Source: Minisyncoccota bacterium (GTDB taxonomy: Bacteria; Patescibacteriota; Minisyncoccia; Minisyncoccales; CG1-02-41-26). From it: a DNA stretch of 35,964 nucleotides. Positions 1-35,964 of the stretch are shown here, one piece after another; position 1 is the stretch's first letter, and each line of letters begins with the position of its first letter. Location of the stretch: assembly GCA_028718965.1 (NCBI GenBank), contig JAQUKS010000007.1, forward strand, positions 1 to 35,964, written 5' to 3'. The position numbers and the translations under genes are program-made. The notes under the pieces were generated by a model, which was given only the letters and a program-made list of their open reading frames with translations, ran no database searches and was not told the DNA's origin.

Positions 1-1
1 A

Positions 2-367
2 GAATTGCTGTCTATCGCTCCATTCATAATCAAATCAATAAAGACTGACAATGGCAATTGTTTCACCAACAGATATTTAGGATACGCGATGTCAAAAGAT
101 CCATTCAACGTTAGGCTTCATGATTTTGATGTTCTGTGCAATAATATGAAAATTGCTCACTATCTGATTGACAAAGGTAAACTGGCTCAAAATGGCAAGG
201 TTGAGAGGAGTCATCGGGAAGACCAGGAGAAGTTTTACGAGCAAGTTAGTTTTAAAAGTTTAGAAGATTTAAAATACAAGATCAGATTCTGGAATATGTA
301 TTACAACGACACAAAACATTGTGGACTTTTCGGGAGAACGCCTAACCAAGTTCTCGGGTTAGTTTAA
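2..367 (+). CDS. IS481/IS3-type transposase, C-terminal part (cut by window edge)
   Basis: The reading frame is open to the left edge, so only the C-terminal ~120 residues of a DDE transposase (integrase catalytic core) are visible. The second catalytic Asp sits in TDNG and the catalytic Glu in GKVERSH, the usual Asn-Gly-Lys-x-Glu context of IS481-like enzymes. Spacing between them is about 51 residues, longer than the usual ~35, because of an extra stretch around residues 24-45 of the visible part. The C-terminal motif (GRTPNQVL) is typical of the family end. These enzymes cut and join DNA ends of their own insertion sequence. No terminal inverted repeat is recognisable downstream before the toxin-antitoxin operon, so it may be a remnant. 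The family call is firm; whether it is active cannot be judged. Confidence 0.85.
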   Translation, partial: ELLSIAPFIIKSIKTDNGNCFTNRYLGYAMSKDPFNVRLHDFDVLCNNMKIAHYLIDKGKLAQNGKVERSHREDQEKFYEQVSFKSLEDLKYKIRFWNMYYNDTKHCGLFGRTPNQVLGLV

Positions 368-397
368 GCGCAATATGTCTGTATGGAGAACACAACG

Positions 398-465
398 CAA
401 AAAGACCCTGATTTCTTCCGGTTGCGGCTGTCAAGCGCAACCTGGCAAAATCAAGGCCTTTTGTT
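398..465 (-). terminator. Terminator of the toxin-antitoxin operon (copy of the rplL terminator)
   Basis: Long hairpin just after the toxin stop on the minus strand: an outer A/T-rich stem (AAAAGGCC... / ...GGTCTTTTT) around an inner perfect stem GGTTGCG/CGCAACC, followed by a T-rich end. It matches 66 of 68 bases with the hairpin at 982-1049. Both differences keep the outer stem paired when read as minus-strand RNA, which argues that both copies still work. Confidence 0.75.
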
Positions 466-476
466 CCTCTAAGAAA

Positions 477-722
477 CTATTTTGGATGGCGTTTTATATC
501 CAATAAAATATAGTTATCGCCCCTCATCAAAAAATAAAAGCGGACATTGTCGTCCACTCTTGCCTGCCAGACCCCTTCGGTCTCACTGTATTTCTTCGCC
601 CGCAAAGACGGATGATTAATGTTAATCAGCAGATAATCGATCTGTTTGGCGAATTTTATCTTTACAACTTTGGAAAAACCTCTGAAACTCCGCTGAAAAT
701 GCGGAGTATAAAAAATTTTCAC
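477..722 (-). CDS. RelE/ParE-superfamily toxin
   Basis: An 81-residue protein with the compact RelE/ParE fold pattern: N-terminal strand (MKIFYTPHF), a two-helix region rich in Lys/Arg (residues 10-35), a middle segment with GVWQARVDD, and a C-terminal strand ending in the basic tail LDIKRHPK. Members of this superfamily are ribosome-dependent mRNA endonucleases (RelE/YafQ type) or gyrase poisons (ParE); which applies here cannot be read from sequence alone. It lies 4 nt downstream of its presumed antitoxin and shares its promoter, the standard antitoxin-first order. Likely autoregulated with the antitoxin. It sits between duplicated terminators next to a transposase, so recent acquisition is plausible. 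Confidence 0.82.
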   Translation of the reverse strand: MKIFYTPHFQRSFRGFSKVVKIKFAKQIDYLLININHPSLRAKKYSETEGVWQARVDDNVRFYFLMRGDNYILLDIKRHPK

Positions 723-726
723 GAAA

Positions 727-936
727 TCAAGCCAGCGACCTGATAAGGTCTTTGGAGTTCTTGAATGGCCCCGAAACTTTGCCTTTTTCCGCTTCGTCCA
801 GCGCTTCCTTTATGCTTTCGTCTAAGGCAACTCGCCTCCCTACCATCCGGAGCAATTTATCATATTTAACGCGTGACAGCAAGACTATCTCTCCCTTTTT
901 GGTAAGCTCTCTTGGCAATGTTATAACTGAAGCCAT
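727..936 (-). CDS. Antitoxin partner of the RelE/ParE-like toxin
   Basis: A 69-residue protein. The N-terminus (ASVITLPRELTKKGEIVLLSR) resembles the short beta-strand DNA-binding ends of AbrB/Phd-like antitoxins. Residues 38-69 are a charged helix and a tail (EALDEAEKGKVSGPFKN) suited to wrapping the toxin. It is the first gene of a two-gene operon with a 4-nt gap to the toxin. A consensus-like promoter lies directly upstream. The exact antitoxin family is uncertain; the role is inferred mainly from size, order and the neighbouring toxin. Confidence 0.75.
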   Translation of the reverse strand: MASVITLPRELTKKGEIVLLSRVKYDKLLRMVGRRVALDESIKEALDEAEKGKVSGPFKNSKDLIRSLA

Positions 937-951
937 ATTTTTATTGTTTTT

Positions 952-980
952 ATTCTAACAAATCAATCCTCTGCCGTCAA
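952..980 (-). promoter_or_regulatory. Sigma70-type promoter of the TA operon
   Basis: On the minus strand TTGACG (975-980), 17-nt spacer, TAGAAT (952-957), placed ~15-20 nt before the antitoxin start and immediately after the rplL terminator. Confidence 0.7.
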
Positions 981-981
981 A

Positions 982-1049
982 CAAAAAGACCCTGATTTCT
1001 TCCGGTTGCGGCTGTCAAGCGCAACCTGGCAAAGTCAAGGTCTTTTGTT
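982..1049 (-). terminator. rplL terminator
   Basis: Begins five bases after the rplL stop. Outer stem AAAAGACC... with ...GGTCTTTTT, inner stem GGTTGCG/CGCAACC with a 9-nt loop, then TTTTTGTTT on the minus strand. Ends the rplJ-rplL transcript; duplicated at 398-465. Confidence 0.85.
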
Positions 1050-1053
1050 TTCT

Positions 1054-1464
1054 TTATTTCAATTCAACGGTGGCGCCTACCGCGGCGAACTTCTTTTTCA
1101 TTTCTTCAGCCTCCTCTTTTTTGACGTTCTCTTTAACGGTTTGAGGGGCACTGGCGGCGGCGTCAACCATATCTTTCGATTCTTTCAGGCCAAGCTGGGT
1201 AATGTCGCGCAAGACCTTGATCACATCTATCTTCTTATCCCCTACTCCGGTCAAAACCACGTTGAAAGACGATTTTTCCTCGGCCGCGGCCGGAGCTCCC
1301 GCTCCACCGGCCATTGGCATAGCCATCATTGACGGGGCGGCTGAAACGCCGAACTTCTTTTCCAGCACTTTGACCAATTCGGCCAGATCGATCACGGACA
1401 TCTTTTCGATCTCCTCGACCAGCTTTTCGAACTTTTTGGGAACTTCGATTTGTTCTTCTGTCAT
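1054..1464 (-). CDS. rplL: Ribosomal protein bL12 (L7/L12)
   Basis: A 136-residue stalk protein of the large ribosomal subunit that recruits translation GTPases. The N-terminal dimerisation helices ([28 protein letters not shown]) are followed by the Ala/Met/Pro/Gly-rich hinge and the conserved C-terminal domain with [25 protein letters not shown] and the [10 protein letters not shown] helix. The start is set at MTEEQ; upstream in-frame codons are in the rplJ-rplL gap and resemble nothing. It follows rplJ by 10 nt in one transcript and is closed by a strong terminator. In most bacteria rpoB follows; here a TA operon and a transposase do. Confidence 0.95.
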
Positions 1465-1474
1465 ATTTTTATGA

Positions 1475-1996
1475 TTATTTTTTAATGTTTGATAAAACAT
1501 TCATCAGACCTTTGATGTTTCCATTTAAAACACAGGCAAAATTTTGGATCGGGCTTTGCAGACTGCCGACCAGGCGGCCGAGCAATTCGTTCTTCGGAGG
1601 CAACTCGGCTAATTCTAGCATTTTTTCTTTGCCCCAATACTGGCCACTGAACACTCCGCCCAAAATGCGCAAATTTTCGTTTTCTTTCTGGATATTGCGG
1701 CAAATTTTTGCCGGAGCCACCTCGTCCTCGAAACCGAAAGCCAAAGCCAGTTGGCCTTCCACGTCATTCACTTTCTTGGCCAGGTCGCGGTTATTCAAAA
1801 AAGCCAAAGCCTTTTTCAAAAGCGTTTTCTTGACCACTTCCAAGCCGCACTTGGCGGCCTTGAGCTCGTCCCTTAATTTGAAAAGCGTTTTGGAATCGAC
1901 TCCGGCGAAATCCAAAAAAACATTGGCTTTCTGGCTGGAGAGCTTGTCTTTCAATTTTTCGACAATAATATTCTTTTGCTCTTTTGTTTTCGGCAT
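1475..1996 (-). CDS. rplJ: Ribosomal protein uL10
   Basis: A 173-residue protein anchoring the L7/L12 dimers to 23S rRNA. Visible features: N-terminal [15 protein letters not shown] helix, [24 protein letters not shown], and [37 protein letters not shown], all diagnostic of uL10, then the C-terminal helix that binds bL12. The start MPKTKEQ is chosen because upstream in-frame sequence lies in the L10 leader. The gene has its own consensus promoter and leader and is co-transcribed with rplL. Confidence 0.95.
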
Positions 1997-2044
1997 AATA
2001 ATAAAAAATCCGCTAACCGCAGATGATTCAAAAAACAATATAAA

Positions 2045-2102
2045 ACTTCATTGTTCCTCGGCAGGGCTTATTCGCCTCGCGGCTGGCCTGCTGTCTGCGG
2101 AT
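2045..2102 (-). promoter_or_regulatory. Ribosomal protein L10 leader (autoregulatory mRNA element)
   Basis: The minus-strand 5' UTR of rplJ contains GACAGCAGG ... GCCCTGCCGAGGAA with a small hairpin between, the pattern of the bacterial L10 leader bound by the L10(L12)4 complex to repress its own operon. A segment nearer the gene (TCTGCGG) is complementary to the start of the leader (CCGCAGA), which could give an alternative fold. The call rests on the match to the known consensus and its position. Confidence 0.75.
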
Positions 2103-2112
2103 TATTGGTTTT

Positions 2113-2140
2113 ATTATATCCACTAACCGAATTATGTCAA
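2113..2140 (-). promoter_or_regulatory. Consensus sigma70 promoter of rplJ-rplL
   Basis: TTGACA (2135-2140), 16-nt spacer, TATAAT (2113-2118) on the minus strand: both hexamers perfect. Transcription would start about 2106, at the beginning of the L10 leader. Confidence 0.88.
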
Positions 2141-2150
2141 TACCTGCTCT

Positions 2151-3209
2151 TTAATTCAAGTATTTTGCTTTGGCGGCTTTGTGCTGGTCGAAAGTTTGGC
2201 TGAAAATCGTTTTGCCGCCTGACGCCGACAAATAATACCAGTAAGACGTTTCTTTGTAATACACCGCGGCTTCGATGCTTTCCAGTCCGGGATTGCAGAT
2301 GGGCCCGGGCGGCAGGCCCTTGTTGCGATAAGTGTTGTAAGGAGAGTTGAACTGCAAATCGTCCAAAGACAGCCTGGCCCCCGGCTTGCCCAGGGCGTAA
2401 TTTATCGTTGCGTCGACCTGCAAAGGCCAGTCGTTTTCCAGGCGTTTCCACAAAATGCCCGCCACCACCTGTTTGTCCTCATACGTCTTTACTTCCTTTT
2501 CCAGGAGCGAAGCCATGATCAAAACGTCATAAAGGCTTTTGCCCTGTTTTTTTATCTCGCTCCTCAAATCATCGTCTATCTTCACCTTGAAATTAGCCAA
2601 TATCTCCCGCAGAACGTCGCTTATCGAAGAGCCGAAGGCGAACTCGTAAGTGTCGGGAAACAAAAACCCCTCCAGGCCCGCCACTCGGCCGTTGCCTTTG
2701 GAAAAATCAAAGCTCAAGAAAGAATCGCTGTTGAAAACGTCCTGTAATTCTTCGCCGTCTTCCTGGGCGGCCGTAAGAAAGTCGTCCTGGGAAAAAATCT
2801 GCTTTTGCTGAAGATAATTGGCGATGTCATGGATATTCCAACCCTCTAAAATTGTAATCTTTTCTTCCAGAACGCCGCCTTTGCTGATTTTTTTGACAAT
2901 CTTGGCAATGGTATTATCTGATGATAATTCATAAACTCCGGCCTGCAGTTTGGCGCGGCGGCCGCTAGCGAGCACGAAAACATCGAACCAAAACCGCGAA
3001 TCTATCAGGCCGGCCTCGCGCAGATTCGAGCCCACTTCCCTGAAGCCCTGGCCTTTTTCTATCACGAAAACCGTCCGGCCGGGCTGGCCGGAGCTTGCCC
3101 CGCTTTTCGGGCCGCATGTGAAATAGGTTTCTTTAATAAAAAAACCGGCGGCGTTCAAGAAAACCGCCGCTAACAAGGCTGCTATGATGATTTTATACTT
3201 ACGTTTCAT
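2151..3209 (-). CDS. mltG: Endolytic murein transglycosylase MltG (YceG-like)
   Basis: A 352-residue membrane-anchored enzyme that cuts nascent peptidoglycan glycan strands and sets their length. One N-terminal membrane segment (residues 6-25), a linker, then a LysM-like part (FVIEKGQGFREVGSNLREAGLI) and the YceG domain. The catalytic Glu is in MASLLEKEV (about E237), followed by VAGILWKRLENDWPLQVDATINYALGKP and the YNTYRNKGLPPGPICNPG motif, all family hallmarks. It overlaps the upstream small membrane-protein gene by 4 nt (ATGA), so the two are translationally coupled. The linker after the membrane segment is encoded by a perfect palindrome (3074-3092: TCCGGCC/GGCCGGA), a sign of palindrome-derived coding sequence. 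Confidence 0.93.
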   Translation of the reverse strand: MKRKYKIIIAALLAAVFLNAAGFFIKETYFTCGPKSGASSGQPGRTVFVIEKGQGFREVGSNLREAGLIDSRFWFDVFVLASGRRAKLQAGVYELSSDNTIAKIVKKISKGGVLEEKITILEGWNIHDIANYLQQKQIFSQDDFLTAAQEDGEELQDVFNSDSFLSFDFSKGNGRVAGLEGFLFPDTYEFAFGSSISDVLREILANFKVKIDDDLRSEIKKQGKSLYDVLIMASLLEKEVKTYEDKQVVAGILWKRLENDWPLQVDATINYALGKPGARLSLDDLQFNSPYNTYRNKGLPPGPICNPGLESIEAAVYYKETSYWYYLSASGGKTIFSQTFDQHKAAKAKYLN

Positions 3210-3514
3210 TTTTTGTTTTCAACAAATCCGCTTTTGTTCACGATGATTTTGTAGATATTTTCCAAAAAATCGCCGCCCGCATACCCCACGATAAAGCTCA
3301 AAGCCGGGGTGAATAGCCCGTTGAGCGCAAGCCCTGCTTCCTTAACCGACATCGCCGTCGTTAAACCGATAACGCCCGAAATGAACGACATACCCAAAAA
3401 ATACTTTAAATCAAAAGCAACGTTTTTGTAGGAAAATTGATGCTTGACAAAGCCTACCAGGCCCCGCACCACTCCCCCGAAAAATCCGGCGATCAAAAGA
3501 TAAAAGTAAAACAT
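3206..3514 (-). CDS. Small membrane protein of unknown function
   Basis: About 102 residues starting at MFYFYLL. The first ~20 residues (YFYLLIAGFFGGVVRGLVGF) and two later stretches (YFLGMSFISGVIGLTTAM; LFTPALSFIVGYAGGDFL) are hydrophobic, giving about three membrane segments with a Lys-rich C-terminus. The start is preferred over upstream in-frame codons because those overlap another small gene ending 2 nt before it. The stop overlaps the mltG start (ATGA), so it is co-translated with mltG and may act at the cell envelope; that is inference from position only. Not recognised as a named family. Confidence 0.7.
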   Translation of the reverse strand: MFYFYLLIAGFFGGVVRGLVGFVKHQFSYKNVAFDLKYFLGMSFISGVIGLTTAMSVKEAGLALNGLFTPALSFIVGYAGGDFLENIYKIIVNKSGFVENKK

Positions 3515-3516
3515 AT

Positions 3517-3672
3517 TCAGTCGCCTCTCGGCGCTTCGATAACATTGTTTTTTTGCCATTGCCCGGCTTTCCGCAACTCCCCTCCCCAGGAATCCGAAAT
3601 GGCCGCGGCCAACACCAGGCCCAGCAATATTGTCGCGGCTATAACCAACATCCAGTCGAAAAATTTCATCAT
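3517..3672 (-). CDS. 51-residue single-pass membrane protein
   Basis: A short frame starting at a double ATG (3672 or 3669). Residues 5-25 (FDWMLVIAATILLGLVLAAAI) form one membrane helix with few charges, followed by a hydrophilic tail ending RGD. It ends 2 nt before the next membrane-protein start and so would be the first gene of a three-gene operon with mltG. A weak AAAGG lies 4 nt before the second ATG. No family recognised. Support comes from hydrophobicity, tight spacing and the operon layout. Confidence 0.6.
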   Translation of the reverse strand: MMKFFDWMLVIAATILLGLVLAAAISDSWGGELRKAGQWQKNNVIEAPRGD

Positions 3673-3776
3673 ACCTTTAAAACGCCCTGATGCTTGGCAT
3701 TCCTTTGAGCGTTATACTCTATTTTAAAAAATAAAGTCCGCGAATGCAATGCACCCACGAACTTCAGAAGAAGAGG

Positions 3777-3917
3777 CTATATTTTTCTGCCCCCTTTCTT
3801 CACTTTCCTCTTAGGCTTCCTCGGCCTAAGAGGCCTCAAAGAGGTTGGGCGGCGATGGACGTTAGCGGCACCAAGCCCGCCGCCCACCTCCCATAATAGG
3901 TCAAGCATATAAAGCAT
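3777..3917 (-). CDS. 46-codon gene with very strong RBS and internal stem-loops
   Basis: A short frame beginning MLYMLDLLWEVGGG and ending in a very basic tail (RPRKPKRKVKKGGRK). It is preceded at 8 nt by GGAGGTGAT, close to a perfect match to the 16S rRNA 3' end, in a genome stretch where most genes show no Shine-Dalgarno. A plausible promoter lies upstream. The coding region is dominated by two hairpins: 3841-3890 (13 paired bases, one bulge) and 3807-3833 (10 bp perfect, 7-nt loop). It could encode a small basic protein or be a structured RNA with a translated leader. Same architecture as the short gene at 21649-21795. No family recognised. Confidence 0.55.
   Translation of the reverse strand: MLYMLDLLWEVGGGLGAANVHRRPTSLRPLRPRKPKRKVKKGGRKI
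3807..3890. repeat. Two consecutive long palindromes inside the small gene
   Basis: CCTCTTAGGC with GCCTAAGAGG (3807-3833), then GAGGT-GGGCGGCG with CGCCGCCC-ACCTC (3841-3890), separated by 7 nt. Both would form stable RNA or DNA hairpins. Confidence 0.85.
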
Positions 3918-3925
3918 ATAAATCA

Positions 3926-3965
3926 CCTCCAAAAATAGAATAACACTTCGCTGTGCTTATTTCAA
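3926..3965 (-). promoter_or_regulatory. Promoter and ribosome binding site of the 46-codon gene
   Basis: On the minus strand TTGAAA (3960-3965), 17-nt spacer, TATTCT (3937-3942), then GGAGGTGAT (GGAGG at 3926-3930) 8 nt before the ATG. The -35 box abuts the end of the preceding terminator. Confidence 0.6.
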
Positions 3966-3966
3966 T

Positions 3967-3993
3967 AAAAAAGAGGCGCGATGCCTCTTTTTT
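3967..3993 (-). terminator. Terminator after the SdpI-family gene
   Basis: AAAAAAGAGGC, 5-nt loop, GCCTCTTTTTT: perfect 11-bp hairpin with T-run, 16 nt after the stop. Confidence 0.9.
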
Positions 3994-4009
3994 ATGAAAA
4001 GAAAAATCA

Positions 4010-4669
4010 TCATTTTTTGAACAATCCAAGCTTTCTGTAAAGAAGATAAGAATAAACCACCGGCGCCAAGGCGGCCAGCAGGATGATAGCCATGAATATC
4101 CCGAAAGCCCAATTGCCGACCCAAAGCGTGAAGAAGCATAAAATACCCGCGGCAATAAAGCATTTGCCGGCCATTTTGTGCGTTTTATTCCAGACCTCCT
4201 CTGATTGCAAAGTCCAGGGCGTTTTTATGCCGACAAAATAATTCCTTTTCATCTTGGGTATCATAAAGCCGATGACAATGAACAACAGGGAAAATCCCGG
4301 AATCATGAAATTCCTTATGTCTACTTCATACCCGGCGGCGGCCAGAAGCGTGAAAATATACAAAGCCACGAAAAATATCGTCAGAGCGAGGCGCAAAACA
4401 TAGTATTGCTTTTCAAAATGCTCGTAGTTTTTCCTGAAAGGATCAAGCCGGGGCAGAACCAGCATCAAAACATACATGGCCAGCAAAACGCCCATCAGCA
4501 GGAACACGGCCACGGGCTTGCTTGAATAGCCGTCAATCTGGCCCTGGGCGTTCCAGTGCGTGGGAAGCTGGTCCGGTATGCACGGAGCCATAAATACCGC
4601 CACGCCGATGATCACCGCCCACATTATGAAGAACAAGGGAAATATTTCTTTAAAAGTAAAAATTTTCAT
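4010..4669 (-). CDS. SdpI/DUF1648 family membrane protein
   Basis: A 219-residue protein with about six hydrophobic segments. The N-terminal DUF1648 motif is clear (CIPDQLPTHWNAQGQIDGYSSK, about residues 30-51), and the SdpI hallmark NYFVGIKTPWTLQSEEVWNKTHKMAG follows at about residues 143-168. In Bacillus subtilis SdpI gives immunity to the SdpC toxin and acts with the repressor SdpR; stand-alone homologues are widespread and mostly of unknown role. No toxin or SdpR-like gene is nearby, so immunity is not shown here. Single-gene unit with its own promoter and terminator. Confidence 0.85.
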   Translation of the reverse strand: MKIFTFKEIFPLFFIMWAVIIGVAVFMAPCIPDQLPTHWNAQGQIDGYSSKPVAVFLLMGVLLAMYVLMLVLPRLDPFRKNYEHFEKQYYVLRLALTIFFVALYIFTLLAAAGYEVDIRNFMIPGFSLLFIVIGFMIPKMKRNYFVGIKTPWTLQSEEVWNKTHKMAGKCFIAAGILCFFTLWVGNWAFGIFMAIILLAALAPVVYSYLLYRKLGLFKK

Positions 4670-4699
4670 AAATTTATCCGATAAATAACCTGTTTGATT

Positions 4700-4728
4700 A
4701 TTATAGCCTTTTTATTCCCGCGAGCCAA
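4700..4728 (-). promoter_or_regulatory. Promoter of the SdpI-family gene
   Basis: TTGGCT (4723-4728), 17-nt spacer, TATAAT (4700-4705) on the minus strand, ~30 nt before the start; it overlaps the 3' end of the upstream orphan gene. Confidence 0.7.
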
Positions 4729-5902
4729 TAGAGCCCCCCTCAACAAGACTCTTCAACCCGGATTGCGTTAAAAGCCTTTCTGCTTTTGATATTATGGCCT
4801 TATGAATCTCGTTGTAGCCATAACTTATATAGTGCGTTTCGTTTATACTGATATTCCGCGAATTTAAAAAATAACTTTTTAGGAAAGGTGACATTTTAAC
4901 TTTCTCTAGAATGCGCTGGTATATAATAGACTGGAGAGCATTGGCGAATTCCAAATAATGAACAAAAAAATCATTGCGTTTGATAGATTCTTTAACCTTG
5001 CAAAGAAAATCAGTCATTGCCGTTCTATCGCTTTGGCTAAATCCTTCGGGCCAGACGTTATCACCGATAATATTGTCGACAATGTCAAGGCAATGCCTGT
5101 CTTCTTGTCTGGAAATAAAACTAAACAACTGCAACCAATATCGCTCTGGAGATGAAAAAGTAGCGCTGTTTTGAAATATCTCTTTATTTTCCCAAGTACT
5201 TTTGAAAATCCTATACTTAGCGAACATTTCCACGTCTGGCCTATAATAACCCAGCATCAAGCCGGTTCTGGAGGTAACCAGATAATCGCAAAGACGGGGG
5301 TCTAAATTATCAAAAATATGCCTGATTATATCTTTTGTTAAAATGGCTTCCCGCTGTTTAGGAATCAAATCAACGAAAATATCCAAATTGTTTTTAACGA
5401 CTTCCAGCGCGTTGTCAGGATTATAAAGGAAACAATAACCACTGGCTTTATTATCGGTCTTGATAAAAAGATTTCTGCCTTTCATCGCCGATAGAATAAA
5501 ATCAGCATCTTCTTCTTTTATATAGCAGGCTGGCTTAAATCCAGAAAGTAATCCCTCAACAGCTCCCACTTCCTCTATTTCTTGGAATCTAGCCAGCCAC
5601 GCTTGACGCTCATCAGGCGATAAAGATGAAAGATAATCTTTAAATAAATTTACGTTATCCTTAGCAAACCTTAATTTCTGTTCCGTGTCGGCGTTAAGTG
5701 CCACCGCGTCTTTTTCTGAGTAAGCATAGCCGAACTCACCGATATATTGCTTTTGGAGCTCGTCCATTTTCTCTATCGATTTCTCGCGTTTAATTTCGTC
5801 AAATAAATGGTGAAAATAATTTTTGCGCTTGACTGCTTCTAACGACAAGCCCGCCTCCTCCATGGACTCGCCATCCATCATAATTTTGTTTTCAACCGAC
5901 AT
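4712..5902 (-). CDS. Orphan protein, 396 residues, unknown function
   Basis: Starts at MSVENK, 7 nt after the mtnP stop. Upstream in-frame codons are rejected because they overlap mtnP. The protein is soluble-looking, helical and charge-rich (for example FHHLFDEIKREKSIEKMDELQ near the N-terminus) with scattered Cys but no signal peptide, membrane segment, P-loop or metal motif I can identify. The gene is visibly more A/T-rich than its mtnP and apt neighbours, suggesting a different origin. It is the last gene of an apparent apt-mtnP operon, which is the only hint to context. I do not recognise a family. Confidence 0.75.
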   Translation of the reverse strand: MSVENKIMMDGESMEEAGLSLEAVKRKNYFHHLFDEIKREKSIEKMDELQKQYIGEFGYAYSEKDAVALNADTEQKLRFAKDNVNLFKDYLSSLSPDERQAWLARFQEIEEVGAVEGLLSGFKPACYIKEEDADFILSAMKGRNLFIKTDNKASGYCFLYNPDNALEVVKNNLDIFVDLIPKQREAILTKDIIRHIFDNLDPRLCDYLVTSRTGLMLGYYRPDVEMFAKYRIFKSTWENKEIFQNSATFSSPERYWLQLFSFISRQEDRHCLDIVDNIIGDNVWPEGFSQSDRTAMTDFLCKVKESIKRNDFFVHYLEFANALQSIIYQRILEKVKMSPFLKSYFLNSRNISINETHYISYGYNEIHKAIISKAERLLTQSGLKSLVEGGSIGSRE

Positions 5903-5909
5903 ATCGTTT

Positions 5910-6731
5910 TTATAAAAACGCGTCCTTGAGCGCGCGGTTGCAGTCGCAAGCCGCTTGCCCTTGAGGAGGCATATTCTTGATAATCTCCAATATGATCTGT
6001 TTGACCTTTTCGCTGTTCTCTTTGAACATTCTTGAAACATCCTGGCCGCTCACTGCCTTGATGTCGGGCCGGCCCGCCAGCCCGGCGTCGTAATCGGTGA
6101 CCAAAGAGATGTTCAAATAGCACATCTCAAGCTCTCTTGCCAGAACTACCTCCGGGTATTGGGTCATGTTCACTATGTCAGCGAAATTGGCAAAGAAGCG
6201 CGACTCGGCCCTTGTTGAAAAGCGCGGCCCCTCAATCACCAGAACAGTGCCATCTTTGTGATGTTCAACCTTCAGATCAGAGCAGGCCTTAACAGCCAGA
6301 TCCCGAAGATGGGGGCAATAAGGCTCGGCTGTTGAAACATGCGCTACCCTGCCAAACAAATCCGCTTCCCTGGCCCCTGGTCCGTTAAAGAAAGTGTCAG
6401 CCCTTGAACCGGTAAGGTTCAAAAATTGATCGCAAATAACGAAATGGCCGGGCTCGATGGCCGGCTTCAAAGAACCGACGGCCGAGGGAGCGATAATTCG
6501 TTTGACCCCCAGCTTTTTCATGGCGTAAAGGTTGGCCTTGAAGTTTATCCGATGAGGCGGATACTGATGCTTTTTGCCGTGCCTAGGCAAAAAAGCAATT
6601 TTTTTGCCGGCGTATTCACTAAGCAAAATTTTATCCGAGGGCTCGCCAAAGGGCGTTTCAACAGCAACCTCCTCCCCCTCTAAAAACTCATAAAATCCGG
6701 AACCGCCGATTATGCCTGTTTCAGCTTCCAT
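5910..6731 (-). CDS. mtnP: S-methyl-5'-thioadenosine phosphorylase
   Basis: A 273-residue enzyme of the nucleoside phosphorylase family II. It splits methylthioadenosine with phosphate into adenine and methylthioribose-1-phosphate. Visible motifs: N-terminal phosphate loop GIIGGSGFYEF, FLPRHGKKHQYPPHRINFKANLYAMKKLGVKRIIAPSAVGSL, GPRFSTRAESRFF, the ribose/base segment NMTQYPEVVLARELEMCY, and VTDYDAG, whose Asp residues are the adenine-recognising ones in this family (purine nucleoside phosphorylases carry Asn). It lies 7 nt downstream of apt, which would convert the adenine product to AMP, so the pair forms a salvage unit. The C-terminal ~15 residues (CDCNRALKDAF) are encoded by a small imperfect palindrome. 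Confidence 0.92.
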   Translation of the reverse strand: MEAETGIIGGSGFYEFLEGEEVAVETPFGEPSDKILLSEYAGKKIAFLPRHGKKHQYPPHRINFKANLYAMKKLGVKRIIAPSAVGSLKPAIEPGHFVICDQFLNLTGSRADTFFNGPGAREADLFGRVAHVSTAEPYCPHLRDLAVKACSDLKVEHHKDGTVLVIEGPRFSTRAESRFFANFADIVNMTQYPEVVLARELEMCYLNISLVTDYDAGLAGRPDIKAVSGQDVSRMFKENSEKVKQIILEIIKNMPPQGQAACDCNRALKDAFL

Positions 6732-6738
6732 AGTTTTG

Positions 6739-7260
6739 TCAAAACTTGATCAACGATCTTATATCATAACCCTCCAGCTTCTTTCTTCCTCCAAGTCCGT
6801 CAAGCTCGATGAAAAACAAAAGGCCGGAGATGCTCCCGCCCAGTTTACGGACTATTTTTACGGTGGCTGCCATCGTACCGCCGGTTGCCAGAACATCGTC
6901 GACTATGAGAATATTTTCTCCCCTTTTAATGCCGTCCCGGTGCATTTCCAGGATTTCGGAGGCATATTCCAAATCATAGCTTTCCCCGACAGTATTCCGG
7001 GGCAGCTTTCCTTTCTTTCTCACTATGGCCAAACCGGCTTTTAACTTGTAGGCCAGAGCCGAAGCAAGTAAAAACCCTCTCGCGTCGATACCGACCACTT
7101 TATCGATTTTTTGCTTGCCTGCCGCTTTAACCAGGCTGTCTATTAGAAACCGAAAACATTCCTTGTCCTCCAATACCGGAGTGATGTCACGGAAAACAAC
7201 GCCCTTTTTAGGCCAGTCAGGCACGGAAACAATCTTTGATTTTAACTTTTTCAGAGTCAT
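6739..7260 (-). CDS. apt: Adenine phosphoribosyltransferase
   Basis: A 173-residue cytosolic enzyme making AMP from adenine and PRPP. The start MTLKKL is chosen because upstream in-frame sequence runs into tRNA-Trp. Visible: N-terminal VPDWPKKGVVFRDITPVL (APT hallmark), KVVGIDARGFLLASALAYKL, LPRNTVGESYDLEY, and the PRPP-binding loop ENILIVDDVLATGGT (residues 115-129). Precedes mtnP by 7 nt, consistent with recycling of the adenine released by MtnP. Confidence 0.95.
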   Translation of the reverse strand: MTLKKLKSKIVSVPDWPKKGVVFRDITPVLEDKECFRFLIDSLVKAAGKQKIDKVVGIDARGFLLASALAYKLKAGLAIVRKKGKLPRNTVGESYDLEYASEILEMHRDGIKRGENILIVDDVLATGGTMAATVKIVRKLGGSISGLLFFIELDGLGGRKKLEGYDIRSLIKF

Positions 7261-7263
7261 CGG

Positions 7264-7335
7264 CGGGGGTACTAGGATTCGAACCCAGAAGTCAGCTTTT
7301 GGAGAGCCGCAGTTTACCATTAAGCTTATACCCCC
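7264..7335 (-). tRNA. tRNA-Trp (CCA anticodon)
   Basis: Minus-strand cloverleaf: acceptor GGGGGTA with TACCCCC, anticodon loop CTCCAAA giving CCA, T-loop TTCGAAT. The 3' CCA tail is not encoded. Located 3 nt upstream of apt. Confidence 0.93.
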
Positions 7336-7376
7336 ACACAGAAACCGTCGTGTCCTGATTTCTGTGGCGATCGAAA

Positions 7377-7538
7377 TTATTTCTTCGCTTCCTTGTGAGG
7401 TGTGTGTTTTTTGCAGGAAGGGCAGAATTTCTTCAATTCCAGCTTGCCCTCGGTGGCTTTGGTCTTATGAGTGAAGTAATTCACCTTTTTGCACGTGCCG
7501 CACTGCATTTTTAAAATTGGTTTCTTCTTTTTTGCCAT
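7377..7538 (-). CDS. rpmG: Ribosomal protein bL33
   Basis: A 53-residue large-subunit protein of the zinc-binding type: CGTCKK near the N-terminus and CPSCKKH near the C-terminus give the four-Cys ribbon. Start MAKKKK; upstream in-frame codons overlap tRNA-Thr. It lies between tRNA-Thr and tRNA-Trp, a remnant of the ancestral bacterial order where rpmG precedes tRNA-Trp and secE. secE itself is 20 kb away here. Confidence 0.95.
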   Translation of the reverse strand: MAKKKKPILKMQCGTCKKVNYFTHKTKATEGKLELKKFCPSCKKHTPHKEAKK

Positions 7539-7561
7539 AAATTTTCTTAAATTTTTACCAG

Positions 7562-7634
7562 AGCCCACACGCAGATTTGCACTGCGGACCTCATTCTTAC
7601 CAAGAATGCGCTCTTCTTACTGAGCTATGTGGGC
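7562..7634 (-). tRNA. tRNA-Thr (GGT anticodon)
   Basis: Minus strand: acceptor GCCCACA with TGTGGGC, D-arm AGCTCAG, anticodon stem-loop CATTC-TTGGTAA-GAATG, T-arm CGCAG-TGCAAAT-CTGCG. The T-loop starts TG instead of the usual TT. CCA is not encoded. Confidence 0.92.
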
Positions 7635-7909
7635 AGATTTTTTTGGTTTTCTTAAAATGCTCTCTGATTGGATAGAACAGCCCGCGAAAAACCCGCGCCA
7701 AATCCCTCTTTTTCAAATACCAGTTTGCTGAAGCAAACAGTGGGTAGGGAGGGATTCGGCCTCGCCTCTCGCCTCGCCGTCGCTCGGCTCGGGCTGGCCA
7801 CCGCCTCGCGGTTTCGCCTGCTGGCGAAACATCGCTCCGGCGTTCGAATCCTGTCGCGAGCCAAGCAGTTGGCTCGCTCCTATTTATACCAGTTTGCTGA
7901 AGCAAACAG
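7635..7909. other. Palindrome-rich tract with duplicated tRNA ends
   Basis: No gene on either strand. It holds a copy of the tRNA-Tyr 3' end (7717-7758) and three perfect hairpins: GTTTGC..GCAAAC in each repeat copy, GTTTCGCC..GGCGAAAC (7811-7830) and GCGAGCCAA..TTGGCTCGC (7856-7877). It also holds an orphan tRNA 3'-end-like piece. Two inverted T-loop sequences (GGATTCG at 7752-7758, CGAATCC at 7845-7851) bound a G/C-rich core. Confidence 0.75.
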
Positions 7910-7927
7910 TGGGTAGGGAGGGATTCG
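7717..7927. repeat. 42-bp direct repeat of the tRNA-Tyr 3' end (7717-7758 and 7886-7927)
   Basis: The second copy contains the last 17 bases of tRNA-Tyr plus 24-25 bases downstream, with hairpin GTTTGC..GCAAAC. The first copy is identical and truncated inside the T-loop. This is the geometry of an attachment-site duplication made by elements that insert at tRNA 3' ends, but the DNA between is only ~127 bp. Confidence 0.9.
7842..7863 (+). pseudogene. Orphan tRNA 3'-end fragment
   Basis: Reads as T-loop GTTCGAATCC, then an acceptor-like strand ending in GCGAGCCA, on the plus strand. No matching 5' half lies upstream. It overlaps the palindrome GCGAGCCAA..TTGGCTCGC. Likely a broken tRNA end carried in by recombination. 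Confidence 0.45.
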
Positions 7928-7992
7928 AACCCCCGTAGCCCGAAGGCGCAAGATTTACAGTCTTGTCCGATTGACCACTCCGGCACCTACCC
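7910..7992 (-). tRNA. tRNA-Tyr (GTA anticodon)
   Basis: Class II tRNA of 83 nt on the minus strand: acceptor GGGTAGG with CCTACCC, anticodon loop CTGTAAA giving GTA, long variable arm (GCGCCTTCGGGC), T-loop TTCGAAT. CCA is not encoded. Its 3' end is duplicated at 7717-7758. Confidence 0.93.
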
Positions 7993-8004
7993 GTATTTGG
8001 GATA

Positions 8005-8033
8005 ATAATAACAGAAAGGTTCGTTTTATTCAA
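8005..8033 (-). promoter_or_regulatory. Promoter of tRNA-Tyr
   Basis: TTGAAT (8028-8033), 17-nt spacer, TATTAT (8005-8010) on the minus strand, overlapping the end of trmD and ending 12 nt before the tRNA. Confidence 0.6.
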
Positions 8034-8763
8034 TCACTTTGCTGTTTTTTTGCCGCCAGGCGTCTATTTCTTTGTGATTGCCCGACAACAAAACTTTCGG
8101 CACCCGCCAACACCTCTGCTTAGAGGACGAGTCAGGCGGGCAGGCTTTTCCCTTTTTGTCAACGCAAAAAATCTCCGGCCTGGTGAACTGGGGATATTCC
8201 AAAAAGCCCTTGCTTTTGGTAATCCGCTCGCCGATCAAATCCTCGGAGTGTCCCACCACGCCCGGCAAGAGCCGCGCCACGGTTTCAGCCACTATCAAGG
8301 CCGGCAGTTCCCCGCCCATCAAAACATAATCCCCTATTGAAACAATCTCGTCGGCCAAATTTCTGGCTACCCGTTCGTCCACTCCCTCATACCTGCCGCA
8401 AATCAGAATCAACTGGTCCGATTTGGCCCATTTGGTAGCCATTTTTTGGTTGAATTCTTTACCTCTTGGCGAAAACAAAACAATCCTGCTTTTCTTAGAA
8501 GAAGCCTTGCTCTTTCCGCGCAAGGGATAAAACTCTTTTTCTATCTCTTTCACGGCCCGGGCGATCGGCTCGATCTTCATTACCATTCCCCTGCCCCCGC
8601 CAAACGGCTTGTCGTCTACCGCCCGATGCTTGTCGTTCGTAAAATCGCGTAAGTTATGGGCCTTCAGCTTCAGAAGGCCGGCCTGCTGCGCTTTTTTCAA
8701 CAACGACTGCTGGAAATAAAAGTCGCAGATTTCAGGAAAAATCGTTATTATGTCTATTCTCAT
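8026..8763 (-). CDS. trmD: tRNA (guanine-37-N1)-methyltransferase, with a 19-residue palindrome-encoded insert
   Basis: A 245-residue SPOUT-family enzyme that makes m1G37 using S-adenosylmethionine, preventing +1 frameshifting. Visible: N-terminal MRIDIITIFPEI, HRAVDDKPFGGGRGMVMKIEP, LICGRYEGVDERV, and the trefoil-knot cofactor segment SIGDYVLMGGELPAL with GVVGHSEDL. Near the C-terminus the family reads YTRPE-x-RGW-x-VPEVLLSGNH. Here YPQFTRPEIF is followed by 19 extra residues (CVDKKGK...KQRC, encoded by 8110-8166) before WRVPKVLLSGNH. The extra DNA holds a nested palindrome (CCCGCC..GGCGGG around CCTCT..AGAGG), and its length is a multiple of three, so the frame is kept. A terminator separates it from khpA. 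Confidence 0.95.
   Translation of the reverse strand: MRIDIITIFPEICDFYFQQSLLKKAQQAGLLKLKAHNLRDFTNDKHRAVDDKPFGGGRGMVMKIEPIARAVKEIEKEFYPLRGKSKASSKKSRIVLFSPRGKEFNQKMATKWAKSDQLILICGRYEGVDERVARNLADEIVSIGDYVLMGGELPALIVAETVARLLPGVVGHSEDLIGERITKSKGFLEYPQFTRPEIFCVDKKGKACPPDSSSKQRCWRVPKVLLSGNHKEIDAWRQKNSKVIE
8103..8140. repeat. Nested palindrome inserted in trmD
   Basis: Outer arms CCCGCC (8103-8108) and GGCGGG (8135-8140), inner arms CCTCT (8113-8117) and AGAGG (8122-8126) with loop GCTT. It lies inside the segment of TrmD that has no counterpart in ordinary family members. Confidence 0.8.
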
Positions 8764-8785
8764 AAAAATCTTACCGCTTACAAAT

Positions 8786-8822
8786 GAAAACGACGCTACC
8801 TTTTCATAGTAGCATCGTTTTC
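8786..8822 (-). terminator. Terminator after khpA
   Basis: GAAAACGA-TGCTAC, 9-nt loop, GTAGCG-TCGTTTTC on the minus strand: 14-bp stem with one mismatch, T-rich 3' arm, 19 nt after the khpA stop. Confidence 0.75.
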
Positions 8823-8840
8823 GGAATTTTCAATTGGAAT

Positions 8841-9161
8841 TTAGAGATTCAAGTCCTCCAAATCTTCTCTTTTCTCCTCGCTGGAGCTCCTCACTGGTCT
8901 GGTTCGCCCGCCAGCAGGCTCTTCAATCTTCAGATTGACCCGAGCGTGATTCTTTAAACCGACAATGCGAACAAGATTCCTGATGGCTCTGGCAGTGGAA
9001 CCGGCTTTCCCGATGACTTGCCCCATATCTTCGGGGTTTACTTTCAGGGAAAGCAAAACGCCCATTTCATCCACCTTTCTGTCAATTTTGACCTCCTCGG
9101 GATGATCAACCAGCGCTTTGATGATAAATTCCAGAAACTCTCTGTCTGACTCTGTAGCCAT
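8841..9161 (-). CDS. khpA: KH-domain RNA-binding protein KhpA
   Basis: A 106-residue protein with one KH domain: N-terminal DREFLEFIIKALVDHPEEVKI, strand LLSLKVNPEDMGQVIG and the GKAG loop (residues 51-54) that contacts RNA, then ARAIRNLVRIVGLKN. KhpA proteins bind RNA and affect division and envelope homeostasis in Firmicutes. It lies between rpsP and trmD, the usual site, but rimM and rplS, which normally complete this cluster, are missing. The basic/acidic C-terminal tail (RTRPVRSSSEEKRED) is variable in the family. Own promoter upstream. Confidence 0.9.
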   Translation of the reverse strand: MATESDREFLEFIIKALVDHPEEVKIDRKVDEMGVLLSLKVNPEDMGQVIGKAGSTARAIRNLVRIVGLKNHARVNLKIEEPAGGRTRPVRSSSEEKREDLEDLNL

Positions 9162-9211
9162 ATTTATTCAAAAAACATTGCTTAGCGACCTTTCAGTTAT
9201 TCGTTAATTAT

Positions 9212-9239
9212 ATTTTAGGCATTTAAATCTTTGTGTCAA
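9212..9239 (-). promoter_or_regulatory. Promoter of khpA
   Basis: TTGACA (9234-9239), 16-nt spacer, TAAAAT (9212-9217) on the minus strand, just downstream of rpsP. Confidence 0.65.
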
Positions 9240-9247
9240 CACTCCTC

Positions 9248-9652
9248 CTAGGCAGCCGATGCCTCCTGGGGCTCTGGCCCGGCTTGCTCTTCCTCCGGTT
9301 TTTGTTCTTCCTGCTGGGCTTTCGTCTCTTTGGCGGCCTCGGGTTTTATTTCAGGCTTGACTTCTTCGGAATTGACTTCCTGCTTTGATTTTTTGTGTAC
9401 CGCCACTTTCTCACCGGTAAGAACTCCCTCCTTTACCAATAAATTATGCACGGTATCTGACGGCTGGGCGCCGCAACCAAGCCAGTATTGTATCCTTTCC
9501 TGTTTTAACTGCTTTTCTTTGGTTATGGGATTGTAAAAACCGACCGCCTCCAAAAACCGACCGCCCCGCGGAGCGTTGCGCCTGTCAGTAACGACAATCT
9601 TAAAAAACGGCTGATTCTTTTTACCTGTTCTGAAAAATCTTATTGAAAGCAT
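9248..9652 (-). CDS. rpsP: Ribosomal protein bS16 with acidic C-terminal extension
   Basis: A 134-residue small-subunit protein. The conserved core covers residues 1-80 (MLSIRFFRTGKKNQPFFKIVV, RGGRFLEAVGFYNP, QYWLGCGAQPSDTVHNLL). After it comes a ~45-residue Glu/Gln/Pro/Ala-rich tail (KPEAAKETKAQQEEQKPEEEQ) that is likely disordered; tails of this kind are common in this lineage. First gene of rpsP-khpA-trmD. A TATAAT at about 9665-9670 ends only 5 nt before the start codon, so the transcript may be leaderless. Confidence 0.95.
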   Translation of the reverse strand: MLSIRFFRTGKKNQPFFKIVVTDRRNAPRGGRFLEAVGFYNPITKEKQLKQERIQYWLGCGAQPSDTVHNLLVKEGVLTGEKVAVHKKSKQEVNSEEVKPEIKPEAAKETKAQQEEQKPEEEQAGPEPQEASAA

Positions 9653-9692
9653 ATTATTGATTATAGATATATAATTAAATTGAAATATCGTT

Positions 9693-10382
9693 TTAAATCC
9701 ACTTTTTCAGCTGCAAGGCAGCTTTGGCGGCAGCCTCTTCGGCCTCCTGCTTTGACGAACCTTCACCCTCGGCCACCAGTTCTTTATCAAGAAATACTCC
9801 CACCACGAAATGCTTGGCATGGTCAGGGCCCCAATCCTGCGTTACTTTGTAGGTGGGGGTAATTTTAGCGATTTCCTGGGCTCTTTCCTGAAACTTCGAT
9901 TTTGCATCTTTATAGGCTCCTTCGGCTAAAATCTTAGGCAGCTTTTTAAGCAAATGTTTTTCAATAAACGCTCTTACTATCTCCAGCCCGCGGTCAAGAT
10001 ACAAGGCGCCCAAAAAAGCTTCCAAGGCATCGGCCAAAATATATTGGCGCGCCTTGCCCGTATCTTTGGCCTCGCCCCGGGAAAGCAGCAAATAATCGTC
10101 AAAACCAAGTTCCGTGGATGATTCAGCCAATGACTGGGCGTTCACCAGAGCCGCCCGCCAGTTGGTAAGCTCGCCCTCGGGATTCGGATAATTATGATAA
10201 AGGTATTCGGTAACTATCAGCTCCAGCACCGCGTCCCCCAAAAACTCCAGGCGCTCGTTGTTGGGCAGATAAAAATCGGGATTTTCATTCAGATAAGAAC
10301 GGTGGCAAAACGCCTGCCTCAACAAATCCTTGTTCTTAAACTCAACGCGCAATTTCTTTTCTAATTTTGTAAAATCAGACAT
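9693..10382 (-). CDS. rnc: Ribonuclease III
   Basis: About 229 residues. Cuts double-stranded RNA in rRNA maturation and mRNA turnover. The RNase III signature NNERLEFLGDAVLELIV (residues 41-57) carries the metal-binding Glu/Asp; the second catalytic Asp/Glu pair is in ILADALEAFLGALYLD. The double-stranded RNA-binding domain occupies about residues 155-229 (YKDAKSKFQERAQE, then EGEGSSKQEAEEAAAKAAL). The start is set at MSDFTK; upstream codons fall in a palindromic spacer. Downstream of nusB and rpmF, an arrangement common in Patescibacteria. Confidence 0.95.
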   Translation of the reverse strand: MSDFTKLEKKLRVEFKNKDLLRQAFCHRSYLNENPDFYLPNNERLEFLGDAVLELIVTEYLYHNYPNPEGELTNWRAALVNAQSLAESSTELGFDDYLLLSRGEAKDTGKARQYILADALEAFLGALYLDRGLEIVRAFIEKHLLKKLPKILAEGAYKDAKSKFQERAQEIAKITPTYKVTQDWGPDHAKHFVVGVFLDKELVAEGEGSSKQEAEEAAAKAALQLKKWI

Positions 10383-10398
10383 TTTTAACGTAAAACCC

Positions 10399-10466
10399 AA
10401 AATCCGAATACCGAATAATGAAAAATATTGAAATTTTTATTATTCGGGTTTCGGGCTTCGGATTTT
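10399..10466. repeat. Long A/T-rich imperfect palindrome between nusB and rnc
   Basis: AAAATCCGAA (10399-10408) and TTCGGATTTT (10457-10466) bound an interior that also pairs (CCGAATAAT with ATTATTCGG), with short direct CCGAA repeats. It could end nusB transcription or be a dispersed repeat; no clear T-run follows. Confidence 0.7.
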
Positions 10467-10484
10467 AAAAATTTATTAAGATTT

Positions 10485-10967
10485 TCATCCTTGATCGTTC
10501 TGCGGACTACCCTGCGGGCCCGCGGACGGATCCAGTTCCTTATAAACCGTTCCCAGAACGCCGTTGACGAATTTGCCGCTGCTCGGGCCGCCGAAATTCT
10601 TGCCAAGCTCGATCGCTTCGTTAATGGCCACTTTGGGAGGCACCTCTTCTTTGTCCTGGTATAACAGTTCGTAAAGGCCGATTCGCAAAACATTGCGGTC
10701 AACCAGGCTTAACTGGCTGATCGGGCGCTCGGGCGCCGAGCTCTGAATGATTTTATCCAGCTTTTCCAGACTGTCAGCCACGCCTTTGGCAATCTTCTTG
10801 GCAAAATCCTTTTCATCAAACTCGCCGCCGAAATAGTCAAGGTTTCTTTGCATTATCGCGTCCAAATCAGGGCCGGCTTTCTGCAAATCGTTTTTGTGCT
10901 GGCTATAAAAATCCCACTCGAAAAGCGACTGTAAAACGATTGACCGGGCCAAATGACGTGAAGCCAT
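10485..10967 (-). CDS. nusB: Transcription antitermination protein NusB
   Basis: A 160-residue all-helical protein that with NusE/S10 binds boxA in rRNA operons. Visible: N-terminal [18 protein letters not shown], middle [41 protein letters not shown], and the signature [31 protein letters not shown]. The last ~14 residues ([15 protein letters not shown]) go beyond the usual end and are encoded by G/C-rich palindromic DNA (10512-10525, GGGCCC-centred). It starts 4 nt after the rpmF stop, so translation is probably coupled. Confidence 0.95.
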
Positions 10968-10971
10968 AATT

Positions 10972-11262
10972 TTAAAACTTTTTCTTTGACAGTTCTTCCA
11001 TGGTAAGGGGCTTTTCGTCTTTCTTTTCCTTTTCCGTTTCTTTAATCTCTTTCTCCCTTAATTTTCTTTCTTTCTTCTCAAGCTTCGCCAAAACATTGAC
11101 GAACTCTACGCCCTTGTAAAAGCCGCAATTAGCGCAAACCGTGTGCCGTTTGACAGGCTTGCCGCACTTGACGCAAACTGTCAAACCAGGCTCTTTCAAA
11201 AAGATGTGCGCTCTTCGCTGGTTTCTCGAACCCTTGGTTGTGTGTTTTTTTGGAACTCCCAT
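10972..11262 (-). CDS. rpmF: Ribosomal protein bL32 with charged C-terminal extension
   Basis: A 96-residue large-subunit protein. The core ([22 protein letters not shown], then the zinc ribbon [22 protein letters not shown]) is canonical. After residue ~60 comes a ~35-residue Lys/Glu coiled tail ([22 protein letters not shown]) not found in most bacteria. The start MGVPKK is the conserved one. First gene of the rpmF-nusB-rnc run; transcribed away from the broken zinc-ribbon gene 20 nt upstream. Confidence 0.94.
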
Positions 11263-11282
11263 ATATTCTCGCAATCTAAAAG

Positions 11283-11580
11283 ATGATTAAGGTAGATTAC
11301 CAAAAAAAGTTATTCTTGGCAAGGGTAGAGGCCGGTTATTCTCCAGCCGTGCCTATTTTCCGCGCGCCCATCCAAGCTAGCTCATATCTGGAAACGCCAA
11401 TGCATGCGCTCCGGCAAACTCAGAACCTGTGAGGGTAAGACCCTCACAAACTGCTACCGGAATACGGGTGAGCATGAACACGGAGACTCTCCCTGCGATG
11501 AGACCTTCCTCACCTCCTACTCTCCCGAGAGACCGGAGATCGTCTACTGTGAAAAGTGCTATTTGAGGGAGGTGGGGTGA
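11283..11580 (+). pseudogene. Short zinc-ribbon protein gene broken by a palindrome insertion
   Basis: Two good coding halves lie in different frames. The first runs from ATG 11283 (MIKVDYQKKLFLARVEAGYSP...MHALRQTQNL) to a TGA at 11430-11432. The second, shifted by one base, reads NCYRNTGEHEHGDSPCDETF, then SYSPERPEIVYCEKCY to a stop at 11578-11580. The second part has the Cys/His spacing and the YSPERPEIVYCEKCY signature of zinc-ribbon proteins common in Parcubacteria. The frame changes exactly at a 21-bp perfect palindrome (11428-11448). Removing 19 or 22 bases there joins the halves into one ~95-residue protein with Cys residues on both sides. Function of the family is unknown to me. A sequencing error is the main alternative. 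Confidence 0.65.
11428..11448. repeat. Palindromic element, family A, copy 1
   Basis: TGTGAGGGT, loop AAG, ACCCTCACA: perfect 9-bp stem. The same stem occurs twice inside thrS with loops CTG and CAG. Confidence 0.92.
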
Positions 11581-11730
11581 AAGATTGACTTATACGCAGA
11601 AAAAATGATAAGAAAAGACAGCTCTTGCCGCGGGTGAAATAAACCCGGTAAAAGGCCGAGTCAACGCCCCACGTTTAGTTTTTTTAAAACTAGACTTTGC
11701 GTCTATGGCTAAATATGTGGGGCTTTGTTT
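11581..11730 (+). terminator. Structured spacer ending in a branched terminator-like hairpin
   Basis: No coding sequence. At 11666-11723 GCCCCAC pairs with GTGGGGC and encloses two further hairpins (TAGTTTT..AAAACTA; AGAC..GTCT), followed by TTTGTTTT on the plus strand. A smaller hairpin (CCGCGGGT..ACCCGG) precedes it. It would end plus-strand transcription of the zinc-ribbon gene. I could not match it to tmRNA, RNase P or SRP RNA. Confidence 0.5.
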
Positions 11731-12353
11731 TATATCAATGGTTTATTTATCGGAGCAAAGGTTTGGCGGTGCAAGGGACAGGGACCAAGCCGCTTTATCA
11801 TCTCAATATGGAGCCTGGTGCCGTAACCCTTATGTCTGTCAAAACCGTATTGCGGATACTTTTTATGCGCATTTAACATAAAGCGGTCTCTCTCCACTTT
11901 GGCGACAATCGAGGCCAGAGCTATTAAAAACATCTTCTCGTCGCCCCTGATAATCGATTGCTGTTCCCGGGCGACATCAATGCTGAAATTACCGTCTATC
12001 AAAAGCAGGTCCGCGGGCCGGGCGATTTTCTTTTCCAGGCCCCTTACCGCCTTAATCATCGCCAGTTTCGTTGCCTGCAAGATATTCACCTCGTCAATCA
12101 CTTTTTCCGAAATTCTGCCAATCCCCCACTTCACCGAGGGATTTTTTTTCAGTGCTTCGTAAATTTCCTCGCGTTGCCTCTGGTTTAATTTTTTTGAATC
12201 GCTGAATTCCGAATTTTGAATTTTGATCTTCAAGCTTTCATTTCTGATTTTCAATCCAGCCGGAGCTGTTATCGCACAAGCGAAAACAGCTCCGGCAAGC
12301 GGGCCCCTGCCGACTTCGTCGATCCCGAAGACAATTTTTGAATTTTTGGTCAT
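11730..12353 (-). CDS. rnhB: Ribonuclease HII
   Basis: A 207-residue enzyme that removes ribonucleotides from DNA. N-terminal FGIDEVGRGPLAGAV holds the catalytic DEVGRG motif. The other carboxylates are in LLLIDGNFSID and ALASIVAKVERDR, and GYGTRLHIEMIKRLGPCPLHR is the family C-terminal signature. Between ITAPAG and SDSKKL there are about 17 residues (KIRNESLKIKIQNSEF), longer than usual. Their DNA is a run of near-repeats (AAAATTC, AAAATTCGGAATTC), suggesting a repeat-derived insert. Divergent from the beta-helix/dnaE operon. Confidence 0.95.
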   Translation of the reverse strand: MTKNSKIVFGIDEVGRGPLAGAVFACAITAPAGLKIRNESLKIKIQNSEFSDSKKLNQRQREEIYEALKKNPSVKWGIGRISEKVIDEVNILQATKLAMIKAVRGLEKKIARPADLLLIDGNFSIDVAREQQSIIRGDEKMFLIALASIVAKVERDRFMLNAHKKYPQYGFDRHKGYGTRLHIEMIKRLGPCPLHRQTFAPINKPLI

Positions 12354-12381
12354 TTTACAGAAGAGAAAAAAAGACTATAAT
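12354..12381 (+). promoter_or_regulatory. Promoter of the beta-helix/dnaE operon
   Basis: TTTACA (12354-12359), 16-nt spacer, TATAAT (12376-12381), 38 nt before the start codon at 12420. Confidence 0.6.
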
Positions 12382-12419
12382 GCAGTAATTCGCAAGTATC
12401 TCAATTTTAACCTAATTTT

Positions 12420-13091
12420 ATGGCCAGTCAAAATATTCTTACCAGCGCGGCCATCGAAGACGAAATCCGTACCGCGGCCATTGAAGAAAGAGACATTGAT
12501 TTTGCCGGGAAAACCCTGCCCGGTCTTTCTCTGGAGAAAAAAGTCATAGAGCAGACCCTTAATCTGGAAGGGGCCAAGATCTTGAGCACCATTTCCCTGG
12601 AAGAGGCTGTTTTGAAAAAAGGCATCAGGGCCAAAGGCGCTCAAATCAGCGGGTCTTTTTATCTGGGCGAATCCCAGGTAGGCGGAGACATAGACCTTTC
12701 CGATATTGAAATCAAGGGTGGCATAAATTTCGTGGAAGCCATGGTCGCGGGATCCCTTAATCTGGAAAACCTGCGCTCCGAGGGATTCTTGAGCTTGTCG
12801 CGGGCCCAGTTCAAAAAAGACGTTCTTTTGAAAAATATGAAAGTCTACGACAGCTACCAGGCGGGCCTGGTAATCAAGGGCGATGTTTATTTGCGGGAAG
12901 CGGTGATAGGAGGCAATCTGGATTTGACCAACTCTATTATCGAAGGCACTCTGGACATTATGCATATTTTCGTCGGAGGCGATGTGACTTTGGAAAAAAC
13001 AAAAATCACCAATTATTTCATTTGCCGGAAAGCGGTTATCAAAGGAAAATTTAATCTGAACAAAACAAATTATAAGGAAATGATAAGTTAA
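12420..13091 (+). CDS. Predicted right-handed beta-helix repeat protein
   Basis: 223 residues made almost wholly of a ~20-residue repeat with alternating small and hydrophobic residues, for example KGIRAKGAQISGSFYLGESQ, then GDIDLSDIEIKGGINFVEAM, and GGNLDLTNSIIEGTLDIMHI. This spacing is that of parallel beta-helices such as bactofilin or pentapeptide-like proteins. No signal peptide or membrane segment is visible. Its stop lies one base before the dnaE start, so the two are certainly co-transcribed, though no functional link is established. Family name not recognised; fold inference is moderate. Confidence 0.75.
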   Translation: MASQNILTSAAIEDEIRTAAIEERDIDFAGKTLPGLSLEKKVIEQTLNLEGAKILSTISLEEAVLKKGIRAKGAQISGSFYLGESQVGGDIDLSDIEIKGGINFVEAMVAGSLNLENLRSEGFLSLSRAQFKKDVLLKNMKVYDSYQAGLVIKGDVYLREAVIGGNLDLTNSIIEGTLDIMHIFVGGDVTLEKTKITNYFICRKAVIKGKFNLNKTNYKEMIS

Positions 13092-13092
13092 G

Positions 13093-16000
13093 ATGATTAA
13101 AAATTTTACCCATTTGCACGTGCATACTCATTATTCCCTCTTGGACGGTTTGCCCAAGATCGACGAACTTATCGCTTATGTCCAAAAACTGGGAATGAAC
13201 TCCGTGGCCATCACCGACCACGGAGCTTTGTATGGGGCGGTGGAATTCTACAAGAAAGCCAAGAAGGCCGGAGTAAAGCCGCTTATCGGCTGCGAGGTAT
13301 ATGTTGCCATAGATGGCATGGACCAAAAGCGGCCCGGCATCGACGACAAGAGGTATCATCTGGTGCTTTTGGCCAAAAACGAAAAGGGCTATAGCAACCT
13401 TGTCAAATTGGTCACCAAATCGCACCTTGAGGGGTTTTACTACAAGCCAAGAATTGACGAGGAGCTTTTGGCCCGCCACAGCGAGGGGCTGATCGGGCTG
13501 TCGGCCTGCGTCAAAGGAAAAGTCCCCTATCTGGCCTCGGTGGGCAAAGCGGAGCAAGCCGTGGAAACAGCCCTAAAATACCGGCAAATTTTCGGCCCGG
13601 AGAATTTCTTTTTGGAGGTTCAGGAACACCCCAGCATTCCGTCGCAGATAAAAACCAATGAAATACTCGTTGATTTTTCCAAAAAACTGAATATTCCCCT
13701 GGTGGCCACCAATGACTGCCATTACTTAAGAAAAGACGACGCCGAGGCCCAAGATATTTTAATGCTTATAAACACCGGCGCCAAATCCGACGACCCCGAA
13801 CGCTTAACCATGAAAAACGATGACTTTTCCGTGAAAAGCCCCGAAGAAATGGCGGCTTTCTGCGGAAAAATCGGAGCCGAAGAAGCCATACCCAACACAC
13901 AAAGAATCGCGGAAATGTGCGATTTCGAGTTTAAGCTGGGCGAAACCAAGCTGCCCCCCTTTGAAACGCCCCAGGCCCAGAACCCTAACGATTATCTGAA
14001 AAAATTATGCTACGAGGGCCTGGATAAAAAATCCAAGGAAATAGAAGATAAAGAAGCAGCCGCTGAGCGCCTCGAGTACGAACTTTCGGTCATTGAAGGC
14101 ACGGGATTCGCCTCTTATTTCCTGATTGTCCAGGATTTCGTCAATTGGGCCAAACAAAACCGCATAGTGGTGGGGCCGGGAAGAGGCTCGGCAGCAGGCT
14201 CATTGGTGGCGTTTCTGCTGAATATCACCGAAGTGGAACCGATAAAACACGGCCTACTCTTTGAGCGTTTTTTAAATCCTTCGCGCGTTTCCATGCCTGA
14301 TATTGATTTGGATTTCGCGGACCGCCGGAGAGACGAAGTGATAAATTACGTGGCGGAAAAATACGGCCGCGACAGGGTGGCCCAAATCATTACTTTCGGC
14401 ACCATGGCCGCCCGGGCGGTCATCAGAGATGTGGGCAGGGCTATGGGCATAAGCTATGGCTTCTGCGACCAGGTGGCGAAAATGATTCCTTTTGGCATGA
14501 ATCTGGAACAGTGCATAGACAAGGTAAAGGAATTCCGCCAGCTTTACCAGACTGATGAGCAAGCGAAAAAACTTATTGATGCTGCCAAAAAACTGGAGGG
14601 CGTGGCGCGGCACGCTTCTACCCACGCCTGCGGAGTGATTATTTCCAATCAGCCGTTGGATGAAATCGTTCCTTTGCAGCGTCCCACGCAGGATGATGCC
14701 ACGGCCGTTACCCAATATGAGCTCCACTCCATCGACGACCTGGGGCTTTTAAAAATGGATTTTTTGGGCCTGAAAAACTTAACGATTATCGAAGATGCCC
14801 TGGCGAGAATTTACAAGGTGCGGGGCGAAAGCATCGATTTGTCGCAAATTCCGATGAATGACTCCGAGGCGATGAAGCTGTTCAAAGAAGCCAAAACAAC
14901 CGGCGTCTTCCAGCTTGAAAGCAGCGGAATGAAACGCTATTTGAAAGAGTTGCGGCCGACCGACTTTGACGATATCGTGGCTATGATTGCTTTGTACCGG
15001 CCCGGGCCGATGCAATTCCTGCCCGACTACATTGAAAGAAAGAACAAAAGAAAGCCTGTGGAATATATGCACCCCAAGCTCAAGCCCATCCTGGAAAAGA
15101 CTCAGGGCATTTGTATTTATCAGGAGCAGCTGATGCAAATCGCCCGGGATGTCGCGGGATTTTCTTTGAGCGAAGCGGATATTTTAAGAAAAGCCATTGG
15201 TAAAAAAATACCCGAGCTTTTAAAAGCCCAAAAAGACAAGTTCGTGGAAGGGGTTATAAAAAACAACGCGACCAAGTCAGTCGGGGAAAAGCTTTGGGAA
15301 TGGATTTTGCCCTTTGCCCAATATGGCTTCAATAAGAGCCACAGCGTGGCTTACGGGATGATCGCCTATAACACCGCTTATCTCAAGGCCCATTATCCGG
15401 TGGAATTTATGGCCGCGCTGCTCACTTCGGAAAAAAACGACGTGGAAAGAATCTCTTTCGTGATTGACGAATGCAAATCAATGGGCATCGAGGTTTTGGC
15501 TCCGGACATCAATGAAAGTTTCCGCAATTTTTCGGTAACGCCCGACGGAGCAAAAATCCGTTTCGGGCTCCTGGCCATAAAAAACGTCGGCGAGAACATC
15601 GTAACGGCCATTTTGGACGAGAGAAAGAATAATGGCCCTTTCGAATCATTCTCCGATTTTGCCGGCCGCATCGAATCCAAGGATTTCAACAAAAAATCCA
15701 TGGAATCATTGATAAAAGCCGGAGTATTTGATAAATTTGAAGAAAGGAGCATATTGCTCAATAACCTGGAAGAGGTGCTTGGCTTTAACCGTGAAATCAG
15801 AAAGGCCAAATCAAACACCCAGGCAAGCCTGTTCGGATTCAGCAGTATTGCCTCACCAGTGCTGCGGCTGGCTAATGCCGACGCGATACCTCAAAAACAA
15901 AAAATACTGTGGGAAAAGGAGCTTCTCGGGCTTTTCATATCTTCGCACCCTTTGGACAGCGTAAAGCATATTCTGCGCGACAGGACAATGCCGCTCAAAG

Positions 16001-16278
16001 AATTGAAAGAAAACAATGTTTTTTACAGCTCAATCAGAGTGGGAGGCATTATTTCGTCGGTCAAAAAAATCATTACCAAAAAAGGCCAGCCAATGGTTTT
16101 TATGCAGCTACAGGATATGACCGACAAAGCCGAGGTGGTGGTGTTTCCGTCTATTTTGGAAGCCAACCCCGAAGTGTTTCAGGAGAACAAGATTGTTTTT
16201 ATTACCGGCAAAAAAGACGTGCGAGACGGCGAACCGAAAATTATCGCCCAGATGGTGGAAGAGATTTTGGAAGCATAA
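13093..16278 (+). CDS. dnaE: DNA polymerase III alpha subunit
   Basis: A 1061-residue replicative polymerase. The N-terminal PHP domain starts at residue 5 (THLHVHTHYSLLDGLPKI) with further metal ligands in AITDHGALYGAVEFY and TNDCHYL. The C-family polymerase core follows: GPGRGSAAGSLVAFLL, the catalytic PDIDLDF at about residues 402-408 and the third Asp in LLKMDFLGLKN at about 557. Then come the FNKSHSVAYGMIAYNTAYLKAHYP motif, helix-hairpin-helix region and a C-terminal OB domain (IRVGGIISSVKKIITKKGQPMVFMQLQDMTD). Slightly shorter than the E. coli 1160-residue protein, as usual for the short DnaE type. Follows the beta-helix gene by one base. Confidence 0.97.
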   Translation: MIKNFTHLHVHTHYSLLDGLPKIDELIAYVQKLGMNSVAITDHGALYGAVEFYKKAKKAGVKPLIGCEVYVAIDGMDQKRPGIDDKRYHLVLLAKNEKGYSNLVKLVTKSHLEGFYYKPRIDEELLARHSEGLIGLSACVKGKVPYLASVGKAEQAVETALKYRQIFGPENFFLEVQEHPSIPSQIKTNEILVDFSKKLNIPLVATNDCHYLRKDDAEAQDILMLINTGAKSDDPERLTMKNDDFSVKSPEEMAAFCGKIGAEEAIPNTQRIAEMCDFEFKLGETKLPPFETPQAQNPNDYLKKLCYEGLDKKSKEIEDKEAAAERLEYELSVIEGTGFASYFLIVQDFVNWAKQNRIVVGPGRGSAAGSLVAFLLNITEVEPIKHGLLFERFLNPSRVSMPDIDLDFADRRRDEVINYVAEKYGRDRVAQIITFGTMAARAVIRDVGRAMGISYGFCDQVAKMIPFGMNLEQCIDKVKEFRQLYQTDEQAKKLIDAAKKLEGVARHASTHACGVIISNQPLDEIVPLQRPTQDDATAVTQYELHSIDDLGLLKMDFLGLKNLTIIEDALARIYKVRGESIDLSQIPMNDSEAMKLFKEAKTTGVFQLESSGMKRYLKELRPTDFDDIVAMIALYRPGPMQFLPDYIERKNKRKPVEYMHPKLKPILEKTQGICIYQEQLMQIARDVAGFSLSEADILRKAIGKKIPELLKAQKDKFVEGVIKNNATKSVGEKLWEWILPFAQYGFNKSHSVAYGMIAYNTAYLKAHYPVEFMAALLTSEKNDVERISFVIDECKSMGIEVLAPDINESFRNFSVTPDGAKIRFGLLAIKNVGENIVTAILDERKNNGPFESFSDFAGRIESKDFNKKSMESLIKAGVFDKFEERSILLNNLEEVLGFNREIRKAKSNTQASLFGFSSIASPVLRLANADAIPQKQKILWEKELLGLFISSHPLDSVKHILRDRTMPLKELKENNVFYSSIRVGGIISSVKKIITKKGQPMVFMQLQDMTDKAEVVVFPSILEANPEVFQENKIVFITGKKDVRDGEPKIIAQMVEEILEA

Positions 16279-16283
16279 AACAA

Positions 16284-16316
16284 GAAACATCCTATTTAAT
16301 AAAAATAGAATGTTTC
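16284..16316. terminator. Bidirectional terminator between dnaE and the small orphan gene
   Basis: GAAACAT..CTATTT pairs with AAATAG..ATGTTTC around a 5-nt loop, 6 nt after the dnaE stop and 8 nt after the stop of the convergent gene. T content on either side is modest. Confidence 0.6.
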
Positions 16317-16323
16317 CAATCTT

Positions 16324-16551
16324 TCACCAGGAAGATCTCGGTTTTACCCTTGTTTCTTCTTTTTTGAAGATTTCTTCGCCGAGCTCTTTAACTTTAGTTT
16401 TAAGCTTTTTTCTCTCGTCGCCCTTTTTTACTGCATTAACATACGCAAGAAGGGCTTCGCGGGAGATCCGGTAACTCCGAATAACCTTCCTCGCTGCCTC
16501 GGTTTCGGCTTTATCTAAAGAAGCTAATATGCTCTCATAAAGTTCAGACAC
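16324..16551 (-). CDS. 75-residue orphan protein with strong RBS
   Basis: Start set at GTG 16551 (MSELYESILASLDKAE), because a perfect AAGGAGGTGAT lies 8 nt upstream; the earlier in-frame GTG overlaps that RBS. The protein is helical and charged (EAARKVIRSYRISREALLAYVNAVKKGDERKKLKTKVKELGEEIF), with no Cys, signal or membrane segment. Its basic content at first recalls bS21, but the S21 motifs are absent. Flanked by dnaE (convergent) and thrS (divergent; the -35 box overlaps the thrS start). Not recognised. Confidence 0.7.
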   Translation of the reverse strand: MSELYESILASLDKAETEAARKVIRSYRISREALLAYVNAVKKGDERKKLKTKVKELGEEIFKKEETRVKPRSSW

Positions 16552-16592
16552 TGTTATCACCTCCTTCCTAAAAAATTAAACGTCCAATCTTT

Positions 16593-16619
16593 AAACTAAA
16601 CTTAAAAAAAATATGTCAA
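16593..16619 (-). promoter_or_regulatory. Possible promoter of the 75-residue gene
   Basis: TTGACA (16614-16619, inside the first codons of thrS) and TAGTTT (16593-16598) with a 15-nt spacer on the minus strand. The -10 box is weak. Confidence 0.4.
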
Positions 16620-18385
16620 GCGAAAACAATAAAATAGAAACAATCCGCCATTCGTTGAGCCACATCATGGCCGCGGCGGTTAAAAAATTATACCCGGATG
16701 TTAAATTGGGCATTGGCCCGGCCATTGAAAACGGGTTTTACTATGATTTTGACGGCCTAAAAATATCCGACGATGATCTGCCCAGGATCGAGGAAGAAAT
16801 GCGTCAAATCATCAGGCAAAATATCGCTTTCGCGAAAAGCGAAATATCGCAAAGCGAAGCTGAAAAAATCTTCGCAGACCAGCCATACAAATTAGAGCTC
16901 ATAAACGAGCTCTGTGAGGGTCTGACCCTCACAGACTCTGTGAGGGTCAGACCCTCACAAGCTAAAGTCATATCCATCTATAAAAGCGGAAATTTCACAG
17001 ACCTCTGCATAGGCCCCCACATTAAATCAACTGAAGAAATCAGTCCCGGGGCTTTTAAGCTTAGTAAAATTGCCGGAGCCTACTGGCGGGGCGACGAAAA
17101 ACGTCCGATGCTCACCCGTGTTTACGGCCTGGCCTTTGAAACGGAAAAAGAGCTGGCCGATCACTTGAAAATGATCGAGGAAGCGGAAAAAAGAGACCAC
17201 CGCAAAATCGGCGCCAAGCTTGATTTGTTCTCTTTTCACGAGCAGGCGCCCGGTATGCCGTTTTTCCATCCCAGGGGCGCGATCGTCTATCATGAGCTGG
17301 AAAAATTCTGGCGTCAGGCCCAGGAAGAATTCGATTACCAATATGTGCACTGCCCTTCGATGCTTGATGTTTCGATTTGGAAGCAATCGGGCCATTGGGA
17401 TCACTACAAAGAAGATATGTTCTTCATCAAAGCCGCGAAAGACGAAAAGGAATTCGCCCTGCGGCCGATGGATTGCCCGGGCGCCATTTTGGTTTACAAC
17501 AATTCGCCCAAATCATACCGCGATCTGCCCCTTCGCTACGCCGAGCCCGGACTCATCACCCGAAAAGAAAAATCCGGCCAGCTGGGCGGGCTTTTTCGCG
17601 TGCAGCAGTTCAAACAAGACGACGCCCATATCTTTATGGCCGAAGACCAGATAGAAAGCGAAATAAAGAGCGTCATCAAACTGGTCGACAAGATTTACAA
17701 GCCCTTCGGCTTGGAATACAAAGCATTTTTATCAACCCGCCCCGATGACTATATGGGCGACATCAAGCTGTGGGACAAAGCCGAAAAAGAGCTCACGAAA
17801 ATCCTGAAAGAAGTATACGGGGACAATTACGGCTTGAAAGAAAAAGACGGCGCTTTTTACGGCCCGAAAATAGATTATCAGCTGAAAGATTGCCTCGGCC
17901 GCACCTGGCAATGCGCCACCATCCAGCTTGATTTCCAGATGCCTCTGAAATTCGACTGCCAGTTCATTGACAACGAAGGTAAACCAAGAACGCCGGTAAT
18001 GATTCACCGCACCATTATGGGCTCTTTCGAGCGTTTTATGGGCATTTTAATCGAGCATTACGCGGGCGCGTTTCCGCTGTGGCTGTCCCCTGTTCAAGCC
18101 ATTATTTTGCCTATTGGCCAGGACCACCAAAAATACGGCCAAGAGGTCTTGGACATGTTAAAGAAAAATAATATCCGAGCAACTCTGAATTTGGACAACG
18201 AAACAATCGGCAAGAAAATTCGCGAAGCGGAAATGCAAAAAATCCCCTATCTGCTGGTTGTCGGCGACAAAGAAGTTCAGGCCAAGTCCGTGGCCGTGCG
18301 TGAAAGAGGAGCTGGGGATAAAGGGGCTATGGCTATCGACGAGCTCATTGATATAATAAAAAAAGAGGTCGCTGATAAAAACTAA
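16613..18385 (+). CDS. thrS: Threonyl-tRNA synthetase, no TGS domain, with palindrome-encoded insert
   Basis: A 590-residue class II enzyme charging tRNA-Thr. It begins directly with the editing (N2) domain (IRHSLSHIMAAAVKKLYPDVKLGIGPAIENGFYYDFD); the ~60-residue TGS domain of E. coli ThrS is absent. The catalytic core shows RPMDCPGAILVYNN, GLFRVQQFKQDDAHIFM, DCLGRTWQCATIQLDFQMP and IHRTIMGSFERFMGILIEHYAG; the anticodon-binding domain starts at LSPVQAIILPIG. Between KLELINEL and AKVISIYKSGNFTDLC sit 16 extra residues (CEGLTLTDSVRVRPSQ, bases 16913-16960) encoded by two tandem 21-bp palindromes. Without them the spacing matches ordinary ThrS. The palindromes keep the frame. Confidence 0.96.
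   Translation: MSSENNKIETIRHSLSHIMAAAVKKLYPDVKLGIGPAIENGFYYDFDGLKISDDDLPRIEEEMRQIIRQNIAFAKSEISQSEAEKIFADQPYKLELINELCEGLTLTDSVRVRPSQAKVISIYKSGNFTDLCIGPHIKSTEEISPGAFKLSKIAGAYWRGDEKRPMLTRVYGLAFETEKELADHLKMIEEAEKRDHRKIGAKLDLFSFHEQAPGMPFFHPRGAIVYHELEKFWRQAQEEFDYQYVHCPSMLDVSIWKQSGHWDHYKEDMFFIKAAKDEKEFALRPMDCPGAILVYNNSPKSYRDLPLRYAEPGLITRKEKSGQLGGLFRVQQFKQDDAHIFMAEDQIESEIKSVIKLVDKIYKPFGLEYKAFLSTRPDDYMGDIKLWDKAEKELTKILKEVYGDNYGLKEKDGAFYGPKIDYQLKDCLGRTWQCATIQLDFQMPLKFDCQFIDNEGKPRTPVMIHRTIMGSFERFMGILIEHYAGAFPLWLSPVQAIILPIGQDHQKYGQEVLDMLKKNNIRATLNLDNETIGKKIREAEMQKIPYLLVVGDKEVQAKSVAVRERGAGDKGAMAIDELIDIIKKEVADKN
16913..16959. repeat. Palindromic element family A, two tandem copies inside thrS
   Basis: TGTGAGGGT-CTG-ACCCTCACA (16913-16933) and TGTGAGGGT-CAG-ACCCTCACA (16939-16959), period 26, spacer GACTC. 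GAGCTC occurs at 16895-16900 and again directly before the first copy (16907-16912). Confidence 0.95.
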
Positions 18386-18395
18386 TAAAAAAACT

Positions 18396-19703
18396 ATGCA
18401 AAAACTTTTTAAGTTTCTCGTGCCGACAATTGCCATTATGGCAATCGGCTTGGCCGGCGTTTGTCTGGCCCAGGAAGATACCACCGCCACCACGGGCGCG
18501 TCCGATACCCAAGAAGCCGCCGTCGAGGAAACGACTATAACTGCCCAGGATTTGGGCGTTTCAGACCCGACTCTTTTGCCCGACAGCAAATGGTATTTTC
18601 TCAAGAACTGGAAAAACTCCATTCAGTCGGTCTTCACTTTCGGCCAGGTCGCCAAGGCCGAGCTCAATTTGAAGATAGCTTCGGAAAAACTGCTGGAGGC
18701 TGAAAAATTGGCTGAAAAAGCAGACAACCAGCAAATTCTGGAAAAAGCCACCGAAGTATACAACCAACGGGTGGAAAAAATTCAGGAGAACATCGCCAAG
18801 TTCAAGGACACAGCCACCTCCAGCGAAAAAGTAAGCGACTTTCTGGACAAATACACCAAACAGCAAATCCTGCAAAACCAGATACTGGAAAAGCTTGAAA
18901 CCAAAGTTCCCACTTCGACCATGGAAAAGATAAAAGAAGCGCGGGAAAGACACCTCGAGCAGTTCGGCCAGGTAATGGAAAAGCTCGAAGACAAAAGCAA
19001 TATTCAGCAGCGCCTTGAAAAAGGCCTTGAGAACCTCAAAGAAAACGATTTGAAGCCGATAATCAAGGTGGAAATACTGAAAAAACTGGAAGACAAATTC
19101 CCAACCTCGACCATTAAACAGCTTCGAGAGGCAAAAACCGAGGCCTTGCAAAAGCTGAACGAAGAACTGCAATCCATGCCCGATGAAGCCCGGCAAAAAG
19201 TGGAAAATTATTTGGAAAAGGCCCAAGGGGTCGTTGAGCAAAAAAAGGAATTGATCAATGAGATAAGAAACAGCCTGCCCGCGACCTCGACCATACGCCA
19301 GAAGGTTGAGATCATCAAGGATAAGCTGGAAAATGACGCCGCGGCCGTGAGAAGATACGGCAACGATTGCGTTTGCACGATGGAATACAATCCGGTTTGC
19401 GGGACTGACGGCAAAACATACGGCAACCCCTGCAAGGCCAAGTGCCTTAATGTCGCCATTGTTTCAGAGGGCGCGTGCGCCTCTGCCAAACCGACCACTT
19501 CAAATGTGGTCGGCGGGGATAAAGACGAGCACGGCTGCATCGGCTCGGCCGGCTACACCTGGTGCGAAGCAAAAGAAAAATGTTTGAGAACCTGGGAAGA
19601 GCCCTGCCCGATCAGAAACATTGAACAAGAACAAAATCAGGGAACCACGCAGAATATGGAGCAGAACCAGAATCAAGTTCAAAAAGAGCAGGGCCGACAG
19701 TAA
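18396..19703 (+). CDS. Secreted DUF5667 protein with a Kazal-type domain
   Basis: 435 residues. A signal peptide (residues 1-25, LFKFLVPTIAIMAIGLAGVCLAQ) is followed by a Thr/Glu-rich linker and a DUF5667-like segment (LLPDSKWYFLKNWKNSIQSVFTFGQVAKAELNLKIASEKLLEAEKLAEK). Then comes a long coiled-coil region to ~residue 315, and a Kazal domain (CVCTMEYNPVCGTDGKTYGNPCKAKC...EGAC, about 323-360). A final Cys motif (HGCIGSAGYTWCEAKEKCLRTWEEPC) precedes a Gln/Asn-rich tail. Kazal domains usually inhibit serine proteases; in this lineage they occur on surface proteins of unknown role. It starts 10 nt after thrS and ends in a strong terminator. Confidence 0.88.
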   Translation: MQKLFKFLVPTIAIMAIGLAGVCLAQEDTTATTGASDTQEAAVEETTITAQDLGVSDPTLLPDSKWYFLKNWKNSIQSVFTFGQVAKAELNLKIASEKLLEAEKLAEKADNQQILEKATEVYNQRVEKIQENIAKFKDTATSSEKVSDFLDKYTKQQILQNQILEKLETKVPTSTMEKIKEARERHLEQFGQVMEKLEDKSNIQQRLEKGLENLKENDLKPIIKVEILKKLEDKFPTSTIKQLREAKTEALQKLNEELQSMPDEARQKVENYLEKAQGVVEQKKELINEIRNSLPATSTIRQKVEIIKDKLENDAAAVRRYGNDCVCTMEYNPVCGTDGKTYGNPCKAKCLNVAIVSEGACASAKPTTSNVVGGDKDEHGCIGSAGYTWCEAKEKCLRTWEEPCPIRNIEQEQNQGTTQNMEQNQNQVQKEQGRQ

Positions 19704-19715
19704 AATATCCTTTAA

Positions 19716-19755
19716 CTAAAAGCCGCCCACCTCGCAGGGGCGGCTTTTAGTTTCA
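19716..19755 (+). terminator. Terminator after the Kazal protein gene
   Basis: CTAAAAGCCGCCC (19716-19728) pairs perfectly with GGGCGGCTTTTAG (19738-19750), then TTTC. 13-bp stem. Confidence 0.88.
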
Positions 19756-19781
19756 ACGAAAATGTGCTTTAATCCAAAAAT

Positions 19782-20771
19782 ATGAAATACTTTATCCGGG
19801 CTTTCGGCTGTCAGTTCAACAAAGCGGACGCTGAAAGAATCAGCCAGTTATTGGAAAAAAAAGGCTACAAGCGCTCCCCTATTGCCACAAGGGCTGATTT
19901 AATCGTGATTTTAATGTGCTCGGTGAGGCAAAAATCAGTGGACAAGGTCAAGTATCAAATATCAAACATCAGGAATACAAATAAAAAAGCAAAGATCATT
20001 CTTACGGGCTGCGTGCTTGAGGCTGATAAAGAAATGTTTGAAAGAATGGGCGTTGAGATAAAAAAATTCGCGGATCTGGAAAGGTTTACGCCGATAACCG
20101 GCCTGATAACCATTGGCCAGGGATGCGACAACTTTTGCTCTTATTGCGTGGTGCCCTACACCAGGGGCAGAGAAAAATACCGCTCCCAGGCGGCCATTGT
20201 CAAAGAAACGAAGCACCTCATTGGAAAAGGAATAAAAGAGATAACTTTGGTGGCGCAAAACGTCAATTCGTATCCTAACTTCACCGGTTTGCTGCAAAAA
20301 ATAACGAAACTGCCGGGCGATTTCAAAGTAAAATTCCTGACCAACCACCCCAAGGATTTTTCCGACGAACTGATAAAGGAAATGGCAAAAAACCCCAAGA
20401 TAATCAAATATGTCCATTTGCCTTTCCAGGCCGGGGACAACGAAATATTGAAAAAAATGAACCGCCATTACACCAGGCAGGGCTACCTGAAACTTATCAG
20501 CAAAATAAGGAAAGCCATGCCCGAAGTTGGCATAACCACCGACATCATCGTCGGATTTCCCGGCGAAACCGAACAACAATTCGCCAAAACAATCGAAGTG
20601 GTTGAAAAGGCCGGTTTCAAGCAGGCTTTTGTGGCCAAATACTCCCCCAGGCCCGGCACTGCCGCCTTTTGCCTGAAAGACAACGTGCCCTTGGAAGAGA
20701 AAAAAAGACGGGAGCAAGCCCTGCTCAATCTGATAAAAAACAAAAATGAAAAGAAAAAGAAAAACAGATAA
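19782..20771 (+). CDS. miaB: MiaB-like tRNA methylthiotransferase, no TRAM domain
   Basis: A 329-residue radical-SAM enzyme expected to add the 2-methylthio group to isopentenyl-A37 of tRNAs. The N-terminal UPF0004 half is short but keeps its three Cys (C10, C46, C77). The radical-SAM Cys triad is CDNFCSYC (C115, C119, C122), followed by VPYTRGREKYRS, LVAQNVNSY, HLPFQAGDNEILKKMNRHYT and TTDIIVGFPGETEQQF. The protein stops after VAKYSPRPGTAA...KKKKNR, so the usual C-terminal TRAM domain (~70 residues) is missing. Its last codons overlap miaA by 26 bases; MiaA makes the i6A37 substrate, so the pair is a two-step pathway. MtaB-type specificity cannot be fully excluded. Confidence 0.85.
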   Translation: MKYFIRAFGCQFNKADAERISQLLEKKGYKRSPIATRADLIVILMCSVRQKSVDKVKYQISNIRNTNKKAKIILTGCVLEADKEMFERMGVEIKKFADLERFTPITGLITIGQGCDNFCSYCVVPYTRGREKYRSQAAIVKETKHLIGKGIKEITLVAQNVNSYPNFTGLLQKITKLPGDFKVKFLTNHPKDFSDELIKEMAKNPKIIKYVHLPFQAGDNEILKKMNRHYTRQGYLKLISKIRKAMPEVGITTDIIVGFPGETEQQFAKTIEVVEKAGFKQAFVAKYSPRPGTAAFCLKDNVPLEEKKRREQALLNLIKNKNEKKKKNR

Positions 20772-21639
20772 AAAGCTGGTTGTTATTGTCGGGCCCACTG
20801 CTTCGGGCAAAACCGGACTGGCCGTGAAACTCGCCAAAAAATTCAAGGGCGAGGTCGTTTGCGCTGACTCGCGACAAATCTATTCGGGAATGAAGATCGG
20901 CACTGCTCAGCCCGACAAACGGGAAAAAGCCGGCGTTCCCCATCGTTTGTTCGGAATCATACCGCCAAAAAAGGTGTTTTCGGCCGCGGCTTACCAAAAA
21001 ATGGCCCTCAAAACCGTCAAAGACATCCAAAAACAAGGCAAAATGCCGTTTCTGACGGGCGGCTCGGCCTTTTACATCTATCCGGTAATCGAGGGCTGGC
21101 AGTTTCCTAAATCGAAAGCCGACCCTGTTTTGCGCAAGAAATTGGAGAGTATGTCTTTGGCCCGGCTTTTCCAAATGCTGCGCGGATTGGACAAAAAAAG
21201 GGCTGAAAATATCGATAAAAAAAACAAAAGACGACTCATCCGGGCTGTTGAAATAGCCAAGCGATTCGGCAAAGTGCCTGAAATAACCAAAAAACCGGTT
21301 TTCGACTGCCTGATTCTGGGCATTGATCCGGGCAAAGATGAGCTGAAAAAACGAATCGAGAAGCGCACTGAAAGAATGCTCAAACAGGGCCTGGAAAAAG
21401 AAGTAAAATCCCTGGTTAAAAAATACGGCTGGACCGATGTCCTGAAAAACACCATCGGCTACGCCGAGTTCGCGCAAGGCCCGGCTTTTCCCCTTCAAGA
21501 GCTTATTGCTTTGCATACGGAACAGTTTGCCAAACGCCAGATGGTCTGGTTTAAAAAAGACAAAAGAATCCATTGGCTGAAAAATCAAAAGCAAGCGAAT
21601 ACTTTGATAAAAAAATTTACAGAGATATTCTCTCTGTAA
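20746..21639 (+). CDS. miaA: tRNA dimethylallyltransferase
   Basis: A 297-residue enzyme transferring a dimethylallyl group to A37 of tRNAs that read U-starting codons. Visible: P-loop GPTASGKTGLAVKLA (residues 16-30), VCADSRQIYSGMKIGTAQP, VPHRLFGIIPP, FLTGGSAFYIYPVIEGW, and NTIGYAEFAQG followed by TEQFAKRQMVWFKKD near the C-terminus. The start ATG lies in the overlapping miaB 3' end, implying translational coupling. Its stop codon is inside the terminator hairpin shared with the convergent small gene. Confidence 0.95.
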   Translation: MKRKRKTDKKLVVIVGPTASGKTGLAVKLAKKFKGEVVCADSRQIYSGMKIGTAQPDKREKAGVPHRLFGIIPPKKVFSAAAYQKMALKTVKDIQKQGKMPFLTGGSAFYIYPVIEGWQFPKSKADPVLRKKLESMSLARLFQMLRGLDKKRAENIDKKNKRRLIRAVEIAKRFGKVPEITKKPVFDCLILGIDPGKDELKKRIEKRTERMLKQGLEKEVKSLVKKYGWTDVLKNTIGYAEFAQGPAFPLQELIALHTEQFAKRQMVWFKKDKRIHWLKNQKQANTLIKKFTEIFSL

Positions 21640-21642
21640 ATT
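21614..21642 (-). terminator. Terminator of the 48-codon gene, overlapping the miaA stop
   Basis: AATTTACAGAGA (21614-21625) pairs perfectly with TCTCTGTAAATT (21631-21642); on the minus strand it is followed by a run of seven T. Confidence 0.85.
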
Positions 21643-21648
21643 ACTTGC

Positions 21649-21795
21649 TTATCGTTTGCCGTTTTTTATTTCTAAGAAACGGCAAACGACTCCCGGGCCG
21701 CCAATAATCAGGGCAAGGGCGGCCCCGAATAATTCTGGGTGCCATATCACGACACCCAGAATTATTAAAAAACAAAAAATCCCCATACATTTCAT
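21649..21795 (-). CDS. 48-residue hydrophobic protein gene with strong RBS, built of stem-loops
   Basis: Starts at ATG 21795, 7 nt after AGGAGGTGAT. The product (MKCMGIFCFLIILGVVIWHPELF, then a second hydrophobic stretch GAALALIIGGPGVV and a basic end EIKNGKR) would be a small membrane protein. It has its own consensus promoter and a strong terminator, so it is expressed alone. The coding region is three perfect hairpins in a row: 21728-21766 (14 bp), 21695-21725 (8 bp), 21653-21688 (12 bp). Either the coding RNA is deliberately structured or this is a regulatory RNA with a small frame. No family recognised. Confidence 0.62.
   Translation of the reverse strand: MKCMGIFCFLIILGVVIWHPELFGAALALIIGGPGVVCRFLEIKNGKR
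21653..21766. repeat. Three consecutive perfect palindromes
   Basis: CGTTTGCCGTTT/AAACGGCAAACG (21653-21688), GGGCCGCC/GGCGGCCC (21695-21725), AATAATTCTGGGTG/CACCCAGAATTATT (21728-21766), separated by 6 and 2 nt. Confidence 0.93.
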
Positions 21796-21865
21796 AACAT
21801 CACCTCCTTTCTCGGGTTAGGGATTTCGAAAAAAATATAAATAAAAAAATTAATTTGCCGGCTGT

Positions 21866-21893
21866 ATCATATTCATCTCATCGGCAATGTCAA
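21866..21893 (-). promoter_or_regulatory. Promoter of the 48-codon gene
   Basis: TTGACA (21888-21893), 16-nt spacer, TATGAT (21866-21871) on the minus strand, in the gap after the aldolase gene; leader of ~65 nt to the ATG. Confidence 0.8.
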
Positions 21894-21904
21894 GAGAGCA
21901 TACT

Positions 21905-22849
21905 TCACTCTTCGCGCGCTGTTCCGAGGCAATTGAAATAAAAAACGAATTTGTCTTCAAGGGTTTTCATTATTCCGTCTTTGACATCCTGGGGTATGCG
22001 CTCGATCTCTTTTTTCAACGGCCCCAGGGCCTCTTTTTTATTTTGGTAAAGCGAGATCTTTTTCTTGATTTCCCTCGGGAACAAAGGATGCTCAAGAATC
22101 ACGTCCTGGAGTTCGGTGGCCAGATGGACTTCGCAAACGCCGTGCTTGGGCAGCTCTCTCAAATCGTCTTCGGACAAGGTCGAAGCGCCGTGCTGAACAA
22201 CGCCGGCCAGCCCATGCTCTTTGGCGATAGCGGAAAGGTTGTTCAATAGCTGCCAGTCAATTTGCCCACCCCTGCCGTGCGAGGTGCCGGTTTGAACCGC
22301 TACTTTGGTGATACCCTTAACGGCTTGCAAAAAATCCCTTAAATACTCGGGGCTGGTGTTTGAACCACCTATCTCTCCTACTTCGGCCCCGATATTCATC
22401 TCAACGCCATCCGGCCGATGATCTTTGATAAAATCAATAAACCTGTTTGTTTTAGCGATGTTTTGCTCCAAAGGCAGAGCCGAGCAATCAATATCAATGT
22501 TAAAGAATCCCGCTTTTATCGATCTTTTGATAAGCCCCTTAAGATTGCCTTTGGGCTTAAAATGATCGCCCTGCAGAAAAATCGGCCCTTGATAATTTTC
22601 CGCTTGGGCGGCCGCCAAACACTGCCTGGCAAAGCTCTTAGGCGTTTGCCTGGTATAGCCCATTTCCGACTGAGCAATTTCTATAATAAAAACATTGGTG
22701 TTAACTTTTTGCGCGGCTCTGAAAAGCGCCCGGGCGCAGTCAAAAGCAAGAAGCCGCAAATTAAAAGCCGGCACGGAGAAAGCGCTTTTTACATCCCTGG
22801 AATCTTCTTTATAAAAAGAAAACAATGATGCCAAAAAGACCTTTTTCAT
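21905..22849 (-). CDS. Class II fructose-bisphosphate/tagatose-bisphosphate aldolase family protein
   Basis: A 314-residue zinc-dependent aldolase-like TIM barrel. Visible: FSVPAFNLRLLAFDCARALFRAAQK (family N-terminus), the metal-site segment IFLQGDHF (LHLDH in classic members), a second acidic/metal region FNIDIDCSALPLEQNI, VEMNIGAEVGEIGG, VQTGTSHGRGG, VQHGASTLSEDDLRELPKHGVCEVHLATELQ (LHGGSG..INIATDL in classic enzymes). The deviations from FbaA suggest a divergent aldolase, so exact substrate is open. Its start overlaps the gatB stop (ATGA), making it the last gene of the tmk-deoC-gatB operon, next to another aldolase (DeoC). Confidence 0.82.
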   Translation of the reverse strand: MKKVFLASLFSFYKEDSRDVKSAFSVPAFNLRLLAFDCARALFRAAQKVNTNVFIIEIAQSEMGYTRQTPKSFARQCLAAAQAENYQGPIFLQGDHFKPKGNLKGLIKRSIKAGFFNIDIDCSALPLEQNIAKTNRFIDFIKDHRPDGVEMNIGAEVGEIGGSNTSPEYLRDFLQAVKGITKVAVQTGTSHGRGGQIDWQLLNNLSAIAKEHGLAGVVQHGASTLSEDDLRELPKHGVCEVHLATELQDVILEHPLFPREIKKKISLYQNKKEALGPLKKEIERIPQDVKDGIMKTLEDKFVFYFNCLGTAREE

Positions 22850-24333
22850 TGTAATGTTTTTTCCAGCAGATCCCGGACGATTTCCGGCTTGGCCTTGCCT
22901 TTTGTTTGAGCCATCACCTGGCCGACCAGAAACTGCAGCGAAGCGGTTTTGCCTTTTTTATAATCCTCAACCGCTTTGGGATTGGCTGCGATAACCGCTT
23001 GGGCGGCTTTTTCTATTTCCGTGCTGTCCGAAACCATCTGCCAGCCCTTTTCAGCGACGACCTGCGAGGGATCGCCGCCTTTTTCGAACATCTCGGGCAA
23101 AAGCATCTTGGCTATCTTGCTGGAGATCTCGCCCAGATAAATCATACTCAAAAACTCGGCGAAATTCTCGGGCGTAATTTTGAATTTGGCTTCGTTGAAA
23201 TCTTCAATGCCCCTTTCTCTCAATAGCGCCTGCAAATCGGTGCTGATATAATTTGAGGCCAGTTTAATCAGCTTTTGAAATTCCGCGGGAGCAAGGCCGC
23301 TTTGATATTTTTCAGCCACCCAATTGGCGAGCTCGGAAGCGGCTTTTTCAAAATAATCGCCCAAACCACGCTGGCTTACGTAAAGCTCGGTTTCTTTTTC
23401 GGCCAAATGATACTCTTTGGCGAATCTTTCACGTTTTTGGGCCGGCAGCTCGGGAATTTCCGCCTTGACCCTGGCTAAAAATCCCTCGTCGATTTTCAAG
23501 GGCGGCAAATCCGGCTCGGGAAAATAACGGTAATCGTGCGCGGACTCCTTGTCTCTCTGCGAAAAAGTGATTTCTTTCTTGTCGTGCCAGCCGCGTGTTT
23601 CCTGCGCGACGCTCTCACCTTTTGAGAGCAATTCACTCTGGCGCTTTGTTTCAAATTCAATGGAGCGCTCCACGGTCTTTAAAGAATTCAAATTCTTTAT
23701 TTCAACTTTCGCGCCCAGTTTCGAAGCGTTCTTTTCAGCCAGGGAGATATTCACTTCGCATCTCATCTCGCCTTTTTCCATATTGGCCCCCGAAACTCCC
23801 AGATAGCGCAAAATCATCTGCAATTCCTTCACGAATTCCACGGCTTCCCGGGCCGAATGAATGTCGGGATAAGTCACCAGCTCCATTAAAGGCACTCCCG
23901 CCCTGTTCAGGTCAACCAAAGAATAATCAGCGGCCTCGGGGTGCGCCAGCCTACCCGCGTCTTCCTCCAGATGAACCCGCTCAATACGGATTCTTTTGCC
24001 CGAGTCCGGCAAATCCAGGTAGCCGTTTTTACTTAGCGGAGTTTGGTACTGGGATATCTGGTAGCCCTTGGGCAAATCCGGATAAAAATAATTTTTTCTT
24101 TCAAAAAAAGTGTCGCGGGCTATCTCGCAATTCAAAGCCAAGGCGGCTTTGATTAATTTTTTAACCGCATCTTCGTTGATAACCGGAAGCGTTCCCGGAT
24201 GGCCGCAGCACACCGGACAGATGTTTTTATTAGGCTCTGTTTGCGATGATTCGTTGGCGCAAGCGCAAAACATCTTTGACTCGGTGTTAAGCTCAATGTG
24301 TATCTCAAGGCCGATTGTTGGTTCGTATTCCAT
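22846..24333 (-). CDS. gatB: Aspartyl/glutamyl-tRNA amidotransferase subunit B
   Basis: A 495-residue subunit that phosphorylates and amidates misacylated Glu-tRNA-Gln or Asp-tRNA-Asn within GatCAB. Visible: YEPTIGLEIHIELNTESKMFC, the zinc-site CPVCCGHPGTLPVIN, ERKNYFYPDLPKGYQISQYQTPL, LNRAGVPLMELVTYPDI, GEMRCEVNISL, EIKNLNSLKTVERSIEFE, and KDKESAHDYRYFPEPDLPPL-like RDKESAHDYRYFPEPDLPPL, then the helical and YqeY-like C-terminal domains ending in VGQVMAQTKGKA. gatA and gatC are not in the window. Sits 11 nt after deoC. Confidence 0.96.
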   Translation of the reverse strand: MEYEPTIGLEIHIELNTESKMFCACANESSQTEPNKNICPVCCGHPGTLPVINEDAVKKLIKAALALNCEIARDTFFERKNYFYPDLPKGYQISQYQTPLSKNGYLDLPDSGKRIRIERVHLEEDAGRLAHPEAADYSLVDLNRAGVPLMELVTYPDIHSAREAVEFVKELQMILRYLGVSGANMEKGEMRCEVNISLAEKNASKLGAKVEIKNLNSLKTVERSIEFETKRQSELLSKGESVAQETRGWHDKKEITFSQRDKESAHDYRYFPEPDLPPLKIDEGFLARVKAEIPELPAQKRERFAKEYHLAEKETELYVSQRGLGDYFEKAASELANWVAEKYQSGLAPAEFQKLIKLASNYISTDLQALLRERGIEDFNEAKFKITPENFAEFLSMIYLGEISSKIAKMLLPEMFEKGGDPSQVVAEKGWQMVSDSTEIEKAAQAVIAANPKAVEDYKKGKTASLQFLVGQVMAQTKGKAKPEIVRDLLEKTLQ

Positions 24334-24344
24334 AGGGCTATCAA

Positions 24345-25025
24345 CTATTTCTTACGCTTTAAGCTCGCTCTGCAGCCCTGCACTATTTTAACGCTTGAAC
24401 TGGCACCGATAATATCCGCGCCAGCTTCCAGCATCATCAGGGCGTCTTTGTAAGTCTGAATTTTGGCCGATGCCTTAATGGCCAGGCCGGGAGCGGATTT
24501 TTTCATAATGCCCAGATGGCGGGCTTTTTCTTTTAATTCCGTTTTATCCAGAGGGTCTTTCTCCGTGGCGGTTTTAACGCAGAAGGCCCCGGCTTTTTTT
24601 ACGAGCTCGGAGGCTTTTTTAACCTCTCCATCGGTAAGATAACCCGAGCCTATGATAACTTTCGTGGGCAGTATTTTGCAAATTTCCTGCAAATCATCCA
24701 GAACATCGTCGTAGCGCTCGTATTTGATGTCAATCACGTTCATAACAACATCCAGCTCGTCCGCGCCGTCTTTCCTGGCCTGGCGGCACATCTCCATCCG
24801 TCTGGAATGAGGGCTCAAGCCCATGGGCGGGTCGATTAAAACCACTGTCTTGATATCACTGCCCCTCAATTCCTGGCTTACCAGGCTCACCCATTGCGGA
24901 TTGACGTCAACGCCCCGAAAACCGTATTTCTTGGCTTCCTGGCAAGTCTTTTTGATATCTTTGGCAGTAGCCCTGTGCTCGATATTGGTGTGGTCGATTG
25001 TTTTGGCTAATTGTTTGCAGTTCAT
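24345..25025 (-). CDS. deoC: Deoxyribose-phosphate aldolase
   Basis: A 226-residue class I aldolase splitting deoxyribose-5-phosphate into glyceraldehyde-3-phosphate and acetaldehyde. Visible: KTIDHTNIEHRATAKDIKKTCQEAKKYGFRGVDVNP, DGADELDVVMNV (Asp92), the Schiff-base lysine in AFCVKTATE (Lys151) and the second lysine in LAIKASAKIQT (Lys184), then GADIIGASSSVKI. The first strand before it reads VIIGSGYLT rather than the common VIIETCLLT. Start overlaps the tmk stop (ATGA), so coupled translation. Links nucleoside salvage to central carbon metabolism. Confidence 0.93.
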   Translation of the reverse strand: MNCKQLAKTIDHTNIEHRATAKDIKKTCQEAKKYGFRGVDVNPQWVSLVSQELRGSDIKTVVLIDPPMGLSPHSRRMEMCRQARKDGADELDVVMNVIDIKYERYDDVLDDLQEICKILPTKVIIGSGYLTDGEVKKASELVKKAGAFCVKTATEKDPLDKTELKEKARHLGIMKKSAPGLAIKASAKIQTYKDALMMLEAGADIIGASSSVKIVQGCRASLKRKK

Positions 25026-25636
25026 AAATTTAATTTATTTTTAATATCCTGAAAAACATTTTCAACCGGCTTTTCGCCATCAACAATCAAAACATCGGTC
25101 GTCTTTTTGAACTTATCCAAAATACGGATATAATGCCCGTAAGCGCTTTCCAGTTTTTCCCGCACTTCGAATAAATCACGGCCGTCTCCCCTCTTTTCTA
25201 TTCTGGCGAGGCAAACCTCGGGGCTTACATCCAAAAAAATAATAAAGTCAGGCACGAGGAAATCTTTGTTCAACTCCCATAACCAGGTTTCATCAAGGCC
25301 GTCCGCCGCGCCAAAGCATAACGTGGAAAGAAAATAACGGTCGGAGATAACAATTGACTTGTCTTTTTCAAGATGCGGCAAAATAACCTGCTCCAAATGC
25401 CACTTTCTGTCTTCAACGAATAATTTTTGCAGCTCCGTGGGGGAGGCTTTTTCCTGTTTGCGCAGAACGCGCCTTATCCTCTGCCCGGCCGGGGATTCTT
25501 TGGTCGGCTCTTTCGTTATCAAGACGTCGTAGCCCTTTTCTCTCAAAAAACCGCCCAATAGCTCTATCTGGGTTGATTGCCCCGACCCGTCCAGAGCATC
25601 AAAAACGATAAATTTTCCCTTGGGCTGCCTTTCCAT
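25022..25636 (-). CDS. tmk: Thymidylate kinase with altered P-loop
   Basis: A 204-residue kinase making dTDP from dTMP. The start MERQPK is chosen over an upstream in-frame codon that lies in the spacer. Visible: P-loop LDGSGQSTQ (residues 15-23), where the normally invariant Lys is Gln; the TMP motif ISDRYFLSTLCFGAADGLDETWLWELN; and the lid-like ARIEKRGDGRDLFE. Either another residue supplies the positive charge or this is a lineage-specific variant; the rest of the protein looks intact. Overlaps deoC by 4 nt. dCMP deaminase lies just upstream, after a terminator. Confidence 0.93.
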   Translation of the reverse strand: MERQPKGKFIVFDALDGSGQSTQIELLGGFLREKGYDVLITKEPTKESPAGQRIRRVLRKQEKASPTELQKLFVEDRKWHLEQVILPHLEKDKSIVISDRYFLSTLCFGAADGLDETWLWELNKDFLVPDFIIFLDVSPEVCLARIEKRGDGRDLFEVREKLESAYGHYIRILDKFKKTTDVLIVDGEKPVENVFQDIKNKLNL

Positions 25637-25670
25637 ATTATTTAGCCATAATAACAAATTTCACCAGACA

Positions 25671-25692
25671 AAAAAAGGGGCTATTGCCCCTT
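25671..25692 (-). terminator. Terminator between dCMP deaminase and tmk
   Basis: AAGGGGC, loop of 4, GCCCCTT, then TTTTTG on the minus strand. Confidence 0.8.
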
Positions 25693-25711
25693 AATTTGTC
25701 ATCGAATTCCA

Positions 25712-26263
25712 TTAGCCCTTGTTATCCAAGAATGTCTCGGCCGAATTCTGGTCGCTTCCGTATTGATGCTTGTCATCAATAATGTCCTTATCCTGCCATT
25801 CGCGAACCCAGTCTTCAACGAAATAAATCTTAAAACTTCCTTTTTTGGTCGAACCGATAAAGCGGTTTAACCCCGCGTTGATAACCAGCTTTTTGCACAC
25901 AAAACAGGGCAATGATTCAATGGGCTCGCCTTCCCTGCCCTGCGTCCACAGATATAAGTCCCCGCCCAGTAAAGAAACGCCGGCTCTGGCCGAGTTGATA
26001 ATGCAGTTCATCTCAGCGTGCACGGACCGGCAAAGCTCATAACGCTGGCCGTGGGGTATTTTCAGCTTGTCTCTCAGGCAATAACCCCTTTCTTCGCAAT
26101 CTTTCGTCTTCCGGGGAGCGCCGTTGTAGCCGGTAGCCACGATCACGTCGTCTTTGACGACAATCGCTCCAAGTTTGGTTCTGAAACAAGTGGACCTTTG
26201 GGCGATTTCTCTGGCGATATTAAGATAGTATTGTTCTTTTGACGGCCGCATATCTTTATCCAT
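25712..26263 (-). CDS. Deoxycytidylate (dCMP) deaminase family protein
   Basis: A 183-residue zinc deaminase converting dCMP to dUMP, the thymidylate precursor. Visible: N-terminal QYYLNIAREIAQRSTCFRTKLGAIVVKDDVIVATGYNGAPR, and the zinc/catalytic site VHAEMNCI (His82, Glu84) with PCFVCKKLVINAG (Cys120, Cys123). Extra Cys/His (CEERGYC..H) may bind a second zinc, as in ComEB-like enzymes. Upstream of tmk but separated by a terminator; both serve dTTP supply. The C-terminal ~35 residues are low-similarity. Confidence 0.92.
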   Translation of the reverse strand: MDKDMRPSKEQYYLNIAREIAQRSTCFRTKLGAIVVKDDVIVATGYNGAPRKTKDCEERGYCLRDKLKIPHGQRYELCRSVHAEMNCIINSARAGVSLLGGDLYLWTQGREGEPIESLPCFVCKKLVINAGLNRFIGSTKKGSFKIYFVEDWVREWQDKDIIDDKHQYGSDQNSAETFLDNKG

Positions 26264-26267
26264 TTTT

Positions 26268-26300
26268 ATTATAAGAATTTATTATAAGAATTATAACAAA
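26268..26300 (-). promoter_or_regulatory. A/T-rich start region with repeated -10 boxes before the dCMP deaminase
   Basis: Three TATAAT hexamers occur in 35 nt on the minus strand inside a directly repeated TTCTTATAATAAA. No clear -35 box. Confidence 0.45.
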
Positions 26301-26313
26301 TTCGACATAAATT

Positions 26314-26343
26314 AAAAAGCCCCGAAATTGTCGGGAACTTTTT
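26314..26343 (-). terminator. Terminator after rplK
   Basis: AAAAAGTTCCCGA, loop, TCGGGGCTTTTT on the minus strand: stem with one internal mismatch and strong T-run, about 60 nt after rplK. It shows rplA does not follow rplK in the same transcript. Confidence 0.8.
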
Positions 26344-26401
26344 ATTTATAGTTCAGGGCGCTGCGACATTAAACTTGAAATGCCTTCTGGAAATCAATCG
26401 A

Positions 26402-26824
26402 TTATTTAACCTCCAATCCCATACTCTTGGCGGTGCCGGCCACGACTTTCTTCGCCTGTTCAATGTCAGTGGTGTTCAAATCCTGCATTTTTTGCCGGGC
26501 GACTTTTTCCAACTGGGCCTGGGTGATTTTGCCCACTTTCTTTTTATTAGGCTCGCCCGAACCCTTTTCAATGCCGATTTCCTTTTTGATAAGCTGGGAG
26601 GTAACCGGGGCTTTCATTTTGAAATCAAAGCCGCGGTCCTCATAGATAGTGATTACCGTGGGCAGGGTAAAGCCCTCCTGCTGCCTTGAGGCATCGTTGA
26701 ACTGTTTGCAAAACTCGCCGATATTCAAGCCGTGCTGGGCCAAAGCTGGGCCTATCGGAGGAGCCGGGGTTGCTTTGCCGGCCTTAATATGCAATTTGAC
26801 CACTGCTTTGATTTTTTTAGCCAT
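26402..26824 (-). CDS. rplK: Ribosomal protein uL11
   Basis: A 140-residue protein of the GTPase-associated centre. Visible: VVKLHIKAGKATPAPPIGPALAQHGLNIGEFCKQFN, FTLPTVITIYEDRGFDFKMKAPVTSQLIKKEIG, and the C-terminal RNA-binding segment KIARQKMQDL-like VARQKMQDLNTTDIEQAKKVVAGTAKSMGL. The start MAKKIKA is the conserved one. Third gene of secE-nusG-rplK; a terminator follows and rplA is absent from this position. Confidence 0.96.
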   Translation of the reverse strand: MAKKIKAVVKLHIKAGKATPAPPIGPALAQHGLNIGEFCKQFNDASRQQEGFTLPTVITIYEDRGFDFKMKAPVTSQLIKKEIGIEKGSGEPNKKKVGKITQAQLEKVARQKMQDLNTTDIEQAKKVVAGTAKSMGLEVK

Positions 26825-26837
26825 ATTGGAAATTGTT

Positions 26838-27380
26838 TTAAACTCTTTTAACCTGCAAAGAATCCACTTCAACAGGCGTATCTCTGCCGAAAATATTTAC
26901 CAAAACCTTTAACTTGCCGCGTTCTTCGTCAACCTCGGAAATCTTGCCTTCGAAATCCTTGAAAGGCCCGTCAATAATTTTTACCAGAGCGCCCAAAGAA
27001 ACGTCGATTTGATATTGCGGTTCCACCGCGCCGACCCGTTTCTTAAGAATGTCGATTTCATTGGAAGAAACCGGAATGGGCGTGGTGCCAGCGCCGATAA
27101 AGCCGGTCACCCGCGGGGTATTGCGGGCCACATACCACGAATCATCGGTAACGATCATCTCCACGAAAACATATCCCGGGTAAATCCTTTCTTCGATAAC
27201 CTTGCGCTTGCCGTTTTTAATCTTAATCTTCTTCTCTTTTGGCACCAAAACATTGAAGATTTTATCTTCCATACCCAGGCTCTCGATGCGCTGCTTGAGG
27301 TTACGCGCTACCGCTTCTTCTTCGCCCGGATAGGTGTGAAGTACATACCAGTTCCGGCCTTGTTGTATTTTCTGTTTCAT
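26838..27380 (-). CDS. nusG: Transcription termination/antitermination protein NusG
   Basis: A 180-residue RNA polymerase partner. NGN domain (WYVLHTYPGEEEAVARNLKQRIE, then RKVIEERIYPGYVFVEMIVTDDSWYVARNTPRVTGFIG) and C-terminal KOW domain (GALVKIIDGPFKDFEGKISEVDEERGKLKVLVNIFGRDTPVEVD). It couples transcription to translation or Rho in bacteria. Follows secE by 4 nt and precedes rplK by 13 nt. Confidence 0.97.
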   Translation of the reverse strand: MKQKIQQGRNWYVLHTYPGEEEAVARNLKQRIESLGMEDKIFNVLVPKEKKIKIKNGKRKVIEERIYPGYVFVEMIVTDDSWYVARNTPRVTGFIGAGTTPIPVSSNEIDILKKRVGAVEPQYQIDVSLGALVKIIDGPFKDFEGKISEVDEERGKLKVLVNIFGRDTPVEVDSLQVKRV

Positions 27381-27384
27381 GCGC

Positions 27385-27576
27385 TTAAATTATGAACTTG
27401 GACAAAACACTCACGAAAACAAAATCCAAAGCGCCCAAAAAAACGGCCACTCCCGCCGAAATGCCCAAAACCAAAGCCGTGTATCTTAAAGTCTGTTGGC
27501 GGCTGGGCCAGTCAACCTTCCTGGACTCGGTCCAGACCTCTTTGAAAAACAATTTGATTTTATCGCCCATGGCCAT
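27385..27576 (-). CDS. secE: Preprotein translocase subunit SecE
   Basis: A 63-residue single-helix subunit of the SecYEG channel. The amphipathic N-terminal helix (KLFFKEVWTESRKVDWPSRQQTLRYT) is followed by one membrane segment (LVLGISAGVAVFLGALDFVFVSVL). Start at ATG 27576 or 27570; the earlier in-frame GTG lies in the leader hairpin. Heads secE-nusG-rplK. Confidence 0.92.
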   Translation of the reverse strand: MAMGDKIKLFFKEVWTESRKVDWPSRQQTLRYTALVLGISAGVAVFLGALDFVFVSVLSKFII

Positions 27577-27595
27577 TTTTCGCGAAATTATTTTA

Positions 27596-27652
27596 AAAGC
27601 CCTCACAAGGGGCTATTGCCCTAATACTATACCCTCTGGAAGCGGAAGTCAA
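27596..27652 (-). promoter_or_regulatory. Promoter and hairpin leader of secE-nusG-rplK
   Basis: TTGACT (27647-27652), 17-nt spacer, TAGTAT (27624-27629) on the minus strand. The transcript would start near GGGCAATAGCCC and continue to AGCCCCTTGTGAGGGCT then TTTT. The two hairpins share AGCCC, so they exclude each other: the downstream one looks like a small terminator, the upstream one like its competitor. Confidence 0.55.
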
Positions 27653-27721
27653 TAACATCTGCAATGATTTAGCGCGAAACCCGCTTTAATAAAGGAGCAA
27701 CTATGGCGTAGCTGAATGATC

Positions 27722-28111
27722 CTATAACATCTCCTCTTTTTCCCGCAAACGATTCAAATAAGCGCCGAATTCTTTTTTATTACTGCCAACATAAGGTCTG
27801 TTCATTCCAAAACGCTTGAATAAAAATTGATCAATAACCTCGGATTCGTATAAAGCAGGCGCGCTGTTTTCATATTGCCTGACGATATGTTTTTTCTTCT
27901 CTTTGTCGACTGCTTGGCTTGCTTTTAGTTTCATATCCTTCATTTCATTCAAAACACTCGCTATGATCATATCGATCAAAGCTTTATCAGCCATCGAAAC
28001 GGAATATTCGTAATCATCTTCTAAATTCGATCTCACGCTTTCGTATATTTGTTCAGGAGTGAGCAGCTTTTTCTCTTCGATGCTTGCTGCTAAATTAGGC
28101 TCTTTTTCCAT
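27722..28111 (-). CDS. Orphan protein, 129 residues
   Basis: Soluble, helical, highly charged protein (IEEKKLLTPEQIYESVRSNLEDDYEY, then KASQAVDKEKKKHIVRQYENSAPALYESEVIDQFLFKRFGM). No known motif recognised. Its start is only ~11 nt after the stop carried by the outer copy of the duplicated gyrB end (28124-28207), so it was probably the next gene of the pheS-pheT-gyrB operon before that duplication arose. More A/T-rich than gyrB. Confidence 0.7.
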   Translation of the reverse strand: MEKEPNLAASIEEKKLLTPEQIYESVRSNLEDDYEYSVSMADKALIDMIIASVLNEMKDMKLKASQAVDKEKKKHIVRQYENSAPALYESEVIDQFLFKRFGMNRPYVGSNKKEFGAYLNRLREKEEML

Positions 28112-28123
28112 TTTAAATTGAGT

Positions 28124-28403
28124 TATATGTCCAGATTCTTTACCTGTTTGGCGTGTACCTGGATGAACTTCTTTCTGGGAGCAACATCCGAGCCCATTAA
28201 AGTGTCGCGGCGGCCTCGCTTCGCTCGGCCTGATGCCGCTCCTTAAAACCCCTCGGTTTTAATATTTCCGCCACGGGAGGGAAGCATTCCCTCCCGACCC
28301 CTTCCTTACTTTAATGGGCTATATGTCCAGATTCTTTACCTGTTTGGCGTGTACCTGGATGAACTTCTTTCTGGGAGCAACATCCGAGCCCATTAAAGTG
28401 TCG
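28124..28403. repeat. Exact 84-bp direct repeat of the gyrB 3' end (28124-28207 and 28320-28403)
   Basis: The last ~27 codons of gyrB are repeated without any difference. The right copy ends the present gene (TAG); the left copy ends in TAA just before the orphan gene. Between them are 112 bases with hairpins GCGGC..GCCGC, AAAACC..GGTTTT and a perfect 10-bp one (28274-28296, CGGGAGGGAA..TTCCCTCCCG). A 13-bp inverted repeat (AGCCCATTAAAGT at 28191-28203, its complement at 28308-28320) bounds the insert. Confidence 0.93.
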
Positions 28404-31400
28404 AAAATATGGTCCGCTTCTTTGGCGTCGTCAATATTTACCTGTAGTAGAATGCGATTCTCGGGGTTCATGGTGGTTTCCCATAATTCCTCGGGATTCA
28501 TTTCGCCCAAACCTTTATAGCGTTGGATGTTAACGCCCGCTATCTTGCCGGTCTCCTCTGCTATTTCTTCGACAGCCGTTTCTCCGGATTCGCCGGCCTG
28601 CGCGGCCCGGCTTTTTCCCGCGATTATCTTTTTGTCGGCGATCTCTTTCTTAATTTTTTTAAATTCATCCAAAACCTCTTCTTTATCGGCGTCAGTATAA
28701 GCATATTCCACTTTCTTGCCTGCCTGGATCTTATAAAGCGGCGGCTGGGCAATGTACAAATAACCTTTTTCGATCACATCCTTGAAATGACGGTAGAATA
28801 AAGTAAGCAACAGGGTTCTGATATGGGCCCCGTCAACATCCGCGTCACTCATGATGATGATGCGATGATAACGCAATTTTTCGATATCAAAGTCCTGGGC
28901 AATGGCCGTGCCCAAAGCGATGATGAGCGATTTTATCTCCTGCGAATCCAAAAGCCGGTCAAGCCGGGCCTTTTCCACGTTCAAAATCTTGCCCCGCAAT
29001 GGCAGAATGGCCTGGGTTCTTCTGTCTCTTGCCATTTTGCTGCTATTATGCACAAAAACACCGTTAGCTAAAGCAAAATTATGCGTGCCTTCAACTTCTA
29101 AATCATAAACATCAACTTTTTCAGACAGCCGAACAACTCTTTTGATTTTATGATTATAATTTTCTACCGCTTCCTTTAATTCCGCCTCATTGCCAGCAAA
29201 AAATCTATTACAAATCGTTTCGTATTTTATAATACTTCTGTCGTTCCTCTGCTGGCGCAAATCATTGTATTTTTCGATGTCAATTTTTCCACAGGTTTCC
29301 AAAACACTCTTTAATGCTCCGAGCGCCTTATTCAAGTATGTTTTGTTATAGGCGACTTTTCTTTTTATTCTGAAATCATCCGTCCATTGTTCCTTTGTCT
29401 TTTCGCTCCGCCATTTTCTCAATTCCGTGTTTTTCCATTGCTCTTTCGAGACCGAAGAAAACATTTCCCTTACCTTTGGGTTTTCGGCAAAATATTTTCT
29501 AACTTTCTCCGACTGTTGCTGACGATTTTTTTTGTCAGACCAATATGCTTTCTGAACTTGATTCAATAATTCATTATTTCTTTCCCTATAAGCATGATTG
29601 CTTTGATAAAACGCCAAAAACCTATCGGTCATATAACGCTTGTAATCGTCGTTCTCCCACTGCTTCTTCGCCCGCTCGCTTAATATCTTTCTCATTTCAG
29701 GCATAGACATTGCAGCTTTAATCTTTCGACGGTATTCCGGCGACTGGTGGACTTTTCTAATTTTCTCTAACGTTTCTGGTTTTTCTAAATTATCTCGAGC
29801 AACAGTGGCATGGAAATATAAATGCTCCATTTTCTCCATACGACAGAGATTATCCGGGCTATTATTAAGTTTATTATAATCCTTATGATGGATGACTGTC
29901 CTCTTGCTTCTCTCATACAAATCCCTTTCAGTGTTATATCTATCAGCCAATAAATGACTGAAAATCCATTTATTGATCTTCGGACAAAACACCATCTCAT
30001 AACCATCGATAGTGATCCTACCTCCCTTTTGCGAAATTTTACGCTGTAGGGGCATCAATGAATCCGACGGCAATATCCGGCTTGCCTCTTTATAGGAGCC
30101 ATCTCGCAACATGAACTTATGGTCAGGGGTGCAAATGACTTCTTGATTATTATCTAAAATAACTTTGATTACCTCCGTTTGCTGTTTAGTGCGCCTTACA
30201 TTCTTGATCAGACCAACACCAATCGTGCCATCATCTTTCATGGTATAGCAATAATTTTTTTTGCCTGCTTGTTCCTCCTTAATAAGCTCTACGAAAGATA
30301 CTTCCCGGCCATCAAGCAAGGCTACTTTGGTATCACCGAAAAAACATCCGCCGGCGCTATCGCCCTCGACTATGTAAATCTCTGATTCGGCCGGGTCCTT
30401 GGACGAACAGTCGGCCAATTTGCCTGGCAAGGTTAGGCCCTCCAAAATACCTTTTCTTAAAATGGTAGTGCGCGCCGCCTTGGCCGCTCTCCTGGCTCTG
30501 GCCGACAACAAACAGTTTTCCACGATAACGCGGGCGTCGGTAGGATTCTTTTCCAGCCAGTCGCTGAATGTTTCGCCAAACACACCCTCCACCGCGGCCT
30601 TGGCTTCGGTATTGCCCAGCTTGGCTTTTGTCTGACCTTCAAACTGCGGCTCGCGGATTTTTATGGATACCACCGCGATCATTCCCTCCCTCATATCATT
30701 GCCCAAAAGATTTTCGTCTTTCTCTTTGAGATAGCCGTTCTTTCGCGCGTAATCATTGACCACTCTGGTAAGAGCGGTCCTGAAGCCGGTCAAATGAGTG
30801 CCTCCCTCGCCGGTCGTTATATTGTTGGCGAAACTTTCCTCGACGCATTCCATTTCCTTGGCATACTGCAAAGCCGTTTCCACCAAAATGCCGTCTCTCT
30901 CGGCTTTGCAATAAAAACGATTCTCATGCTTGGGATCATTATCGCCCAATAAATAACGCAAATACGATTTCAGTCCGCCCTCAAAATAAAAAGTATAAGA
31001 AAAAGCAGGCGAAACGGTTTCGTCCCTTACTATCATTTTTACTTTGGGCGTAAGATAAGCCTGATGGCGCACGTGAGTGAGAATGCGTTTCAGGTTGAGT
31101 TTGGCGTCTTTATCTTTGAAAATTTCTTCGTCCGGCTCGAACGTTATCGTGGTGCCGGTTTGTTTGCAGGCGTCAATCTTCTTCACCTTGGCTTTGGGCA
31201 CGCCTTTGGAATATTCCTGGACATAAAGCCCGTTATCGCGGCACACTTCCGCTCTCATATACTTGCTCAAAGCGCAAACCACCGAAACGCCCACGCCGTG
31301 CAGGCCGCCCGATACCTTATAAGCCTCGCTGCCGAACTTTCCTCCCGCGTGCAGGGTGGTCATGACGGTTTCCAGGGCTGATTTGCCGGTTTGAGCGTGC

Positions 31401-31666
31401 GTTTCCACGGGAATGCCCCGACCGTTATCGGTGCATTTTACCCGGTTGCCCGACAACAGGGTCACGGTGATTTCATCGGCATAACCGGCCATTGCTTCAT
31501 CAATACTGTTGTCAAGCACTTCCCAGATCAAATGATGAATGCCGTCAACGCCGGTCGAGCCGATATACATACCCGGCCGCTTTCGCACCGGTTCCAAACC
31601 CTCCAAAACATAAATGTCTTTGGCAGTATAATTCGAATTATTCGTTTTTTCTTTTTTAGTGGCCAT
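28319..31666 (-). CDS. gyrB: DNA gyrase subunit B interrupted by an intein
   Basis: A 1115-residue precursor; removing the intein leaves about 681 residues of GyrB, the ATPase subunit of the supercoiling enzyme. Extein motifs: LEGLEPVRKRPGMYIGSTG, EVLDNSIDEAMAGYADE and GLHGVGVSVVCALS (GHKL ATPase), TALTRVVNDYARKNG, the Toprim start EIYIVEGDSAGG, split by the intein from SSKMARDRRTQAILPLRGKILNVEKA, then IIIMSDADVDGAHIRTLLLTLFYR and the C-terminal QRYKGLGEMNPEELWETTM. Part of pheS-pheT-gyrB (11-nt gap). The 3' end is duplicated downstream. GyrB rather than ParE is favoured by overall motif order; gyrA or parC are not in view. Confidence 0.96.
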   Translation of the reverse strand: MATKKEKTNNSNYTAKDIYVLEGLEPVRKRPGMYIGSTGVDGIHHLIWEVLDNSIDEAMAGYADEITVTLLSGNRVKCTDNGRGIPVETHAQTGKSALETVMTTLHAGGKFGSEAYKVSGGLHGVGVSVVCALSKYMRAEVCRDNGLYVQEYSKGVPKAKVKKIDACKQTGTTITFEPDEEIFKDKDAKLNLKRILTHVRHQAYLTPKVKMIVRDETVSPAFSYTFYFEGGLKSYLRYLLGDNDPKHENRFYCKAERDGILVETALQYAKEMECVEESFANNITTGEGGTHLTGFRTALTRVVNDYARKNGYLKEKDENLLGNDMREGMIAVVSIKIREPQFEGQTKAKLGNTEAKAAVEGVFGETFSDWLEKNPTDARVIVENCLLSARARRAAKAARTTILRKGILEGLTLPGKLADCSSKDPAESEIYIVEGDSAGGCFFGDTKVALLDGREVSFVELIKEEQAGKKNYCYTMKDDGTIGVGLIKNVRRTKQQTEVIKVILDNNQEVICTPDHKFMLRDGSYKEASRILPSDSLMPLQRKISQKGGRITIDGYEMVFCPKINKWIFSHLLADRYNTERDLYERSKRTVIHHKDYNKLNNSPDNLCRMEKMEHLYFHATVARDNLEKPETLEKIRKVHQSPEYRRKIKAAMSMPEMRKILSERAKKQWENDDYKRYMTDRFLAFYQSNHAYRERNNELLNQVQKAYWSDKKNRQQQSEKVRKYFAENPKVREMFSSVSKEQWKNTELRKWRSEKTKEQWTDDFRIKRKVAYNKTYLNKALGALKSVLETCGKIDIEKYNDLRQQRNDRSIIKYETICNRFFAGNEAELKEAVENYNHKIKRVVRLSEKVDVYDLEVEGTHNFALANGVFVHNSSKMARDRRTQAILPLRGKILNVEKARLDRLLDSQEIKSLIIALGTAIAQDFDIEKLRYHRIIIMSDADVDGAHIRTLLLTLFYRHFKDVIEKGYLYIAQPPLYKIQAGKKVEYAYTDADKEEVLDEFKKIKKEIADKKIIAGKSRAAQAGESGETAVEEIAEETGKIAGVNIQRYKGLGEMNPEELWETTMNPENRILLQVNIDDAKEADHIFDTLMGSDVAPRKKFIQVHAKQVKNLDI
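29045..30346 (-). mobile_element. GyrB intein with HNH homing endonuclease
   Basis: 434 residues (441-874 of the precursor) inserted exactly between EGDSAGG and SSKMARDRR. It begins with Cys (CFFGDTKVALLDGREVSF), has the block-B TPDHKF, and ends DVYDLEVEGTHNFALANGVFVHN followed by Ser, all residues needed for protein splicing. The central part holds an HNH endonuclease signature (VIHHKDYNKLNNSPDNLCRMEKMEHLYFH) and a series of NUMOD-like DNA-binding repeats (SPEYRRKIKAAMS, MPEMRKILSERAKKQW, NPKVREMFSSVSKEQW). The site equals that of the known cyanobacterial GyrB intein. It is more A/T-rich than the extein, consistent with horizontal spread. Confidence 0.95.
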
Positions 31667-31677
31667 ATCTATTATTT

Positions 31678-33627
31678 TTATTTTCTTACTTCCCAGCCGG
31701 CTCCTTCTATGGCTTCAAAAATTTTCCGATGAACATTGTTCACCTCCTCGGCAGACAATGTTTTTTCGCTGGACTGGTAAACCAGATGAAAGGCCAGATT
31801 TTTCTTGCCTTGGGGCAAACCCGGGCCGCTGTAAATGTCGAACAGCTCCGCTTCCACCAATAATTTGCCCCCGGCATCCTTGATAACTTCCAGCACCTCG
31901 ATAGCCTTGGCCGTTTCGGGCGTTAAAACGGCAACGTCTCTCAATGAAGCCGGATAGGCTGAAACAGGCTGATATTTCTTCCGCTCATTGGCTGATGTCA
32001 AAATATCCTGAAAATCAATTTCTCCCAATATAACGTTTGCTTTGATACCCAGCCTTTCCAGTAAAGCCGTGTTAACCGGACTTAAAGCGCCAACGAAAGA
32101 AAAATCATTTACGCCGAGTTCGTTCATCGTGGCTTCCAATGTTCCTTTAACTTCAAAGAATAGATCGCTTGTTCGTTTCTTGCCGGCCGCTATTATGCCC
32201 AAATGCAGCCGCTCTTTCCGGTTCACGAAAACCTTGCCAATCTCAAACATTTTTATTTCAGAAGAATTCTTCAGATTTTCTTTGGTGTTTTTCAGCAGAC
32301 AAGGAGCCAGGGACGGGCGTAAAAATTTATTCAATTCGCTCACCGGATTGGCTATTTCCAGCAAGTCGCTGTCGCGATAGCTAAAAATCTCTTTGTCTTT
32401 TTCGCCGATAAAAGTGTAGTTATAAGCCTCGCTGAAGCCCAAACTTGCTAAAGCGTCTTTGGCTTTGTTCTCTATTATCCAGTTTTTATTGATTTGAGGA
32501 ACGGTTAAAATAACTTCGGGAAATGTTTTAGGCAGTTTTTCATAGCCCCATACCCGGCCGATTTCCTCGATTAAATCCTCGGAGGTTTTGAGGTCAAGGC
32601 GCTGCGATGGCGCTTGCACGAGAACGCCCCGCTTGCTGCTTTCGATTATGCGGCAACCAAGGCTTTTCAAGATTTTCACGGCGAGGACGGACGATATTTT
32701 GGCTCCGAGCAGACCGTCAAGATAGCTGAAACCTAAACGAATACGCCTGGGTTCGGGTAAAGCCGACGACACGTCGATAAATGATTCCGCCCCGCCCGTG
32801 GCAATTCTTTTAATCAAATAAGCGGCTCTTGCCTGTGCCAAATCAATCAAATGCAGATCAAGGCCGTTTTCAAAACGCCACGAAGCGTCCGTCCTGATTT
32901 TTATTTTCTGCGAAGCGCGGCGAATCAATACCGGGTTGAAATTGGCCGCCTCAACGATAATGTTCTTTGTGCTTTCATCAATGCCGGTTTCAGCCCCGCC
33001 TTTGATGCCCGCGATGGCAACAGGCTTACCGCTGTCGGCGATAACCAGCACGTTCTCGTCCAGAACTATATTGGTTTTTTCTTTATCCAATGTCCTGATG
33101 AGTTCTCCCTTCCGCGCCCGCCTTACGATTATATCCGTCCCGAGCTTATCCGCATCAAAAGCGTGCAAAGGCTGGCCGGTTTCCAGCATCACGTAGTTGG
33201 TTATGTCAACAATGTTGTTGATTGATTGCAAACCGCAGACCTCCAATCTTGACTTAAGCCACCGGGGTGATGGCCCTGCTTTAACTCCCTTGATAACCAG
33301 CGCGGTATAGCGCGGGCAATCACGCAAGCTTTCTATTTTAACTTTTATCTCCCTGGCTCGCTTATTAGCACTCTTGGGTAATCCGGGCGCGGGCGGTAAT
33401 TTCATTTTTCTCTGTAAAATCACCGCGATTTCCCGGGCAATGCCCATATGCGACAAACAGTCAGCGGCCCGATTGCTCAACACCTTGATATCCAAAACCC
33501 AGTCCCCTGTTTTCTTTTCCAGTGAATCAATCTCAAAACTGCGGCCCATCAGGGCCTCGGCTAATTTTTTCGGATCGGGTATTGTTCCCGAGATATAATC
33601 TTTCAGCCAGTTATAGGAATACTTCAT
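31678..33627 (-). CDS. pheT: Phenylalanyl-tRNA synthetase beta subunit, short form
   Basis: A 649-residue subunit (about 800 in E. coli). It starts MKYSYNWLKDYISGTIPDPKKLAEALMGRSFEI, then goes almost at once to DWVLDIKVLSNRAADCLSHMGIAREIAV. The OB-fold tRNA-binding (EMAP-like) insertion that normally sits between is missing. B3/B4 and B5 parts follow (VDITNYVMLETGQPLHAFDADKL, IDVSSALPEPRRIRLGFSYLDGLLG) and the C-terminal FDX-ACB anticodon domain (YPASLRDVAVLTPE...FHLVYQSSEKTLSAEEVNNVHRKI) is present. The ATG at 33627 is preferred over a TTG two codons earlier. It starts 2 nt after pheS. Confidence 0.95.
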   Translation of the reverse strand: MKYSYNWLKDYISGTIPDPKKLAEALMGRSFEIDSLEKKTGDWVLDIKVLSNRAADCLSHMGIAREIAVILQRKMKLPPAPGLPKSANKRAREIKVKIESLRDCPRYTALVIKGVKAGPSPRWLKSRLEVCGLQSINNIVDITNYVMLETGQPLHAFDADKLGTDIIVRRARKGELIRTLDKEKTNIVLDENVLVIADSGKPVAIAGIKGGAETGIDESTKNIIVEAANFNPVLIRRASQKIKIRTDASWRFENGLDLHLIDLAQARAAYLIKRIATGGAESFIDVSSALPEPRRIRLGFSYLDGLLGAKISSVLAVKILKSLGCRIIESSKRGVLVQAPSQRLDLKTSEDLIEEIGRVWGYEKLPKTFPEVILTVPQINKNWIIENKAKDALASLGFSEAYNYTFIGEKDKEIFSYRDSDLLEIANPVSELNKFLRPSLAPCLLKNTKENLKNSSEIKMFEIGKVFVNRKERLHLGIIAAGKKRTSDLFFEVKGTLEATMNELGVNDFSFVGALSPVNTALLERLGIKANVILGEIDFQDILTSANERKKYQPVSAYPASLRDVAVLTPETAKAIEVLEVIKDAGGKLLVEAELFDIYSGPGLPQGKKNLAFHLVYQSSEKTLSAEEVNNVHRKIFEAIEGAGWEVRK

Positions 33628-33629
33628 AA

Positions 33630-34619
33630 TCAAAATTGTTTTAAAAATCTAAGGTCGTTTTGGTAAAAAAGCCTGATTTCGTTGATGCCGTATTTAATCA
33701 TAGCCAGACGGTCAAGCCCGACGCCAAAAGCGAATCCCCGGTATTTATCGCGCGGATAGCTCGCAGCCTCAAAAACATTCTGATTGACCATACCAGCACC
33801 CATCAGTTCCAGCCACTTGCCGCCTTTTCTTTTGGCATCTATCTCGAAGCTGGGCTCGGTGAACGGGAAAAAGCTCGGCCGTAAGCGAATATCAACATCG
33901 GTCTGGAAAAATTTCTCCAAAAATTCTTCAATAATGGCTTTAAAATTGGCCGCGCAAATGTTTTTGTCAACCATCAGGCCCTCCACCTGATAAAATTGAC
34001 ATTCGTGAGTGGCGTCGATCGCTTCGTTGCGAAAAATGCGGCCCGGAGCAATAATGCGCAAGGGCGGAGTATGCTTTTCCATATAGTGCACCTGCACCGC
34101 GCTTGTCTGCGTGCGCATTAACATTTTGCTTTCCCCCTTGAGCCAGAATGTGTCCTGCATTTCCCTCACCGGATGGTCCTTGGGCATATTCAAAGCATCG
34201 AAATTATACCATTCAGTTTCCATTTCCGGGCCCTGGGCAATCTCAAAGCCCATTGACTGGAAAATTTCAGCCACCTGCCTTTGTACCAAAGTTAAGGGAT
34301 GCAAATGCCCCATGACTGGCTTTATGCCCGGCCGGGTAATATCAATTTCATCGCCCATTGTTTCCAGGCGCTTGAGTTCTTTTTTTAATAATTCTTTTTT
34401 TTCGGCAAGCAAAGCCTCGATTTCTTTTTTCAATTCGTTTACTTCCCGGCCAACGGTTTGGCGCTCCTCCACAGCCATATCCTTTAATAAAGCAAAAGCT
34501 CTGGCCACCTCGCCGTTTTTGCCCAGATATTTGCGAAAAAGCTCCTGCGCTTCCTCGTTGCTGGCAATTTTAGCCAGGGCATCTTTGGCCTCCTGTTTGA
34601 TTTTTTCTATGTCTAACAT
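33630..34619 (-). CDS. pheS: Phenylalanyl-tRNA synthetase alpha subunit
   Basis: A 329-residue catalytic subunit of the alpha2beta2 enzyme. N-terminal coiled-coil tRNA-binding arm (residues 1-85, KYLGKNGEVARAFALLKDMAVEERQTVGREVNELKKEIEALLAEKKELLKK), then the class II core: GHLHPLTLVQRQVAEIFQSMGFEIAQGPEMETEWYNFDALN, HPVREMQDTFWL, MLMRTQTSAVQVHYME, GRIFRNEAIDATHECQFYQVEGL, RPSFFPFTEPSFEID, and FAFGVGLDRLAMIKYGI. First gene of pheS-pheT-gyrB. Promoter position suggests a leaderless or nearly leaderless mRNA. Confidence 0.97.
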   Translation of the reverse strand: MLDIEKIKQEAKDALAKIASNEEAQELFRKYLGKNGEVARAFALLKDMAVEERQTVGREVNELKKEIEALLAEKKELLKKELKRLETMGDEIDITRPGIKPVMGHLHPLTLVQRQVAEIFQSMGFEIAQGPEMETEWYNFDALNMPKDHPVREMQDTFWLKGESKMLMRTQTSAVQVHYMEKHTPPLRIIAPGRIFRNEAIDATHECQFYQVEGLMVDKNICAANFKAIIEEFLEKFFQTDVDIRLRPSFFPFTEPSFEIDAKRKGGKWLELMGAGMVNQNVFEAASYPRDKYRGFAFGVGLDRLAMIKYGINEIRLFYQNDLRFLKQF

Positions 34620-34625
34620 TCTTCC

Positions 34626-34654
34626 ATATTACCCTATTTTCAAAGCGAAAACAA
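34626..34654 (-). promoter_or_regulatory. Promoter of pheS
   Basis: TTGTTT (34649-34654), 17-nt spacer, TAATAT (34626-34631) on the minus strand. Only six bases separate the -10 box from the ATG, so transcription should begin at or next to the start codon. Confidence 0.55.
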
Positions 34655-34678
34655 CTGCCCGTAATCCCCAGTTTCCAA

Positions 34679-34711
34679 CAAAAAACAGCTCTTTTATAAG
34701 CTGGTTTTTGT
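34679..34711 (-). terminator. Terminator after the DEAD-box helicase
   Basis: AAAAACCAGCT, loop, AGCTGTTTTTTG on the minus strand, ~27 nt after the helicase stop. Confidence 0.8.
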
Positions 34712-34735
34712 TGATTGAGTTTTGGCCGCGTTTGT

Positions 34736-35964
34736 TTAACCGATAAAAGTAAGGGCTTTGCCGCGCTTGTCGCCCCGGCCAGTGCGGCCGATGCGATGGA
34801 TGTAATCCTCAAAAGTGGCAGGTAAATCGTAGTTAATCACGTGGCTGATGCCGGTAATGTCAAGGCCGCGGGCAGCCACGTCAGTTGCCACCAAAATTCG
34901 CACGCGGTTGTTCCTGAACATATTCAGAGCGCTTTGGCGTTTGGAATGATTTTTGTTGCCGTGAATTGATTCGGCTTTAAGCCCCTTCTGAATCAGTATT
35001 TTTGAGAGCTTTTCCACGCCATACTTGGTGCGTCCGAAAATAAGCACCTTGCTGAATTCCTCTTGAGCCAAAAGGCCGGTTAAAACCTCCAGTTTGTCGT
35101 TGCCCGGAGCCACTCTTACAATATCCTGGTCAATGCTTTTGGGAGTGTCGCTTGTTTTGACCGAAATCCGCACCGGCGCCTTGAGAAATTCGTTGATAAC
35201 CTTTTCGATTTCCGGCGAAATGGTCGCTGAAAACAAAAGCGTCTGGCGAATTTTGGACATTTCAGCCAGGATAACGCGCATATCATTGATAAACCCCATA
35301 TCCAGCATTCTGTCGGCTTCATCAAGCACGACATTTTTAAAATCAGCCAGACGCAACGCTTTGCGGTTGATTAAATCCTTTAAGCGGCCGGGCGTGCCGA
35401 TAATAAAATTATTCCGGTAACGCAGGCCCGACATTTGCTGTCCGATGCTTGCCCCTCCCACGCAGCATACCGAAAAAATATTCATGCCGCGGGTAAATCC
35501 CTTGAGCTCCTGGTCTATCTGAATAGCCAATTCGCGGGTTGGTGCCATAATGATAATCTGTTCTTTCCTGTCGAGCAAAACTTTATTGATAAGCGGCAGC
35601 AAAAAAGCGGCTGTTTTGCCCGTGCCCGTGTTGGCAACGCCAACCACGTCTGTTCCTTTGAGAATATGCGGGATAACCTTGTCCTGAATAGGCGTTGGGG
35701 CAGTATACCCCTTAGCCGCGATGTTGCGCTTCAACCGTTCGTCAAGGCAAAAATCCTGAAATTTGTGTTCAGGAACGAAACATTCCGTTGATTCGGTGAT
35801 TACAGCCTTATTGACAACCCTCAACGGATTAATTTGCTGGCCGAACTGGCCGGATTTCTTGCCGTATCGCCCGCTCGCCCTGCCCCTGTTGCCTCCATTG
35901 CCAAAACCAAACGACTTGGCCCGCGGCCCCCTGGCTGCTCTGCTTCCGCTGTTACTGTTAAAAT
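34736..35964 (-). CDS. DEAD-box RNA helicase (5' end beyond window)
   Basis: The frame is open to the right edge, so the true start is outside. The first ~45 visible residues are Gly/Arg/Ser/Asn-rich (FGFGNGGNRGRASGRYG), a disordered RNA-binding tail seen in this lineage. Next come a short KAVITESTECFVPEHKFQDF segment and a complete helicase core: Q motif YTAPTPIQDKVIP, motif I ANTGTGKT, Ia APTRELAIQ, GG and GTPGRLKDL, II DEAD, III LFSATIS, then IV-VI (IFGRTKYGVEKL, ATDVAARGLDI, HRIGRTGRGDKRGKAL). It unwinds short RNA duplexes with ATP and acts in RNA decay or ribosome assembly. It ends right after motif VI with no C-terminal extension. Confidence 0.94.
   Translation of the reverse strand, partial: FNSNSGSRAARGPRAKSFGFGNGGNRGRASGRYGKKSGQFGQQINPLRVVNKAVITESTECFVPEHKFQDFCLDERLKRNIAAKGYTAPTPIQDKVIPHILKGTDVVGVANTGTGKTAAFLLPLINKVLLDRKEQIIIMAPTRELAIQIDQELKGFTRGMNIFSVCCVGGASIGQQMSGLRYRNNFIIGTPGRLKDLINRKALRLADFKNVVLDEADRMLDMGFINDMRVILAEMSKIRQTLLFSATISPEIEKVINEFLKAPVRISVKTSDTPKSIDQDIVRVAPGNDKLEVLTGLLAQEEFSKVLIFGRTKYGVEKLSKILIQKGLKAESIHGNKNHSKRQSALNMFRNNRVRILVATDVAARGLDITGISHVINYDLPATFEDYIHRIGRTGRGDKRGKALTFIG

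Follow-up and report, generated by a model that had tools for sequence, protein, structure and literature searches.

At positions 11428–11448 of the DNA analysed here (contig JAQUKS010000007.1 of a Minisyncoccota bacterium, 35,964 nucleotides, referred to below as the window), a perfect palindrome with 9-bp arms, TGTGAGGGTAAGACCCTCACA, lies where two open reading frames appear to meet, which raises the question of whether a spreading hairpin has broken a small zinc-ribbon gene or is simply read through as part of it. The preliminary description took the former view, seeing two coding halves of a ~95-residue protein, split by a frameshift at the palindrome, that could be rejoined by deleting 19 or 22 bases. 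Judged from the sequence, there is no frameshift at 11428–11448, and the palindrome sits in frame.

The frame of position 11284 is open from about 11326, passes through the palindrome and ends with a TGA at 11578–11580; already continuous, it needs no removal of bases. Its translation reads IWKRQCMRSGKLRT-CEGKTLT-NCYRNTGEHEHG...CEKCYLREVG*, the residues after CEGKTLT being NCYRNTGEHEHGDSPCDETFLTSYSPERPEIVYCEKCYLREVG. The supposed first half, MIKVDYQ...RQTQNL (11283–11432, forward strand), starts at 11283, in a frame neighbouring that of NCYRNTGEHEHG..., and ends at the palindrome because the latter contains a TGA (11430–11432). A search of 247 genomes of the order found no credible homologue of this ORF (a single match, with E = 0.09, is chance-level), a Pfam search gave no hit, and the frame of the paralogues is the same before and after the palindrome; we regard the ORF as spurious. 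The second half has no significant Pfam match either, only a hint of zf_Tbcl_2. Directly upstream of it, the same frame encodes IWKRQCMRSGKLRTCEGKTLT, homologous to the pre-palindrome stretch plus palindrome of intact paralogues. The apparent frameshift thus arose because the first half was read in the wrong frame. From the palindrome onward, the window copy differs from the paralogue on contig C17 by five substitutions, all of them third-position and synonymous in the 11284 frame.

What is left at this locus is a copy, at 11387–11580 (forward strand), that has lost the 5' part of a zinc-ribbon (treble-clef-like) gene and is 84–88% identical in blastn to paralogues on contigs C17, C14 and C18 of the same genome, all three of which carry the palindrome in frame at identical codons. 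The paralogue on C18 is complete, with ~620 residues, and at the DNA level the window copy is homologous to all three from 11387 onward; it is therefore a duplicate, truncated on the 5' side, of a gene with ~620 residues. It is defective because some 90% of the gene is missing from its 5' side, not through the palindrome, to which gene loss had been attributed; nor do the data support a varying insertion length as the reason, as had been proposed, the palindrome being in frame in all four copies. Directly before the palindrome, the window copy is 15 bases shorter than C17, a difference divisible by three. The full paralogue scores below the cut-off in both Pfam and NCBIfam.

Homologues in the genomes G014, G003 and G015, with 66–71% identity over this stretch, differ in the loop, which is shorter there and has no palindrome; the palindrome therefore occupies a hypervariable loop between cysteines. 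The centre of the palindrome is an altered AAG in the window copy (contig C7), C14 and C17, and CAG or CTG in C18 and the dispersed copies; an AAG shared by three of the four zinc-ribbon copies argues for spread by gene duplication. The zinc-ribbon palindromes are accordingly best explained by duplication rather than independent insertions, and the one at the window locus arrived as a passenger of duplication, with no fresh insertion there. This large protein family is multi-copy in a few genomes of the taxonomic family and missing from most, with copies in the window's genome (G000; C14, C17/C25, C18 and C29) and in G015, G014 and G003.

The palindrome itself, TGTGAGGGT-AAG-ACCCTCACA (11428–11448, no strand assigned), is confirmed at the zinc-ribbon site, where it is read as CEGKTLT. 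As single-stranded DNA it folds with −8.9 kcal/mol (z = −4.2), a stability matched by none of 200 shuffles. Three copies, allowing up to three mismatches, occur in the window, as against none in dinucleotide shuffles, and about 12 in the genome (865 kb in 48 contigs). The exact 21-mer is absent from all other genomes searched (84,980), a 19-mer search of viral contigs gave no match, and no GTAG or CGTC tag is common to the flanks of the 12 listed copies. By direct reading, a CTG-centred element has one forward frame without stops and a CAG-centred element two. A separate hairpin, GTTTCGCC-4nt-GGCGAAAC, lies at 7811–7830 between the genes for tRNA-Thr and tRNA-Tyr and is found at six places genome-wide, two of them on contigs with overlapping ends.

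The other two window copies form a doublet within thrS (16613–18385, forward strand; threonyl-tRNA synthetase, 590 residues). Copy 1, TGTGAGGGTCTGACCCTCACA at 16913–16933, has a CTG centre and reads CEGLTLT; copy 2, TGTGAGGGTCAGACCCTCACA at 16939–16959, has a CAG centre and reads VRVRPSQ, within SVRVRPSQ. Neither has an assigned strand, and both are translated in precisely the stop-free frames. The copies are spaced 26 bp apart and together make one long hairpin (−30.7 kcal/mol, z = −10.2). The predicted peptide at this point includes CEGLTLTDSVRVRPSQ. The likeness of CEGKTLT to CEGLTLT had been noted correctly, and the in-frame insert in ThrS is borne out by comparison: its 15 residues are missing in the closest relative, G015 (73–75% identical), and the E. 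coli enzyme is shorter there too. Other relatives have unrelated additional residues at the same point, which is therefore a permissive loop as well. Elsewhere in the window, inspection by eye pointed to a secreted-looking protein with a Kazal-like motif (18396–19703, forward strand) and to a GyrB ORF of 1115 residues (28319–31666, reverse strand) that appears to be interrupted by an intein-like, partly HNH-like insert (GDSAGGC...VFVHNSSKMARD).

Palindrome-derived peptides are found in frame in several other genes: in the C-terminal tail of L19 (rplS) of the window's genome, in AtpG of G186 (WRVRPSK...EGPTLQ, facing gaps in solved homologues) and in RecG of G002 (EGQTPPQLGAGSDPTR, partly facing a gap). 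GalT of G003 contains such a peptide as well, but was not accepted as a further insertion, its alignment having no clear net insert. Across the order, the REP-like hairpin core GGGTCWGACCC is present in 63 of 247 genomes, with up to 37 copies, backward-pattern controls mostly giving 0 or 1. Many copies form pairs with a spacing of 26–27 bp, like the thrS doublet, and in some cases a gene lies between two copies.

A connection with transposition comes from three relatives (L081, L082 and L083, one of them in the window's genus), in which the core flanks an IS200-like transposase gene. All three products match PF01797 above the cut-off and conserve MPNHxHL; their best NCBIfam match is REP_Tyr_transpos, at 38–45 bits against a cut-off of 80. 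The L082 sequence is identical to contig PFAV01000010.1 (Candidatus Gribaldobacteria), a match that puts the genome of the window close to this group, and its transposase coding sequence (L082:379-416, on G002:C12) holds an in-frame doublet of its own flanking hairpin, IGRGQTPANLGWGLTPTNL. A scan with the transposases as queries returned 39 loci, nearly all from Patescibacteria/Parcubacteria lineages, a few being labelled just 'bacterium'. Among the 36 relatives checked, a GC-rich hairpin lies upstream in 22, downstream in 23 and on both sides in 16; the stems on the two sides match in 15 of 36, compared with 0 of 144 displaced window pairs. Such hairpins are thus associated with transposases in relatives. 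Among these relatives, only L251 and L275 (the loci of L083 and L082) carry the exact core, the stems of the others being different – as expected if hairpins are specific to individual enzymes.

In the window's own genome, no transposase with the exact window hairpin was found. Its three Y1 transposases were considered as owners of the palindrome and rejected, each having different flanking hairpins; the partner transposase has therefore been lost, is unassembled or lies elsewhere. Two of these genes, L006 (G000:C3:44592-44825) and L007 (G000:C3:32547-32765), are flanked on both sides by their own hairpins (TTGAAAGTGGCC... and TGTCGGTATCTGG..., respectively), which have further solo copies in the genome. 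At the contig start (5–367, forward strand), inspection by eye also suggests an integrase-type transposase-like fragment (KTDNGNCFTNRY...). Several core-rich genomes (e.g. G102, G132 and G168) have no Pfam-level Y1 match. As no polymorphism between empty and filled sites was seen within one species, we infer, rather than observe, that a transposase moved the window palindrome.

Among described repeats, the closest to the window element appears to be the TIRtron class, which would make it a Patescibacteria case of a known phenomenon. TIR-associated tyrosine transposases have inverted repeats that share GGGGWSAS, are sometimes self-complementary and also occur as dimers (PMC3733652). The likeness lies in an IS200-like tyrosine transposase between inverted, sometimes self-complementary repeats – an arrangement present in relatives, though not for the exact palindrome in the window's genome – as well as in dimers and a moderate copy number (PMC3733652); the TIRtron motif appears as GGGGTCAG in the L081 and L082 hairpins, and the window copies, reading AGGGTCAG, are one base off. 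Unlike the window element, however, known TIRtrons come from other phyla, and the window's genome has no detected partner transposase. REP/RAYT systems (REPtrons) share palindromes of 20–40 bp, doublets, a RAYT-type transposase and occasional in-frame intragenic copies (PMC3733652); indeed, REPs inside ORFs, including those of tRNA synthetase and repair genes, and in-frame REPs have been reported (Di Nocera et al. 2013; PMC3733652). The window element differs from REPs proper in having no GTAG/CGTC tag and about 12 copies, RAYT-associated REPs usually exceeding 100 per genome (PMC2817692), and in the sub-threshold scores of its relatives' transposases (38–45 bits versus 80). Like Rickettsia palindromic elements, which have been found inserted in frame within genes for unrelated proteins (PMC10969869), it is read in ThrS, the zinc ribbon, the L19 tail, AtpG and RecG; by length, it has 21 bp, or ~47 bp as a doublet, against their ~150 bp (PMC10969869), the comparison being one of length and insertion habit. 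A literature search for RAYTs in the Candidate Phyla Radiation gave nothing on topic by title or abstract. The idea of a spreading element has held up, in that the palindrome belongs to a dispersed, transposase-associated kind of repeat.

We consider it highly probable that a REP/TIR-like hairpin in frame, duplication and truncation of the zinc-ribbon gene and a separate thrS doublet, with no frameshift, together account for these data; in-frame reading, paralogy and truncation are direct observations. The palindrome would be a hairpin repeat with the core GGGTCWGACCC, of a type that in Patescibacteria flanks IS200-like HUH transposases (RAYT/TIRYT type) and is probably mobilised by them; an ancestral copy would have entered the hypervariable loop between zinc ligands of a zinc-ribbon gene, in frame and tolerated. 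The gene would then have been duplicated, one duplicate losing its 5' part to become 11387–11580 with the palindrome still in frame, while a separate doublet would have entered the variable thrS loop, likewise in frame.

That an element of variable insertion length instead put the two parts of a ~95-residue gene into different frames is scarcely credible: two ORFs in neighbouring frames do abut at the palindrome, but its internal TGA accounts for the end of the first, which has no credible homologue, the full gene has ~620 residues, and the paralogues keep one coding frame on both sides. The idea that the window copy is chimeric or misassembled from repeated zinc-ribbon genes deserves slightly more attention, since C17 and C25 both terminate within one paralogue, which runs on from one contig to the other across a 127-bp overlap, so that these repeats do trouble the assembler; yet the window copy is at most 88% identical to every other copy and has unique sequence on either side, in the interior of a 36-kb contig, making this very improbable. 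Unlikely, too, is an origin outside transposons, with the palindrome functioning as a hairpin for regulation or termination or as a signal akin to those for DNA uptake; for an uptake signal, the copies are few. In G102, the core does occur between genes in hairpins resembling terminators, and some copies may be used secondarily in this way, but the copies in coding regions (thrS, recG, atpG), the fixed spacing of doublets and the two-sided flanking of transposases suit a REP/TIR origin better.

The hairpin read through in a truncated duplicate thus corrects a false call of a pseudogene by frameshift, and a low-copy, transposase-linked palindrome family of Patescibacteria joins the few repeats in bacteria that form part of the reading frames of conserved genes. 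Selection presumably removed insertions that were out of frame or carried stops. Far more tentatively – and we regard it as rather doubtful – IS200-type hairpins of Patescibacteria might recurrently enter conserved genes in frame (thrS, atpG, recG, the rplS tail, the zinc-ribbon family and the transposase itself) and, kept stop-free in one or two frames, steadily supply new peptide loops to very reduced genomes. These genomes being small, tolerated in-frame hairpin insertions, such as that in ThrRS, represent a testable route to protein variation.
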